Assembly: GCA_018222605.1 (NCBI GenBank)
Contig: JAAEZZ010000006.1
Coordinates: forward strand, 82,071-146,070
Origin: Alphaproteobacteria bacterium
GTDB lineage: Bacteria > Pseudomonadota > Alphaproteobacteria > Caulobacterales > Hyphomonadaceae
DNA: 64,000 bases
Direction of reading: 5' to 3'
The translations under genes were made by a program, and so were the position numbers. This document shows positions 1-64,000 of this stretch, piece by piece. Under the pieces are notes generated by a model that saw only the letters and a list, made by a program, of their open reading frames with translations, searched no databases and had not been told where the DNA came from. Every line of letters begins with the position of its first letter. Within the stretch, counting starts at the first letter, position 1.

Positions 1-225
1 ACCGGCGACAAGGAAACACGCGCGGAACCACTGGCTGCGCAGGCCGAGGTCGGCAACGTCAAGATCGTCAAGGGCACCTGGAATGAAGCCTTCCTTTCTG
101 AACTCGAGGGGTTTCCGACGGGCACCTTCAAGGATCAGGTCGACGCCGCTGGCAGGGCCTTCAATGAACTCGTCATTGTCCGCGAATACGCCGGCATGCT
201 GCTATCAAAACGGAAGCGCTCATGA
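1..225 (+). CDS. Phage terminase large subunit, C-terminal fragment
   Basis: Frame 1 open from position 1: TGDKETRAEPLAAQAEVGNVKIVKGTWNEAFLSELEGFPTGTFKDQVDAAGRAFNELV..., typical TerL nuclease C-terminus; immediately upstream of portal with ATGA overlap. Confidence 0.85.
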   Translation, partial: TGDKETRAEPLAAQAEVGNVKIVKGTWNEAFLSELEGFPTGTFKDQVDAAGRAFNELVIVREYAGMLLSKRKRS

Positions 226-1595
226 CCCGACTATCCTCTCTCGTGAACGCAGCAGAGCGTAGGCTTGCCGCGATCTTCCCCGGCTACTTCGAGGGCGCCA
301 AGCACGATCACTATCAGGATTTCGGCTATCCGAAGACGATCACCTTTCCGATGCTGCACAGCATGTACTGCCGCAACAGCATCGCCCGCGCGGCTGTGGA
401 CAGCACGGTGGAGAAGGTATGGGAGACACACCCGCAATTGCTGGAAAGCGACTCCAGCAAGGAGGAAACGAACCTCGAATCCGAAATCCGTCAGCGCTTC
501 CGCGACCTGCGCTTCTGGCAGAAGATCATGGATGCGGATACCAAGTCGCTGGTTGGTGCCTATTCCGGCGTGATCCTGCGCCTGGCTGATGGCAAGCGCT
601 TTCGTGAGCCCGTCGATACAGTGCCCGGCGGTCTGGATGGGTTGGTCGAGATTATCCCGGCATGGGAAGGCCAGCTGACCGTCTCCGCTTGGGACACGGA
701 TGAACTCTCTGAGACCTATGGCCAGCCGACCATGTTCCAGTTCAACGAGTCATCAATCGGCAACACCAACACACAGCAGCCGCGCCAGTTCGAGGTGCAT
801 CCGGATCGCGTGATCGTCTGGTCTAAGGATGGCACCGTCCACAACAGATCGTTTCTCGAACCCGGTTACAACGACCTGATGACGCTGGAGAAGGTCATCG
901 GCGCCGGGGGCGAAGGCTTCTGGAAGAACGCCAAGCGCGATCCCATCATCAATGTTGAGCCTGACTTCAAAGTCGCCAACATGGCCAAGGCCATGGGCGT
1001 CCCTGAAGATGAACTGCTGGAACTGATGAATGACCAGGTGGATGACTGGCAGAAGGGCTTCGACAAGCTGCTAATGCTGCAGGGCATGAAGGCCGAGACG
1101 CTTTCGGTAACCCTGCCCAGCCCGGAACACTTCATTGCTGGCCCGCTGCAAACCTTTGCTGCCTCAATCCGCATGCCCATGAAGATCCTCGTCGGCACCC
1201 AGACCGGAGAGCGCGCCAGCACCGAGGATGCCAAACAGTGGAGCAAGACCTGTATGTCCCACCGGGAAAACCGAGTGATCCCAAACATCATGGACGTCAT
1301 CAACCGCCTGGAGCAGTTCGGCATCCTGCCAGAGCGTGACTGGAACCTCGACTGGGACAGTCTCACTGACTCCAGCGAGGACGAGAAGATGGGGCTGGCC
1401 TCGAAGATGTCAGAGATCAATTCCAAGATGGAGCGCTCGGGCGAGATCGTTTTCACGCATGACGAGATCCGCGAAGTCACTGGCCGTGACCCGCTCAGCG
1501 ATGCGGACAAGTACCGCGAAGAAGACGAGCCGGACGAAGAGGACGAGGCTGCAGCGCTGGGCCTTGTGCCGGAAGATATCGAAGCCGCGGCCTGA
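222..1595 (+). CDS. Phage portal protein (DUF1073 type)
   Basis: 457 aa; position after TerL; portal-like sequence with SIARAAVDSTVEKVWE and PMKILVGTQTGERASTEDAKQW. Confidence 0.8.
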   Translation: MTRLSSLVNAAERRLAAIFPGYFEGAKHDHYQDFGYPKTITFPMLHSMYCRNSIARAAVDSTVEKVWETHPQLLESDSSKEETNLESEIRQRFRDLRFWQKIMDADTKSLVGAYSGVILRLADGKRFREPVDTVPGGLDGLVEIIPAWEGQLTVSAWDTDELSETYGQPTMFQFNESSIGNTNTQQPRQFEVHPDRVIVWSKDGTVHNRSFLEPGYNDLMTLEKVIGAGGEGFWKNAKRDPIINVEPDFKVANMAKAMGVPEDELLELMNDQVDDWQKGFDKLLMLQGMKAETLSVTLPSPEHFIAGPLQTFAASIRMPMKILVGTQTGERASTEDAKQWSKTCMSHRENRVIPNIMDVINRLEQFGILPERDWNLDWDSLTDSSEDEKMGLASKMSEINSKMERSGEIVFTHDEIREVTGRDPLSDADKYREEDEPDEEDEAAALGLVPEDIEAAA

Positions 1596-1650
1596 CCAGC
1601 CTCACCAAGTATCAAACGCAGCAGGCGGCCCATGTGGGCGCCTTTTTCAT

Positions 1651-2862
1651 ATGGAGCATCCGATGCCCAAGCTATTTCCTGCTTTCCTCATCAACCGCAG
1701 TGCCAAGGATGAGCGGGTAGCTGTCCATGTCCGCTGCAACCTCGCCGGCAAGATCAAGCGCGAGATGCGCGATGGACGCGAAACCATCATACTGCCCAGC
1801 TATGCGGCCAAGGCTGACACCGTGCTCAATGGCACGCTTTATCCGCGTGAAGAACTGCAGAAGTCATATTCCGGCCTGAACCGGACGCCAGCGCCGCTTG
1901 GTCACCCGCTGATCAATGGCAATTTCGTCGCCGCACTCGACCCAGAGGCGCTGGCCCGCAACTACGTCTTCGCCTGGAACGAGAACCCCCGCTGGGATGG
2001 CGAGCGCATTGCTCTGGATGTGGTCATCGATGTCGCCCGCGCCAAGGAAAGCGAAGGCGGCAAGCAGGTCCTGAACGCGATCGATGAGGGCAAGCCGATC
2101 AGCACCTCCACCGGCCTGCTCTGCATGCTGGAATATGTCGAGGGCGCTGAACACGACTCCATCGCGCGCGAGATCGTCTGGGATCATGTGGCGATCCTGC
2201 TGGATGAGGAGCCAGCCATCAGCACCGACCAGGGCGTCGGGATCTTCGTGAATTCGTCTCGCCAGACCGGCAAGACCACTAAACTAAAGGTCATCAACTC
2301 CACCATTGAGGAGGAGTTCGACCGAGAAATCGAATGGGCGGCAGAGAGCATCTGGCGCGCAGTCGAACGACGCGAAGAGCGGGAAGATGACCGACCCGCT
2401 GTTGAGCGTATCAAGTCCGCTATCATGAAGGCACTTGGCCTCGAGCGGGAACCCTCTGCAAATCGAAAGGAAGCAGATATGTCGAAAGAGCAAATCGACG
2501 CGCTTTCCGCGAAGGTTGACGCCCTCTCGGAGTCGATCACGCCGGAAGCCCTGGGCAAGACCATCGGTGACGTGGTGGCCAATGCCATCAAGCCGCTGAC
2601 GGACAATCTGAACGAGCTTCAGAATGCCCAAAAGGCCAAAGACGACGCCGAACTGGCAACGCTTCGTGAGAAGATCGTCAAGGCCAATATCATGGACGAG
2701 GACGCCGCTGGTGAGCTGACGCTCAACGCTGCGCGCGCTCTCGCCAAGAAGGCCGAGCCGAAGAAGGCTGCGGGCCTCAACAGCAAGTTCGACGGCGCCG
2801 GCGATGAAGCCGACCAGTGGGACGGCTACACCCTCAATCAGCACGTGAAGACGGAGGTTTAA
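1651..2862 (+). CDS. Phage DUF2213-like prohead protease/scaffold protein
   Basis: ORF trimmed to ATG 1651; N-terminal GHPLINGNF...DEGKPISTSTGLL resembles DUF2213; C-terminal coiled-coil scaffold-like segment. Confidence 0.75.
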   Translation: MEHPMPKLFPAFLINRSAKDERVAVHVRCNLAGKIKREMRDGRETIILPSYAAKADTVLNGTLYPREELQKSYSGLNRTPAPLGHPLINGNFVAALDPEALARNYVFAWNENPRWDGERIALDVVIDVARAKESEGGKQVLNAIDEGKPISTSTGLLCMLEYVEGAEHDSIAREIVWDHVAILLDEEPAISTDQGVGIFVNSSRQTGKTTKLKVINSTIEEEFDREIEWAAESIWRAVERREEREDDRPAVERIKSAIMKALGLEREPSANRKEADMSKEQIDALSAKVDALSESITPEALGKTIGDVVANAIKPLTDNLNELQNAQKAKDDAELATLREKIVKANIMDEDAAGELTLNAARALAKKAEPKKAAGLNSKFDGAGDEADQWDGYTLNQHVKTEV

Positions 2863-2866
2863 TCCA

Positions 2867-3313
2867 ATGGCTGGAAACGTGATCTATCGCGGCCCGATCA
2901 AGGACGAGCCTGAAACCGTCTCCGACAAGACGGTTGCCGGCGCATACCTTCCGGGCATTCTCGTCACCGAGTCAGCTTCTGCGCTGACGGTGGCGACCGG
3001 AGCCAACATCGAGGACGATCTGCTCGTTCTCTCCAATCGCCGCTTCTATGGCCAGGACGTGGCGACCGCTTACGCCTCTGGTGATACCGGCGTCGCCTAT
3101 CGTCCGCGTCCGGGCGAAATCTACCAGGTCCGCGTTGCGGCAACCACTTACGCCAAGGGTGACCCGCTCACCGTCGGCGCCAGTGGCTACCTGGAAGACG
3201 CTGCGGCTGGCGAACGTGTTCTCGCACACTTCGAGGATACGCCGGGCGCATTCTCCGCAGGCGACTTGGCTGATGTCCGTATCGCCAACAGCTTCAACAT
3301 CGCAGCGGCATAA
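2867..3313 (+). CDS. Putative capsid decoration/stabilisation protein
   Basis: 148 aa between protease/scaffold and capsid; beta-rich composition. Confidence 0.55.
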   Translation: MAGNVIYRGPIKDEPETVSDKTVAGAYLPGILVTESASALTVATGANIEDDLLVLSNRRFYGQDVATAYASGDTGVAYRPRPGEIYQVRVAATTYAKGDPLTVGASGYLEDAAAGERVLAHFEDTPGAFSAGDLADVRIANSFNIAAA

Positions 3314-3324
3314 GGAGCCCTACC

Positions 3325-4353
3325 ATGCGCGTTTATAACTCCCGCAATCCTTCCGGGGCTGATACCGGCATCGATATTCCTGATCGCATGCCGATTGCCT
3401 CGCAGGAGCAAAACAACTGGCTGCTCAATCGCCGCCGCCAGGTCGATGCTCACGAGCTGAACTTCCTCGGCAATGCCAGCCCGCTTCCCCGCGATGTGTG
3501 GGGTGAATGGGATCGTGAGGGCATCGAGGTCCAGCGTGAAGTGCTGGCCGTCTTCGGTGACCTTGCGGCCGCTGTGGGTACGCCCATGCCGATTGGCAAG
3601 CTGATCCACTACTTCCAGCAGATCAGTGATTCCGGCGAGGCACACGTCTCTCTGGATGGCCGCTCGAAAGGCCGCACCGATCAGCAGGTCATCAGCTATC
3701 AGGGTACGCCGCTGCCGATCATCGACAGCCCGTTCTCCTATGGCTGGCGCCAGATGGAAGCTGCCCGTACCGAAGGCTATCAGCTGGATGCTGCCGGCCG
3801 TCGCAACGCTGACTTCAAGGTGGCGAAGAAGCTGGAGAGCATCGCTATCGTCGGTGACACCTCCATCGTGGTGGACGGCAAGCCGCTCTATGGCCTGACC
3901 ACCCACCCGAAGCGCAATACGCGATCCACCACGAATGACCTGAGCGCTTGCACGGGTCCGGAGTGGACGGCTGACGTGAATGCGACGATCAAGCTGCTGC
4001 ATGCGGACAATTTCCGCGTTCCGGCGACCCTCTATGTCAACTGGGATGACTGGTTCTATGCCACCCAGACCGACTATTCCACGCAATACCCGAACAAGAC
4101 CATTGCCCAGCGTATCCTGGAGAATGGCGGCGTTCGTGAGGTGATCCCGGCATCTGATGTGCCGGCGGATACCATCATTGCCGTGGTCAAGGATCGCCGC
4201 AGCATCCAGGTGCTGAACGGCATGCCGATGAACTCCCGCCAACAGTTCCGGGCCAACCCGGAAGACGATTACAATTTCCTCGTCATGGCGGCGCAGGCCG
4301 TCGAGATCAAGTTCGATGCCGAAGACAATTGCGGCATCGCACACTCCTCGTAA
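3325..4353 (+). CDS. Phage major capsid protein
   Basis: 342 aa, HK97-fold-like, in canonical capsid position. Confidence 0.8.
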   Translation: MRVYNSRNPSGADTGIDIPDRMPIASQEQNNWLLNRRRQVDAHELNFLGNASPLPRDVWGEWDREGIEVQREVLAVFGDLAAAVGTPMPIGKLIHYFQQISDSGEAHVSLDGRSKGRTDQQVISYQGTPLPIIDSPFSYGWRQMEAARTEGYQLDAAGRRNADFKVAKKLESIAIVGDTSIVVDGKPLYGLTTHPKRNTRSTTNDLSACTGPEWTADVNATIKLLHADNFRVPATLYVNWDDWFYATQTDYSTQYPNKTIAQRILENGGVREVIPASDVPADTIIAVVKDRRSIQVLNGMPMNSRQQFRANPEDDYNFLVMAAQAVEIKFDAEDNCGIAHSS

Positions 4354-4409
4354 GTGAACCGGGCGGCGGGGCTCCGGCCTCGCCGCTTCTCCCCCAAGGA
4401 ACCCACATC

Positions 4410-4877
4410 ATGCAATACGAAATCACTCAGCCTGGCGTCTATGACGGCAAGGGCAAGCCCGTGAAGGTTGGCACTGTATTTGACATCAATGGCGACACCG
4501 TTCCGGCATGGCTCGTGAACAAGGGCCGCCGTCTCGGTGGTGACACCGAAGGCAAGACGCCGATCACAAATCCGAAGAAGGATGCGCGTTCTGCCGAAGC
4601 GAAGGCGAAGGCTGAAGCTGAGGAAAAGGCTCGCCTCGAAGCCGAAGCGAAGGCGAAGGCTGGCAACACCAAGCCCTCTGCACAGGAGCGTCAGCAGCGC
4701 CTGCGCGAACTGGTTGGCGAGATGAAGCCTGAAGCCTTCACCGCTGACGGCTCGCCTGACGTCAAGGTGCTCAACGGCATGCTGAACGAAGGCGAAGTTG
4801 CCTTCACCGCCGAAGAACGTGACCAACTGTGGCCTGGCATCAAGGGCGAATTCACCCCGCCTGCCACCGGCAAGTAA
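4410..4877 (+). CDS. Hypothetical phage head-region protein with charged KAKAEAEEKARLEAEAKAKA segment
   Basis: Start trimmed to ATG 4410; 155 aa. Confidence 0.65.
   Translation: MQYEITQPGVYDGKGKPVKVGTVFDINGDTVPAWLVNKGRRLGGDTEGKTPITNPKKDARSAEAKAKAEAEEKARLEAEAKAKAGNTKPSAQERQQRLRELVGEMKPEAFTADGSPDVKVLNGMLNEGEVAFTAEERDQLWPGIKGEFTPPATGK
4593..4662 (+). repeat. 22-bp exact direct repeat (gccgaagcgaaggcgaaggctg) at 4593-4614 and 4641-4662
   Basis: Direct reading; encodes the repeated AEAKAKA coiled segment. Confidence 0.9.
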
Positions 4878-4936
4878 CCGGATTGCCGCCCTGTCCACGA
4901 TGGGGCGGCGCTCACCCCCAGCCAGGATGATCAGAC

Positions 4937-5365
4937 ATGCCATACGGAACGCTGGCCGGTTTCCGGTCATACTGGACAGATCGCGGCAATAGCGCGCCAT
5001 CGGATGCAGAGGATGCCGATGCCAATGCGGCGCTCGTTCGCGCCTCCGATCACATCAAGTACAGGTATGTGGCCAACCTGATCAAAGGCTATGACGAAAC
5101 CCTCGATGTGGTGGAGTACGCGACATATGAGGCTGCGCTGCTCGAACTCACCACTGTGGGCTTCTTCTCCAAGACATACACGCCATCTGAGCAAAAGGTG
5201 CTGACCGGCGTAGACAAGATCAGGTGGACCGTCACCGGCGATGCCAGCAACAAGTATGCGCAGGCGCCTGTGTCCACCCTCATCGAGGCCATGTTCGAGC
5301 CCTATGCGCGCGACCTGAATGACGCGCAGTTCCGGTTCATGTCGATTGGTCCGGGAACACTCTGA
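4937..5365 (+). CDS. Phage head-tail connector (DnaT-like/gp6-type adaptor)
   Basis: 142 aa, MPYGTLAGFRSYWTDRG...ADANAALVRASDHIKYRY; position between capsid and tail genes. Confidence 0.65.
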   Translation: MPYGTLAGFRSYWTDRGNSAPSDAEDADANAALVRASDHIKYRYVANLIKGYDETLDVVEYATYEAALLELTTVGFFSKTYTPSEQKVLTGVDKIRWTVTGDASNKYAQAPVSTLIEAMFEPYARDLNDAQFRFMSIGPGTL

Positions 5366-5790
5366 TGGCCGAGGATTGGGCCAGCATCGCCGCTGAGGTC
5401 GAGGACGCCATCCGCTCGATATCGGACACCAGCCAGCCAAACGGCTTTCCCGCCACCATCCGCAAGGCAGGGACAACCGCCGGCGCGAACCCATGGGATC
5501 CGGCTACGGGCACGCCAACCTATCACACGGTCTGGATCGTCGATGGTGATCGCGTCATCCGTGATGAGACGGGCACGCGCATTGAGCGCATTGAACGGAC
5601 GCTGATGGTCTCGGCCACCGGCACCGCCATCGAAGACGAAGACGTGATCGCTGTGGGAATCGCCGCCGAGGATGCGAGCGAGGCAACACAGTGGGAGACT
5701 ATTAAGGAAGTCCGCCCCGTCGCGCCTGCTGGCGTGGTGGTTTACTACAGCCTGGTCATCGACGGTGCACCGGGCAAGCTCTCAACCTGA
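5365..5790 (+). CDS. Hypothetical head-closure-region phage protein
   Basis: 141 aa; start overlaps the preceding stop. Confidence 0.55.
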   Translation: MAEDWASIAAEVEDAIRSISDTSQPNGFPATIRKAGTTAGANPWDPATGTPTYHTVWIVDGDRVIRDETGTRIERIERTLMVSATGTAIEDEDVIAVGIAAEDASEATQWETIKEVRPVAPAGVVVYYSLVIDGAPGKLST

Positions 5791-5801
5791 AGGAAGCCCC
5801 C

Positions 5802-6035
5802 ATGAAATACACCGTTCAGAAAGCCAACCAGTTCTTCAAGGGCGACAAGCCAATCCCGGTCGGGGGCGAAATCGAGCTGGGGGACAATGTGCTGACCCGC
5901 AAGTTCATCGAGCGCGGTCATGTGAAGGCGCCTGCTGCGAGCGGCGGTTTTGTCCCCAAATTGGATACCTTCCTGATGGGGGAGAAGGGACCCGAGCCAA
6001 TCGCCCCCGCGTCCAGCGATGGTGACGCTGACTAG
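5802..6035 (+). CDS. Small phage protein with tape-measure-like C-terminal motif
   Basis: 77 aa; C-terminus GGFVPKLDTFLMGEKGPEPIAPASS. Confidence 0.6.
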   Translation: MKYTVQKANQFFKGDKPIPVGGEIELGDNVLTRKFIERGHVKAPAASGGFVPKLDTFLMGEKGPEPIAPASSDGDAD

Positions 6036-7037
6036 ATGCCCCGCAACATCCCGGATTTCGACCAGCTGACTGAGCTGTGGGAACCGCGCCTGCGCGATGC
6101 CTTTCTCGAAAGCATCGACGGCGTGACAGACCGGGTGACGCTAAAGCAGATCACGGCCCTGCTCGAACGCGGGGACATTGAGGGCCTGCTTGATTACCTC
6201 CGCATCAACCGGCTGAGCTTCCAAGGCTTCGAGATCGCCATGCGCGATATGTACGAGGCCGGGGGCATGCGGTTCGGCTCGTCACTGCCGACACTGGCGC
6301 AATTCGTGTTCGACGTCCGCAATCCGCAGGCTGAGGCGTGGATACGCGACAGGTCATCCAATCTTGTCACTGAGATCGTGGAGGATCAGCGCAACATGAT
6401 CCGGGGCCATCTGGTCGAGGGCCTGGCACGGGGCGACAATCCCCGCACCACCGCAATCGAACTGGTGGGGCGCATCGATCGTGCGACTGGCAAGCGCTCT
6501 GGCGGGATTATCGGCCTCACACAGCAGCAGGAAGCGTGGCAGCGCGCCTATGCTGTTGAGCTGGCCTCTGATGACCCGGCTATCCTCCGCAAGGCCTTAG
6601 ATCGCAAACTGAGGGACAAGCGCTTCGATCGCGCCATCCAGAAGGCCATCAGGACAGGCAAGCCCATCCCCGCCGAGACCCGCCGCAAGATGACCCGTGC
6701 CTATCGGAATCGGATGCTGAAGTATCGGGCGGACGTCATCGCCAGGACAGAGACGCTGCAATCTCTGGCAGGCTCTCAATACGAAACCTACAGGCAGGCC
6801 ATCGACGCCGGCGAACTTCGCGCCGATCAGGTCACCAAGATATGGAAAAGCGCCAGTGACGAGCGTGTCCGCTTCTCCCATGCTGTCCTGCACAACGACA
6901 AGGCGCTGTTCAATCAGCCATTCATTTCGCCGCTTGGTAATGCCTTGCGCTTTCCCGGCGACCGCTCGCTGGGCGCAACCGCGGCGGATACAATCCAGTG
7001 CCGCTGCACACTGAACTACCGGGTGGCATTTGAGTGA
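6036..7037 (+). CDS. Phage minor head protein (Mu gpF/SPP1 gp7-like)
   Basis: 333 aa; C-terminal ARTETLQSLAGSQYETYR...DERVRFSHAVLH...DTIQCRCTLNYRV typical of the gpF/gp7 head morphogenesis family. Confidence 0.8.
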   Translation: MPRNIPDFDQLTELWEPRLRDAFLESIDGVTDRVTLKQITALLERGDIEGLLDYLRINRLSFQGFEIAMRDMYEAGGMRFGSSLPTLAQFVFDVRNPQAEAWIRDRSSNLVTEIVEDQRNMIRGHLVEGLARGDNPRTTAIELVGRIDRATGKRSGGIIGLTQQQEAWQRAYAVELASDDPAILRKALDRKLRDKRFDRAIQKAIRTGKPIPAETRRKMTRAYRNRMLKYRADVIARTETLQSLAGSQYETYRQAIDAGELRADQVTKIWKSASDERVRFSHAVLHNDKALFNQPFISPLGNALRFPGDRSLGATAADTIQCRCTLNYRVAFE

Positions 7038-7468
7038 TGGGCCAGTTCGTGGATGCCGTTCTCGAATTCAATGACAAGGCGCTTGATCGCGCTGACCTGG
7101 TGCTGAAATACGCCTCGCAGGATCTGTCAGAGGACGTGACCCGGCCGATCTATGAAGGCGGACGCATGCGGGTTGATACCGGATTTCTCCGGGCGTCCTT
7201 CCGCGCCACGTTGGATGTTCCGATCCTGACCGCAATCGAAAAGCCGGATGGGGAATATTTCGCCTTTGATAGCGCCGCTATCGGCCTGACGATCAACCGA
7301 ATGACCATGGGGCAAACGCTCTATCTGACGTTCACTGCCAACTATGCGCGCCATCGTGAGTATGGCGCCAGGGGGCAGGCACCTGATGCCTTCGTCCGCA
7401 CATACACGGCCGACTGGCAGGGATACGTCAATCGCGCTGCGGAATTGGTGAAGAAGATGGATCAATAG
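7034..7468 (+). CDS. Phage tail-completion/HK97 gp10-like protein
   Basis: 144 aa; RVDTGFLRASFRATLD... NYARHREYGARG typical of gp10-like tail components. Confidence 0.6.
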   Translation: MMGQFVDAVLEFNDKALDRADLVLKYASQDLSEDVTRPIYEGGRMRVDTGFLRASFRATLDVPILTAIEKPDGEYFAFDSAAIGLTINRMTMGQTLYLTFTANYARHREYGARGQAPDAFVRTYTADWQGYVNRAAELVKKMDQ

Positions 7469-7640
7469 CGGTCTGGCCGTCTTCGGTCATTTCGAAGCCA
7501 AGGATCATATAGGCCAGCGTCATGCGCGCTGTCTGCAATGCCGTGTCGGCTGACGTCGATGCGCCACGTTCCACTCCGAGTACATCATGCGCGGCTCTCA
7601 GACGCCGCAGGGTTTCAGCACTATCCAGAGGGTCAGCCAT
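7428..7640 (-). CDS. Possible reverse-strand small phage protein
   Basis: 70 aa protein-like ORF filling the 170-nt gap between two + strand genes; no strong Shine-Dalgarno seen. Confidence 0.45.
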   Translation of the reverse strand: MADPLDSAETLRRLRAAHDVLGVERGASTSADTALQTARMTLAYMILGFEMTEDGQTAIDPSSSPIPQRD

Positions 7641-8064
7641 GGCAACCGATCACGAGGAATCGGTGAGAGCGGCTTTGTTCGATCATCTCACGGCCCTGAC
7701 TACGACACCGGCCACAGAGATCGCGTGGCCCAATATCAGCTTCGACCCGGCCACTTACCCATATCTGCGGGTGAATGTCATCCCGACACGGCCCGGAATG
7801 ATGACCGAGGACGGCACACGCAAGCCACACCGGGGCATCCTTCAGGTCGATGTCGTGAACAAGAGAGGCGGCGGCTATCCGTCCGGCCTGGTCGACCAGC
7901 TCTGCCAGCACTTCCGGCAGGGCGTCCAAATCTTCGGCTCAGCTGGACGGTTCGTCCACATTACCGAGCCGCCATACCCCACGGCCCCGTTCGACGACGA
8001 GACCGAGACCATCGTGCCGGTGCAAGTCCGGTACACCTCCTCATCAACTGTCAGCTCATCGTAA
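7639..8064 (+). CDS. Phage tail terminator-like protein (DUF4128-like)
   Basis: ORF trimmed to ATG 7639 preceded by gaggg; MATDHEESVRAALFDHLTAL... Confidence 0.65.
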   Translation: MATDHEESVRAALFDHLTALTTTPATEIAWPNISFDPATYPYLRVNVIPTRPGMMTEDGTRKPHRGILQVDVVNKRGGGYPSGLVDQLCQHFRQGVQIFGSAGRFVHITEPPYPTAPFDDETETIVPVQVRYTSSSTVSSS

Positions 8065-8076
8065 AGGAGACATTCC

Positions 8077-8556
8077 ATGTCTGACGGACGTACAAACATT
8101 GCTTCCAAGCTCTATATCTGCGCGACCCCGCAGGACGGCAACCTGACCAAGACGGAGTATGAGGCCCTGACCTGGGTTCTGATCACCGGCCTTGGCAAGT
8201 GCGGTGAATTCGGCACCGACGAGAACATCAGCGAGTATCAGCTGGAAGACGGCAACACACTGAAGGCCAAAGGCTTCATGAACATGAAGAACGTCGATGT
8301 CGAGTTCGTGCCCAACTATGATGATGCTGGCCAGGATGCCCTGCGCGCCGCTGGCGACACCTACACCTCCTATGCCTTCAAGCGCGAGAAGAACGACAAA
8401 CCGGATGCTGGCGGCACCAATTCGATCTTCTACGCCATCGGTAAGGTAAAGAAAATCACGCCTGTGGACGGCACCGGAGATGACTTCATCCGCCATATGA
8501 CGACGATCGCGCAGGAATATGCGCCTGTGTTCGTCGAGCCGACTGCCGGCGTATAA
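8077..8556 (+). CDS. Phage major tail tube protein
   Basis: 159 aa, position upstream of tail chaperones; tail-tube-like sequence. Confidence 0.65.
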   Translation: MSDGRTNIASKLYICATPQDGNLTKTEYEALTWVLITGLGKCGEFGTDENISEYQLEDGNTLKAKGFMNMKNVDVEFVPNYDDAGQDALRAAGDTYTSYAFKREKNDKPDAGGTNSIFYAIGKVKKITPVDGTGDDFIRHMTTIAQEYAPVFVEPTAGV

Positions 8557-8566
8557 GGGGTAGGTC

Positions 8567-8959
8567 ATGGATATTTCAGTCATTGATCCCCACACCTCTG
8601 TTCTACATCTCAAGCTGCCGGGCACGTCCGAAAAGATCGGGCTCGCGCTTGAGCTGCAGAGCCTCACCAGCGACGACTGCCAGAAGGTAGTCGAAGAGAA
8701 CCAAATCGCCTACGCCGAGGCGCGTGAAAAGCATGGCGAAATCCCCAAGGAAGTCTTCGAGCAAGGCGGGCTGAAACTCTACGCCGCAACCATTGTCGGA
8801 TGGACATGGGAGAAGGATGCCGGTTGGGGCGGCGAGCAGCTGAAGTTCACCAAGGCCAACGTCATGAAGGTTCTGGGTAAGGACTTCATCCTGCGCCAGG
8901 TCACTGAAGCGGCGAACGAGCAAAAGCGTTTTTTCGCCAAGTATGCGAAGGGCTCGTAA
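8567..8959 (+). CDS. Tail assembly chaperone (gpG-like, 0-frame product)
   Basis: 130 aa between tail tube and tape measure; contains a -1 slippery site near its 3' end. Confidence 0.75.
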   Translation: MDISVIDPHTSVLHLKLPGTSEKIGLALELQSLTSDDCQKVVEENQIAYAEAREKHGEIPKEVFEQGGLKLYAATIVGWTWEKDAGWGGEQLKFTKANVMKVLGKDFILRQVTEAANEQKRFFAKYAKGS

Positions 8960-8970
8960 AGCACCTTCGC
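8929..8970 (+). promoter_or_regulatory. Programmed -1 ribosomal frameshift signal: T_TTT_TTC heptamer plus downstream hairpin
   Basis: 0-frame CGT TTT TTC; stem GCGAAGG (8945-8951) with CCTTCGC (8964-8970); 0-frame stop in the loop. Confidence 0.75.
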
Positions 8971-9309
8971 AACCGGGTCCGTTATCACACTCCCGGCTAT
9001 GACGGTAAGACACGCGCGACCATCCACCGTGAATTCAGCCAGCCGGTTCCGTATGTGGCCAAGCCGAAAGGCGGCGATCACCTGCTGAGCTGGTTCTATC
9101 AGCTGAGTGACACCCGGTCCTATTCGGACGGGGTGCCCCAGCCGATCACATTCACCGAAATCGAGGCATGGTCGCGGCTTTCGCGGACACGCCTCAAACC
9201 TCACCACATCGAAGCACTGACGATGCTGGATGCTGCCTATCGGTCGGAGATGGCCGAGGCGATTACCTATTCAAACGAACGTTGCAGACGGGAGCAGGGC
9301 AGGAAATGA
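8935..9309 (+). CDS. Tail assembly chaperone T-domain, probably expressed as a G-T fusion by -1 frameshift
   Basis: Frame 1 open from 8908 to 9309 with protein-like sequence RQVCEGLVKHLRNRVRYHTPGYDGKTRATIHREFSQPVPYVAKPKGGDHLLSWFYQLS...; TTTTTTC at 8929-8935. Confidence 0.75.
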   Translation, partial: RQVCEGLVKHLRNRVRYHTPGYDGKTRATIHREFSQPVPYVAKPKGGDHLLSWFYQLSDTRSYSDGVPQPITFTEIEAWSRLSRTRLKPHHIEALTMLDAAYRSEMAEAITYSNERCRREQGRK

Positions 9310-11621
9310 CCGATATCGCCACGCTCGGAATTGCTGTTACCTCGGACGCCAAAGGTGCGGCGGCGGACCTGGACAAGCTTGCAGGATCCGCTGGCGCAGC
9401 CGAGGGCGCGACCGAAAGCCTTGCGGAGTCCGCAGGCCGAGCCGCCGCGGCTGAGGGAAATCTCGGCAGCAAAGCCAGTATGGCTTCCTCGGCAGTCAAT
9501 GCGAACACGACAGCGGTGAAGACGAACACAGCCGCCTTGCATGCGCAGGCCGCAGCTGCTCGATCCGTTGCTGGTCGCCAGCAGCAGATGATGTATCAGT
9601 CCAACGACATCTTCATGATGCTGGCATCCGGTCAGGCTGTGCACATGATCGCCATTCAGCAGGGCTCCCAGCTGGCGCAGGTCTATGCTGGACCGGGCGG
9701 CCTCAACAATGCGTTCAAGGACTTCACGAAGCTGATGGGCGGGGTCATCCGCACCATGATCCGGTTCGCGGGCCCAATGGCAGCTGGTGGCCTTGCCGTT
9801 GCCGGTCTCGTGGCAATCGTCCAGAGCTTGCGCCATGACACACAGGAAATGGACGATGCCTTCAAGGCGCTCGATGATACGATGGAGGACAGCGCGGACG
9901 TCCTTCAGGACACAGCCGAATATGCGCTGAAGATCGATTTGGCCCGCATCGGCCGCCAAGCAGACGAAAGCGTTGACCCGGTTCACCAGTTCGCCAATGA
10001 GCTGACCGGAGTCGCCGCTGCATTGAACGATGTGACCGTGGCTCGCTACATTAATCAGGTTGGCGACCTGATGGGCCAAATCGAGGAAGCGCGCACGCAG
10101 ATTGAGTTGATCGAAGGGCTGCGGATGCAGGAACGCGCGTCTCCGTCTGATGCCTTCTCTGCGACAGGACCACTGCAATTCTATACGAACCTGACTGCGG
10201 AACAAGAAAAGCAGTTGGCGAACGCGCGCATTCAGCTGTCTGCCCTGGAGCGCCGTTTCCAGTCCATGGGTGGGGTTTTGTCCGAGGGTGAGTCCAAGGA
10301 CATCTTTGAAGCCATGATCAGTGGAGATCTGACAACCGCTGCTGAGAAATACCGCGATGCCTTGAAAGGCACGCTCGAAGACAGCAAGGACATGACTTCC
10401 GAGCTGAACAAGCAGCAGGCTGCCCTTGATAGACTAGCCAGCCTTGCCGAAAAGCAGCGTGAGTCCACAATTAAGCAGCGTGGCGACGAAATTGAGCTGA
10501 TCAATTATCGCCGGGATCAGGAGATACAGGCGATCAATGACGCCGCTGCCGAGGCCATCAGGCTCGGAAATAATCAGGCGAATGTCGAGGAGACGCGTAA
10601 TCAAGCCATCGCGGACGCCCGCATGGCTGCAGAGCAGGCAATCGCCAATTATCGCGCCGACCAGCATGACAAAACCGTCTCGGAGCTTGAGAGAGACGTT
10701 GACCGACTCCTGAGGGACATGGAACGCACCATCTCCCAGCGTGATCGCATGGCTGCACGCGGAACCGACTTCGACCGCTCTTTCGTGACGTCCACGCCAG
10801 AGAGTGAATTGGAGTGGTGGCGGCAGGACGCCATGGGCGAGGCGCAATACATTCGAGATGAGGAGCTGAGGCTCTATCAGGGCAATCAGGAAGAGCAGCT
10901 CCGCATAAAACAGGAATACTTGAATCGGGAATCCGAGATTGAGCGCGTTGCAGCATTGGAGCGCCGCCGTATCCGTGAGGAACAATATGCGAACTCAACC
11001 GGGCTCGCCTCAAACTTTTTCGACGCGCTTGGTCAGCTGTCACAGAACTACACTGACGGTCAGTCAGATGCCGCCGAGACACTATTCGCTATCAGCAAAG
11101 GCCTGAACCTTGCGCAGGTGACGATGAACGCCTTCACGGCATATTCGACCGCATGGGCTGACCCGACGCAGACATACTTCCAGAAAGTGTTCACCAGCGT
11201 GCAGGCGATGACCAGCGTGCTGACCGCGCTGGCCAGCCTGCGCAATGTCCAGCTCAGTGGCGCCCGCGAAATGGGCGGTCCCGTCTATCAGGGCGGCACC
11301 TATCTCGTCGGGGAGCGGGGCCCGGAACTGTTCACGCCAGGATCGTCAGGTCAGATCACCTCGAATGCCAATCTGCAAAAGGCGATGGGCGACTCAGCCA
11401 ATGACAATAGTGCATCTGGAACCCTTCGTCTGATCGTGCCAGAAGGCTGGCAGGTCCAGATGGATGAGCAGGCAAGACGGCTGGTTCAGGTTGAAAGAGC
11501 CGCAGCGGACGCGCCAGAACGTGCAGCCGGGGCAGTGGCTCGTGACATAGCCCAAGGCGGCGGAACCGTCTCAGGCGTCATTGAGAGCAAGTATGGGCTT
11601 AATCGGGCGGCGGGTGCGTAA
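9306..11621 (+). CDS. Phage tail tape measure protein
   Basis: 771 aa from ATG 9306 (ATGA overlap with the preceding ORF); Ala-rich, coiled-coil, central hydrophobic segment, C-terminal YLVGERGPELFTPGSSGQI. Confidence 0.9.
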   Translation: MTDIATLGIAVTSDAKGAAADLDKLAGSAGAAEGATESLAESAGRAAAAEGNLGSKASMASSAVNANTTAVKTNTAALHAQAAAARSVAGRQQQMMYQSNDIFMMLASGQAVHMIAIQQGSQLAQVYAGPGGLNNAFKDFTKLMGGVIRTMIRFAGPMAAGGLAVAGLVAIVQSLRHDTQEMDDAFKALDDTMEDSADVLQDTAEYALKIDLARIGRQADESVDPVHQFANELTGVAAALNDVTVARYINQVGDLMGQIEEARTQIELIEGLRMQERASPSDAFSATGPLQFYTNLTAEQEKQLANARIQLSALERRFQSMGGVLSEGESKDIFEAMISGDLTTAAEKYRDALKGTLEDSKDMTSELNKQQAALDRLASLAEKQRESTIKQRGDEIELINYRRDQEIQAINDAAAEAIRLGNNQANVEETRNQAIADARMAAEQAIANYRADQHDKTVSELERDVDRLLRDMERTISQRDRMAARGTDFDRSFVTSTPESELEWWRQDAMGEAQYIRDEELRLYQGNQEEQLRIKQEYLNRESEIERVAALERRRIREEQYANSTGLASNFFDALGQLSQNYTDGQSDAAETLFAISKGLNLAQVTMNAFTAYSTAWADPTQTYFQKVFTSVQAMTSVLTALASLRNVQLSGAREMGGPVYQGGTYLVGERGPELFTPGSSGQITSNANLQKAMGDSANDNSASGTLRLIVPEGWQVQMDEQARRLVQVERAAADAPERAAGAVARDIAQGGGTVSGVIESKYGLNRAAGA

Positions 11622-12118
11622 TGGTCGACAGCTCAGCGCGCCTGCAGAAATACTATGCCTCAGCACCAGCGGGCGAGATCGCGCGGGAGGGGCTGAGCCT
11701 CTTTCACTCGGCGTTCTCCCAGACTTGGCACTTCACCAACTTTCCGGTTGAGTTCAGCGCCAATGTCCGAGGCGGAAGTGTTGACTTCCTGACGCATCCC
11801 TTCCGGTTCCGTGAGCCTGACTCCTCGACCACAGGGAAAATCGAAGTGCTGGTCGATATCTTCAATTCAGGCCCAGACTTTATTGCGGAGCTGCAGGCCG
11901 CCGCTGCGGATGCCTCCGACCGAATTGAGATGGAATATAACGTCTATCTCGAAGCTGGAGCAGGCGCTGAGCGCACAATCCTGCTGGACGTGCAGGCCGT
12001 CTCTCCCTCCCAGAGCAGCGGCAGCGCCACGATCCGTGCGGTTGGGGCCAATGTCCTGAACAGCCAGTATCCCCGCAAATACTATCGGACGAGCAAATTT
12101 CCGGGATTGCGGCGATGA
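11621..12118 (+). CDS. Phage tail protein, DUF1833-like
   Basis: 165 aa between tape measure and NlpC/P60-like gene. Confidence 0.6.
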   Translation: MVDSSARLQKYYASAPAGEIAREGLSLFHSAFSQTWHFTNFPVEFSANVRGGSVDFLTHPFRFREPDSSTTGKIEVLVDIFNSGPDFIAELQAAAADASDRIEMEYNVYLEAGAGAERTILLDVQAVSPSQSSGSATIRAVGANVLNSQYPRKYYRTSKFPGLRR

Positions 12119-12501
12119 CCGGGGATGAAGTGATCAACGCAATGCTGGCGACTTCATATGAGCGCGGAGGACGTGGCCCGGATACATGGGACTGCTGGGG
12201 CCTGGTCTGCGAGGTGAGTCGGCTCATGGATTGGCCTGTTCCATATGATCCGCTCGCGCATTCGGAAGATGTGCGCGAAATGCTGCGGATATTCCGGGAG
12301 CATGTTCTTGATGAGGACTGGAAGCTGACAGACCGGCAGGATGGCGCGGTTGCCTTCTTTGGCAAGTTCGAAGCAGCCCGACACGCGGGAATAGTCATTA
12401 ATAGCGGCGTCCTACACACCCGCGAGGACACGGGACCGCAATGGATCGCGCCGGAAGACCTTGGTGGATATAGAATTGAGTATGCTCTATGGGACAGGTA
12501 A
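12115..12501 (+). CDS. NlpC/P60-like tail peptidase (gpK-like)
   Basis: 128 aa; DTWDCWGLV Cys motif and RHAGI His motif; located before the gpJ-like gene. Confidence 0.75.
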   Translation: MTGDEVINAMLATSYERGGRGPDTWDCWGLVCEVSRLMDWPVPYDPLAHSEDVREMLRIFREHVLDEDWKLTDRQDGAVAFFGKFEAARHAGIVINSGVLHTREDTGPQWIAPEDLGGYRIEYALWDR

Positions 12502-14861
12502 CCATCCTGCACAGCCTAACAGACCCTAATGCGCGTGAGGTCATCGAATGGTCAGGCCCTTATATCGACTTTCTTGAGCAGCGGTTCCCTGACGGGTTCA
12601 GCCAACCGCACAAGACCGTGGACATGGCCACGGGCGAGGAGGTCTGGGGCGAGGATGCCTTGCAGCCTGTTGGTGAGCGGTCGCTTGCGCTTGCCTTCAG
12701 TCCCGGCGGGCTCGACCCGATCACGGCGGCCGTGATCATTGTTGCTTCGGTCGCAATCTCACTCGCGGTCACGTTCCTGCTCACACCAAAGGCGCCCAAC
12801 CAGAACGGCGAGCAAGGGGCCGCAGGAACAGCCTATAGTGTCACGGCGCAAGCAAATCAGGCGAGGCTTGGCGCACCCATCCCGGAGCAATTTGGGCAAT
12901 GGGAGCGCACGCCGGAATACGCCAGCCAGAGCTACCGACTGTTTGCCGGTGATGAAGAGATCAGATATTTTCTGCTTTGCCTTGGCGCAGGAGACCATCA
13001 GTTTGATGCGGCCAGGATTGGCGACACGCCCATTTCTGATTTGCCTGCCGGGATCGTGGAATACGAGATCTACAGGCCGGCCGACCACACTTCCACGCTT
13101 GGCGTCATAGAGGCAGACTTCGGCATCCATGAAAATGTTGAAACAAGCGGTGAAGTTGACAGCCAGGCTGTAGAACAGGGCGTCAATTATTCCGACACTT
13201 CGATTGGCAGCTGTATTTCTGGCGGGAATGCCCTGCTTTTGGATAATCAGGTCCCGACCTCACTTGCGGCGGCTGGCGCAGACCTCATCATTACGGCACC
13301 AGCAGAGATTGCCGGAACATACACGGTCGAGAGTATTGAAACCGGGTTTATCCAGATCGTTGAAACTTTCCCTGAGGCGGTCACAGGGGAAAGCATTACC
13401 TTCAGAATACAGTCTTCTGTCAGCATTACCGTCGGGCCTTTTGTCGCCAATCGATCTGGCACCACAACCCAGAAGCTTGAGCTGGACTTTGAGTTTCCAA
13501 ATGGCCTCTATAGGCTAAAGGATGACGGCAACTTTCAGGATCTGACAATCACAATCCGGGCCACTGTTCAGGAGATTGACGACAACGGCGTAGATGTCGG
13601 GTCTGCGACAAACCATAATTTTACGATCAGTGCCGCCACAAACAATCCGATCCGCAGGTCTTACATCATCAGTAAGGCAGCCGGTCGCTATAAGGTGTCA
13701 GTTCAGCGAACAGACACCGGAGAGATTAGGGCGCGGGATTCCCAGCGCACAGCATGGACCGGACTGAAAGCCTATTTGGATTACGACAACACAGCGCCCC
13801 GGTATGGCGACGTCACGCTGGTGGCCATGAAAATTACCGGCTCCCAGGGCATCTCCAACGCTTCTCAAAGCCGCATCTTCGTCAAATCCACGCGCATCAT
13901 CAACCAGCTCGGGACAAGCACGCCGGTCGCCGGGGGGAACCTGGCTGATGTCATGAGTCACATCTATGTCAATCAGGTTGGCCGGCCCGCCTCCGAGATG
14001 GACAGCACCGCCTTTTCAACATTCCGGACGGCGCAGGCGTCACGATCTGGTTTTAACGGCGTGTTCGACACCGTAGGAACCGTCTGGAGCGCGCTGGAAA
14101 CCGTTGCCTCGCTTGGTCGGGCGAGGCCCTACCCGAAGGGCATGACGCTTTCCCTCGTCACTGACGGCGTGAAAACTCGATCCTCTCTGGTCGCGCCCCA
14201 CAATACACTGAAGGGCGGCGTGACGGTCCAGTACAACTGGATCGACCCCGGCGGCAATGATGGCGTGGTAATCGAGTATTTCGACGGTGATACATATGAG
14301 CGCAAGACCACCAGCTGGCCACTTTCAGAGGATGATCTGATCAACCCCAAGCAGCAGAGGGCACTAGGGCTCACGGATGGCGACGAGGCCCTGTCCATGG
14401 CTAAATATATTTGGCGTCAGCTGGTGCAGCGCAATGTCGAGTTCAGCTGGCGTATGGAGCTGGATGGGCGGAACTTCAAACCATATGACCGGGTGGGGCT
14501 TGTCGTGCCTGACTTCAATTGGGCCCAGGCGGCCTTTGTGACAAACGTCAGCGGAAATTCCATCACTCTGGACAAGGTGGCACCATCCGGTGCGTTGTCG
14601 GTAATACTGCGGGATCAGGACGGCACAGCAAGCGATGTGCTTGCAGCCACTGGAGATGGGACAAATACGATTGTCCTGGATGATCAGCCCCCGTTCACGC
14701 TCGAATATGACGGGACACAGGTTTCCACGATCTGCGCGTTTTCCCTGACGGCCGACTTCACGGTTCAGGATGTTCTAATTCAGAAAGCGGTTCCCTCCGG
14801 CAACAGCACCTCTGTTGAGGCGGTGAATTACGACGCAACCATTTTCGACGGACTGGTGTGA
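12489..14861 (+). CDS. Phage tail tip/host specificity protein (gpJ-like)
   Basis: 790 aa; hydrophobic N-terminal segment, size and position typical of J-like proteins. Confidence 0.75.
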   Translation: MGQVTILHSLTDPNAREVIEWSGPYIDFLEQRFPDGFSQPHKTVDMATGEEVWGEDALQPVGERSLALAFSPGGLDPITAAVIIVASVAISLAVTFLLTPKAPNQNGEQGAAGTAYSVTAQANQARLGAPIPEQFGQWERTPEYASQSYRLFAGDEEIRYFLLCLGAGDHQFDAARIGDTPISDLPAGIVEYEIYRPADHTSTLGVIEADFGIHENVETSGEVDSQAVEQGVNYSDTSIGSCISGGNALLLDNQVPTSLAAAGADLIITAPAEIAGTYTVESIETGFIQIVETFPEAVTGESITFRIQSSVSITVGPFVANRSGTTTQKLELDFEFPNGLYRLKDDGNFQDLTITIRATVQEIDDNGVDVGSATNHNFTISAATNNPIRRSYIISKAAGRYKVSVQRTDTGEIRARDSQRTAWTGLKAYLDYDNTAPRYGDVTLVAMKITGSQGISNASQSRIFVKSTRIINQLGTSTPVAGGNLADVMSHIYVNQVGRPASEMDSTAFSTFRTAQASRSGFNGVFDTVGTVWSALETVASLGRARPYPKGMTLSLVTDGVKTRSSLVAPHNTLKGGVTVQYNWIDPGGNDGVVIEYFDGDTYERKTTSWPLSEDDLINPKQQRALGLTDGDEALSMAKYIWRQLVQRNVEFSWRMELDGRNFKPYDRVGLVVPDFNWAQAAFVTNVSGNSITLDKVAPSGALSVILRDQDGTASDVLAATGDGTNTIVLDDQPPFTLEYDGTQVSTICAFSLTADFTVQDVLIQKAVPSGNSTSVEAVNYDATIFDGLV

Positions 14862-14862
14862 T

Positions 14863-15336
14863 ATGGCGAACCTCTACACATGGCCAACTGCATTCCCGGC
14901 GCCGACACTTTCATCTGCGGGCGCTTCGATTGATTTCGGATATGAGAACAGCGAAATGCAGAACGGCGTTCTGAGGCAGCGCGTGACATACGAGAACCTG
15001 CCCGGACGCAGGTCCGTGGAGCTTCCACTTGATACCGTGGATGCTGCTCGCCTGATAGCGTTCCTCCGAGGCCTTCGAGGCGCAAGTTTTGACATGCCGA
15101 TCAGTCTCCCCGGAGATCCAGAGAATGCCCGCCCTACGGCATCTGTGCGCTTTATCGGCAACATGCAGTCAAAGCCCACGGATGCCCGCAATGGTCTCTA
15201 TAGCTTTGACATCTTCGTGGAGGCTCTGCCCGAGAGCCCGCCATACGATTATTTCGAGTATTACGATGTGCTGGGCGCAGACCTTGATGCTTACTGGCAG
15301 GCGCTGGAAAACTTTGTGAACAACTGGGGCATTTAG
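14863..15336 (+). CDS. Hypothetical phage distal tail protein
   Basis: 157 aa between gpJ-like and tail fibre genes. Confidence 0.55.
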   Translation: MANLYTWPTAFPAPTLSSAGASIDFGYENSEMQNGVLRQRVTYENLPGRRSVELPLDTVDAARLIAFLRGLRGASFDMPISLPGDPENARPTASVRFIGNMQSKPTDARNGLYSFDIFVEALPESPPYDYFEYYDVLGADLDAYWQALENFVNNWGI

Positions 15337-15374
15337 CCCCCGAAATTATCCCCCCCAAAGTATAGGAGAGGCCA

Positions 15375-17855
15375 ATGGCTGACCTGAGCGGATTCAATCC
15401 GACGCAGAAGATTGCGCGCGGCGAACTAAATGAGCAGGCGCGCGAAGACTGGGTAAACAACCCATCCGGAACGGTAACGACCCCTGCTGGAACCATCCTG
15501 AAAACGCTCGGGCAAGTCGTGAGTGACGCCGAGGATGCTGTCGCTGATGTACTTTCATCTGCCGGTGTTATTCGCATCGGCACATATGCGGAAATGAAGG
15601 CCCTGTCTTCTGTCGAGGCGGCAGCTCTTGGCGCATTCGGAACGACGAACCGGGGCGGCAGCGACTTTGTCTGGGATGCATCCGACCTCTCTACAGAGGT
15701 GGCAAATGACCCTGCGGGCGGGATGGTGGTCCCGCTCACAGGGGAGGATGGATCAAACGGTGCATTTCGGCGCGTAACGGGCGGCTCTACCATCTTCAAT
15801 GCAGTCTGGTTCAATGCCGTCGGAGATGATTCAACGGACAATTCTTCCGTCTACAATGACATGAAAACCTATATCGCCAGCCTTGCCGGAGGCGGCGATA
15901 TGTACTGGCCTGCCGGAACATACCAGTTCAGCGATGAACTGGTTCATGATGTGATCGGCATGGTTATTCGCGGTGATGGACTGATTTCCGACGGAAATAT
16001 CATCACTAGCGGCAAAACAATCTTCAAGCCGATGAAAACAACAGGGGCGGGCATCCGGGTAAAGGTAGACCGCTGGGGGCTTCAGGGGTTTTTCATGGGG
16101 GCTGGTGCCGCTCGCCAGGCCGCCCTTCGTATCAGCAAGGACAACTATGCCAGCGAGGGCTTGACGCGCGATGACCAGAACTACGGTATCTGGATTGAGC
16201 CCGATGATGTCGCCTCATCTGACGAGGTGGGCAACTTCTATTGTGATCGGGTCTGGGTTTCTGACCAGCCAAATGCTGGATGGGCCATAGCTGGGAAAAC
16301 ATATGTTTCGTACATGAACATGTGTGGCGGACGTAACAACGGTGACCATGGATTTGCTTGCGGGAAGGGAACATACACCGGAAGGACAAACCTTGAAAGC
16401 ACAGGCATTATTCTAGCAACAAACTGTGAAGGCTATCAGAACGATGGGCATGGAATCGCGCAGGGCCATCCGGAGGATGTCTCCGGACCTTCCGGCCTAC
16501 GTATGATTTTGAACAACTGCGATTTTTACACAAATGGACAGAATGGCGCCCGCCTTTATGAGCCATATGACAGCTACTATGTCGCAGACAATTCAAAGAT
16601 CGAATACTCTGCGTTCAACGGCAACAACTTGCGCGGCGGGGTCTATGTCGCAGGGCAAAACATCGAAATCACAAACAACCGCTATCTGGATATTTCACCA
16701 TCCTATAGGCCCGTGCAGGTTGATGGCACGCATGGAACTGGCACCCCCAGAACCACCTACGGAGTGAAGCTCTGGGGTGGCTATGTCACCAGTTCCGGGA
16801 TTTGCGATTATTTCGTGGGAACGGTGAATTCACCGAAAAACGTCCAGGTCGAAATCGATGTGCTTGTGGGCAGCTTTGCTGAGGCCGCACCACCGGATGT
16901 AATGATCCGCCGCAAGAGAAATGCGCTCCTTTGGAATTTGGACTTGACGCAGACCGGCGATGTCACGCGGACTGGGAACACGACACAGACGGGCGGCTTT
17001 ACCATTGCCGAAGGCGTGATGACCCTGAACCGCACCAACAATGTGCCGTTGATTGTGAACAGAAACGGCACGAGCGGTGATATGCTGCTGTGGCGAAAGG
17101 ATGGTGCCACAGTTGGATCTGTTTCTGAAAGCGGCGGCAATGTCGCGTATGGCACGTTCACGGGCATTCACTGGACGCAGCTGCTGGGCCAGGTGGCAAT
17201 ACCGGACATCAAACCCGGCACGATCATCTCGACCATCAATGCGATGTGTTCCTGGAAATGGGACATAACGCGAGTCTGCGTAAAGCCTGCGCGCGTGCTG
17301 GCTGTGCCGGCCGACCAGGAAGACAATGGCGCCTCTGCGGAACATGATATTGATGTTCTGACAGAAGTACAGATCGGTGATGAATTTGTAGATGCTGAAG
17401 GCTTTTTCTGGCGCGTCATACATGTAAGCGAGCCTGCGAGAACGGAAGACCATATGGCTTGGTACTCAGGCGAACTGGGTGACGGCGATATCTGGATCGA
17501 TGATGACGGCCGGGAACATCTGATCATGGAAGAGGAAAACAAGACCCTCGCCATGTCGGAGATCAGTTCGACGCCGGGCGACAAAGCCGTCTATGGCGTA
17601 TTCTTCAGCCACTCAAACGACAATGGCGAGCCGGATTTCAACGTGGCGTCGGTCGGCGAGTATTTCATACGGATCGCGGCTGGCGAAACGGTAGAGCCGG
17701 GCGACCTGATCGACAGCAATGGTGATGGCTGCGGACGTGTTCAGGCTGACGATATTATGAGATCCAGCACGGTTGCAAAGGTGACCGCTGCCATCCCGGT
17801 TGAGACGTATGAGGATGGCAGCTATCTGGTGCCGTGCACGCTTCACTGTGGCTGA
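15375..17855 (+). CDS. Phage tail fibre/tailspike, beta-helix central region with conserved C-terminal domain
   Basis: 826 aa; beta-helix-like repeats; C-terminus VASVGEYFIRIAAGETVEPGDLIDSNGDGCGRVQADDIMRSSTVAKVTA typical of tail-fibre C-terminal (G2-peptidase/chaperone-like) domains. Confidence 0.8.
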   Translation: MADLSGFNPTQKIARGELNEQAREDWVNNPSGTVTTPAGTILKTLGQVVSDAEDAVADVLSSAGVIRIGTYAEMKALSSVEAAALGAFGTTNRGGSDFVWDASDLSTEVANDPAGGMVVPLTGEDGSNGAFRRVTGGSTIFNAVWFNAVGDDSTDNSSVYNDMKTYIASLAGGGDMYWPAGTYQFSDELVHDVIGMVIRGDGLISDGNIITSGKTIFKPMKTTGAGIRVKVDRWGLQGFFMGAGAARQAALRISKDNYASEGLTRDDQNYGIWIEPDDVASSDEVGNFYCDRVWVSDQPNAGWAIAGKTYVSYMNMCGGRNNGDHGFACGKGTYTGRTNLESTGIILATNCEGYQNDGHGIAQGHPEDVSGPSGLRMILNNCDFYTNGQNGARLYEPYDSYYVADNSKIEYSAFNGNNLRGGVYVAGQNIEITNNRYLDISPSYRPVQVDGTHGTGTPRTTYGVKLWGGYVTSSGICDYFVGTVNSPKNVQVEIDVLVGSFAEAAPPDVMIRRKRNALLWNLDLTQTGDVTRTGNTTQTGGFTIAEGVMTLNRTNNVPLIVNRNGTSGDMLLWRKDGATVGSVSESGGNVAYGTFTGIHWTQLLGQVAIPDIKPGTIISTINAMCSWKWDITRVCVKPARVLAVPADQEDNGASAEHDIDVLTEVQIGDEFVDAEGFFWRVIHVSEPARTEDHMAWYSGELGDGDIWIDDDGREHLIMEEENKTLAMSEISSTPGDKAVYGVFFSHSNDNGEPDFNVASVGEYFIRIAAGETVEPGDLIDSNGDGCGRVQADDIMRSSTVAKVTAAIPVETYEDGSYLVPCTLHCG

Positions 17856-18280
17856 GGCTCAATCCAGACGCCGGGCGAAAAAGTGGGCGGTGGAGTGTGA
17901 CTCCTTCCCACCCACGTCCCTGATGGAAGGGTAACCTTTACGCCGTCAAAGACTGGCATTGACTGCAATATGTACCGCCCATCAAACCCATCAGAGCAGA
18001 CAAACTCACAGTCCTTGACCGTGATTTTTTTGGTCGCCCCGAACTTAATCGTCTCTGAAATCAAAAACCTGCCGCCGATCAGGAAGTTTTGCCGGTGAAG
18101 AACATTTCCGCGCGCAACCTTAAATCGATCATGGTTGAAAAACGCTTGCAGCGCCTCCGTATCGTCATGCACACCATCTCCGTACAGGACCGGCACCTGC
18201 TTCAGGTTGACCGGAACGGCGGCGGCAATAACGGTTGCGCCTGCGCCAAAGAAGAATGATCGTCTGTTCAGTTCCATCAT
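17843..18280 (-). CDS. Short exported pectate-lyase-fold-like protein with Tat-like signal
   Basis: 145 aa; NRRSFFFGAGATVIAAAVP then LYGDGVHDDTEALQAFF; paralogous to 18680-19165. Confidence 0.65.
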   Translation of the reverse strand: MMELNRRSFFFGAGATVIAAAVPVNLKQVPVLYGDGVHDDTEALQAFFNHDRFKVARGNVLHRQNFLIGGRFLISETIKFGATKKITVKDCEFVCSDGFDGRYILQSMPVFDGVKVTLPSGTWVGRSHTPPPTFSPGVWIEPQPQ

Positions 18281-18666
18281 GTAAGTTCCTTCTTCTGAAT
18301 ATAAAAACTGCGTGAAGAGAGGACATGAATGGCGACACGGACCCCATCTTTATAGAAAGAAACGCCGTGCGGAGATTCTGGCGGGCTGGAGACCTTGCAC
18401 TCTGTGTCGGGGTCACCGACAAAGTCCCGGTATTCGGACTCACTAACCTTTGTCAGCCATGGCTCGATCGTTATCTGCGTCTCATCAACCGGGTTCTCAA
18501 TGACTTTCTGTTTGCCCAGCTGAACATCGCGGACAAGAGTATATCCGCGCTGTTCGAGCCTTTTTAAGGTAAGCCCAAGCTCCTCATCCGTTATTGCCCC
18601 ATCCGGATATTTCCAATCAGTGACCTCTCGAAAAGCCTCTGTCAGTGCTTGAAGTGGGGTCATCAA
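18277..18666 (-). CDS. Hypothetical phage moron protein
   Basis: 129 aa; overlaps the following gene start; part of the reverse-strand operon. Confidence 0.6.
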   Translation of the reverse strand: MMTPLQALTEAFREVTDWKYPDGAITDEELGLTLKRLEQRGYTLVRDVQLGKQKVIENPVDETQITIEPWLTKVSESEYRDFVGDPDTECKVSSPPESPHGVSFYKDGVRVAIHVLSSRSFYIQKKELT

Positions 18667-18679
18667 TGAGTCTCCTGCA

Positions 18680-19165
18680 TTATCTTGCCGCGGCTGACCT
18701 CAGCGTGGCCTCCCACTCGGCATCAGTTCGGTGACGGATAGTAGCCCGCTCCGGGCCTTTCCCTTCGGGGCTGGGGGTCTGGCTCCAATAAGCGATGAGA
18801 TGTCCAGCATGGCTGCGAATACGAACGTGGCCTGAGCAAGAAAGGTGGTGTAGATAGTATTCACCCTCAAATTCTGGCGCACAGATGAACGCGCTGTTCT
18901 GTACCACGACATCAGACCCACCGCCTTCCAGCCCTTTCGACAGCAAGAACTCGCCTTGCGATACATATATCTGGTGGTGCAGCACGCCCTCATATCCACC
19001 AGCAATCCGAAAAGGCTCCCCGCTCAGAAATGCTTGTAAGGCCTCTGTGTCGTCATGCACGCCATCGGCATACAAAATCGGTGCTGGACCAGTGTAGTCT
19101 GGGATTGGCGTTGCGACCACGAACGGACCACATTCGAAGTCAAATATTTGTGGGGTCGGTTTCAT
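18680..19165 (-). CDS. Short pectate-lyase-fold-like protein, paralogue of 17843-18280
   Basis: 161 aa; ILYADGVHDDTEALQAFL; TGATG stop/start overlap with upstream methyltransferase. Confidence 0.65.
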   Translation of the reverse strand: MKPTPQIFDFECGPFVVATPIPDYTGPAPILYADGVHDDTEALQAFLSGEPFRIAGGYEGVLHHQIYVSQGEFLLSKGLEGGGSDVVVQNSAFICAPEFEGEYYLHHLSCSGHVRIRSHAGHLIAYWSQTPSPEGKGPERATIRHRTDAEWEATLRSAAAR

Positions 19166-19917
19166 CAGATAAAGGTCTCCTGCGCCTCTTTCATGGCCAC
19201 TGGTATACCACGGTCCGCGACAAAATAAGCATTGTTAGTTGTCGTCTTCGGCCCGGCCTTGTTGACCTGCGGGTGATCTATCGCGCGCGGGTTCTTCAGT
19301 CCGGCCCAGGCCATCATCTTCAGAAATAGCGGACGCGTGGCGTGCCAGCCGATCAGCGGTTGGCCATTCAGGTATTGAGGCGTGATATCCGACCGGTTCT
19401 GCAGGATGTCCTGATCGCCTTCAATGCATTGGGTGGAGACGACGAAATGATCTGCATCAAACTGTCCAACATAGTCGAGGACGAGTTGTGGGTAGCGAAA
19501 ATGGTAGGCCAGGCCGAGGAACAGCAAGACATCTAGCTTGCCGGTTTTTTCTGGGTCGAGGTCAAACAGCGCGTGCGGCTGTATGATCAGCCGATCATGA
19601 GGGATCCCCAGCTGGTCACGCAGCCATTCGATTTTCTGCCGGTAGGGCTCATAGGGTTCTGACGCAATAACGGTTGCGCCGCGCCGGACCAGTTCTACCG
19701 AGAGGCCGCCGCAATTGGCCCCGATATCGAGCACGCGTTTGCCATCCCAGAAGCCCGGCTCAAAGCCAGCGTCAAGAACCTTGGCGATGTCCCAGCTATG
19801 CCAAATGCCGGGAGTGAATGCTTTCGGACCGAGGTGGCAACGTTGCTGCCATTGAGGAATGGCAGCTGCAGCGGCAGCTGCTTCGGCGGCCTCTCTCTCA
19901 GAAAGTAAGAATTGCAT
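19165..19917 (-). CDS. SAM-dependent methyltransferase (DUF1698/CmoB-like)
   Basis: Start trimmed to ATG 19917 (SD ggaggcaaag); KRVLDIGANCGGLSVELVRRGATVIASEP = SAM-binding motif I. Confidence 0.75.
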   Translation of the reverse strand: MQFLLSEREAAEAAAAAAAIPQWQQRCHLGPKAFTPGIWHSWDIAKVLDAGFEPGFWDGKRVLDIGANCGGLSVELVRRGATVIASEPYEPYRQKIEWLRDQLGIPHDRLIIQPHALFDLDPEKTGKLDVLLFLGLAYHFRYPQLVLDYVGQFDADHFVVSTQCIEGDQDILQNRSDITPQYLNGQPLIGWHATRPLFLKMMAWAGLKNPRAIDHPQVNKAGPKTTTNNAYFVADRGIPVAMKEAQETFI

Positions 19918-20030
19918 ATCTTTGCCTCCATAAGTTGCAGCTCCTTTGCGGTATATTCGGCCATCGCGCAATAGGTGCATATTTCGCACATGCTGAAGAT
20001 GCAGACGCCAACTCACAACTACTCGAGCAG

Positions 20031-20052
20031 CGGCCCAAGTGGCCGTTTTTTT
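20031..20052 (+). terminator. Rho-independent terminator
   Basis: CGGCC caagt GGCCG followed by 7 T. Confidence 0.6.
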
Positions 20053-20078
20053 ATGCCTGACACACAAAGGAGACCCCA

Positions 20079-20450
20079 ATGTCAGACGACAAGACCAACA
20101 AGGATGTGCTGGTGAACCTGGCACTCGAGGGCATGATGCCCCTCATGATCCAGAAGCTGCGCAACAGCGATCAGTATGGCGACATCATCAAGGCCATCGG
20201 TGAGGCCCGTGTACTGGCGAAGGAAACCCGTCAGAAAGCGCGTGAGCGCATTCAGGAAATTACCACGGAGACGCTTAACCGCATCGAAGAGGTGGACGAC
20301 CTGATTGATGCCAAGCTGGCGGAACTTGAAACGCTGGCGGCTGACTTCATGACCGAGCACGGCCTTTCCAGCGTTCTGGAAGATATCCGGGCCGCCGAGC
20401 CAGCCCCGGCCACCGAGGCCTTTCCGGTGGTGCAGGAAAGCGCGGACTGA
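20079..20450 (+). CDS. Hypothetical phage coiled-coil protein
   Basis: 123 aa, SD aaaggag upstream. Confidence 0.6.
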   Translation: MSDDKTNKDVLVNLALEGMMPLMIQKLRNSDQYGDIIKAIGEARVLAKETRQKARERIQEITTETLNRIEEVDDLIDAKLAELETLAADFMTEHGLSSVLEDIRAAEPAPATEAFPVVQESAD

Positions 20451-20454
20451 GGCC

Positions 20455-21015
20455 ATGCCGTTCAAGCCAACACAAGTTCGGCCCGTCTCTGCTGAGGTTC
20501 GGGCCGGGCTTGTGCTTTCCGAAAGCGATGTGCGCAAGACCGGCGCGACCCGCCAGGGCCGGCCGGAATACGAAATCATGCGGAAACTATGGTTCCGGGG
20601 TTTCGAAGTCCCGGCGGGGTTCGTCTTTGACGTTCACTCGCTGCCAAGGTTGCTGCGTCCGTGGCAGCCCAAGAGTCCGGCGTGGTGGGGACCAGCGGCC
20701 CTGCATGACTGGGCGCTGGAAAGCGGCCTGATCTCGATCAAGGAAGCCAACCAACTCTATCGCTGCGCCATGGAGGATTTGGGCGTTCGGTGGATTCATC
20801 GGACCGTGGCTTTCGTGGGCGTAGAATTTGCCCGCTACTGCTTCCCCGATCGCATCACCTGCATCGATCCCGACAACGCCCCGCTGGTCGAGGCGGTTTC
20901 CGGGCGGGAAATGGTGTTCAAGGAAGACATGCCCGGGATCCGCAAGGCGGTCTTTATGGCCGCAAAGGCCGCCGCCCGGGGATACCTGGCCACGAAAGGA
21001 GTGACGCTGCCATGA
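20455..21015 (+). CDS. DUF1353-like phage protein
   Basis: 186 aa; FEVPAGFVFDVHSLPRLLRPW...SPAWWGPAALHDWAL. Confidence 0.75.
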   Translation: MPFKPTQVRPVSAEVRAGLVLSESDVRKTGATRQGRPEYEIMRKLWFRGFEVPAGFVFDVHSLPRLLRPWQPKSPAWWGPAALHDWALESGLISIKEANQLYRCAMEDLGVRWIHRTVAFVGVEFARYCFPDRITCIDPDNAPLVEAVSGREMVFKEDMPGIRKAVFMAAKAAARGYLATKGVTLP

Positions 21016-21617
21016 CCATCGCGCTCTATTCCGAAAACTTCCTGATGTCATTCGCAGAAACGATGGCCCACGAAGGCGGTTATGTAAACCATCCAGACGA
21101 TCCTGGCGGAATGACCTTCTCCGGCATCACCCGGAAGGCCTGGGCGGCCTACAAGGGCGTTCCAATGTCCAGCATCACCGAGCAGGACATGCGGAGCATT
21201 CCGCTGGCTGATCGTCAGCAGTTCTATCACGAACTGTACTGGTGTTCGGTTGGCGCTGATGACCTTCCCGGCGGTCTGGATTTCGTCGTCTGGGATATCA
21301 GCGTGAACAGCGGGCCGAAGCGCGCGGTGAAGATGCTGCAAAAGGCCGTCAACAAGCTGGGCCGCGTCCGGGTCCGGGTGGATGGCATCATCGGGCCGAA
21401 GACACTGAGCGCGGCCCGCTATGCGAACGTGTTCGACCTGATTGATGAGGTCGGCAACACGCGGCTCTGGTTCTATCTCAGCCTCTCCACGTTCAAGGCC
21501 TTCGGCGGGGGCTGGATGAAGCGCCTCGTGAAGGTGACCAGTTTCGGCACGGCGATGGCGCTGGGTCGAGCAAAGGCGGTGATCATGTCCCGCCAGACCT
21601 ATCGAGGCGGCGCGTAG
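21012..21617 (+). CDS. Endolysin, glycoside hydrolase family 108
   Basis: Start trimmed to ATG 21012; ETMAHEGGYVNHPDDPGGMTFSGIT is the GH108 catalytic signature. Confidence 0.9.
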   Translation: MTIALYSENFLMSFAETMAHEGGYVNHPDDPGGMTFSGITRKAWAAYKGVPMSSITEQDMRSIPLADRQQFYHELYWCSVGADDLPGGLDFVVWDISVNSGPKRAVKMLQKAVNKLGRVRVRVDGIIGPKTLSAARYANVFDLIDEVGNTRLWFYLSLSTFKAFGGGWMKRLVKVTSFGTAMALGRAKAVIMSRQTYRGGA

Positions 21618-21739
21618 TGAAGCCCCTCTGTAGGGCCGCCATCGCCGTGGCCCTGCTTCTTACCCCCATCCTCATTCTGACGGTGTGGTTCGGCCTCGTA
21701 ATGGCTGAGCACGCTGTCTGGCGTTACGGCGCCCACTGA
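21617..21739 (+). CDS. Small single-TM phage protein (40 aa), lysis module
   Basis: GTG start overlapping endolysin stop; VKPLCRAAIAVALLLTPILILTVWFGLVMAEHAVWRYGAH; below the ORF-track cutoff. Confidence 0.45.
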   Translation: MKPLCRAAIAVALLLTPILILTVWFGLVMAEHAVWRYGAH

Positions 21740-21762
21740 CAGTCAATGAAAGGACTGAACCC

Positions 21763-22359
21763 ATGAAATATGTGAAAACCCTCATAATCGGCTTTGCGGC
21801 CATGTTGTCGTTTTCCATGCTTTCGGCATGTGAGAGCTTCAGCGGCTTGACTGCTGTTCAGGAGCGCGAGGCCACGCCCCGTGCAGCCGCCCTGATGATG
21901 CAGGCGGATATCGAGCCTGCTGTGAAAGGCATGGCTGACGCCTGCGAGGCGGGCCTTCTGGATACGGACACGACCACGCTGATCGTCAAATATGCGGACC
22001 CGATCCGCACAGCGATTGGTGCCTATGCGTCCAGCGCCCGCCCGTGCATCGTGATCGATGGCAAGCTGGTCACCGATCCGGAAGCCAGCGGCACCTGCTA
22101 TCGGGGATCTGTTCAGCAGGCGTCCTCGGCGGTGCCATCTGTATTGAAGGAAGTCGGCCTCGCGGTCGGTGGTGAAATCGGCAAGAGGGCCTTCTTGGCT
22201 GGGGTGCTGGCCACCAGCTTTGTCACCCGCGGAGATGCCACATCCGTGGACGGCTTCGACACCGAGACCGTCGATTACTCCCTGAAAGCGTTCGATGACA
22301 CCTGGGCGTCTGTCCAGGCGGACGCTGACCGGCTGCAAGCCTGTGCGGCTGCGGGGTAA
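21763..22359 (+). CDS. Phage-encoded lipoprotein
   Basis: 198 aa, signal peptide with lipobox LSAC. Confidence 0.65.
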   Translation: MKYVKTLIIGFAAMLSFSMLSACESFSGLTAVQEREATPRAAALMMQADIEPAVKGMADACEAGLLDTDTTTLIVKYADPIRTAIGAYASSARPCIVIDGKLVTDPEASGTCYRGSVQQASSAVPSVLKEVGLAVGGEIGKRAFLAGVLATSFVTRGDATSVDGFDTETVDYSLKAFDDTWASVQADADRLQACAAAG

Positions 22360-22444
22360 TCTGACGTGAGAGCGCGGCCGGGTGAACAGCTTGGGGGCTT
22401 GGTCGCCCGGCCGTGCTCGTTTCAATTCATTGCAGGGGTGACCA

Positions 22445-22876
22445 ATGCCACCTTACAAATTCGCAGTTTATGGGTCCGAGGTGTTTCTGGGCATCGTTGC
22501 GGGCGCAGGAAGTGCGGCTGCAAATGCTGCCGGTGGTCACACCTTCAACAGCCTGATCATTGCCGCCGCATGCGCTGGTTCCGCATCCGCGATCGCCTTC
22601 AATGCGTTCAACAGCGCAGAGAAGGAGGTCGACACGATTGTTCGCAGGGTGACGAAATCATTCATCCTGTTCCTGATTGGTGTTTGCTTTGGCCTGTTCA
22701 TGAACACATCAATCGCCGGCATCCTTCCCGGTGTGGATATGATCGGTGGCACATATTTGGGCGGACTGACGGGATATGGCCTGGTCGCCATATTGCTGAG
22801 TTCGCGAATGCGGGAAGGTATTTCCGACACCATCTTCGCCGTCCTGCGTTTGGTTACAAAGGAAAAGGATAAATGA
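22445..22876 (+). CDS. Multi-TM phage membrane protein (holin candidate)
   Basis: 143 aa with about four hydrophobic segments; downstream of endolysin. Confidence 0.5.
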   Translation: MPPYKFAVYGSEVFLGIVAGAGSAAANAAGGHTFNSLIIAAACAGSASAIAFNAFNSAEKEVDTIVRRVTKSFILFLIGVCFGLFMNTSIAGILPGVDMIGGTYLGGLTGYGLVAILLSSRMREGISDTIFAVLRLVTKEKDK

Positions 22877-23286
22877 CCGTCGCAGATCTGATCAATTCCC
22901 ACGAAAGCCCCATCATCGTGCTGGCCTGCTTTGCGCAGGTGATGTTTGCGTTCTTCGTATTGGTTGCCACGGCCGAACAGCCGGTGATGACGCCAAGCCT
23001 TCCCTGGGTAAAAGCGGGTCACAGGCACTGGCAGAACATCCTGCGCTTCCTGATCTGCCTCGGATGGATCGGAGTCATTTTCGGGGCCACGCTCTCGGCC
23101 AGCGGCGTCTTTATGGATCTGACAGGCCGGTCATCCCATATGATCAGTCAGGCGCAGAATGATTTCGGTGTACTGGTTTCACGGCTGTCTGGCGCGGTGA
23201 TCATCCCACACGCGGCCTACGTCTCATGGAAGTTTGTCGTCCTGTGGGTTCAGTGCGAGCGCAAAAGGCGGCGAAACCTCGAATAA
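22873..23286 (+). CDS. Multi-TM phage membrane protein (holin candidate)
   Basis: 137 aa, about three TM segments, basic C-terminus CERKRRRNLE; 4-nt overlap with preceding gene. Confidence 0.5.
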   Translation: MTVADLINSHESPIIVLACFAQVMFAFFVLVATAEQPVMTPSLPWVKAGHRHWQNILRFLICLGWIGVIFGATLSASGVFMDLTGRSSHMISQAQNDFGVLVSRLSGAVIIPHAAYVSWKFVVLWVQCERKRRRNLE

Positions 23287-23327
23287 TGCGCCCATCGCCG
23301 CCTCACTGGTGGCCAACATATCAAACG

Positions 23328-23360
23328 CTCCCCCTGGCCGTGTGGCTGGGGGGAGTTTTT
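23328..23360 (+). terminator. Rho-independent terminator (+)
   Basis: ctccccctggcc...ggctggggggag followed by ttttt. Confidence 0.75.
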
Positions 23361-23374
23361 GCGTTTCTGAGTAC

Positions 23375-23408
23375 AAAAAAAGCCCCCGCGTCCGGAGACA
23401 ACGGGGGC
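23375..23408 (-). terminator. Rho-independent terminator (-)
   Basis: GCCCCCG...CGGGGGC with seven A on + strand (T-tract on -). Confidence 0.8.
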
Positions 23409-23418
23409 AAGTTCACGC

Positions 23419-24147
23419 TTAAGCTCTCATCGGGATGACGTTGTCGTCATTATCATCCAGTTCAGCTAGTCTGCGCTCAAACTCGACAATGGCTTTTCTG
23501 TCCCGGATCTTCTGCTGGCGTTTTTCCGCGCGACGTTGCGGCCATGTCTTGCCCTTCGTTGAGGGGCTGGCCAGCGCATATAGGCCACCAATCTTGACTA
23601 CCTCGAACAGTGCTAGCAGCACGTACATGATGCCTTTGTGCGGAGGCTTGGCCTTCAGCGCAAGCATTGCCTGATAATCCGCAGTTTTCTGGCGTGACTC
23701 ATACTGGGCGCGGGCGGTGTCATCGGTATCGTTTTCAACAAATATCGCCTGATATTTGTCAGCGATTTTTTGCGACGTGTCCGCCACCTTCTGTTGCACT
23801 TGGTAAGCGTGTTCGGCTTCGAGATAGAGCGATGTGAATGCCTTGTGGCCACTCAGCACGCACCCGGTGATGGCCAGGGCCAGGATGACAGCGCCAAGGC
23901 GAGCCTTCCAATACCGGTAGTTCTCATAGTCGGCCACGATATGGCGCAAGGCGGTGGCGGCGATGAATTCGCCGCAGGCAATCATCACACCGAATACGAT
24001 GGATGTGATCCAATTGGGGAACATCATCGTGCCGCCCCATGTATTCAGGGAAGCCGATGCAAAACATGCGGCAACCACGGCCACGGCAGTGAACCGGCGG
24101 CCTAAGAAGTCTTTGAGAAAGCGTGGTTCGGTTGTAGTGTCTGACAT
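23419..24147 (-). CDS. Membrane/coiled-coil phage protein
   Basis: 242 aa, about 4 TM segments with a central coiled coil and basic C-terminal region; reverse strand with own terminator. Confidence 0.65.
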   Translation of the reverse strand: MSDTTTEPRFLKDFLGRRFTAVAVVAACFASASLNTWGGTMMFPNWITSIVFGVMIACGEFIAATALRHIVADYENYRYWKARLGAVILALAITGCVLSGHKAFTSLYLEAEHAYQVQQKVADTSQKIADKYQAIFVENDTDDTARAQYESRQKTADYQAMLALKAKPPHKGIMYVLLALFEVVKIGGLYALASPSTKGKTWPQRRAEKRQQKIRDRKAIVEFERRLAELDDNDDNVIPMRA

Positions 24148-24533
24148 TGGATAGCTCCGATATAGCTATGCGCCTTGTGGCGCGGTGTCCGGGTGTTAGT
24201 GGCACCCGGCGCCCCTCACCGGGACGGGAGAAGACGCTGAGCGCCCTGTCCGGTCCCGATTGTCACGATGATGGAGCCTGAAGAACGCAGCCGGCGGGTC
24301 CGGTAATTCTGCCATGCGATATTCTGGTTGCCCGTATTCCTGTTTCCCGTCCGGAGACTTGTTGCTGGCTTGGCGGTTTCTGGTGCTCGTGTTCTGCTGC
24401 TGCCGTATGCGTTGGCTGCGCTCGTCGGGCTCCATCATCTTCCACATTGTCAAACAGCTGAGAGTGTCCTCTCACCCCGAAACCCCGCCAGCTTGGGGCT
24501 GGTCGGGGCGGGGTACTTCCGGGCCGGTCTGGC

Positions 24534-24623
24534 CTAGCTGGTTCTGAAGCACTTCCGGCCGAAGTAAGGGTTGGTCTGTTGTTCCGGCTCTTGCTGTTCA
24601 GTCTCTTTTTGATCGGTCATCAT
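24534..24623 (-). CDS. Candidate micro-ORF (29 aa)
   Basis: MMTDQKETEQQEPEQQTNPYFGRKCFRTS with upstream gaggagaag. Confidence 0.3.
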   Translation of the reverse strand: MMTDQKETEQQEPEQQTNPYFGRKCFRTS

Positions 24624-24641
24624 CTTCTCCTCTTTCCGATA

Positions 24642-24691
24642 ACTACAATGTAGTGCATAATGGATTACAATGCAATACCGTGTATTGCATT
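24642..24691. promoter_or_regulatory. Operator region: ACTACAATGTAGT (24642-24654) and AATGCAATAC-CGT-GTATTGCATT (24669-24691)
   Basis: Two perfect inverted repeats upstream of the small regulator. Confidence 0.75.
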
Positions 24692-24718
24692 TTCTGCAAA
24701 AGGAGATACATTTTTTTC

Positions 24719-24916
24719 ATGGCAAATGACACGACACCGAAATCATTCAGGTTTTCCGAAGAGGAAATGGCGCTTTTGGAACAGGCCAAGGCGAAGCACG
24801 GCAGTTACAAGGCCGCGATCATGGCCGGTTTGGCCTGTGATATGGGTGACGGTGAGACAGACTGGCCGGCCGAGCTGAGGCGCTTGGCGTCCAAGCTAGA
24901 AACCCGTGAACTGTAG
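24719..24916 (+). CDS. Small ribbon-helix-helix-like regulator
   Basis: 65 aa; TPKSFRFSEEEMALLEQAKAKHGSYKAAIMAGL resembles a strand-helix-helix layout; palindromic operator upstream. Confidence 0.5.
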   Translation: MANDTTPKSFRFSEEEMALLEQAKAKHGSYKAAIMAGLACDMGDGETDWPAELRRLASKLETREL

Positions 24917-25034
24917 TATCTATCGAAATCAGACTTCCGGCCTGAACAACTCGGCAACCGATTGGAAAAAACGCTGGAAAAAATGCGGTTGATCAGGGCG
25001 GTCCAGGAATCGCTGAACCTGTAATGACTGCTGG

Positions 25035-25108
25035 TGGAGCGGGTGAAGGGAATCGAACCCTCGTCGTCAGCTTGGGAAGCTGCTGCTCTACCATTGAGCT
25101 ACACCCGC
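25035..25108 (-). tRNA. tRNA-Gly (anticodon CCC)
   Basis: Reverse complement GCGGGTGTAGCTCAATGGTAGAGCAGCAGCTTCCCAAGCTGACGACGAGGGTTCGATTCCCTTCACCCGCTCCA folds as a cloverleaf; loop TTCCCAA; CCA encoded. Confidence 0.95.
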
Positions 25109-25131
25109 TACGCAGATGTATTTGAGATGGA

Positions 25132-25167
25132 ATCTGCCGCCGCGCAAGAGAAAAGGCAGCGGCAGAT
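25132..25167 (-). terminator. Hairpin downstream of GH51 gene (no T-tract)
   Basis: ATCTGCCGC...GCGGCAGAT 9-bp arms. Confidence 0.4.
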
Positions 25168-25176
25168 GCCTGGAGA

Positions 25177-26718
25177 CTATTCGAGTGTGACCACGATCAC
25201 AGAGCGTGGAGGAGCGGACAGGATCAAATCGTCTCCACTCCCTTCTGTGCGGTAGGGCACAGGATGGACGCGGTTCGGTTCTTCGAACGTGTTGTGCGCA
25301 TCCATGGTTTCGCCTTGGAGGATACGACCTGTAGCCGTGGAAGCACCGAAGGCGCTCGTATCCACCAGATGATTTTCTTTTGCGGATGCATTCACAATAG
25401 CTAGGACCGTCTTGCCGTCTGCGGTGCGGGCCGCGCTGACGCTGATCGCGGGGACTGTGACATCATCATAGGTATAATCCGGTGACTGAATATCCAGGTC
25501 TAGCGCTTCGGCGCCCATAAAAGGCTTATACATTTCGAACACATGATAGGTGGGCGTAAGCACTATATCCGGGCCGTCTGTCAGGATCATGGCCTGCAGC
25601 ACGTTCACCATCTGGGCGATGTTCGTCATCTTCACGACATCAGAATTCTTGTGGAAGATGTTGAGGTTCAGGCCAGCGACGACCGCATCGCGGATACTGC
25701 CCTGCTGGTAGAGCGCAGGAGGGTTCGCATTCTCGTCCTGGTCCACCCACATGCCCCATTCATCGACATAGAGACCGAACTCATCGGCGGGTAGCTCATG
25801 CTTCTCAAAGATGGCTTTCTGGTCCGCGATGACATCGGCCATGCGCAATGTACGCTTCATGGTCGAGGCCCACTCGGCTTCCGGGAAGCCAGTGGCTGGT
25901 CCTTTCTTGCCCCAGTCGCCCGTCGGCAGGGTGTAGACGTGGAGGGAGATGCCTTCGGCCAGATCATCAATATAAGGATGCTGCAAAATAGTATCAGCAT
26001 ATTCCGGATTGCCATCATGCGCGCCAGAGATGACCCGGACGGGTTGCTCTCCGGCAGTTTTCGCGAAGCTGGCGTATTGCGAATAAAGATCGGCATAGGT
26101 CTCGGCGGTGAAGTGGCCGCCACAGCCCCAGGTTTCGTTGCCGATGGATAGATAATCGACCTTCCAAGGCGTCGGGCGGCCATTTTCCTCACGCTCTGCT
26201 GCGCGGTCGCCGGTCTCGGCGGTGATGTATTCCAGCCAGTCGGCAGCCTCTTTTGCGGTGCCCGTGCCGAGGTTGAGATTGAGATAGGTCTTCGCGCCAA
26301 GGCGTTCAGCGAAATTGAAGAATTCATGTGTTCCGAAGGCATTCGTCTCAGCTGTTCCGCCCCACACCATGTTCACGCGCAGGGGGCGTTGGGCTTGTGG
26401 GCCAATCCCGTCACGCCAGTGGTAGAGATCCGCGAAGCATCCGCCAGGCCAGCGCACAACTGGCACTTCCAGCGCTTTCAGGGCATCAAAGACATCGTTC
26501 CGGATGCCGTCAGTATTGGGGATGTCGCTATCTTCACCTACCCAGATGCCGCCATATGGCTGGGTACCGACATGTTCCAGAAACTGGCCGTAGATTTCCG
26601 GAGCAATCGTGTGCGTGGGGGCGTCAGCATGCACCTCGATGCGTGCCTGCGCTATTGCTGGCTCTGCGCTGAGCATCAGACCGGCGCTTATCAGGCCGGC
26701 CGCTATACGGATTTTCAT
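25177..26718 (-). CDS. Alpha-L-arabinofuranosidase, GH51, exported
   Basis: 513 aa; signal peptide; IAPEIYGQFLEHVG, VVRWPGGCFAD, SIGNETWGCGG. Confidence 0.9.
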   Translation of the reverse strand: MKIRIAAGLISAGLMLSAEPAIAQARIEVHADAPTHTIAPEIYGQFLEHVGTQPYGGIWVGEDSDIPNTDGIRNDVFDALKALEVPVVRWPGGCFADLYHWRDGIGPQAQRPLRVNMVWGGTAETNAFGTHEFFNFAERLGAKTYLNLNLGTGTAKEAADWLEYITAETGDRAAEREENGRPTPWKVDYLSIGNETWGCGGHFTAETYADLYSQYASFAKTAGEQPVRVISGAHDGNPEYADTILQHPYIDDLAEGISLHVYTLPTGDWGKKGPATGFPEAEWASTMKRTLRMADVIADQKAIFEKHELPADEFGLYVDEWGMWVDQDENANPPALYQQGSIRDAVVAGLNLNIFHKNSDVVKMTNIAQMVNVLQAMILTDGPDIVLTPTYHVFEMYKPFMGAEALDLDIQSPDYTYDDVTVPAISVSAARTADGKTVLAIVNASAKENHLVDTSAFGASTATGRILQGETMDAHNTFEEPNRVHPVPYRTEGSGDDLILSAPPRSVIVVTLE

Positions 26719-26746
26719 GAGTGCCTCCCTTTGGGTTTAGTTTATT

Positions 26747-26756
26747 TTAGCGCTAA
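26747..26756. promoter_or_regulatory. LacI-family-like operator TTAGCGCTAA
   Basis: Perfect 10-bp palindrome within TTTTAGCGCTAACA, 29 nt upstream of the GH51 start. Confidence 0.6.
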
Positions 26757-26856
26757 CATTCGGATGCTCCGGCCCCTCAAGTCAAGCTGCAATCCTTTTT
26801 GCAGCAACGTCATGGCGGCACTGGCTAAGCGCGCCTGTTGAAGGTAGAAGGCGGCC

Positions 26857-27240
26857 ATGAACGGATTTCTCGCAGTCGCAGCTGGCGGCGCCTTGGGCGC
26901 GGCTCTCCGGCATGGTGTCGGCCTAATGGCTGTGCGCCACCTTCCGTCTGGCTGGCCGCATGGCACATTCTTCGTGAATATTGCAGGCAGCATGCTGATG
27001 GGATTGCTGATTGGCTGGCTTGCGCTGCGTAGTCAGGGTGAGCCGCAGGCGATGCGTCTGTTTCTGGCCACGGGCCTTCTCGGTGGGTTCACCACATTTT
27101 CGGCATTCTCGCTGGAAGTGGCGAATTTCATCCGGAGCGGCGATGTGACCAAGGCGGCGCTTTACGCTGTCCTGTCGGTTAGCCTTGGCCTGTTGGCATT
27201 GTTTATTGGGCTCTGGATTGCCCGGAAAGTGTTCGTATGA
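26857..27240 (+). CDS. crcB: Fluoride ion transporter CrcB
   Basis: 127 aa; GALGAALRHG, GFTTFSAFSLE signature. Confidence 0.9.
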   Translation: MNGFLAVAAGGALGAALRHGVGLMAVRHLPSGWPHGTFFVNIAGSMLMGLLIGWLALRSQGEPQAMRLFLATGLLGGFTTFSAFSLEVANFIRSGDVTKAALYAVLSVSLGLLALFIGLWIARKVFV

Positions 27241-28283
27241 GCGGCCAGATTGTCACCGAAACGGTTTCCGAAAAGGAAGCAGACACACGTCTTGACCGGT
27301 GGGTGAAGCGACGCGTGCAGGTCTCCCAGGGGCAGATCGAGAAAATGCTCCGCACGGGGCAAATTCGCGTTGATGGCTCACGCGCCAAGGCCAATACGCG
27401 CCTCCAGGCTGGCCAGCAGGTACGTTTGCCCATTCTGGATACGGAAGCCTCCCGTCCGGCGCAGAAAAAGGCTGACCGGGTTTCTCAGGAAGACCGGGAG
27501 TTCATCCGCGATCTCATCCTGTATGAAGATGATGAGATGATTGCCATCAACAAGCCTGCGGGTATCGCTGTGCAGGGTGGCTCCGGACAGGGGCGTCACA
27601 TTGATGGTATGCTTGCGGCTTTGGGGGATGGTGAGCATCGCCCGGTTCTCGTGCACCGGCTCGACAAGGATACGAGCGGCGTGCTGCTGCTCGCCAAATA
27701 TCCGAAGGCTGCTGCTCAGCTGTCTGAGAAGTTTCGCAGCCGTGACATGAACAAGGTTTACTGGGCCGTCACCGTAGGTGTACCCAACCCACCCTTTGGC
27801 CAGATCCGTTGCTGGATGGTGAAGGGCATTGAAGACGAGAATGAAGAGGGCGGTTACCGCATCATCAATCCCAAGGCGCGCGGTCGCCGCGATGCGGATC
27901 GCGAGCGAATGTTCCGCTCTGCACAAGGCGTTGAAGGCGCACGCCATTCGATCACGGATTATGCTGTGGTTTCGACCGCCGGGCAGAAAGCAGCCTGGGT
28001 CGCCATGAAGCCTGAGACCGGCCGCATGCATCAGCTACGCTTCCACATGCTGGAAATGCAGACCTCCATTCTGGGCGACTTCAAATACCAGTGCCGCCGC
28101 GAAGTGCCGCAAGGGCTGGCGCCCGGTCTGCATCTTCACGCGCGCGCGCTGGTTATCCCGCGCCAGAACGCAAAGCCGATCAAGATCGTTGCGCCGCTGC
28201 CGCCGCACATGAAGCAGACCTTTGAGGCGTTGGGGTTTCTTGAACAGGAAGCGGGCAAGGACCCGATGGCGCCATTCGTCTGA
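27237..28283 (+). CDS. RluA-family 23S rRNA pseudouridine synthase (RluC-like)
   Basis: S4-like N-terminus; VHRLDKDTSGVLLLAK catalytic motif. Confidence 0.9.
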   Translation: MSGQIVTETVSEKEADTRLDRWVKRRVQVSQGQIEKMLRTGQIRVDGSRAKANTRLQAGQQVRLPILDTEASRPAQKKADRVSQEDREFIRDLILYEDDEMIAINKPAGIAVQGGSGQGRHIDGMLAALGDGEHRPVLVHRLDKDTSGVLLLAKYPKAAAQLSEKFRSRDMNKVYWAVTVGVPNPPFGQIRCWMVKGIEDENEEGGYRIINPKARGRRDADRERMFRSAQGVEGARHSITDYAVVSTAGQKAAWVAMKPETGRMHQLRFHMLEMQTSILGDFKYQCRREVPQGLAPGLHLHARALVIPRQNAKPIKIVAPLPPHMKQTFEALGFLEQEAGKDPMAPFV

Positions 28284-28963
28284 TGTCGGGACTGAAGCTT
28301 GCCATCTGGGACGTGGACGGAACACTCGTCGACAGTCGTGAAACCATTCACAATATCATGGTGGAAGCCTTTGGCCTGTCTGGTCTCACGCCGCCTGAAT
28401 ATGATGCTACGCGCCGCATTGTAGGCTTAAGTCTGCATGAGGCGTGCGCCCAATTGGCGCCGGCTGCCAGTGCTGATGACATTGAGAAACTCGTTACTGA
28501 CTATCGCAACTCATGGGTGCGGGCACGAAGTCAGCCGGGCTTTTCACAGCCTCTTTATGATGGCGCGCTGGAGACTCTTGAAGCCCTGCGGGCTGAAGGC
28601 TGGCTGATCGCTATGGCCACTGGCAAGACGCGCCGGGGAATTGCCAGCCTGTTTGAGCTTCATCAGTTGGAGCACTTCTTCGATACCATATGGTGCGCTG
28701 ATGATGGCCCCGGCAAGCCGAACCCCTATATGGTGGAGCAGGCCATGGGCGCTCTTGGCGCTGCGCCTCACGAGAGCCTCATGATCGGCGATGCCATTCA
28801 CGACATTTCCATGGGACGGGCCGCAGGTGTCTATACCCATGGTGTTAGCTGGGGCTTTGGCGCAGCACACGAACTGAAAGAAGCAGGCGCGCATGAAGTG
28901 CACCATGATTTCAGTACGCTGCGTAACAGCCTGATAGCCTTTGATCCAAAGCCCCGGCCCTAG
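28283..28963 (+). CDS. HAD-family hydrolase (phosphoglycolate phosphatase-like)
   Basis: WDVDGTLVDS, ATGKTRRG, IGDAIHDISMGRAAG motifs. Confidence 0.9.
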   Translation: MSGLKLAIWDVDGTLVDSRETIHNIMVEAFGLSGLTPPEYDATRRIVGLSLHEACAQLAPAASADDIEKLVTDYRNSWVRARSQPGFSQPLYDGALETLEALRAEGWLIAMATGKTRRGIASLFELHQLEHFFDTIWCADDGPGKPNPYMVEQAMGALGAAPHESLMIGDAIHDISMGRAAGVYTHGVSWGFGAAHELKEAGAHEVHHDFSTLRNSLIAFDPKPRP

Positions 28964-29772
28964 TTTGGTTTTGACATGCCTTCAGGGGCAACGTCTTCAA
29001 ATGAGCCCTGACCAATCATCAGTTTCACATCGTCAAAATAGGCGACCGTGTTTTCGTGCGCGTTTTCCCCACTGATCGCATAGACACCGAACTTCCAATA
29101 AGGACCTTCCTTGTCATTATAGCCAACAACAATATTGTTCTGCACGGTGTGAGTATCGTCCACCCAGACCTCCACTTTTCCCTCGCCTTTTGTGTTGTAG
29201 ACATCGTGGATAACCAGATTATGCCACTTTCCACGTTCGGCAGGGGCCAGCGGGATCGTCATGCCAGGATTGGTATAGGTGGAGCGTTCGGATTCTCCAG
29301 GTGTGATGACCTTGTTGTCGCCGACAATCAGCAAAACAAATTGTCCGTCCTCGACCGTGATTGCCACAGGAGGGTGGCGCCAGCTCTCGCCCTTGGCAAA
29401 GTCAGGCTGCCCATGGGTTTGAGCAATCATCAGGCGGCGGCCTTCATCGCTTTCTTCTGTCTCATCCAGATAAAAGCGAAACCCAACCCAGTCCTGCCGG
29501 TTTTGTTTATAGCCAGGCACGCGGTCATACCAGGCAGACATCAACTCTGCGCTCTTGGTCGGGCGCGTACCATCCATGTCTTCCTTGCGATGCTCGAAAC
29601 GAAGTGTGCCCTTCGTACCGTCAGGCGCGTCGGCGATCGAGCAGGCATAGTCGAACGCGCACTCCCGCAGCCATGAGTCTGGAGTGTCATAGACGGCAGG
29701 GCCGGGTTTCTCGCATGCTGTGACAGAAAGTGCAGAGAGTGCGCAGGCGATTAGGGTATGTATAGTCCGCAT
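28960..29772 (-). CDS. Lipoprotein polysaccharide lyase (heparin lyase I-like)
   Basis: Lipobox VTAC; jelly-roll-like GKWHNLVIHDVYNTKGEGKVEVWVDDT. Confidence 0.7.
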   Translation of the reverse strand: MRTIHTLIACALSALSVTACEKPGPAVYDTPDSWLRECAFDYACSIADAPDGTKGTLRFEHRKEDMDGTRPTKSAELMSAWYDRVPGYKQNRQDWVGFRFYLDETEESDEGRRLMIAQTHGQPDFAKGESWRHPPVAITVEDGQFVLLIVGDNKVITPGESERSTYTNPGMTIPLAPAERGKWHNLVIHDVYNTKGEGKVEVWVDDTHTVQNNIVVGYNDKEGPYWKFGVYAISGENAHENTVAYFDDVKLMIGQGSFEDVAPEGMSKPN

Positions 29773-29939
29773 GGAGCAGGCTCTTTTCGTTTCGAGACAG
29801 GGGCGTTAATTCAAGCAGTAAATGTGCCATGTTTTCATGAAAATCAGAAAGGCGTTTCGCCTAAGTGCTATTCAGATGTGGGAAGTGGACAGCATATCTG
29901 CCCTTGGAAAGGCACCTATCAGAGCGTACATGCGCGGCC

Positions 29940-30653
29940 ATGACTGACGAAATTCCAAAGCCTAAGCGCTTCTACAAAACTGCTCGCCCCGAGCAGATGC
30001 CCGGGGGCTGGACGATCCAGCTGGACGAGCGCGCGATCAAGACGCCCGCGCGTGCGGCTATGCTGCTGCCGACTGAAAAACTGGCAAAGGCCGTCGCTGC
30101 GGAGTGGAACGCGCAGGAAGAACAAATCGATCTTTTGTCCATGCACCTGACGCGTCTCGCCAATGTCGCGATCGATCGCACGCCTGAGGTTCGCTATGAG
30201 ATGGCAGACGAGTTGGCGAGATACTGCGAAACAGACCTGATCTGCCATATCGCCGAAGACGATGAGGAACTGGCTGAGCGCGAAGAGGCACATTGGGCGC
30301 CGATACGGGCATGGGCCGGACAGGCGCTGGATGTCATTCTGGTGCCGGTAGAAGGTATCATCGCCTCACCGCAGCCGGATGCCTCGCTGGAGGCTGCGCG
30401 CACCTATGCGCTCTCTCTGGATGATTTTGCTCTGACAGGTCTCGTCTATGCCTGCGGTCTCTATGGCTCTGCCGTGCTGGCGATGGCTGTTGTTGAAGGA
30501 GAGCTGTCCGCGACAGACGCCTTTGAAATCTCCCGCATTGATGAAGCCTGGCAGGCCGCGCGATGGGGCGAGGACGATGAGGCAAAGGCTGCAGCCGCTC
30601 TGAGACGTATTGAAGCCAAGGCTCTGGATACCTGGTTGTCTGGCCTGAGCTGA
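29940..30653 (+). CDS. ATP12-family F1-ATPase assembly chaperone
   Basis: KRFYKTA...WTIQLDERAIKTPARA, ETDLICHIAEDDEELAEREEAHWAP. Confidence 0.9.
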   Translation: MTDEIPKPKRFYKTARPEQMPGGWTIQLDERAIKTPARAAMLLPTEKLAKAVAAEWNAQEEQIDLLSMHLTRLANVAIDRTPEVRYEMADELARYCETDLICHIAEDDEELAEREEAHWAPIRAWAGQALDVILVPVEGIIASPQPDASLEAARTYALSLDDFALTGLVYACGLYGSAVLAMAVVEGELSATDAFEISRIDEAWQAARWGEDDEAKAAAALRRIEAKALDTWLSGLS

Positions 30654-30709
30654 CTCTTGCTTGCGACGTCGATCACCTGAATTCCTGATGAACCGGGGTA
30701 AAACCGGCG

Positions 30710-31255
30710 ATGAATGCGCTGGTCAGACCCCGTTCCATTATGTCGTGTTTTGCTGCACGCATGATGAAACGCATCATGAATATCCGAGTGGCTGCCGTTG
30801 CCCTTGCTGCGTCAGCACTCACCGTCGCCTCGGCAATGGCCGATCCGGTCGCCAAGATTGACACTCGTCGTGGCGCAAATACAGGTCTGGTGATTCAGGT
30901 CGATCACAATGATCACGGCTATCGCGGTCGCCCCAAGGGAGGTTATCGCCTGAATGAGTGGGGTCAGACCCGCTTTGAGGAACGTCGGCTGCGCCGCGAT
31001 GCTGTTCGTACTTGCCGGGCCGAAATCAATCGTGCCGCATGGCGCACAGGCTATCGCGATGTCGATTTTGATGATGACCGGCGCGTCCGCCAGATTGGAC
31101 CCTATGGCTTCCGCATCCGGTTTGATGATGTGGAGTTCGAAGGGCGGCGCCGGGACCGCGAAAGAGATGTCACCTGTGTGGTTCGCCGCGGACATGTGAC
31201 CCAGCTTGAAGGTATTCCGGATAGAGGACGATACGGTCACGGTCGCAGATATTAG
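30710..31255 (+). CDS. Hypothetical exported basic protein
   Basis: Signal peptide MKRIMNIRVAAVALAASALTVASAMA; Arg-rich body. Confidence 0.6.
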   Translation: MNALVRPRSIMSCFAARMMKRIMNIRVAAVALAASALTVASAMADPVAKIDTRRGANTGLVIQVDHNDHGYRGRPKGGYRLNEWGQTRFEERRLRRDAVRTCRAEINRAAWRTGYRDVDFDDDRRVRQIGPYGFRIRFDDVEFEGRRRDRERDVTCVVRRGHVTQLEGIPDRGRYGHGRRY

Positions 31256-31310
31256 GGCATCTGCCCTTGCGTAACTCTTGTGACCAGCCAGCCAGAATGG
31301 CGGCGTCTGC

Positions 31311-31348
31311 ACAGTGCCTCAGGTTTTACACCTGGGGCACTGTTGTTT
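31311..31348 (+). terminator. Hairpin terminator
   Basis: ACAGTGCCtcAGGTtttacACCTggGGCACTGT followed by T-rich tgttt. Confidence 0.65.
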
Positions 31349-31435
31349 GAAAAGGCCTAACGACGCACTTGCGTTTGCTGTTCTGCTGTATAAGCACGTC
31401 TGAAACAAAGAGTAACAGACGGCTGGGAGAGGCCC

Positions 31436-32968
31436 ATGAAGGACGTAATCGAAGCGCTGGAAGCAAAACGTGAGCAGGCCCGCCTGGGTGGTGGCGAAGC
31501 CAGAATCGAGAAGCAGCATGCCAAGGGCAAGCTGACAGCTCGGGAGCGGATAGGCGTTCTTCTGGATGAAGGCAGCTTCGAAGAGTACGACATGTTTGTG
31601 GAGCACCAATGCTCCGATTTCGGCATGGAAGAGCAGAAGATTCCTGGCGATGGTGTCGTCACAGGGCAGGGCATGGTCAATGGCCGTCTCGTCTATGTCT
31701 TCTCAAAGGACTTTACCGTTTTCGGCGGATCTCTTTCCAAGGCCCACGCCGCGAAGATTGTGAAGGTACAGCAGGCAGCCGCCCGTAACGGTGCGCCCGT
31801 GATCGGCATTTTCGATGCTGGCGGCGCACGCATTCAGGAGGGCGTCGATTCGCTCGCTGGCTATGCAGACATCTTCATGGAGAACGTGCTGTCGTCCGGC
31901 GTGATTCCTCAGATTTCCGTCATCATGGGCCCTTGCGCAGGCGGCGACGTTTACTCTCCCGCGCTGACCGACTTCATCTTCATGGTAAAGGACACGTCCT
32001 ACATGTACGTTACCGGTCCGGACGTTGTGAAAACCGTGACCAATGAAGACGTCTCCCATGAGGACCTCGGCGGTGCCCGCGTTCATGCGGCGAAATCCGG
32101 TGTCGTGGATGGCGCATTCGAGAACGACATCGAGGCGCTGGTTCAGATGCGCCGTCTGATCGACTTCCTGCCAGGGTCTAACCGCGAAGACCCGCCGGTC
32201 CGTACGGTCTATGATTCTGCGGAGCGGGTTGAGGACAGCCTCGACACGCTGATCCCGCCGAACCCGAACACACCTTACGACATGAAAGAGCTGATCGAGA
32301 AGGTTGCCGATGAAGGCGACTTCTTTGAAATCAGCCCGAATTTCGGGGCGAATATTATCTGCGGCTTCGGGCGTATTGAAGGCTCGACCGTTGGCTTTGT
32401 GGCTAACCAGCCGATGACGCTGGCCGGTGTTCTGGATATTGATGCCTCCCGCAAGGCCGCTCGGTTTGTGCGTTTCTGCGACTGCTTCAATATCCCGGTT
32501 GTGACCTTTGTGGACGTCCCGGGCTTTATGCCGGGCACGAAGCAGGAATATGGCGGCCTCATCAAGCATGGCGCGAAGCTTCTGTTCGCCTATGCCGAGG
32601 CAACTGTGCCCAAGGTAACGGTCATCACGCGCAAAGCCTATGGCGGCGCCTATGACGTGATGAGCTCCAAGCATCTGCGCGGCGATGTGAACTATGCTTG
32701 GCCGACAGCAGAGATCGCCGTGATGGGCGCGAAAGGCGCTGTTGAGATCATCTTCCGCAAGGACCTTGGGGACGATGAGAAAATCGCCGCGCATACGAAA
32801 ATGTATGAAGACAATTTCGCGAACCCTTATGTCGCTGCGCGCAAGGGTTATATCGACGATATCATCATGCCGCACTCAACGCGCCGCCGTGTTGCCAAGG
32901 CGCTGCGTACTCTCCGTACCAAGCAGCTGGAAAATCCTTGGAAGAAACACGACAACATTCCGCTCTAG
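31436..32968 (+). CDS. pccB: Propionyl-CoA carboxylase beta subunit
   Basis: 510 aa; carboxyltransferase motifs [19 protein letters not shown] and [18 protein letters not shown]. Confidence 0.9.
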
Positions 32969-33001
32969 GATACGAAGCCCGGAGTTTGAGATCTTTTCTG
33001 C

Positions 33002-33035
33002 CCGAGGGCCAGATAGCCACTATGCTGGCCCTCGG
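33002..33035 (+). terminator. Hairpin downstream of pccB
   Basis: Perfect 11-bp arms CCGAGGGCCAG/CTGGCCCTCGG. Confidence 0.6.
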
Positions 33036-33176
33036 CGTGTTTGATTACGTATACAAATCTTAGATGCAGAAGATTTGGTGCGCGCTCTTATCCGTAAGGA
33101 TACCTGCTGATGGGCAGCATCAGGTCGGTTATGGAAAACTACCCGGAATTTTCCGGGAAAGCTGTCCGGTTTAAAG

Positions 33177-34064
33177 ATGCAGGTAAGTGATATGCGTTGT
33201 GCCTTGGGGCGACCCTATCAGGTTTTTTCGGCGGGTAAGTGCTCGCTGGAATACATGGTGTGCGGGTCCGATGGGCTTGTACCACTCGTCCTTATCCATT
33301 CCGTGGAATATCCTGGCTGGCCGCCTCAGGACTTCTGTGAAGAAGCAGAGGCTGCAGGCTTTCAGGTTATTGCTGTCCGGCGCCCGGGATTTGGCAACAA
33401 TCCAGCCCTTCCATGCATGAGCGGCCAGGCGGATCTGATCGCAAATTTTCTTCGTGCGAATGAGATCAAGGGCGCCGTCATCGTGATGTCTGGTACCGGA
33501 TGCCCGATTGGTTACAAGCTGGTCAAGTTTCAGGATCTGGCGATCCGGAAGTCAATCTTTGTCAATTGCTGTTTCAATTACGACCAGATCGCCCAATTCC
33601 AGCCTGAGTGGTACAGCAAGATCATTCAGCAGACGCTGAAGAGTGTCTCCGGCGCCAGATTGTCCCTAATGGCACTCAAAAGCTCCTGGGGCATTTTCGG
33701 CCGCGCCTGGGTGCATGAAACTGCTTTGGCGAAAAGCAAGGGAGACATCTCCTTTCTGCGCGAAAATCCTGAGCTTGTGTCCGAGGCGATTGATAATCTT
33801 CTTGCGCGGCTGGATGTCCACACATTCCATACGGAAATCTCATCTTCGGTCAGAACAGACTCTTCCTTGACCGATGGCTATTTCGAGGACGTACCGGCGC
33901 TTGTCATGTCTGGCAGTGAGACCACGGGGACATGGCAAAAAGGGGTAGAGGCCGAGGCTGCGCGTCTCGGGCTACCTGCAGTTACCTATCTGCCTTCTGG
34001 AGACTTTCTGGCGGCCTATCAGTCGCCTGGAGAGTTTTTTGTCTCGCTGCAAAAGCAGATGTGA
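33177..34064 (+). CDS. Alpha/beta-hydrolase-like protein
   Basis: 295 aa; LVLIHSVEYPGWP, AVRRPGFGNNP; nucleophile region degenerate (VMSGTGCPIG). Confidence 0.55.
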   Translation: MQVSDMRCALGRPYQVFSAGKCSLEYMVCGSDGLVPLVLIHSVEYPGWPPQDFCEEAEAAGFQVIAVRRPGFGNNPALPCMSGQADLIANFLRANEIKGAVIVMSGTGCPIGYKLVKFQDLAIRKSIFVNCCFNYDQIAQFQPEWYSKIIQQTLKSVSGARLSLMALKSSWGIFGRAWVHETALAKSKGDISFLRENPELVSEAIDNLLARLDVHTFHTEISSSVRTDSSLTDGYFEDVPALVMSGSETTGTWQKGVEAEAARLGLPAVTYLPSGDFLAAYQSPGEFFVSLQKQM

Positions 34065-34440
34065 ACAAGGCTACCCAAGTTAGAATTGGCTCACCTGAGG
34101 CGGTCGGCTCAATCAGAACAATTTGAGTTTCAGACGGTTGCGGAATGACCGTACAGCGCGACTGAAAATTCCCGGTACAGCGGGAGAGGTTTTCGCTGCG
34201 TCATGTCAATATCTCCGGCATTCTGTAGTAACTATTAGAGGTATTGAATTGCCAGTTTGCAGATAAATTTACAAAGGAGTAACGGAGCTTCCTCTACCTA
34301 TGACCCTAGGATATATACGTATGGCTTTTTCAAGCTGTCGGGGAAACAGTGTCAGAGTGTGGTTTAGGTTTGGTTTTAAGGTGGCGTAGCCTGTCCAGGG
34401 CCCGTTCAGAAGGGCTTCGAGCTTGAGAAACAAGGCCGTG

Positions 34441-34465
34441 GGAACCTTTGGTTCATTTTGGGGTT
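34441..34465 (+). promoter_or_regulatory. Possible EcfG-type promoter GGAAC-N16-GGTT upstream of phyR
   Basis: Close to known GGAAC-N16/17-CGTT; one mismatch in -10. Confidence 0.35.
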
Positions 34466-34506
34466 GGAACTAGGTTATCTGTCCTGTTCTGGTTAAGGGG
34501 GGCTGA

Positions 34507-35289
34507 ATGCTCTCAGATCTGATATCTTCTGAATTACCGTATCTACGCCGTTATGCGCGGGGGCTTATGGGTCAGCAAACCGAGGGTGACGCTGCCGTTG
34601 AGGACATGATCGAGTCCTTGATCTTCCGCATTTCTGTTGCGCCTGAGATAAAATTCAACAGGGCTGACCTGTTTGCCGAGCTCGACAAAACGGCTCGCAA
34701 GCGCATCGCGTCCTTGTCTGATGACAGCGGCATCGCACGCATTCTGAATGCCATGTCGACGGAAGAGCGTCGTACCCTTCTGCTGACCATTGTTGAAGGT
34801 TTCACAATTGTGGAAACTTCCAAGATCCTTGGCATGACCATCGAAAAGGTAGAGGAGACGCTCAAGACAGCGGAGACCACGATTACGCACGCTGTTTCGA
34901 CGCCTGTGCTGATCATCGAGGATGAGACGCTGATCTCTTACCAGCTTTCCCAGATCGTGCGTGAGGCGGGGCATACGATTGCGGCTGTTGCGACCACGCA
35001 GGGCGAAGCCGTGGAATTTGCGCGCACTGGCAATTTCGGCCTGATCCTTTCGGATATTCGGCTGGCAGATGGTTCGACCGGTATTGATGCCGTCTCGGAT
35101 ATTGAAGGCTTCATGGATGACGCCGTGCCTGTGGTCTACATCACGGCTTATCCGGAAATGCTGTTGCAGGGTGGAGTAGGCGAACCAGCCTACCTGATCC
35201 CCAAACCGTTCGATCCGTTTCACGTTCGCACGGTGATTGATCAGGCTGTCTTGTCCGCCTACCTCGCAGATACGCGCAAGGCCGCTTAG
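34507..35289 (+). CDS. phyR: General stress response regulator PhyR (sigma-like domain plus receiver)
   Basis: 260 aa; sigma-like N-terminus; receiver VLIIEDETLISYQL...LILSDIRLADGSTGIDAV...VVYITAYPE...LIPKPF. Confidence 0.92.
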   Translation: MLSDLISSELPYLRRYARGLMGQQTEGDAAVEDMIESLIFRISVAPEIKFNRADLFAELDKTARKRIASLSDDSGIARILNAMSTEERRTLLLTIVEGFTIVETSKILGMTIEKVEETLKTAETTITHAVSTPVLIIEDETLISYQLSQIVREAGHTIAAVATTQGEAVEFARTGNFGLILSDIRLADGSTGIDAVSDIEGFMDDAVPVVYITAYPEMLLQGGVGEPAYLIPKPFDPFHVRTVIDQAVLSAYLADTRKAA

Positions 35290-35300
35290 GGCCTTGTTCC

Positions 35301-37412
35301 TTAGAAAGAGACCTTGATGCCGGCGCGGATGTTCTGTCCCGGTGCCGGGACCGTTTCTTTCAGCACGGATGTTGAGTAGCGAACCTCTTCATCCGTCAGA
35401 TTGCGTCCTTCGACGAACAATTGCGTGCCTTCCTTGCCAAAGCCCAGTGCGGAGAGCTTGAAAGCAGCTCGCGCTCCGAAGGTCGTATAGCCATCGGTCG
35501 GCAGGCTGCCTGCACCGGGATCATCCTGATCTGCCGCAATCGTCATATTGGCTTGCACGGACCAGAGCTTCCAGTCGGCTTGTAGAGAACTGTGGAATGT
35601 CACAGGCGGCAGATAAGGGATGTTTCCGCCGTCATCCAGTTCGCCATTGACAAAATCAATACTGGCGTTTGCTATCCAGTCAGCTGACAGGGCGCTTTGG
35701 GGGATCCGGGCTTCGCCATAGATTTCACCCCCGAAGAATTCCGCGTCTTGTTGACTGAACAGATACACCGGCACGCCGTCCACTTCATCTGTCAGCACAC
35801 CTTCATTCAGGGTTGAGCCTGGTGTCAGATAGATGAAGCCGTCAAAATCTGTCAGGAACAAGTTGCCGCCCGCGCTGAGCCAGTCATTTTCCCAGCGCAC
35901 GGTGGCTTCGAGGTTCGTACCTTTTTCCTTGTTGAGTGACGTGTTGCCAACTTCGTATTGGCGGGTGGCAAGGTGGGCGCCATCCGCGAAGAGTTCGCTC
36001 TCATTCGGGGCACGTTCCGTGTAGGAGAGCTGCACACCTGTAAACCAGCTCGTTCCCCAGTGCGCATGTGCACCCAGTGAACCGCTCACGAGATTGAAGT
36101 CGACCTTTCCGGCGACGGAGTTGTCGAGTTCGACATCATCGAAGCGAAGTCCGCCCTCAATACCCGCGCCATCCTCTAGTTCGTAAGTCTCATAGACAAA
36201 GACACCCAGATTCTTGGTCTTGGTCGGCGTGATGAAAGCTTCATCGCCAAAGGCGCCGATTTCCTTGTCGAGATATTGAAGCCCGAATGCACCTTCGATA
36301 TTGCCGATCAAATTGCCGACCTCGATCCGGGCTTCCGTGCCGTCTGTATCATAGCGGGTGCCAGGCTCGCCTGGGGCCTCGAATTCCGTGTGAGTGTAGT
36401 CAGCAACGGAAAGGTTGGCTGCGACATCCTTGAGAATGCCGTAGTCCAGATTCATGCCACCGCGCAAATCGTAGCGGGTCTGCTCCAGATCGATGAAAGG
36501 CGACTCTTCTTCATGGTCGGCTTCTTCTTCGCCGTCATGACCTTCTTCTCCGTGTTCATGTCCCGGCAGGCCATATTCAGATGTCTGATGTCTGACGCCA
36601 AAGCCCAGAAAGCCGTTGTCGCCTACCCAGGAAAGTCCACCGGCAAATGTACCTGTTTGCAGAAAGGAATTTTCAAGCGTGCCATAGGCCTCTTCATGTT
36701 CGTGCTCATGGTCATGATCTTCTTCGCCTTCCTCATGCTGTTCGGAAGCTCTGAGGCGAGAAGATTCGGCAAATCCCGGAATATCGTAATTCCCGAAGTC
36801 GCGAGCCGAGGCGGACAGTGTGAGTACGAACGGGCCCGTCGTGTAGCGTACCTTGCCAGCGGTCTCTGTGCCATCATTGACACTATTGGTGGCCGCAAGG
36901 CCGTCAAAGCTGAGGGGCTCGTCTGGAAGTTTCTCGACAATCAGGCCGTCAATGACGTTAACCACGCCGCCAATGGCCTGGCCGCCATAGGCGAGAGCCG
37001 CCGGACCGCGAAGGATTTCGACCTTTTCGGCGTCGATGCCATCAGCTGCAGCCTGATGGTCCGGGGAGGCCGCAGAGACGTCGATCACGCCAATGCCATT
37101 GGTAAGTACCAGGACGCGTTCTGCGCCAAGTCCGCGCAGAACCGGACGGCTCGCGCCCTGTCCGAAGAAAGTCGTGGAGACGCCAGGCTCAGAGGCCAGC
37201 GTGTCCCCCAGTGTGCCGGAGAGTTTTTGAACCAACTCGTCACGATTGATGGAGCTGGCATTGCCGATCATCTCGTCGGTGTCACGTTGCGGGCCGACGC
37301 CGGTCACGATGATCGTATCCAGGGTTTCAGGGGCGTCTTGAGCAAAAGCAAGCGGGCTCACGCCCAGCAGAAGGGTTGCCGCAAGCACGCGGCGGGTATT
37401 GGAGGATTTCAT
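35301..37412 (-). CDS. TonB-dependent receptor with His/Glu-rich metal-binding-like segments (ZnuD-like)
   Basis: 703 aa; plug domain; EEDHDHEHEHEE and GHEHGEEGHDGEEEADHEE; C-terminal GIKVSF. Confidence 0.85.
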   Translation of the reverse strand: MKSSNTRRVLAATLLLGVSPLAFAQDAPETLDTIIVTGVGPQRDTDEMIGNASSINRDELVQKLSGTLGDTLASEPGVSTTFFGQGASRPVLRGLGAERVLVLTNGIGVIDVSAASPDHQAAADGIDAEKVEILRGPAALAYGGQAIGGVVNVIDGLIVEKLPDEPLSFDGLAATNSVNDGTETAGKVRYTTGPFVLTLSASARDFGNYDIPGFAESSRLRASEQHEEGEEDHDHEHEHEEAYGTLENSFLQTGTFAGGLSWVGDNGFLGFGVRHQTSEYGLPGHEHGEEGHDGEEEADHEEESPFIDLEQTRYDLRGGMNLDYGILKDVAANLSVADYTHTEFEAPGEPGTRYDTDGTEARIEVGNLIGNIEGAFGLQYLDKEIGAFGDEAFITPTKTKNLGVFVYETYELEDGAGIEGGLRFDDVELDNSVAGKVDFNLVSGSLGAHAHWGTSWFTGVQLSYTERAPNESELFADGAHLATRQYEVGNTSLNKEKGTNLEATVRWENDWLSAGGNLFLTDFDGFIYLTPGSTLNEGVLTDEVDGVPVYLFSQQDAEFFGGEIYGEARIPQSALSADWIANASIDFVNGELDDGGNIPYLPPVTFHSSLQADWKLWSVQANMTIAADQDDPGAGSLPTDGYTTFGARAAFKLSALGFGKEGTQLFVEGRNLTDEEVRYSTSVLKETVPAPGQNIRAGIKVSF

Positions 37413-37470
37413 TTTGGATGTTTCCTTACAAACAATAGGCAGGGCTGCCCGTAGGCAGCGAATTCAGAGC

Positions 37471-37776
37471 TTATTGTTGGAGGGAGGGCGGACTTCGTGG
37501 GGGAGGTGCGCGACCCGGCGGACGGCTCCAGCGGGGCGCTTCAATATAGAAAGACGTTTCGGCAATTTCCGGTGCCGGCAAGGCAGGCGGCAGTGTATCG
37601 AAGGTCGGCAGTATCGCTTGATCCTGCGCGACGACCTTCAGCTGACAGGTAACGCCATAATGCTTATGTGGTTGGTCAGCATGCGCCGCCGAATGCCCAA
37701 GCGCCAGCGCCTGTACGAAGATGTACAGCGCAGCCAGAAAGGACAGGCGGTGTGTGTTGAGACGCCGTTTGCTCAT
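37471..37776 (-). CDS. Small exported His-containing protein upstream of TonB receptor
   Basis: 101 aa; hydrophobic N-terminus; ALGHSAAHADQPHKHYGV. Confidence 0.5.
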   Translation of the reverse strand: MSKRRLNTHRLSFLAALYIFVQALALGHSAAHADQPHKHYGVTCQLKVVAQDQAILPTFDTLPPALPAPEIAETSFYIEAPRWSRPPGRAPPPRSPPSLQQ

Positions 37777-37936
37777 TGTTACTCAGTTACACCCAGTTGC
37801 GGCATTCGCAAGCACTCCAACAGCTAAAAAACATTACGAAACGCACCTGCAGCTCCAGCTTTCAGGGTTTGGTAACCAAGGAGTCGCATCTTGGTGAAGG
37901 TTAATAAAAAGCCTTGCGCTGTTAAGAGGATGTAGC

Positions 37937-39523
37937 ATGTCGAAGAAAGCTGTGCGCTGGGGCGCAGACGTTGGATGCCAGACGAAAGTTAAGCCGCTGG
38001 AGATTCGCAACGACCTTTCCGACCATGGTTTGAAGGGTAAACGCGCTCAAGGACAATTGGGTCTGAACCGTCAATTGACAAAGATGGCGGCCAAAAAGGA
38101 TGCTCGGGATGGACTGCCTGTCTCTGAAGCAATCACTCAGGATCAATGGAGTGAATGCGAGCAGCAGATTGCCGAGCGCGCCGAGGATGTGCGCCGGGGC
38201 CTTGGCACATGGCTCACCACGACGGCGGCGACCGTCCGTAACTATATCAATGATTACACGCCAGTAGATATTTATCCGGATCAGCTACGCGAAGCGATCA
38301 AGTCTGAAGAGAACGAATATCGCCATTACGAGTTGGATGATGTGCACGATGCGAAGGAAACGCATACGGCGGCGATTATCGAACTCCAGCAGTTCCGCGC
38401 CCGTCATGGCGACCGCATTGGGGACCGCACGCCGGACATCAAGAAGAATGTCGAGCAGGCGATTGCGATCCTGATTTTCATCATGGTGCTTGAAGGTGGC
38501 TTCAATGCACTGTTGTTCAAGGATGCTCAGGCGAATGGCCTGATGGGCGGCCTGATGATTGCCTTCGGCGTTTCGGCGGTGAACGTGATGTTTGGCGTGA
38601 TCGGAGGCTTCTTCGGTCTTCGTTATCTGAACCATCCTGCACTGCCAGCGAAGATCCTCGGTGGCACAGTGGCGATGCTATGTATTCTGTGTGGTATCTT
38701 CCTGAACTTCTTTGTCGCGCATTTCCGCGATGCTGTTGAGCTGGGCCTGATGGCTGCAGCGGAAGCCGGCACGCTGGGCAGTTTCTCCATGTTCTCGATT
38801 GCTCCGGGCGAAGTGCTGAATTCCATGTTCCCGAACATCTTTGGCCTTGAGAGCTTTCTGGCTCTTGGTCTGCTCTTCATGGGACTCGCAGTCTTCGGGC
38901 TTGCGATCTATGAGGGCTATGACCGCATTTCGGACCGCTATCCGGGCTATGGCCGCGTATGGCGGAAAGAGCGCCGCGCTTATGAACGTCGTCAGGAAGT
39001 GCGTAATGGCGTGCGGGACGATCTGTCGGAATACTTCTCCAATTGCCGCCTCTGGTTCGAAACTCAGCAATCGCGTCATGTCGCGGCCAAGCGTGAGATC
39101 GAGAAGGCGATGAACCTTCTGGAAACACGCCGCGACTTTGCGGCTGCGATTGCTGCCCGCGCTGCAGATCAGGAGCGCAGCCTGAAGGTAGCCTATCGCC
39201 AGGCGCACCGCCGCGCACGTAATGCCAATCGTGACCGTCTGGGTGATCAGGCACCGTGCCCGGCCTATTTCGACGAGATCGTGACGCCGCAGCTCCCGCC
39301 TTTCGACTTCTCCAAGGAGCGTGACCAGGCAAACAATGCGATTTCGGCTCTCGATCAAAACATCAAGGCCTTGAACCTGACGCGCGAATGGCTGGAGCAG
39401 CACATTCAGGAAGTCCAGAAAGGTCTGTCCTCCATCGAGAAGAAAGTTGCTGACGAACTTGGCAAAGTGCGCGATGCCAAAGGCGCAACGCATGTGCCGG
39501 TCGATCAGGCCCGGCGCGCGTAG
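37937..39523 (+). CDS. Uncharacterised multi-TM, coiled-coil protein
   Basis: 528 aa; central TM segments flanked by soluble charged/coiled-coil regions. Confidence 0.7.
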   Translation: MSKKAVRWGADVGCQTKVKPLEIRNDLSDHGLKGKRAQGQLGLNRQLTKMAAKKDARDGLPVSEAITQDQWSECEQQIAERAEDVRRGLGTWLTTTAATVRNYINDYTPVDIYPDQLREAIKSEENEYRHYELDDVHDAKETHTAAIIELQQFRARHGDRIGDRTPDIKKNVEQAIAILIFIMVLEGGFNALLFKDAQANGLMGGLMIAFGVSAVNVMFGVIGGFFGLRYLNHPALPAKILGGTVAMLCILCGIFLNFFVAHFRDAVELGLMAAAEAGTLGSFSMFSIAPGEVLNSMFPNIFGLESFLALGLLFMGLAVFGLAIYEGYDRISDRYPGYGRVWRKERRAYERRQEVRNGVRDDLSEYFSNCRLWFETQQSRHVAAKREIEKAMNLLETRRDFAAAIAARAADQERSLKVAYRQAHRRARNANRDRLGDQAPCPAYFDEIVTPQLPPFDFSKERDQANNAISALDQNIKALNLTREWLEQHIQEVQKGLSSIEKKVADELGKVRDAKGATHVPVDQARRA

Positions 39524-39539
39524 AGGGAGACTGTAAGGC

Positions 39540-40316
39540 ATGGCACGTCGCAGAAGTGACAGGGGCCCATGGTTCTGGCGCGGCATGATCGCGCTGATGC
39601 TGGGAGGAGTCTTCGGACTGTTCGCAATCGTTGCGTTCAATCAGCCACCCAGTGTGATGGCAGACACACAGTGCCGGATGGATCGAAACGACCCGGCGCA
39701 TACTATCATCCTTGTCGACCAGTCTGACCCGTTCAATCCCAATGATCTGGACTGGGTCTATGAGTTTGTCGACGCAGAGGCACGCAGCCTGCCGAAATAT
39801 GGCCGCCTGACGGTCATGACCCCCAATGCCGAAAGCCCTTACGATCCGAAAGTTGTTTATGTGGCCTGCTCCCCGGGAAGTGCTGCAGATGCCAATCCGC
39901 TGTTCCAGAATCCGAAAATGATCGAACAGACTTGGCAGAATGACTTCTACAAACCGCTGATTGCCAAGGTAGAAGAGACGCTTCTCGACAAGCGCCAGCC
40001 CAGCTCCCCCTTGTCGGAAGCTATCTATTCCATCGCAGACCGTGCCGATTTCCAGCAAGGTGAGGGCCATCGCCGTGTCGTACTGGTATCGGACTTGATG
40101 CAGCATTCCGACGGCTTCAGCTTTTACAAGACAGGTGCGGATTATGACGCCTATCTCAACTCAAAGCTGGCAGACACAAAGCCCCATATGGAAGGCGTCG
40201 AGGTCGTGGCCCGCGTGGTCCCGCGCCAGATTTACGACCTGCCAATCTCTGACGTGAAGTCGTTCTGGCGGGCATATTTCACCGAAGCCGGCGCCGAATA
40301 TGGATCTGTAAACTAA
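39540..40316 (+). CDS. Membrane-anchored vWA-like protein
   Basis: 258 aa; single N-terminal TM; TIILVDQSDPFN and RRVVLVSDLMQHS resemble a degenerate MIDAS fold. Confidence 0.6.
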   Translation: MARRRSDRGPWFWRGMIALMLGGVFGLFAIVAFNQPPSVMADTQCRMDRNDPAHTIILVDQSDPFNPNDLDWVYEFVDAEARSLPKYGRLTVMTPNAESPYDPKVVYVACSPGSAADANPLFQNPKMIEQTWQNDFYKPLIAKVEETLLDKRQPSSPLSEAIYSIADRADFQQGEGHRRVVLVSDLMQHSDGFSFYKTGADYDAYLNSKLADTKPHMEGVEVVARVVPRQIYDLPISDVKSFWRAYFTEAGAEYGSVN

Positions 40317-40412
40317 GCCCTCCGCTTTCCGCCATTCCTGCGGCGCGTAAATGTCTGGCCTCATAATTGCATCTTCTAGCAGCAGAATTCGTGCAATTTT
40401 AGGACGGACATC

Positions 40413-42344
40413 ATGTTTACTTACTGCAGAACCGGCCTGACGGCCCTCGCTTCAGCGGTTTTGCTTGCCGCTTGTTCAACAACAGATACTGCTGACTCAA
40501 TGGCAGGCGCATCCAGAAATGCTGCAACGCCGCTGGTGAAAACGCGTCAGCAAGAATATCTGGAAGCCTTCAACGTACCACGCGGCAATGTCCGTGCGAC
40601 GCAGACAGGTATTCGTCCTGGCTACAATTTTGTCGGTATTGCCGAAACGGACATCACATATCCGCTGCCATGGGAGATCATGGCCAAGGATGGCACAGTG
40701 GTCGCCAGCGGGATGACGGTGCCTTACGGCCTTCATGAAGGTTCTGGCGAGCCTATTCACTTGATCATTGCGAAGAACTTGACCACGCGCGGTAAGGGCC
40801 TTGTGCTGGAGGTCAAGAATGTCGGTGAGAGCCACCCGTTTGATGTGTCTGAAGATGTCTTCCGTGATCTAAAATACGACACGCTGAGCTATTTCTATCA
40901 CAACCGTGCCGGCATGCCGATCGAAGCGAAATATGCTGGCGGAGAGCAATGGAGTCGTCCTGCCGGGCATCAAGATGAAATGTTGACCTGTTTCAACGGT
41001 ATCGACAAGGCTGGCATCAAGTGGCCCGGATGCCAGTACAGGCTGGACGTTACCGGGGGTTGGTATGATGCGGGCGACCACGGCAAATATGTTGTTGATG
41101 GCGGCATCAGTGTGTGGACCCTGCTCGATGCGTATGAACGCGGCACCAAAGGTTTTGCCGATGGCGAGGTGAACATCCCCGAAGCTGGCAATGGCGAAAA
41201 CGATTTGCTGGATGAAGCCCGCTACAATCTTGATTTCATGCTGAGCATGCAGGCGCCTGGAAATGCGCACGCAGCTGTCCTGCTGGGCAATGTCGGCGGA
41301 GACCTGTCGAATGCCAAGCCGGAAGTGATCGATGTATCAGGCATGGTACATCACAAGGCAGGTGACACATCCTGGGCTTCCTTCCCCTTGGCGCCGCATC
41401 TGAATACAAAATCGCGTGCCCTGTTCCCGCCCTCCACGGCGGCGACCTTGCACCTGGCGGCTGTTGGCGCACAATGCGCCCGCGTGTTTCGCGGCATTGA
41501 TGATGCCTATGCTAACAAGTGCCTGGAAGCATCCGAGCGCGCCTATGCGGCGGCCAAGCGTGTACCGGACGCCTACGCTCATGACAATTTCCAAGGGACT
41601 GGCCCGTTTGCATCCAACGATCTGCGCGGCGAGTTCTACTGGGCTGCTGCCGAGCTCTACGTCACGACGGGAGACGCCGGGTATCTGGCGGATGTGAAGG
41701 ACTATCAGGACAAGCTGGACAACTGGCCGCTGAGCAGCCGTGAAGAGATCAACTGGCATGAGACAGAGGGGCTCGGCATCATTACGCTGGCCCGGTTTTC
41801 ACCTGATGCCGAGATGAAGGCGCAAGCGATTGAAGGCCTGAAGGCGACTGCCGATGGTTATGTCAGCCAGATCATTCATGAGGGCTATCAGATACCAATG
41901 AACCGCGGCGTCTGGTCGTGGGGCTCCATCGGCACACTAGCCAATCGCGGTCTTCTGCTGGGCACAGCATATGATCTGACAGGCGATACCCGCTACCGTA
42001 ATGCGGCGCTGGACCTGCTGGACTATATCCTTGGCCGCAACCCGCGCGACATTTCCTATGTCTCCGGCCATGGCGAGAATGCCGTGAAGGCATTGCACCA
42101 CCGCTTCTGGGCGGGGGCATATTATCCGGGGTACCCGTTGCCACCCGTTGGCGTTGTCTCCGGTGGCCCGAACAACACCAATCCGACCGGGCCTGTCTCG
42201 CGCGCCATTATCGAGCAATGTCATGCACAGACCTGCTTTGCAGATCACAATGATGCGTATGAGCTGAACGGCGTTGGCATCAACATTCAGGCGGCAACCT
42301 TCTGGCTGGCGGCGTGGGCGGATGATATCGACCGTGCGAGCTAA
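40413..42344 (+). CDS. Glycoside hydrolase family 9 lipoprotein (endoglucanase-like)
   Basis: Lipobox LAAC; GGWYDAGDHGKYV; C-terminal DHNDAYELNGVGINIQA. Confidence 0.9.
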   Translation: MFTYCRTGLTALASAVLLAACSTTDTADSMAGASRNAATPLVKTRQQEYLEAFNVPRGNVRATQTGIRPGYNFVGIAETDITYPLPWEIMAKDGTVVASGMTVPYGLHEGSGEPIHLIIAKNLTTRGKGLVLEVKNVGESHPFDVSEDVFRDLKYDTLSYFYHNRAGMPIEAKYAGGEQWSRPAGHQDEMLTCFNGIDKAGIKWPGCQYRLDVTGGWYDAGDHGKYVVDGGISVWTLLDAYERGTKGFADGEVNIPEAGNGENDLLDEARYNLDFMLSMQAPGNAHAAVLLGNVGGDLSNAKPEVIDVSGMVHHKAGDTSWASFPLAPHLNTKSRALFPPSTAATLHLAAVGAQCARVFRGIDDAYANKCLEASERAYAAAKRVPDAYAHDNFQGTGPFASNDLRGEFYWAAAELYVTTGDAGYLADVKDYQDKLDNWPLSSREEINWHETEGLGIITLARFSPDAEMKAQAIEGLKATADGYVSQIIHEGYQIPMNRGVWSWGSIGTLANRGLLLGTAYDLTGDTRYRNAALDLLDYILGRNPRDISYVSGHGENAVKALHHRFWAGAYYPGYPLPPVGVVSGGPNNTNPTGPVSRAIIEQCHAQTCFADHNDAYELNGVGINIQAATFWLAAWADDIDRAS

Positions 42345-42359
42345 ACTGTGATGGTAGAA

Positions 42360-43136
42360 CTAGTCCTCAAAAGTGCCGATGACCGGCACATGGTCTGAGG
42401 GCTTTTCCATCTCACGGGCCTTGCGATAGATCTCGACGGACTGGAGACGGTCCGAGGCCTGCGGCGAGCAGAGCAGATGATCGATCCGGATGCCATGATC
42501 TTTCTTGAAGGCGCCGCCCTGATAGTCCCAGAACGTATACTGATGGGCGCGCCCATCGGTCAGTTCAAAGGCGTCAGCCAGACCAAGATATTTGAGCTTG
42601 CGGAATTCGGCGCGCGTTGAGGGCAGGGCCAGGGCGTCATCCTGCCAGACCGTCTCGTCCCAGCAATCAACCGGCGTTGGAATGCAGTTATAGTCACCGC
42701 ACAGCACAAAGGCCTCATCCTGTTTCAGCAGGTTCCGGGCATGACGCTCAAGCGCGTCCATCCATTCCATCTTGTAGTCATACTTCACGCCAGGGGCCGG
42801 ATTGCCGTTCGGCAGATACAGCCCGCCGACGCGAATCGGCGACTCCGCCAGAACCAGCGCCTCAATATAACGGGCCTGGTCATCCTCCAGGGTCGGGAGG
42901 CCCTTGGTTACATCCTCAATCTCATGCCGGGAGAGGAGCGCGACGCCATTATAGCTCTTCTGTCCCAGAACGGCACAATTCCAGCCCTGTTCCTCAATTT
43001 CCAGGTAGGGAAAGGCGTCCGTCTCACATTTGATTTCCTGCAGGCAGACAACATCACAGTCTATTGACTGTAATACCTCCAGCACTGTGGGGAGACGGGC
43101 CTTGATCGAGTTGACATTCCAGGTGGCGATACGCAT
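42360..43136 (-). CDS. xth: Exodeoxyribonuclease III
   Basis: MRIATWNVNSIKARLP, CLQEIKCE, GDYNCIPT, SDHVPVI. Confidence 0.93.
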   Translation of the reverse strand: MRIATWNVNSIKARLPTVLEVLQSIDCDVVCLQEIKCETDAFPYLEIEEQGWNCAVLGQKSYNGVALLSRHEIEDVTKGLPTLEDDQARYIEALVLAESPIRVGGLYLPNGNPAPGVKYDYKMEWMDALERHARNLLKQDEAFVLCGDYNCIPTPVDCWDETVWQDDALALPSTRAEFRKLKYLGLADAFELTDGRAHQYTFWDYQGGAFKKDHGIRIDHLLCSPQASDRLQSVEIYRKAREMEKPSDHVPVIGTFED

Positions 43137-43217
43137 GAGGTCTCTATTAGCAGCTTCGCCCCATTGTTCCAGCGGGCAGTGCTGCCTATAATTGGGTAAT
43201 TCCTCAAGGAGAACCGC

Positions 43218-43436
43218 ATGTCACCGAGTTGGATTCAATTACTGATCGTCGTGGTCGTCGCGCTGCTCCTGTTTGGGGGCCGTGGCCGCATTTCCTCGAT
43301 CATGGGCGACATGGCGAAAGGCATTGGCGCTTTTCGTAAGGGCCTGAAAGATGAGGAAGAGACCAAATCCGTCGAGAAAGACGAAACTATGGTCAACGTC
43401 ACCCCTCAGAAAGACGAGACGAAGGCCTCGTCATAA
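43218..43436 (+). CDS. tatA: Sec-independent translocase TatA
   Basis: 72 aa TatA-like, followed by tatB and tatC. Confidence 0.9.
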
Positions 43437-43460
43437 TCCGCCGAGTGGAGGGCGCATAGA

Positions 43461-43895
43461 ATGCTGCCCGGAATCGGGTTTTCCGAACTCCTTTTGCTGG
43501 GGCTTGCGGCGCTGATTATTGTCGGCCCGAAAGACCTGCCATTGATGATGCGCCGTGTCGGACAGTTTGTTGGCAAGGGCCGCGCCATGGCGCGTGAGTT
43601 TCAGGCCGCCTTCGAAGACATCGCCCGGCAGAGCGAACTGGACGAGCTGCGCAAGGAAATCGAAAGCCTGAAGCGCGACAATGCCATGCAGGATGCGGCG
43701 GCTGATCTCGCTGCCGTCGAGGCTGACATCAATTCCGCCGTCATGGCACAGCACCCCCAGGCTGAAGCGCCCTCAAAGCCCCAGCCAACTGAGCCAATCG
43801 AGCCAACTGAGGTGCCGGATGACGCCCAATTGACCGGCGCGCCGGACGCCCCCGACAGCACTGACATCAAGAAAACCGGGGATGACGCCGCGTGA
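43461..43895 (+). CDS. tatB: Sec-independent translocase TatB
   Basis: MLPGIGFSELLLLGLAALIIVGPKDLP. Confidence 0.92.
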   Translation: MLPGIGFSELLLLGLAALIIVGPKDLPLMMRRVGQFVGKGRAMAREFQAAFEDIARQSELDELRKEIESLKRDNAMQDAAADLAAVEADINSAVMAQHPQAEAPSKPQPTEPIEPTEVPDDAQLTGAPDAPDSTDIKKTGDDAA

Positions 43896-44722
43896 GTACA
43901 GTGCCCCCCAAAGACGAGCAGCCCAATTTTACGGATGACGAAGTTGAGGCGAGCCGCGCGCCGCTGCTTGAGCATCTGACAGAGCTGCGCTCGCGCCTCA
44001 TCAAGTCGATCATCGCGCTAAGTGTTGCCTCCATTGTTTGTTTCTTCTTTGCTGAACACATTTACGACTTCCTGCTCGCGCCCTTCGCGCGCATGGCAGA
44101 GGGCATTCGCGGCACGCAGCTGGAGTTGATCTTCACTGGCCCGATGGAATTCTTCTTTGCCAAGCTGAAGCTGGCCGTGTTTGCCGGTATCTTCCTGTCC
44201 TTCCCGGTCATGGCCTGGCAGGTCTACCGCTTTGTGGCGCCGGGGCTCTACAAGGAAGAGCGGGGCGCGTTCTGGCCGTATCTTGTCTTCGCGCCGCTTC
44301 TGTTCGTGCTGGGCGCGACGTTTGTTTACTTCCTGATGCTGCCCATGCTGGCGCGCTTTGCCGTGTCTCAGGAGCAGATCGAGAGCAGCGTGGCGACGAT
44401 CAAACTGTTGCCGCGTGTCTCGGAATATCTCTCTCTGGTGATGGCGCTGATGCTGGCCTTTGGCCTGTCCTTCCAGCTGCCGGTGATTCTCAGCCTGCTG
44501 GGGCGGATCGGCATTGTCTCATCAGAGGCCCTCGCCAAGGGCCGGAAATATGCCATCGTCGCCATCCTGGCCTTTGCGGCCTTCTTCACCCCGCCGGATG
44601 TAATCTCCCAGGTTCTGCTGACCGTGCCGGTGCTGTTCCTGTATGAAGTCTCCATCTGGTGCGTGAAGCTGATTGAGAAGAAGCAGGCCGAGCAGGATGC
44701 CGAAGCTGAGGCAGAGTCCTGA
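43892..44722 (+). CDS. tatC: Sec-independent translocase TatC
   Basis: LLEHLTELRSRLIKS and six-TM architecture. Confidence 0.94.
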   Translation: MSTVPPKDEQPNFTDDEVEASRAPLLEHLTELRSRLIKSIIALSVASIVCFFFAEHIYDFLLAPFARMAEGIRGTQLELIFTGPMEFFFAKLKLAVFAGIFLSFPVMAWQVYRFVAPGLYKEERGAFWPYLVFAPLLFVLGATFVYFLMLPMLARFAVSQEQIESSVATIKLLPRVSEYLSLVMALMLAFGLSFQLPVILSLLGRIGIVSSEALAKGRKYAIVAILAFAAFFTPPDVISQVLLTVPVLFLYEVSIWCVKLIEKKQAEQDAEAEAES

Positions 44723-44809
44723 TCCAGGCCTTGTAAGCACTTCCCCCGGTTGCAGCTTTGCCCGCTGCGGATTACAGCAGTGACCGACTGATCAGACAGG
44801 AAACACCCC

Positions 44810-46300
44810 ATGTTCGATATCCGTGCCATCCGTGAAAATCCCGACGCATTCCGCGCCGCCTGGAACCGGAAGAAGCCGGGCCTGGGCGACTCCGTAGACG
44901 AGATCCTTGCGCATGACGCCGCCGTCCGCACGGCAGTGACCGACAAGCAGGAAGCCGAAAAGGCTCGCAACGAAACCTCCAAGCTGATCGGAAAGGCGAA
45001 AGCCTCTGGCGATGAGGCGGAGTTTGAACGCCTGCGCAAGGTGGTGGCCGATGCCAAGGAAACCATCGAAGCGGCTGGAGAGCAGGAAGAGGCTGCACGC
45101 CAGCTGCTGGACGATCTGCTCTATGGCCTGCCGAACATCCCGCTGGACGAAGTGCCGGACGGCCAGGACGAAGACGGCAATGTCGAGCAAAGCCGCTGGG
45201 GCGAGCCGAAAGCCTATGATTTCGAAGTGAAAGACCATGCCGACCTCGGCGAGGCGCTCGGCATGATGGATTTCGAGACGGCGGCGAAGATGAGCGGTGC
45301 GCGCTTTGTGCTGCTCTCCGGCAAACTCGCCCGTCTGGAACGCGCGCTCGCTGCCTTCATGCTGGATGTGCAGACGGAAGAACATGGGTACACGGAATGC
45401 TCTCCGCCACTGCTGGTGAAGGACCAAGCGCTGGTCGGCACAGGGCAATTGCCGAAGTTCGAGGAAGATCTCTTCAAAACCTCAGCAATAACCCGACTAG
45501 GATTGGAACAATACGCTATAGAAAGTGCGAATGAAGTTGCGGATTCTATGGAAGCTGAAGTCGCGTCGGGAAAGATACCCGAAGGTGTCAATGAAAAAGA
45601 ATATCTTGCAGGATGGCGTGCGGGACGAGAAGACTTTGTAGAGAGGCAGGCGCAGGCATACCTGCAAGGTTTGAAAGAGCTATTTGGAAGTTCTCATTTC
45701 CTGATCCCCACCGCTGAGGTCCCTCTCACAAACATCGTCCGTGAAAGTATCATTGAGGCTGACTATCTGCCGCGCCGCTATACCGCGCACACGCCATGCT
45801 TCCGCTCAGAAGCGGGCAGTGCGGGGCGTGACACGAAGGGCATGATCCGCCTGCACCAGTTCAACAAGGTAGAGCTTGTGTCCGTGGTTGCGAACCTGGA
45901 AGATGGCCTGCAGGAGCTGGAACGGATGACAGGCTGCGCCGAGGAAATCCTGAAGCGCCTGGACCTGCCGTTCCGCCGCATGCTGCTCTGTGCCGGCGAT
46001 ATGGGGGCAGGGGCACGCAAGACCTATGACCTCGAAGTGTGGCTGCCGAGTCAGGACACCTATCGCGAGATTAGCTCTTGTTCCTACTGCGGAGACTATC
46101 AGGCCCGCCGCATGAATGCGCGCTATCGCCCGGAAGCCGGCGCGAAACCTGAATTCGTCCATACACTGAACGGTTCCGGCCTCGCTGTCGGCCGCACATT
46201 GGTGGCCATTTTGGAAAACTACCAGAACGCCGACGGCTCCATCACCGTACCGAAAGCCCTGCGCGGCTACATGAACGGCCTTGAGGTGATTTCGGCTTAA
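44810..46300 (+). CDS. serS: Seryl-tRNA synthetase with internal ~72-aa insertion
   Basis: [68 protein letters not shown]; insertion 45482-45697. Confidence 0.94.
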
Positions 46301-46301
46301 G

Positions 46302-46419
46302 GCCCCCTCCGCCCTTCGGGCACCTCCCCCGCAGGCGGGGGAGGATTGCATGCCGCGCATATACTCTTATCCTCCCCCGTTCACGGGGGAGGTGGCCCGC
46401 TTCGCGGGTCGGAGGGGGC
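46302..46419. repeat. Inverted pair of GC-rich REP-like palindromic units
   Basis: Left 46302-46345 and right 46369-46419 are imperfect reverse complements, each with an internal hairpin; ~23 nt spacer. Confidence 0.85.
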
Positions 46420-46421
46420 AC

Positions 46422-46787
46422 ATGCGAGAGGAAGAGAAACATACTATCCGGCATGCGAGACGCCTTCGTCGCACTATGACACGTGCGGAGGTGATCCTGT
46501 GGCAAAGCCTTCGCAAACGGCAATTGGCCGGTTATCGATTCCGCCGTCAGGTGCCCATTGGGCCATATGTGACTGACTTTGCCTGCCTTGATCCAAGGCT
46601 GGTGATAGAGGTGGATGGTGCCACGCATTCTGAAGAAGACGAAGTGGCTTATGACGAAAGGCGAACGCGTTTCCTTCAGCAGAAGGGGTGGCATGTATAC
46701 CGTGTCTGGAATACGGACATATACGAAAATCTCGGTGGTGTGTTGGACGCCATTCTCCACCAGTTGAGATTTGCCAAGAGTGGCTGA
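46422..46787 (+). CDS. DUF559/Vsr-like endonuclease-domain protein
   Basis: LRRTMTRAEVILWQSLRKRQLAGYRFRRQVPIGPYVTDFACLDPRLVIEVDGATH; ORF can extend to 46350 through the palindrome. Confidence 0.85.
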   Translation: MREEEKHTIRHARRLRRTMTRAEVILWQSLRKRQLAGYRFRRQVPIGPYVTDFACLDPRLVIEVDGATHSEEDEVAYDERRTRFLQQKGWHVYRVWNTDIYENLGGVLDAILHQLRFAKSG

Positions 46788-46804
46788 GTTGGAAGGGGAA
46801 CACG

Positions 46805-47566
46805 ATGAAAATTCTGCTGACCAATGATGATGGCATCAACGCGCCGGGCCTGGCTGTGCTGGAAGAGATCGCGCGGGAGATTTCGGATGATATCTGGATC
46901 GCTGCGCCGGAAGAGGAACAGTCCGGCAAGGGCCGTGCCATCTCGCTGACGCATCCGGTGCGCACGCGCAAGGTGGGCGACAAGGCCTGGGCCGTGGCGG
47001 GCACACCGTCTGACTGCGTGCTGCTGGCAACGCATAATCTGATGCCTGAGAAGCCTGACCTTGTGCTCTCCGGCGTCAATCGCGGCCAGAACATTGCCGA
47101 GGACACAAGCTTTTCCGGCACCATCGCCGGCGCCATGTTCGGCATGCAGATGGGCATTCCGTCGATTGCGCTCAGCCAGGCGCAGAGCTTTCGCGAGCGC
47201 GGCTCTCTGCCTTGGGATACAGCCCGCAAATGGGGCAGCAAGGCGCTGAAGCCGCTGATCGAAACCGGCTGGCCGGGCGATGTCGTCATGAATGTGAACT
47301 TCCCGGATGTGGACCCTGACGATGTCAAAGGCATCCAGGTGACTCGTCAGGGCTTCCGGGATGAATCCATCATCCATACCGACCGGCGCGAAGACCTGCG
47401 CGGCAATGATTATTACTGGATCGGGTATCGCGGCAAACGCTCCAAACCTGCTGAGGGCACTGATCTGCGCGCGATTTATGATGGCTATGTCTCCATTTCT
47501 CCGCTTCATGTGGACTTGACGCATGAAGTGTTCCTCAGGACGCTGCGGGAGATATGGAAGAGCTGA
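46805..47566 (+). CDS. surE: 5'/3'-nucleotidase SurE
   Basis: MKILLTNDDGINAPGL. Confidence 0.95.
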   Translation: MKILLTNDDGINAPGLAVLEEIAREISDDIWIAAPEEEQSGKGRAISLTHPVRTRKVGDKAWAVAGTPSDCVLLATHNLMPEKPDLVLSGVNRGQNIAEDTSFSGTIAGAMFGMQMGIPSIALSQAQSFRERGSLPWDTARKWGSKALKPLIETGWPGDVVMNVNFPDVDPDDVKGIQVTRQGFRDESIIHTDRREDLRGNDYYWIGYRGKRSKPAEGTDLRAIYDGYVSISPLHVDLTHEVFLRTLREIWKS

Positions 47567-48207
47567 TCGCCGACCCGTTCCGTGCTGCCCGCCTTGTCCT
47601 GCGCCTGCGCCAGGAGGGGGTGACCGATGATGCGGTGCTGAAGGCGATGGAGACCATTGATCGCGGGGCTTTTGTCGAGGGGGAGGAGCTGAAAAAGCTC
47701 GCCTTTGATGATTGCGTGCTGCCGATCCCTTGCGGGCAGACAATTCCGCGCCCTGCCGTGACTGGGCAGCTGTTGCAGGCCATGGGGCTTGGCCCGTCGC
47801 GGCTGGCGCGAATCCTTCTGATCGGCATGGGCTCTGGATATACGGCGGCATTGGCCGGGCAGCTTGGCTCTGATGTCTTCGCCGTTGAGCGCTATGACCG
47901 CCTGACGGAAGCCGCACGTCAGCGCATTGTGAGGCTGGGCCTTAGTAATGTGGCCGTGCGTCATGGGGACGGCATGCTCGGCTGGGCAGAGCGTGGGCCG
48001 TATGACCGCATCCTTCTGACAGGGCAGGTGGATGAGGTGCCGGACGTGCTACTCTCACAGCTCGCCAAGGACGGTCTGCTGCTGGCGCCCATGCTGCACG
48101 AAGGCAGACAACGGATCGCGCGGATGAATGCGGAGCGCAAGACAGAGTGGATCGGTCTGTCTTTCCCGCTTCCAGCGCTCGCAGAGGGCAAATCCCGCGT
48201 CCTTTAA
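47554..48207 (+). CDS. pcm: Protein-L-isoaspartate O-methyltransferase
   Basis: CVLPIPCGQTIPRPAVTGQLLQAM, LIGMGSGYTAAL. Confidence 0.88.
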   Translation: MEELIADPFRAARLVLRLRQEGVTDDAVLKAMETIDRGAFVEGEELKKLAFDDCVLPIPCGQTIPRPAVTGQLLQAMGLGPSRLARILLIGMGSGYTAALAGQLGSDVFAVERYDRLTEAARQRIVRLGLSNVAVRHGDGMLGWAERGPYDRILLTGQVDEVPDVLLSQLAKDGLLLAPMLHEGRQRIARMNAERKTEWIGLSFPLPALAEGKSRVL

Positions 48208-48299
48208 GTGTATTTGCGCATCTGCAGGCCTTGTTTGCCAATACAGGCGGCCACAGCTATAGGGGCAGGAAATTCTCAGGGGTTCACGGGAGACATATC

Positions 48300-48671
48300 A
48301 TGCTGAACAGACTTGCCGCACTGACAATCGGGGCCGCCGCCCTTGGCCTTCCCGCATTGGCGCAAGCCGCTCCATCCGAATCCGGTCCAAGCATTATCAG
48401 CCAGATCCTGCTGTTTCTGCCGCTGATCCTGATCTTCTACTTTCTGCTGATGCGTCCTCAGCAGCAGCGTGCCAAAAAGCACAAGGCCATGATCGAGGGC
48501 CTCAAGCGCGGCGACACGGTCATCACGTCCGGCGGCCTGATCGGCAAGGTGACCAAGGCGGGTGACACGGAAATCACCGTTGAGCTGGGTGACAATATGC
48601 GCGTCCAGATGATCAAGGCGATGGTCATCGAAGTGCGCGGCAAGAATGATCCTGTCCCTGCCAACGATTAA
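48300..48671 (+). CDS. yajC: Preprotein translocase subunit YajC
   Basis: FYFLLMRPQQQRAKKHKAMIEGLKRGDTVITSGGLIGKV. Confidence 0.93.
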   Translation: MLNRLAALTIGAAALGLPALAQAAPSESGPSIISQILLFLPLILIFYFLLMRPQQQRAKKHKAMIEGLKRGDTVITSGGLIGKVTKAGDTEITVELGDNMRVQMIKAMVIEVRGKNDPVPAND

Positions 48672-48719
48672 GGGCCTTTAGGGCCGGCTGCCGGCCCGCC
48701 CCACGATAAGGAATCCCCA

Positions 48720-50327
48720 ATGCTTCAGTTTCCACCCTGGAAGGTTGCGCTCATCCTGTTGGCTCTGGCGTGGGGCGTCGTCATGGCGCTGCCTAACGTC
48801 GTGAACATGGAGAATGCGCCTGGTTTCATCCCGAAGAAGGGCGTGAATCTGGGCCTGGACCTTCAGGGCGGTGTCTATCTTATGATGGAGATCGATCCTG
48901 ACGAGGTGATTGCGAACCGTCTGGAAGTGTTTGCAGGCGATGTACGCGGTGCGCTCAGCAATGTATCGCCGTCTGAACGCATCGGCCACCTGCCGGAAGT
49001 GAAGGGTCGCGAGCTTGAGATCAAGCTGACCCGCCCGGATGCAGATGGTAATTTCCCGCTTGATGAGGCCCTGCGCCGTATCCGCAAGCTGAATGGCAGT
49101 GTGGAAGGTGCCATTGGCGGTGCCAAGACCTATGAGATCGAGCCACGCGGGACTGACACGATCATCGTCAGCGTGCCGCAGACGTCTGAAGAGGCCCTGA
49201 TGAAGGATGCGCTCGGCAAGACGATGACCATCGTCCGCCGCCGGGTGGACCCGGACGGGGTGTCCGAGATTTCCATCACGCCTCAGGGTAACAGCCGCAT
49301 CATTCTGGAAGCGCCGGGCGAGCCTGATCCGCAACGCCTGAAAGATTTGCTGAGCCGCGACGGCAAGATGACGTTCAACCTGGTCGACAACAGCCCGTCT
49401 GCAATCACCGCTGCGCAGAGCGGCGTGGTGAAGCCCGGCTATCGTCTGCTGGAAGGTCCAACTACGGGACCGCTACTTGTTCGAAATATTCCGGAAGTTG
49501 TCGGTTCTGACATCGCCAATGCTGCGCAAGGGTTTGATGAGGCGAACCGCCCGCAAATCAACTTTCGTCTCAACAGCAATGGCTCACGCAAATTCTACAA
49601 CACGACCCGTTCCAATTCCGGCAAGCTGTTCGCTATTGTTCTGGATGATGTGATCATGTCCGCGCCGCGGATCAATGAACCAATCCCGGGCGGCAGTGTT
49701 CGCATTACGGGTGATTTTACACAGGAAGAAGCCCAGGACCTTGCGGCGATTATCGAAGCTGGCGAGATGCCGGCAAAGGTCCAGTTTCTGGATCAGCGTA
49801 CTGTCAGCCCGACCCTTGGACATGACTCCATTCGGGCGGGTACGCGCGCTTCCATCATCGGGCTCGCACTGGTCGCCATCTTTATGATCGTAGCCTATGG
49901 TCTGATGGGCGGTCTGGCTGTGGCCTCGCTGGCTGCAAACATCGTGTTGATCCTGGGGGCTCTCTCTGGGCTTGGCGCGACGCTGACCCTGCCAGGTATC
50001 GCAGGTATCATCCTGACCATCGGTATGGCTGTGGATGCCAACGTGCTGGTGTTTGAACGTATCCGCGAAGAACAGCGGGCAGGGCGTTCGCCGATGACTG
50101 CTGTGCAGGCGGGTTATGAGCGCGCGCTCTCAACCATTCTGGACGCCAACATCACCACGCTGATTGCGGCTGTGATCCTTTACCTGTTGGGCTCTGGCCC
50201 CGTGAAAGGCTTCGCCGTCACGCTGGCAATTGGTATTGTGACCTCCGTCTTCACGGCCTTTGTCGTGACGCGCTGGTTCACTGTCATGTGGCTGAAAACC
50301 TTCCGCCCCAAGAAGCTCGCAGTCTAG
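48720..50327 (+). CDS. secD: Protein translocase subunit SecD
   Basis: GLDLQGGVYLMMEID; C-terminal TM domain; followed by secF. Confidence 0.95.
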   Translation: MLQFPPWKVALILLALAWGVVMALPNVVNMENAPGFIPKKGVNLGLDLQGGVYLMMEIDPDEVIANRLEVFAGDVRGALSNVSPSERIGHLPEVKGRELEIKLTRPDADGNFPLDEALRRIRKLNGSVEGAIGGAKTYEIEPRGTDTIIVSVPQTSEEALMKDALGKTMTIVRRRVDPDGVSEISITPQGNSRIILEAPGEPDPQRLKDLLSRDGKMTFNLVDNSPSAITAAQSGVVKPGYRLLEGPTTGPLLVRNIPEVVGSDIANAAQGFDEANRPQINFRLNSNGSRKFYNTTRSNSGKLFAIVLDDVIMSAPRINEPIPGGSVRITGDFTQEEAQDLAAIIEAGEMPAKVQFLDQRTVSPTLGHDSIRAGTRASIIGLALVAIFMIVAYGLMGGLAVASLAANIVLILGALSGLGATLTLPGIAGIILTIGMAVDANVLVFERIREEQRAGRSPMTAVQAGYERALSTILDANITTLIAAVILYLLGSGPVKGFAVTLAIGIVTSVFTAFVVTRWFTVMWLKTFRPKKLAV

Positions 50328-50345
50328 GCCTGCAGGAGATACATC

Positions 50346-51335
50346 ATGCTACTCAAATACTGGCCTGAAGAGACAAAGCTGAAGTTCATGAATTTGCGCC
50401 TGATTGGCGCCATGGTTTCAGCCTTGATGATTGCGGCTTCCGTCTTCTTCCTCGGCACGCGAGGCCTCAATTTCGGGGTCGACTTTGCCGGCGGTACGGT
50501 GATGGAGCTGGAGCAGACGGATACAATCACGGTTGAGGCTGTCCGCGCAGCCATGCCGCTCAGTGCTGAAGTGAACAGCGCAGTCGGCACCGATGCCCGC
50601 AGCATCGTCGTTGTGAAGTTCGGTGAGGCAGATGCTGCAGAATTGGGGGAGGCGTTCCAGGCGCTCTCGCCTGCCGATCAGGCTGAACGCGCCACAGGCG
50701 CGACCAATGAACTCGTGGTCCGTGTGCTGAAAGATAAGCTGAATATCGCGGACGATCAGTTTCTTCGGAATGATTCCGTGGGGCCGAAAGTCTCCAGTGA
50801 ACTCTTCCGGGATGGTATTACCGCGCTTGTCGTCGCGCTGGCCTTGATGCTGGCCTATATCTGGTTCCGCTTTGAGTGGCAGTTCTCCGTTGGTGCTGTA
50901 GCGGCCCTGGCGCACGATGTCATCATCACGCTGGGCGTGTTCGCGTTGATGCAGCTGGAGTTCAACCTGACAACCATCGCAGCTCTGCTGACGATCATTG
51001 GTTACTCAATGAACGATACGGTTGTTGTATTTGACCGGGTGCGGGAAGAAAAGCGCAAGTACAAGAAGATGCCGGATCGTCAGGTGATTGACCTGGCCCT
51101 GAACAGCACGCTGTCTCGTACTTTGTTGACCTCCGGCACGACGCTTTTGGCGCTGTTGGCGATCTTCTTCCTGGGCGGCCCCGTTCTGCGCGGGATGAGC
51201 TTCGCGCTGATCTGGGGTATTCTGATCGGGACGTACTCATCCATCTTCATCGCCTCCAGCATCGTTTTGGCGCTGGGTATGGATCTGAACAAGAAGCCGG
51301 TCGAAGACGTGCAAGGCTTCCAGGGCGCGCCGTAG
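50346..51335 (+). CDS. secF: Protein translocase subunit SecF
   Basis: GLNFGVDFAGGTVMEL; YSMNDTVVVFDRVREE. Confidence 0.95.
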   Translation: MLLKYWPEETKLKFMNLRLIGAMVSALMIAASVFFLGTRGLNFGVDFAGGTVMELEQTDTITVEAVRAAMPLSAEVNSAVGTDARSIVVVKFGEADAAELGEAFQALSPADQAERATGATNELVVRVLKDKLNIADDQFLRNDSVGPKVSSELFRDGITALVVALALMLAYIWFRFEWQFSVGAVAALAHDVIITLGVFALMQLEFNLTTIAALLTIIGYSMNDTVVVFDRVREEKRKYKKMPDRQVIDLALNSTLSRTLLTSGTTLLALLAIFFLGGPVLRGMSFALIWGILIGTYSSIFIASSIVLALGMDLNKKPVEDVQGFQGAP

Positions 51336-51355
51336 GTTTCAACGGCGCGTTCCCT

Positions 51356-51919
51356 TTATTCGCCTAATACGATGTGACGCTGCAGAAGGGCATCAATGGC
51401 TTCCTTCGGCGTGTCGCAATGTACCAGCGATGTGCGGAAGTTCTCAGGCGTGAACTTGCCGTCGATGATGTGGTCCATCAGTTCGAAGAAGGGCGACCAG
51501 AAGCCATCCTCGTCCAGGAAGGCCATTGGCTTTGCGTGCAGGCCGAGGCGAGCCCATGACAGGATCTCGACTGCTTCTTCCAGTGTGCCGATACCGCCCG
51601 GTAGAACAATGAAGGCATCCGACTCGTCAAACATCATCTGTTTCCGGATGTGCATGTTCTCTACGATGCGGTGCTCCACCTCATCGTAGATCATTTCCTT
51701 GTCGAGCAGGAAGCGGGGCATGATGCCCAGTACATCGCCAGCAGATTCGTGAGCTGCGCGCGCGCAGGCGCCCATAAGGCCAACGCCGCCGCCGCCATAG
51801 ACCAGACGCAAATCATGCTCTGCGAGCTCGCGGCCCAATTCCTCGGCTAATCTGAGATAGCCTGGCTGAACCGCATCAGAGGCACCGCAATACACGCAGA
51901 CCGACTTGATTTTGCTCAT
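51356..51919 (-). CDS. LOG family protein (TIGR00730-like)
   Basis: VCVYCGASDAVQP, VYGGGGVGLMGACARAA, LPGGIGTLEEAVEILSWA. Confidence 0.93.
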   Translation of the reverse strand: MSKIKSVCVYCGASDAVQPGYLRLAEELGRELAEHDLRLVYGGGGVGLMGACARAAHESAGDVLGIMPRFLLDKEMIYDEVEHRIVENMHIRKQMMFDESDAFIVLPGGIGTLEEAVEILSWARLGLHAKPMAFLDEDGFWSPFFELMDHIIDGKFTPENFRTSLVHCDTPKEAIDALLQRHIVLGE

Positions 51920-52061
51920 TCGAAAAACGCCTTTCTACTGGGTGGGCTAGCCGGTATATGGGGCCTGCAACGCAACCGCCAGTGACATTTTCACGGTGCT
52001 TTGCTGTCTCTGACAACATCCAGGGTTTGCTGTCTGGATGTTTTGTTACCATATGCGGGCG

Positions 52062-53900
52062 ATGACGAATCCACATCAAGCCCCGGCGGACCATGACAAG
52101 ATCGAGAGCGCCGATGGCGGGCTTGGCGGGTCCATCCTTCGAATTCTGAAACTGCTCAGCCGGCCCGAATTGTCGAAATGGCGCCTCGTGATGGTGCTGG
52201 CTGTGCTGCTGACGCTCGGTGCGTCGGTGCTGGAAGTCGTTTCCCCCTTGCTGTTGGGGCACGCGATCAACCGCGCGGTCCCTGAAGGCGGTGAGGCAGC
52301 AGCTTTTGGCGCGGCGGCCATGTGGCTGACCCTTGGTATCAGCATTCGCTTTCTGGCTGCGGCCATGCCGCAGATACGGGACTGGCTGTTCTCACCCGTC
52401 AGCCAGGATGCGCAGCGCATCGCCAGCGTGGATGCTTTCGGTCACGCGCAGTCACTGTCCCTGAACTTCCACCAGACACGCCGGACGGGCGCCCTCAACC
52501 GGATTATTGAGCGTGGCGCGAATGCCATCGACTATCTGATCCGGTTCCTGGCGTTCAATATCGGGCCGACCTTCGTTCGGCTGATCCTGGCCTCAATTGC
52601 GTTGGGTGTAGCCTATGACTACAGGCTCTCTCTGATCGCGATTGTCACAATCATCATCTACGTCATTGCGACCGTCGTGATCACGGAGTGGCGAGTGCGT
52701 CAGCGCCGTAGAATGAATGAAGCAGATACACATTTCCGTGCGACAGCTGTCGATATCCTGACCAATTTCGAAACCGTGAAGGCCTTCGCCGCAGAGCGCC
52801 GCGAGACAGGCCGCTTCAATGATGCAATGCGCACCTACAATCATCGCTATGTCGATGCTGTGCGCTCCATGTACATCCTGAACGCGACACAGGCCCTGAT
52901 CATGAATGGAGGCTTGCTGGCGGTCCTCGTGCTGTCTGCGTTCAATGTCATTCAGGGTACGATGAAGGTGGGTGATCTCACCGCCGTCATGCTGATGCTG
53001 CTGTCGCTCTACGCGCCTCTGAACATTCTCGGCTGGGCTTGGCGGGAGATCAAGCAGGGCGCCGTGGATCTGGAAAAGCTCTACGGCCTGCTTTCCATGA
53101 AGACCGAAGTGGCAGACGCTCCCGATGCGCATGAGCTGAGCAAGCCATCGGGCCATGTCGAGTTTCAGAATGTCGGCTTCAATCATGAAGGTCGCGCTGT
53201 TGGCGTTCGTGACATCAGTTTTGACCTGCTACCCGGCCGGAAGATTGCCTTTGTCGGCACCTCTGGCGCGGGAAAGTCCACGCTGCTGAAACTATTGTTC
53301 CGGTTCTATGACGTGGATAGCGGCAGGGTTTTAGTGGATGGTCAGGATGTGCGGACGGTAACACAGGAATCCCTGCGCAAGGCGCTTGGGCTCGTGCCTC
53401 AGGATGTTGTGTTGTTCAACGACACGATCCGCTCAAACATTGCCTATGCAAGGCCAGAAGCTACGGATGAGGAACTCCGGGATGCCGCGCGCCGCGCGCA
53501 GTTGCTGGACTTCATCGAATCGCTGCCAGAAGCGTGGAACACGCGCGTCGGCGAACGGGGCCTGAAGCTTTCAGGCGGTGAGAAGCAGCGCGTTGGCATT
53601 GCCCGCGTAATTCTGGCAGACCCTGCGATTCTGGTTCTTGATGAAGCTACGTCTGCGCTCGACAGTGCAACGGAGGCGGCAGTTCAGGATGCGCTCGACG
53701 AGGCTGCAGAAGGCCGTACGACGCTGATGGTGGCCCATCGTCTGTCTACCGTGAAATCGGCCGATGAGATTATCGTTCTTGAGGCAGGCCGTGTGATTGA
53801 ACGCGGTACACATGCGGAGCTGCTGTCAAAAGGCGGCAAATATGCTGATATGTGGGAAAGACAGGCAAAGAGCGCCGAGATAGCGCTGGATGAAGTTTAA
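52062..53900 (+). CDS. Atm1-type ABC transporter, fused permease/ATPase
   Basis: Six-TM domain; Walker A GTSGAGKST, signature LSGGEKQR, Walker B ILVLDEATSALD. Confidence 0.9.
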   Translation: MTNPHQAPADHDKIESADGGLGGSILRILKLLSRPELSKWRLVMVLAVLLTLGASVLEVVSPLLLGHAINRAVPEGGEAAAFGAAAMWLTLGISIRFLAAAMPQIRDWLFSPVSQDAQRIASVDAFGHAQSLSLNFHQTRRTGALNRIIERGANAIDYLIRFLAFNIGPTFVRLILASIALGVAYDYRLSLIAIVTIIIYVIATVVITEWRVRQRRRMNEADTHFRATAVDILTNFETVKAFAAERRETGRFNDAMRTYNHRYVDAVRSMYILNATQALIMNGGLLAVLVLSAFNVIQGTMKVGDLTAVMLMLLSLYAPLNILGWAWREIKQGAVDLEKLYGLLSMKTEVADAPDAHELSKPSGHVEFQNVGFNHEGRAVGVRDISFDLLPGRKIAFVGTSGAGKSTLLKLLFRFYDVDSGRVLVDGQDVRTVTQESLRKALGLVPQDVVLFNDTIRSNIAYARPEATDEELRDAARRAQLLDFIESLPEAWNTRVGERGLKLSGGEKQRVGIARVILADPAILVLDEATSALDSATEAAVQDALDEAAEGRTTLMVAHRLSTVKSADEIIVLEAGRVIERGTHAELLSKGGKYADMWERQAKSAEIALDEV

Positions 53901-53918
53901 CAGGAAGGCCCGCCCGGC

Positions 53919-54791
53919 ATGAGCGAAGACCTTGAACGCAAATCCACCCCCTGGCTGACAGCTGGCTTCGACTGGGAAGGTGTGGCGGCGGCTTTGGCAG
54001 CGCTGTTGATCGGCATGCTGCTTGGCGCGTTCTGGTCAGTCCTGTTCTGGATTTGCTTTGCAGTCATGATTGCGGCGCTTCTCTCCGGGCGCTGGTCCAA
54101 ACGTGCCGTTCCGGATCTTGCCAATGGAATCATCGCGCCGTGTGACGGGCTTGTCGTATCGGTTTCGCGTGAAGATCTGCCGAGCGAACTGCGTATGACG
54201 GAAAAGCCGACCATGCGGATCCGCATTTCTTCATCTCCTGCTGCAACCAATCGCCTCTATGCGCCAATTGCGGGCAGCGTGGAGAGCCTGATTGTTGAAA
54301 CGGGGGATCGTTCTGTGCCGCTCGCCATGCGGCCTGAAGATGATGGTCTTGCGGTTTCCTATCTGACTTTTGAGAGCCAGGGCCATCAGGTGGGTGTGCG
54401 GCTTGCCTCTGGCGGGCTTGGGCCGCGGCAGGAAATCGAAGTTGAGGCGGGAGATATTCTGCGCCTGGGCCGTGTCTTCGGCAAACGACGACTCGGCGGC
54501 TGGTGCGATATCTATGTTCCGGCAAATACAGGCCAGCTGATCTGGCCGGGACAGACCCTTGTCGGCGGCGAAACCGTTCTCGGGCGTCTAAAATCATCCA
54601 GTGATCCGGATCTCTTTGAAGACATGCTGGGTGTGGAAGAGCCTGACGAAATCGAGGAAGAGATCGTCGACGAGTTGGAAGACGACGAGGATGACTATCC
54701 CGAGCCTGACGAGGCAGACACGCCGGAAGATCCGGCCGTCATGTTTGCGCGCCTGCGGGAAGCGGCAAAGAATAAACCTGCAGGGGATTAG
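53919..54791 (+). CDS. Phosphatidylserine decarboxylase-like protein, acidic C-terminus, apparently lacking cleavage Ser
   Basis: IIAPCDGLVVSV, NRLYAPIAGSVESL, GRVFGKRRLGGWCDIYVP, GQTLVGGETVLG. Confidence 0.7.
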   Translation: MSEDLERKSTPWLTAGFDWEGVAAALAALLIGMLLGAFWSVLFWICFAVMIAALLSGRWSKRAVPDLANGIIAPCDGLVVSVSREDLPSELRMTEKPTMRIRISSSPAATNRLYAPIAGSVESLIVETGDRSVPLAMRPEDDGLAVSYLTFESQGHQVGVRLASGGLGPRQEIEVEAGDILRLGRVFGKRRLGGWCDIYVPANTGQLIWPGQTLVGGETVLGRLKSSSDPDLFEDMLGVEEPDEIEEEIVDELEDDEDDYPEPDEADTPEDPAVMFARLREAAKNKPAGD

Positions 54792-55003
54792 TCCTCGTCT
54801 TTCGGCGCGTTGCGGTTCATCCAGGCAAAGATCGGCTTGAAAGGTATGATCCAGCCGATCCCGCCCACGACATAGAACAGCACAATTGCCCATTTGGGCC
54901 ATCCGGAGACCATGGGGCCAACCGTTCCGATCATGATGATCCAGCACATCATAAAGGCCAGCAGGATCAGGGTCGCGACGATTTTCCGGTTTTCATAGCT
55001 CAT
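54788..55003 (-). CDS. DUF2842-like small membrane protein
   Basis: 71 aa, two TM helices. Confidence 0.7.
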   Translation of the reverse strand: MSYENRKIVATLILLAFMMCWIIMIGTVGPMVSGWPKWAIVLFYVVGGIGWIIPFKPIFAWMNRNAPKDED

Positions 55004-55077
55004 TCCAACTGCCTTTCAGCTGCGCATGCGACGTCTCCGCCTCTTGCGCCCGCAACAGCTTGGATCATGTATCGCGC

Positions 55078-56133
55078 ATGAGTGAAACGTCAAAGATCAG
55101 CCCGTCCGCCGTCTGGATCCGCCGCTGGCTCGTCCTGATGGGCCTGATGGTCTACGCCATGATTCTGATCGGTGGGGCCACGCGCCTGACCGATTCCGGT
55201 CTCTCCATTACAGAGTGGAACCCCGTGAGCGGGGCCTTGCCGCCTCTGTCAGAGCATGCCTGGCAGGTGGAGTTTGCGAAGTATCGCGAGACCTCTGAAT
55301 ACCAATTGGTCAACAAGGGCATGTCCCTGGCCGAGTTCCAGCAGATTTTCTGGTGGGAATGGGGGCATCGCTTTTTCGGGCGCATGATTGGTCTGGTGGC
55401 TGTTCTGGGGCTGGTGGTGTTTGCTGTCCGCAAATGGCTGACACCACGCCTGACAGGGCAGATTGTCGTGCTGATTGCGCTCGGCGGCTTGCAGGGCGCG
55501 ATTGGCTGGTGGATGGTCGCCAGCGGCATTGGTGAGACCACACGCGTGGATGTGGCGCCTTACCGCCTCATGACGCATTTTACGCTGGCATTGCTGATCA
55601 TTGCCTATATCGCATGGCTCTGGCTGAGCCTTGGGGACAAGCTACGCCCCCGCAAGTCATCGCGGGCAAAGGCTGTGGCGGTGTTTCTGCTAGTCGCGAT
55701 CTTCCTGCAGATGGCGGCAGGCGCGCTTGTCGCGGGTCTGGATGCTGGCCGATCCTATAATGACTGGCCGCTGATGGCGGGGGAATTCGTGCCATCCCAT
55801 TATATTGAGCAGGACCTCGGCATACGCAGCCTGTTTGAGGGCCGCGCGGCGACTCAGTTCAATCACCGTATCCTGGCTTATCTGATCTGGGCAGGAAGCC
55901 TGACGGCAGCATGGGTGTACCGGAAATCCGCGCTGAAGAACGCCTTCTTCATTCTGGCGGGTCTGGTCAGTCTTCAGGCACTCTGGGGGATCATGACGCT
56001 GGTGCATGCCGCCCCGATGAACCTGGCACTGATCCATCAGGGTATTGGCGTGATTGTGACCCTCGCGGCTGTACGCCTTGTCTGGCTGTCGCGAGGGCCG
56101 TCAGATTATCGGGAGCCCGCCAGCGTCAGCTGA
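55078..56133 (+). CDS. ctaA: Heme A synthase, COX15/CtaA family
   Basis: GGATRLTDSGLSITEWNPVSGALPPL; WEWGHRFFGRMIG. Confidence 0.93.
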   Translation: MSETSKISPSAVWIRRWLVLMGLMVYAMILIGGATRLTDSGLSITEWNPVSGALPPLSEHAWQVEFAKYRETSEYQLVNKGMSLAEFQQIFWWEWGHRFFGRMIGLVAVLGLVVFAVRKWLTPRLTGQIVVLIALGGLQGAIGWWMVASGIGETTRVDVAPYRLMTHFTLALLIIAYIAWLWLSLGDKLRPRKSSRAKAVAVFLLVAIFLQMAAGALVAGLDAGRSYNDWPLMAGEFVPSHYIEQDLGIRSLFEGRAATQFNHRILAYLIWAGSLTAAWVYRKSALKNAFFILAGLVSLQALWGIMTLVHAAPMNLALIHQGIGVIVTLAAVRLVWLSRGPSDYREPASVS

Positions 56134-57077
56134 CTCGGGTCAACGAATACGGCCTGGTATTTACCGGGCTCGGTTTCACCTGCCAGAACAATGACGCCGC
56201 CAGGATAGCCGCCTGCCATCATGATGCCCTTGGCGGCCAGCGCATCTGGCTGATCCGGGGCCACGACGGTGATGCCGTCGCGGATATCAATGTCTGTGCT
56301 TGTCATGCCAAGATCGGTCGACACGCGGAGGCCGCTGCCTTCCTCAATGGATAGCAGGGCATCAAAATCACCACGGTTCAGGGAGGCGGCGCTTGTGGCG
56401 CGGGGCGAGGCGACAAGTGTGTCGCTGGTATAGGCGCAGGATTTGATCGGGAAATCAGTGAAAGTTGATTCGCCGCTATCCCAAGTGAACTCGCCATCTT
56501 CCTCATTGATGATTCCCGTCTGCAGGACGCGATCATTCGTGGTGGTCCAGTAGGCGAGGCGCATCAGACCGCCGGTTTTCATCTCTCCGGTGCAAACACC
56601 GGCGATGGAGTGGGTATCCTGGACGGGCATATCGACCTGGGCCGGGGCAAGCAGGCCTTCGCCATAGATATAGGCCTTAAGTTCACCTTCGCGGGTGATT
56701 CCCGGGAAAATCGTGACACTGCTGCCATTGATCGTGACATTGTGTCCGCCGCCGAGGGATCTCAGGCGAAAATTCGCTGGTTCGCCAACGATTTCGCCTT
56801 CCAGATTGATTAGTTGCAGGCCGCCGCGCTCATAGGCGACTGCCAGAAGGCCGCCCATACCGCCAGATAGTGCGATGGAAGCGACTTTGCCCTCCAATGG
56901 GCGTGTGGACCATACTGCAGGCAATTCTACGCCCGCAGCGATTTCAGGGGTTTTGGGCGCTTCCTCCGGGGCTTCGGCTTTCTTCGAGCAGCCAACTGCT
57001 GTAAAAAGCAGGGCAAGGCCAAGCCCTGCGTTGACAACCGGGGAAGTGGCGACTAAACGCCAGCGCTTGAATTGCAT
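56106..57077 (-). CDS. Hypothetical lipoprotein
   Basis: Start trimmed to MQFKRWRL; lipobox TAVGC; beta-rich. Confidence 0.6.
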
Positions 57078-57115
57078 TCCATGAACTCCGAAAGCGAGAG
57101 GCTCTAAGTAGAGCG

Positions 57116-57580
57116 ATGAAAACCTATAACGCACCAGCAGACGTAGAGCATAACTGGGTCGTGATCGACGCAACCGATGTTGTCGTCGGACGCCTTGCTT
57201 CATATGTTGCCAAGCGCCTGCGCGGCAAGCACCGCGCTGATTTTACCCCACACATCGATACAGGCGATCATGTCGTCATTATCAATGCTGACAAGGTGAA
57301 ATTCACGGGCCGTAAAATGACGGACAAAGTGTACTACCGCCACACCGGATATCCGGGTGGCATCAAGTCCACGACGCCGGAAAAAATCCTCGGCGGCCGT
57401 TTCCCTGAGCGTGCGATTGAACTCGCCGTGAAGCGCATGATGCCGAAAGAAAGCCCGCTGGCCCGCAAGCAGTTCGGTAAACTGCATGTTTATGGCGGCG
57501 CTGAGCACCCACATGAGGCCCAGAAGCCCGATACTGTCGACTTCAAGGCCATGAACCGCAAGAACGTTAAGGTCGCCTGA
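57116..57580 (+). CDS. rplM: 50S ribosomal protein L13
   Basis: [28 protein letters not shown]. Confidence 0.97.
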
Positions 57581-57585
57581 TTATC

Positions 57586-58071
57586 ATGACTGACACAGCA
57601 AACTCCCTCCAGGACCTCGGCGCCATGTCTGGCGCACCGGAAGCCGAAGCTCCGGCTGCACCGGTTGAGCCGAAAATCGACGCGCAAGGCCGCGCTTACG
57701 GCACTGGACGCCGTAAGGAAGCTGTTGCCCGCGTCTGGATCAAGCCGGGCTCCGGCAAGATCACGATCAATGGCCGCGATCAGGAACAATACTTTGCGCG
57801 CCCCGTGCTGCGCATGGTGATCGCCCAGCCGCTGGTCGAAGCAGGCCGCGAAGGCGAGTTTGATATTGTCGCAACCGTGAAAGGCTCTGGCCTATCCGGT
57901 CAGGCTGGCGCTGTGCGTCATGGTCTGTCCCGTGCACTCGTCAACTACGAGCCGGGCCTGCGTTCTGTGCTCAAGCCGTTCGGCTTCATGACCCGCGACC
58001 CGCGCGTTGTTGAGCGTAAGAAGTATGGTAAGGCGAAAGCCCGCCGTAGCTTCCAGTTCTCGAAGCGCTAG
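57586..58071 (+). CDS. rpsI: 30S ribosomal protein S9
   Basis: [18 protein letters not shown]...[16 protein letters not shown]. Confidence 0.97.
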
Positions 58072-58099
58072 GCCGCAAAAAAGATTACGATTTTTCTGG

Positions 58100-58134
58100 C
58101 GGGCGCTTCGGTGACGAGGCGCCCGTTTTGTTTT
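58100..58134 (+). terminator. Rho-independent terminator after rpsI
   Basis: CGGGCGC...GCGCCCG followed by TTTTGTTTT. Confidence 0.75.
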
Positions 58135-58156
58135 GCGCAGCAGTGGGAATACGCGC

Positions 58157-59104
58157 ATGCTCCCTAAAGTATTTATTGATGGCGAAGCTGGCACGACCGG
58201 ACTTCAGATAGCAGAGCGTCTGCGCGCTCGGAACGATCTTGAGCTGATCTCGATCGATCCGGCCAAGCGCAAGGACAATGATGAGCGTGCGCGGCTTATG
58301 AACATGTCAGACGCCGTGATTCTCTGCCTGCCGGATGAGGCCGCGCGTCTGGGCGTTTCCCTTGTGAGCAGCCCGAACACCGTCATCATCGATGCCTCCA
58401 CGGCCCACCGGGTGAACAATAGTTGGACGTATGGCTTCCCCGAGATGGACAAGAATCAGCGCGCAGCCATCCGGGCCTCGCGGCGAATTTCCAATCCGGG
58501 CTGCTATCCCACCGGCGTGATCGCGCTACTTCGGCCTTTGGTCTCGAAATGGCTTCTGCCAACCTCCTGGCCGATCGTGGTGTCTGCCGTGTCCGGCTAT
58601 TCCGGTGGCGGCAAGGCCATGATTGCGGAATTCGAGGATGCCGGATCTGAGACATATACGGATGAGAATTTCCGCATCTACGGCCTAACACAAAAGCACA
58701 AGCATCCTCCGGAAATGCGCAAATATTCCCGGCTTGAAAACCTGCCTGTGTTCATGCCGTCTGTCGGTCGCTTTGCGCAGGGCATGATCATCGAGATTGG
58801 CCTTCCGATGTGGGCCATTCCGGGCAAGCCAAATCGCGCACAGCTTCAGGCTGCGCTGGCGGCGGCATATGAGGGTGAGCGTTTCGTGAAGGTTGCGACC
58901 CTGGCGGAATGTGACGCCATGAAGGGTCTTGAGCCGGAAGCCTGCAATGGCACCAACCGGCTGGAGTTGTTCGTCTTTGGATCGGATGAGGAAGTCCGTC
59001 TCGTGGCGCGGCTCGACAATCTCGGCAAGGGCGCATCAGGGGCTGCCGTACAGAATCTCAACATCGCGCTCGGCTATGACGAGGATGCTGGCCTCATCGC
59101 CTAG
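58157..59104 (+). CDS. argC: N-acetyl-gamma-glutamyl-phosphate reductase
   Basis: KVFIDGEAGTTGLQI; SNPGCYPTG. Confidence 0.93.
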   Translation: MLPKVFIDGEAGTTGLQIAERLRARNDLELISIDPAKRKDNDERARLMNMSDAVILCLPDEAARLGVSLVSSPNTVIIDASTAHRVNNSWTYGFPEMDKNQRAAIRASRRISNPGCYPTGVIALLRPLVSKWLLPTSWPIVVSAVSGYSGGGKAMIAEFEDAGSETYTDENFRIYGLTQKHKHPPEMRKYSRLENLPVFMPSVGRFAQGMIIEIGLPMWAIPGKPNRAQLQAALAAAYEGERFVKVATLAECDAMKGLEPEACNGTNRLELFVFGSDEEVRLVARLDNLGKGASGAAVQNLNIALGYDEDAGLIA

Positions 59105-59112
59105 AAGAGGGC

Positions 59113-60957
59113 TTAGTCCAGTGGAAGCTTGATGTCTTCCAGGCGCACCTTCGCATAGGTGCCTGGCGCGGCACCGAGGCCCATATCCTTGGGCTGTTTG
59201 GCATTGACCTTGCGGCCAGATTTCGGCCGCAGCCATTCCCACCATGTTGGCCACCAGGAGCCTTTGTGCTCCTCAGCACCTTCCATCCATTCTGCGCCGG
59301 TTTCAGGGAGTGCGCCCTGATTGGTCCAGTGGCAGTACTTCTGTGCATCGGGATGGTTCACCACGCCGGCGATATGGCCGGATGCCGCCAGAATGAAATC
59401 CGTTTTGCCGCCAAACACCTTTGCTGTGCGATAGACGCTCTCCATGGGGCAGATGTGATCATCGCGGCTGGCCTGCACCATGACCGGTATCTTCACATTT
59501 TTCAGGTCGACCTTCTCGCCCAGTACCTTGAACTTGCCGCGGGCCAGCTTGTTCTTGGCGTAGCAGTCCTTGAGGTATTTCTTGTGCACCTTGCCGGGAA
59601 TGTTGGTCTGGTCGGAGTTCCAGTAGAGCAGGTCGAACGGGCGAGGCTCCTTGCCCAGCATGTATTGGTCAATGACATAGCGCCAGACCAGATCGTTCGG
59701 GCGCAGCCAGTTGAAGGTCTCATACATCATCGTGCCAGGCATCACGCCGCCATGCTCATCAATGATGGAGCCAAGATAGGCCCGGCCGCTTTCGTCGGTA
59801 AATACTTTCAGGTCGCCTGCCAGCGCGAAGTCTGACTGCGAGGCAAAGAAGGTGGTCGATTTGATGCGGTCATCGCCCTGCGCTGCCATATGGCCAAGCG
59901 CGGAAGAGAGCAGGGTACCGCCGATACAATAGCCTACCGTGTTAAGGGACTTTTGGCCTGTCGCCTGAAGCGTCGCTTCAACGGCAGCATAGATGCCGTT
60001 CTTTACGTAATCGTCCCAGCTGTAGTCCTTCGTCACTTTGTCGGCAGAGCGCCAGGAGACAACGAAGACGGACAGCCCGCGATCCAGCAGCCAGCGGATC
60101 ATAGAGTTCTCCTCGCGCAGGTCGAGGATGTAGAATTTGTTGATCCATGGCGGGAAGATCAGCAGCGGGCGGGCATAGGTCTGCTCTCCCGGTGGCGTAT
60201 AGTGAATCAGCTCGATCAAATCATTGCGGAAGACAACTTGCCCCGGCGCCGTGGCGACGTTCTCGCCAAGCTGGAACTGGCTCTCATCAGTCTGGGTGAT
60301 GTAGAGCTTGCCGCCGCCTTTCTTCACATCGGCGCGGGCGAGCCGGATGCCCTCCAGCACACTTGCGCCGCCACTCTGGATGAACTCGCGCATGGCCTGC
60401 GGGTTGCTGCCCAGGAAATTCGTGGGAGAGAGGCTGTCGGCCAACTGCTGGCTGAAAAATTTGGTGCGGAAATGCAGATTGTCCGGCATCTCGTCCTGAA
60501 CATGATCTGCGAGGCCCATCAGCCATTTGGCATTCACTTCATAGGCCTTGCGCATGAATCGGAAGCCAAGATTGTTCTGCCATTCCGGATCAGAGAAGCG
60601 CCGGTCGCGATCTTTGGCGTGTGCACCCGAAATGCCCTCGACAGCCATCTCCTGCCACAGCTGCATCCAGCCCTGCATCAGTTCCATATTGGCGTTCATG
60701 ATGGCACTTGGCTTCTGGCTGAAAGCCAGGCCCAAGGCCCTGAATGCTTCGCCGACACCCATCGGGTCGCCGCTGGTGACGGTACCCAAAGGACCATTTC
60801 CTGTCAGGACATCTAGAAAAAGTGCTTGGGACTCTGTATTGGCCAGAGCCAGTGTGGTCAGCAGGGACTGCATCTCCAGTGGATTCTGGTGTGACAGAAG
60901 CTCAGCCAGTGATGGCTGAGTACCTTTGTTGTCCTTGCGGTCCGCCATTCGTCCCAA
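59113..60957 (-). CDS. phaC: Class I poly(R)-hydroxyalkanoate synthase
   Basis: Lipase-box-like GYCIGG; PPWINKFYILDL. Confidence 0.94.
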   Translation of the reverse strand: MGRMADRKDNKGTQPSLAELLSHQNPLEMQSLLTTLALANTESQALFLDVLTGNGPLGTVTSGDPMGVGEAFRALGLAFSQKPSAIMNANMELMQGWMQLWQEMAVEGISGAHAKDRDRRFSDPEWQNNLGFRFMRKAYEVNAKWLMGLADHVQDEMPDNLHFRTKFFSQQLADSLSPTNFLGSNPQAMREFIQSGGASVLEGIRLARADVKKGGGKLYITQTDESQFQLGENVATAPGQVVFRNDLIELIHYTPPGEQTYARPLLIFPPWINKFYILDLREENSMIRWLLDRGLSVFVVSWRSADKVTKDYSWDDYVKNGIYAAVEATLQATGQKSLNTVGYCIGGTLLSSALGHMAAQGDDRIKSTTFFASQSDFALAGDLKVFTDESGRAYLGSIIDEHGGVMPGTMMYETFNWLRPNDLVWRYVIDQYMLGKEPRPFDLLYWNSDQTNIPGKVHKKYLKDCYAKNKLARGKFKVLGEKVDLKNVKIPVMVQASRDDHICPMESVYRTAKVFGGKTDFILAASGHIAGVVNHPDAQKYCHWTNQGALPETGAEWMEGAEEHKGSWWPTWWEWLRPKSGRKVNAKQPKDMGLGAAPGTYAKVRLEDIKLPLD

Positions 60958-61020
60958 TGTCGCCTTGTTTGATTGCCTCTAAGTATCGTACCGAATGATT
61001 GTGATTTAATGAGTTTAACC

Positions 61021-61458
61021 ATGAAAAACACGGCGATTCCCCTTATTGGTGTGTCATGTTTGCTTTTGGCTGGCTGCACAGGCTCGGTCGGCAAAGTGCG
61101 CACAGCCATAAACCAGGCGCCTGATTGGTACGATCAGCGGCGTGTAGAGATTCGTGGCGAGGGATATCCACATATCATTGATGTGCCCGAGATCGAGAAG
61201 GGTGAAGAGCCCGGCCAGACCCTTGAAGCCTCCAAGGCGCGCAGCGATGTGCTGCGAGCGGATTTTGAAGCGAACGCGCGAGCGGTACCGCCCGCAGACG
61301 TCGCTGCTGAGATTGCCTCCCTTCGGGAAACAATCCAGCGCGGGTTTGCGGGCTTCCAGGCTGAAGCTGACTTCCTGACGGAAGAAGAAATTGAAGCCAT
61401 CCGATCCGCTTTTGATGTTCCACGAGTTACGAAGGGCCTGAAGGCCGCAAGCAGATGA
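61021..61458 (+). CDS. Hypothetical lipoprotein
   Basis: MKNTAIPLIGVSCLLLAGC lipobox. Confidence 0.65.
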   Translation: MKNTAIPLIGVSCLLLAGCTGSVGKVRTAINQAPDWYDQRRVEIRGEGYPHIIDVPEIEKGEEPGQTLEASKARSDVLRADFEANARAVPPADVAAEIASLRETIQRGFAGFQAEADFLTEEEIEAIRSAFDVPRVTKGLKAASR

Positions 61459-62663
61459 ATACAGATTTCCACAAGATACGCCGACTTCCGCCTTATGTCT
61501 TTGAACAAGTAAACCGCCAAAAGGCGGCTCTGCGGGCGCAAGGCGCAGACATTATCGACCTTGGCATGGGTAATCCCGACCTGCCGACCCCGAGCCATAT
61601 CGTTGATAAGCTGTGTGAAACAGCGCGCCGGCCGGATGTGAATGGCTATTCCGCGTCCCGCGGGATCAAGGGCCTGCGCCGTGCGGTGACAGACTACTAC
61701 AAGCGCCGCTTTGATGTGACGCTGGACAAGGACCGTGAGGTTATTGTCACGCTGGGTTCCAAGGAAGGCTTCGCCAATCTGGCCCAAGCGATTTCCGCGC
61801 CGGGCGATGTTATTTTGTCGCCCGACCCATCCTATCCATTGCACTCCTTCGGTTTCATCATTGCCGGGGCGTCCATTCGCGGTGTTCCGGCCCATACGCC
61901 GGAGCAATATTTGTCCAATTTGGGCAAGGCTGTGCGCTATTGCGTGCCGCCGCCAACAGCCATGGTGCTATGCTTTCCGTCGAACCCCACGGCGGAAGTC
62001 TGCGATCTGGATTTCTACAAGGAAGCCGTGAAGTTTGCGCGCAAGCATGATCTGATCGTCTTGTCGGACCTTGCCTATAACGAGATCTATTTCGAAGAGC
62101 CGACGCCCTCCATCCTTCAGGTGGATGGCGCGAAGGATATCGCGGTGGAGTTCACCACCATGTCCAAGACCTATTCGATGGCGGGCTGGCGGATCGGCTT
62201 CGTGGCCGGCAATGAAAAGCTGGTCGGCGCACTGGCTCGCGTGAAATCCTATCTGGATTATGGCGCTTACACGCCCATCCAGGTGGCCGCGACGGCTGCG
62301 CTGGATGGCCCGCAGGACTGCGTTGAGGAAACGCGTCAGATCTATCGCACGCGCCGGGATGTTCTGGTTGAGAGTTTCACCCGCGCAGGCTGGGCTGTGC
62401 CGAGCCCGAAAGCGTCCATGTTTGCCTGGGCCCCGATCCCGGAGCCGCTGCGCGAGATGGGTAGCCTGGAATTCTCTCTGCAGCTGATCAATGAGGCCCA
62501 TGTCGCGGTTGCACCAGGGGCTGGCTTTGGTGAGCAAGGAGACGGCCATGTCCGGATCGCGCTGGTGGAGAATGAACAACGTATCCGCCAGGCTGCACGG
62601 AACATCCGCAAGTTCCTTCAGGCCCGTGGTGTGCAGGATATTTCCCCGGCTGCGGCGGAATAA
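61455..62663 (+). CDS. Class I/II PLP aminotransferase (AlaC/LL-DAP aminotransferase-like)
   Basis: DLGMGNPDLPTPSHIV; SKTYSMAGWRIGF. Confidence 0.88.
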   Translation: MNTDFHKIRRLPPYVFEQVNRQKAALRAQGADIIDLGMGNPDLPTPSHIVDKLCETARRPDVNGYSASRGIKGLRRAVTDYYKRRFDVTLDKDREVIVTLGSKEGFANLAQAISAPGDVILSPDPSYPLHSFGFIIAGASIRGVPAHTPEQYLSNLGKAVRYCVPPPTAMVLCFPSNPTAEVCDLDFYKEAVKFARKHDLIVLSDLAYNEIYFEEPTPSILQVDGAKDIAVEFTTMSKTYSMAGWRIGFVAGNEKLVGALARVKSYLDYGAYTPIQVAATAALDGPQDCVEETRQIYRTRRDVLVESFTRAGWAVPSPKASMFAWAPIPEPLREMGSLEFSLQLINEAHVAVAPGAGFGEQGDGHVRIALVENEQRIRQAARNIRKFLQARGVQDISPAAAE

Positions 62664-62737
62664 CACCCACCCTCGACGCCTGCCACCAAACCCGCTATGC
62701 GCTGCCCTGACTGAACACTAAGCAGAAGGGGCACCAA

Positions 62738-64000
62738 GTGGCGCCATTACGGATAGGTATCGCAGGGCTCGGCCATGTCGGCTGTGGTCTCATTGAACTG
62801 GTTGAACGGCAGGATCGCCTGCGGATTCCGGGTCAGATTGAGATTACAGGCGTCAGCGCGCGCAGCCAATCGCGAAACCGTCCGGTCGATACCAGCAAGT
62901 ATCGCTGGTTCGATGATGCCGCCACCTTGGCCGAAGACCCGGATGTCGATGTCTTTGTCGAGCTTATCGGCGGGTCTGATGGGCCGGCTAAGTTCGCAGT
63001 TGAAGAGGCGTTGAAGGCAGGCAAGCCGGTGATCACGGCCAACAAGGCCCTGATTGCCAAGCATGGCATGGCGCTCGCCAAGCTGGCTGAGGAGAAGCAG
63101 GTTGACCTGCTCTTCGAGGCGGCTGTGGCGGGCGGCATCCCGGTCGTGCGCGTCCTGCGCGACAGCCTGGCCGGCGTCGAGATCAAGCGCGTGTCGGGCA
63201 TTCTGAACGGTACATGCAACTTCCTCACAACGACAATGCTGGAAACCGGCCGGTCGTATGATGACGTACTGGCCGAAGCCCAGAAGCTTGGCTACGCTGA
63301 AGCGGACCCGACGTTGGACGTGTCCGGCATGGACGCTGCCCACAAGGCAGCGATCCTGTCGGCCATCGCCTTTTCCGCTGATCTGGACTTCTCGAAAGTG
63401 AAGGTCTCCGGGGTCGATACGATCGAGCTTCAGGATCTGCGTTTGGCTGATCGCCTGGGCCTGCGGATCAAGCTGATTGCCGAGGGCGTGCTGACCGATG
63501 ACGGGGTTGTGTGCCGGGTTGAGCCAATGGCGCTGCCGGTTTCGCATCCCTTGGCGCGCATCGACGGCTCCCTGAACACGGTTCGCATTGAGGGCGACCC
63601 GGTGGGCGCGGTGACGCTGACGGGGCCCGGCGCGGGCGCTGGTCCGACGGCGAGCGCGGTGATGGGCGATGTCGCAAAGATGTTCCGCCCGGCCATCCGT
63701 CCGGCCTTTGGCCGTGCAGAACACCATATGGCCCGCCCATTTACCGAAGGGCGCGGGGACGAAGTCTCTGCCTTCTTCCTGAGCATGAGGCTGGCTGACA
63801 AGCCGGGTGCATTGGCAGCCCTGTCGGAATCGCTGGCAGCGGAAGGCGTCTCTGTCGACAAGATCCTCCAGGACTCTGCAGATGAAAGCGGAGCGAGCCC
63901 GGTCGCCATTGTTACGCACAGATGTGCGCGGTCAAACATGCAGGCAGCCTTGGCCCGACTGCAAAAATTTGCAATTCCTGTCGACCCGCCGCGCCTTATT
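62738..64000 (+). CDS. hom: Homoserine dehydrogenase (3' truncated by window)
   Basis: GTG start; IGIAGLGHVGCGLIEL; ITANKALIAKHG; GILNGTCNFLTTTM; frame open to window end. Confidence 0.92.
   Translation, partial: MAPLRIGIAGLGHVGCGLIELVERQDRLRIPGQIEITGVSARSQSRNRPVDTSKYRWFDDAATLAEDPDVDVFVELIGGSDGPAKFAVEEALKAGKPVITANKALIAKHGMALAKLAEEKQVDLLFEAAVAGGIPVVRVLRDSLAGVEIKRVSGILNGTCNFLTTTMLETGRSYDDVLAEAQKLGYAEADPTLDVSGMDAAHKAAILSAIAFSADLDFSKVKVSGVDTIELQDLRLADRLGLRIKLIAEGVLTDDGVVCRVEPMALPVSHPLARIDGSLNTVRIEGDPVGAVTLTGPGAGAGPTASAVMGDVAKMFRPAIRPAFGRAEHHMARPFTEGRGDEVSAFFLSMRLADKPGALAALSESLAAEGVSVDKILQDSADESGASPVAIVTHRCARSNMQAALARLQKFAIPVDPPRLI

Follow-up and report, generated by a model that had tools for sequence, protein, structure and literature searches.

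Organization of the serS-surE junction

The window, that is, the whole stretch of 64 kb of DNA that was analyzed, contains between serS and surE a pair of short units followed by a gene for a DUF559 protein. The first-pass annotation had described two GC-rich inverted units with internal hairpins right after the stop codon of serS, and these are present as written in sequence, pattern and folding. The features of the locus are the following:

44810–46300, plus strand: serS, the upstream neighbor and boundary gene of the insertion site (ORF; Pfam seryl-tRNA synthetase domains)
46302–46346, minus strand: triplex-type unit 1, class A, with its head to unit 2 and its tail to serS (sequence; minus-strand pattern match; own-genome copy L006)
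46303–46310, minus strand: tail of unit 1, GGAGGGGG on the minus strand, mirror of the purine arm GGGGGAGG (sequence, mirror scoring)
46323–46344, minus strand: main hairpin of unit 1, 10-bp stem (hairpin search)
46347–46368, no strand: spacer of 22 nt separating both heads
46369–46419, plus strand: triplex-type unit 2, class A, with its tail to the DUF559 gene (sequence; pattern match)
46371–46392, plus strand: main hairpin of unit 2, CCTCCCCCGTTCACGGGGGAGG, 10-bp stem (hairpin search)
46395–46410, plus strand: small second hairpin (linker) of unit 2, GCCCGCTTCGCGGGTC (sequence; folding)
46411–46418, plus strand: tail of unit 2, GGAGGGGG, exact mirror of the purine arm GGGGGAGG (10/10 including the flanking CA)
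46422–46787, plus strand: DUF559 (PF04480) gene for a predicted PD-(D/E)XK nuclease of 121 aa, with an alternative start at 46350 (Pfam, homolog starts, catalytic residues, fold match)
46805–47566, plus strand: surE, the downstream neighbor (ORF; abuts or overlaps serS in most congeners)

Units 1 and 2 are thus arranged head-to-head (inverted), 22 nt apart, between serS and the DUF559 gene; in a common orientation they read ATCCTCCCCCG-TTCA-CGGGGGAGG-TGGCCCGCTTCGCGGGTC-GGAGGGGGC and ATCCTCCCCCG-CCTG-CGGGGGAGG-TGCCCGAAGGGC-GGAGGGGGC. The unit pattern has two matches in the window and none in 100 dinucleotide shuffles, the 118-nt unit region folds far more strongly than its shuffles (z −7.25), and this is the sole strong C/T-G/A hairpin pair within the 64 kb. 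The genome-wide count of the palindrome that had been suggested at first pass, obtained as all our genome-wide unit counts by pattern searches, gave three full-pattern copies in the 3.7-Mb genome, two of them being the window units. The third, also of class A, is a solo unit (L005 1500-1545, G000:C3) adjoining genes that resemble those for an HK97-type capsid and a head-tail connector, as in a gene-transfer-agent or prophage-like cluster; class-A units are found at a comparable location in H. atlantica (L260).

The DUF559 ORF had been described as able to begin inside the palindrome. An ATG does exist there, at 46350, and the ORF could open at it, although nothing shows its use; since the homologs from Hyphomonas atlantica and H. 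oceanitis align from MREEEKHT, the most likely start is the ATG at 46422, directly after unit 2, and for the same reason the fusion of palindrome and ORF is probably untranslated. The window has units on the 5′ side of the DUF559 gene only, and the H. atlantica and H. oceanitis loci contain a 3′ unit as well. Separately, serS carries at positions 45480–45700 of the window an in-frame insertion of around 70 aa with a lower GC content and no Pfam match, and around 204 nt of it are missing in the sister genomes G040 and G042.

The units follow a purine-motif triplex code in their predicted fold

In its predicted fold, each unit consists of a polypyrimidine/polypurine hairpin and of a tail in which the purine arm of this hairpin is mirrored, following the code of a purine-motif triplex. 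Both window units share with the BoxC/PIT/TM repeats this type of hairpin, with 10-bp stems, as well as the mirrored third strand, the tail of unit 1 matching its arm at 9/10 positions and that of unit 2 at all ten. Among 160 C/T-G/A hairpins found near DUF559 genes, 141 have an adjacent tail at ≥75% match. Mirror identity of the tail is 0.87 to its own purine arm vs. 0.76 to the arms of other loci, taken on the same flank, and the own arm is the better match in 146 of the 160 hairpins. A third strand that is a direct (0.81) or a Watson-Crick/inverted (0.70) copy of the arm scores below the mirror and was discarded. In the 141 units, the tail base opposite an arm G is G in 96.6% of cases (82.5% in the flank-shuffled control), and that opposite an arm A is A or T in 96.7% (73% in the control); in the latter position the tail has A in 63% and T in 34%, and in shuffled flanks T drops to 6% and C increases to 18%. 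These proportions correspond to the code of a purine-motif triple helix. Alternatively, the G-rich strand of the units may, judged by its sequence, fold as a G-quadruplex; for the E. coli unit, however, the literature favors the triplex, by NMR (PMC4666352).

Class-A units, the type of the window, contain between arm and tail a small second hairpin of 12–19 nt, whereas the gap between arm and tail in class-B units (CCCTCACCCC-GG-CCCCTCTCCC-n-GGGAGAGGGG) is of 2–3 nt only. The ITxF search rule sets a limit of 1–6 nt for this second loop, which class-B units respect and class-A units exceed; therefore, the window units, while BoxC-like in their fold code, are an extended variant and not strict members of the BoxC/PIT/TM repeats, and the search of Holder et al. 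(2015) would miss class-A units.

The DUF559 protein is a predicted PD-(D/E)XK nuclease

The product of the DUF559 gene matches profile PF04480 with an E-value of 1.5e-37 (128 bits vs. a curated cut-off of 20.6). Its first-pass assignment to a Vsr/PD-(D/E)XK-like group agrees with its fold and with its acidic residues, but the protein scores only 21.5 bits with the Vsr family profile (TIGR00632), below the cut-off of 97.85. An AlphaFold2 model (pLDDT 83) matched with Foldseek the structures 3HRL (4e-8), the catalytic domain of I-Bth0305I (3R3P, 1.4e-4) and Vsr (1VSR, 1.2e-3). In addition to this fold, the acidic residues characteristic of PD-(D/E)XK enzymes (E, D and E-x-D) and a H are near-invariant: R8, E15, W19, D44, E55, D57, H61, D70, and R73 (domain numbering) are conserved at 97–100% in 158 domains without an internal stop. 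Because of this near-invariance of the catalytic residues in domains free of stops, the DUF559 protein is predicted to be a nuclease that has been maintained active, and not a relic.

Scanning of contigs with the single protein yielded six relatives only, and the wider set was gathered by PF04480 profile searches. A DUF559 match is present in 22 of 42 congeners, which is a patchy distribution. The window's genome additionally has a weak DUF559-like match within an 800-aa ORF (L004, G000:C7:175222-175356).

DUF559 genes are linked to units

Hairpins were detected without a consensus (stem ≥8, loop ≤8, GC ≥75%). A unit-like hairpin occurs within 300 bp of the DUF559 gene in 37 loci of a first set of 50, which comprises the window's family and six named relatives, and in 59 out of 90 loci from other Pseudomonadota, vs. 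3/30 for PIN genes of the same family and 2/12 for Y1_Tnp genes used as controls (DUF559 vs. PIN, Fisher p = 3e-8 for the first set and 1e-7 for the other Pseudomonadota). Since most loci from outside the genus are the best-scoring PF04480 matches, these fractions hold for well-conserved DUF559 genes; around one third of the DUF559 loci are without a strict unit-like hairpin. Bins of 250 bp located farther from the gene were at background (0–8%), except for 12% in one adjoining bin. Likewise, flank-to-flank repeats were found in 113 of 158 DUF559 loci, 106 of them inverted, vs. 5 of 30 PIN loci, with one inverted. The expectation of the first-pass annotation that DUF559 genes lie nearer to the repeats than by chance is borne out: 17 of the 110 class-A/B hairpins from eight congeneric genomes are within 300 bp of a DUF559 domain, vs. 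0.05 expected. The arrangement is also oriented, with the tail of the nearest unit pointing at the DUF559 gene in 85 of 105 sides (p = 1e-10). An artifact due to terminators or to accessory genes was discarded on the basis of the PIN control genes.

Individual loci showed further particularities. One PIN (VapC-like) gene has a class-A unit on either side, the two units being 860 bp apart (L127, G022:C1:1846354-1847237); its genome contains a class-A DUF559 gene elsewhere, and the PIN gene is possibly cargo of the same system. Genome G038 contains two DUF559 copies (L053, L054) that are 97% identical and have long flanking repeats in common; the hairpin loop of their shared unit has the same insert of around 30 nt, which contains an inverted repeat.

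Unit sequence follows the DUF559 clade

In pairs of DUF559 genes from different genomic contexts, the frequency of an identical 8-nt arm core is 77% at >70% aa identity, 64% at 60–70% and 9% at 30–50%. The nearest protein neighbor from a different context has an identical arm core in 56 of 102 cases (shuffled mean 13, maximum 29), and a tree of 71 context-independent DUF559 proteins needs 29 changes of arm type, vs. a shuffled minimum of 41. DUF559 genes that coexist in one genome and are <50% identical (aa) never share an arm (0/14), whereas those in different genomes with ≥55% aa identity do so in 104 of 159 comparisons; therefore, the host genome does not explain the sequence of the arm. 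Units vary in sequence with the clade of their DUF559 protein, and not with the host genome. Each of the three DUF559 genes in the window's genome has a unit family of its own.

Insertion polymorphism and unit load

Among the 30 congeners examined, most have serS and surE adjoining or overlapping one another. The junction of these two genes contains class-A units and DUF559 in the window's genome (G000), H. atlantica and H. oceanitis; in G040, G042, and G015 it contains a pair of class-C units without a nuclease gene, and in three further congeners a class-B unit pair. Units and DUF559 are insertions at this site. The flanks of G000 and G040 are 92–96% identical right up to the insert on both sides, and the change is thus confined to the junction; the G000 flanks are less identical to those of H. 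atlantica than to those of G040. Acquisition of the whole serS-surE segment from a distant donor was ruled out by this same identity up to the insert. At a second boundary, the DUF559 gene of G043 lies between units and is accompanied by an 87-bp direct duplication (L244), and G047, G064, and G065 have one solo unit of another type and no DUF559; at a third, G040 retains a decayed remnant of the C4 DUF559 gene (L330), which is intact in G000. In the comparison of empty sites that had been envisaged in the first-pass annotation, serS-surE is free of any insert in most congeners, but no exact empty/filled pair of one and the same element and unit type could be assembled at the compared boundaries, because the unit families at one boundary differ among relatives. 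We did not find a clean, consistent target-site duplication at the compared loci; the ATGAG on either side of class-C pairs may be a stop/start overlap.

Genomes with DUF559 contain a median of 14 units vs. 2 in those without it (p = 3e-5, or 0.007 after subtracting 3 units per gene), p-values that treat related genomes as independent and are indicative only. Some unit-rich genomes are now without DUF559 (e.g., G058, with 8+24 hairpins), and therefore gene loss or another driver is needed.

DUF559 genes and units in other bacteria

DUF559 genes with flanking units also occur in Deinococcota and Cyanobacteriota, as examples and not as a statistical sample. In Deinococcus plasmids, DUF559 has inverted units on both sides and is located within clusters of hpa and paa genes (L317-L320), and three of these plasmids (L317, L319, L320) have it at different positions of the same hpa catabolic cluster, with units flanking each copy. 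Cyanobacterial flanks contain CCCCCAATTCTGGGGG-type units with AGGGGG tails, most clearly in L322. Copies from Sinorhizobium, Sphingomonas, and Neisseria have flanking units too (L324-L327), the Neisseria copy being, with 100% identity, the protein of the solved structure 3HRL. Two Sinorhizobium genes (L324, L325) are bracketed by complete unit pairs of around 130 bp, which we take to resemble RIME-type repeats. In E. coli K-12, a BoxC-like hairpin includes the stop codon of ycjD, and 167 nt downstream of this gene there is a canonical BoxC/TMECO unit (CCCTCGCCCCTCTGGGGAGAGGGTTAGGGTGAGGG).

Relation to known systems

The units resemble BoxC/PIT/TMECO repeats in their hairpin and third strand, with G.G-C, A.A-T, and T.A-T triads, and in being intergenic, often in inverted pairs, and present in many genomes. 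Holder et al. (2015; PMC4666352) reported such repeats in more than 260 genomes, together with triplex formation in vitro, the unit of E. coli being the only one for which CD/NMR demonstrated it, and a raised local instability; these authors encountered no mobility-providing activity next to the E. coli units. Neither “DUF” nor “endonuclease” occurs in the text of that article, and we found no published link between DUF559 and the repeats among open-access PMC papers, subscription-only or unpublished reports being outside the scope of this search.

With REP/BIME/REPIN-RAYT systems (PMC2817692, PMC3116915), the units share short palindromes in inverted pairs and a solitary nuclease gene that is bracketed by, and co-varies with, its cognate units, DUF559 occupying here the place of RAYT. 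The partnership analogous to REP-RAYT that the first-pass annotation proposed is accordingly well supported genetically, because DUF559 genes are near the units and unit sequence co-varies with the clade, in the way that REPs co-vary with RAYTs. Its term REP-like suits a short palindromic inverted pair, but the units are of the BoxC/PIT triplex type and not REPs: DUF559 is of the PD-(D/E)XK type and not a Y1/HUH tyrosine transposase, and its units are of the polypurine triplex type without the GTAG foot.

Vsr and the EDxHD homing endonuclease I-Bth0305I share with DUF559 the fold found by Foldseek and active-site residues of the PD-(D/E)XK type; nevertheless, the window protein is below the Vsr family cut-off, is without a known homing site or intron and is bracketed by its own repeats. 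DUF559 loci resemble insertion sequences and MITEs in that a single gene often has inverted repeats on its flanks, in having putatively non-autonomous unit pairs and in their patchy insertions, but the DUF559 cassette is without a known transposase domain or a consistent target-site duplication, and its “ends” are foldable units, often with extra alternating copies. VsrA of Caulobacter crescentus is likewise a DUF559-domain nuclease, reported to be functionally tied to a cytosine methyltransferase, and was studied as a mismatch-repair-like enzyme, repeat linkage not being discussed in the parts of that article used here (PMC12907096); because of the tie to the methyltransferase, it suggests a repair role for some DUF559 members.

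A candidate partner for triplex-type repeats

In our best reading, DUF559 is a co-evolving nuclease partner that spreads or maintains triplex-type repeats, and the insert at serS-surE is probably a copy of a mobile cassette, consisting of a solitary DUF559 nuclease gene bracketed by its cognate BoxC/PIT-class units. We infer that the nuclease would recognize its own unit, probably extruded or single-stranded at a fork or in supercoiled duplex, and would nick or cut at or beside it; repair or recombination could then copy the cassette, or the unit pair alone, to other intergenic locations. Units that occur singly or as a pair would be non-autonomous derivatives, and the overall process would be homing-like or REP-RAYT-like, with a different chemistry.

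DUF559 could instead be cargo of units that are moved by an unlinked enzyme or by host repair and that repeatedly pick up a beneficial nuclease gene. We regard this as unlikely: units do bracket other genes, as the PIN gene of G022, and there are unit pairs without DUF559 (L064, L082), but cargo would neither make the unit sequence track the DUF559 clade across genomes nor account for the specific position of DUF559 between units in Pseudomonadota, Deinococcota, and Cyanobacteriota, and PIN genes are bracketed far more rarely. Somewhat less probable still is that DUF559 acts as a Vsr-like repair or maintenance nuclease for replication-blocking hairpins or triplexes, protecting the cell without moving the units. 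Such a role would be consistent with the Vsr-like fold of the model, with the stalling of polymerases by BoxC/PIT units in vitro (PMC4666352) and with VsrA, which causes SOS induction upon loss of its methyltransferase partner (PMC12907096); nonetheless, a repair enzyme acting in trans would not require a position between its substrates, co-variation by clade with several unit families in a single genome, with none of 14 arms shared, would not be expected, and the gene is missing from many congeners.

It is highly improbable that the units are ordinary terminators or folded RNA elements lying by chance near small accessory genes; although they are GC-rich intergenic hairpins, they occur on the 5′ as well as the 3′ side of the gene, lack a T-run in the window and carry the mirror-tail triplex code, hairpins are rare at the PIN and Y1 controls, and BoxC/PIT units had no terminator activity in earlier work, as cited in PMC4666352. 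Equally implausible are REPs moved in trans by a RAYT (Y1/HUH) transposase with DUF559 as incidental, since, even if alternating inverted units look like BIMEs or REPINs, the window's genome contains no Y1 transposase gene (PF01797), which is present in only 10 of 41 genomes of the family, Y1 loci are not flanked by units (2/12), and both window units lack a GTAG or CGTC tetranucleotide at the hairpin foot.

Returning to DUF559 as the nuclease partner of the repeats, its pairing with units is found again in three phyla or more, and the sequence of the repeats varies along with the tree of the enzyme; this suggests a type of mobile element that is widespread and has been overlooked. More tentatively, and with somewhat less than even confidence, we propose a multi-phylum class of elements in which a homing/Vsr-type PD-(D/E)XK nuclease would recognize the triplex or hairpin of a clade-specific repeat and copy repeat, gene and sometimes cargo to intergenic places, independently of HUH enzymes. 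The BoxC repeats of E. coli are unexplained, and the results suggest DUF559 as a candidate enzyme for these as well.

No origin, mover or function has been assigned to the BoxC/PIT repeats since they became known in the 1990s, and the large DUF559 family is listed as of “unknown function”; linking them gives each a testable role, including in E. coli K-12, with ycjD and 23 reported BoxC-type copies. If true, this would be a second, chemically unrelated answer to the question raised by REP-RAYT, namely how short palindromes are spread by a solitary nuclease, and DUF559 may be a natural enzyme specific for triplex DNA.
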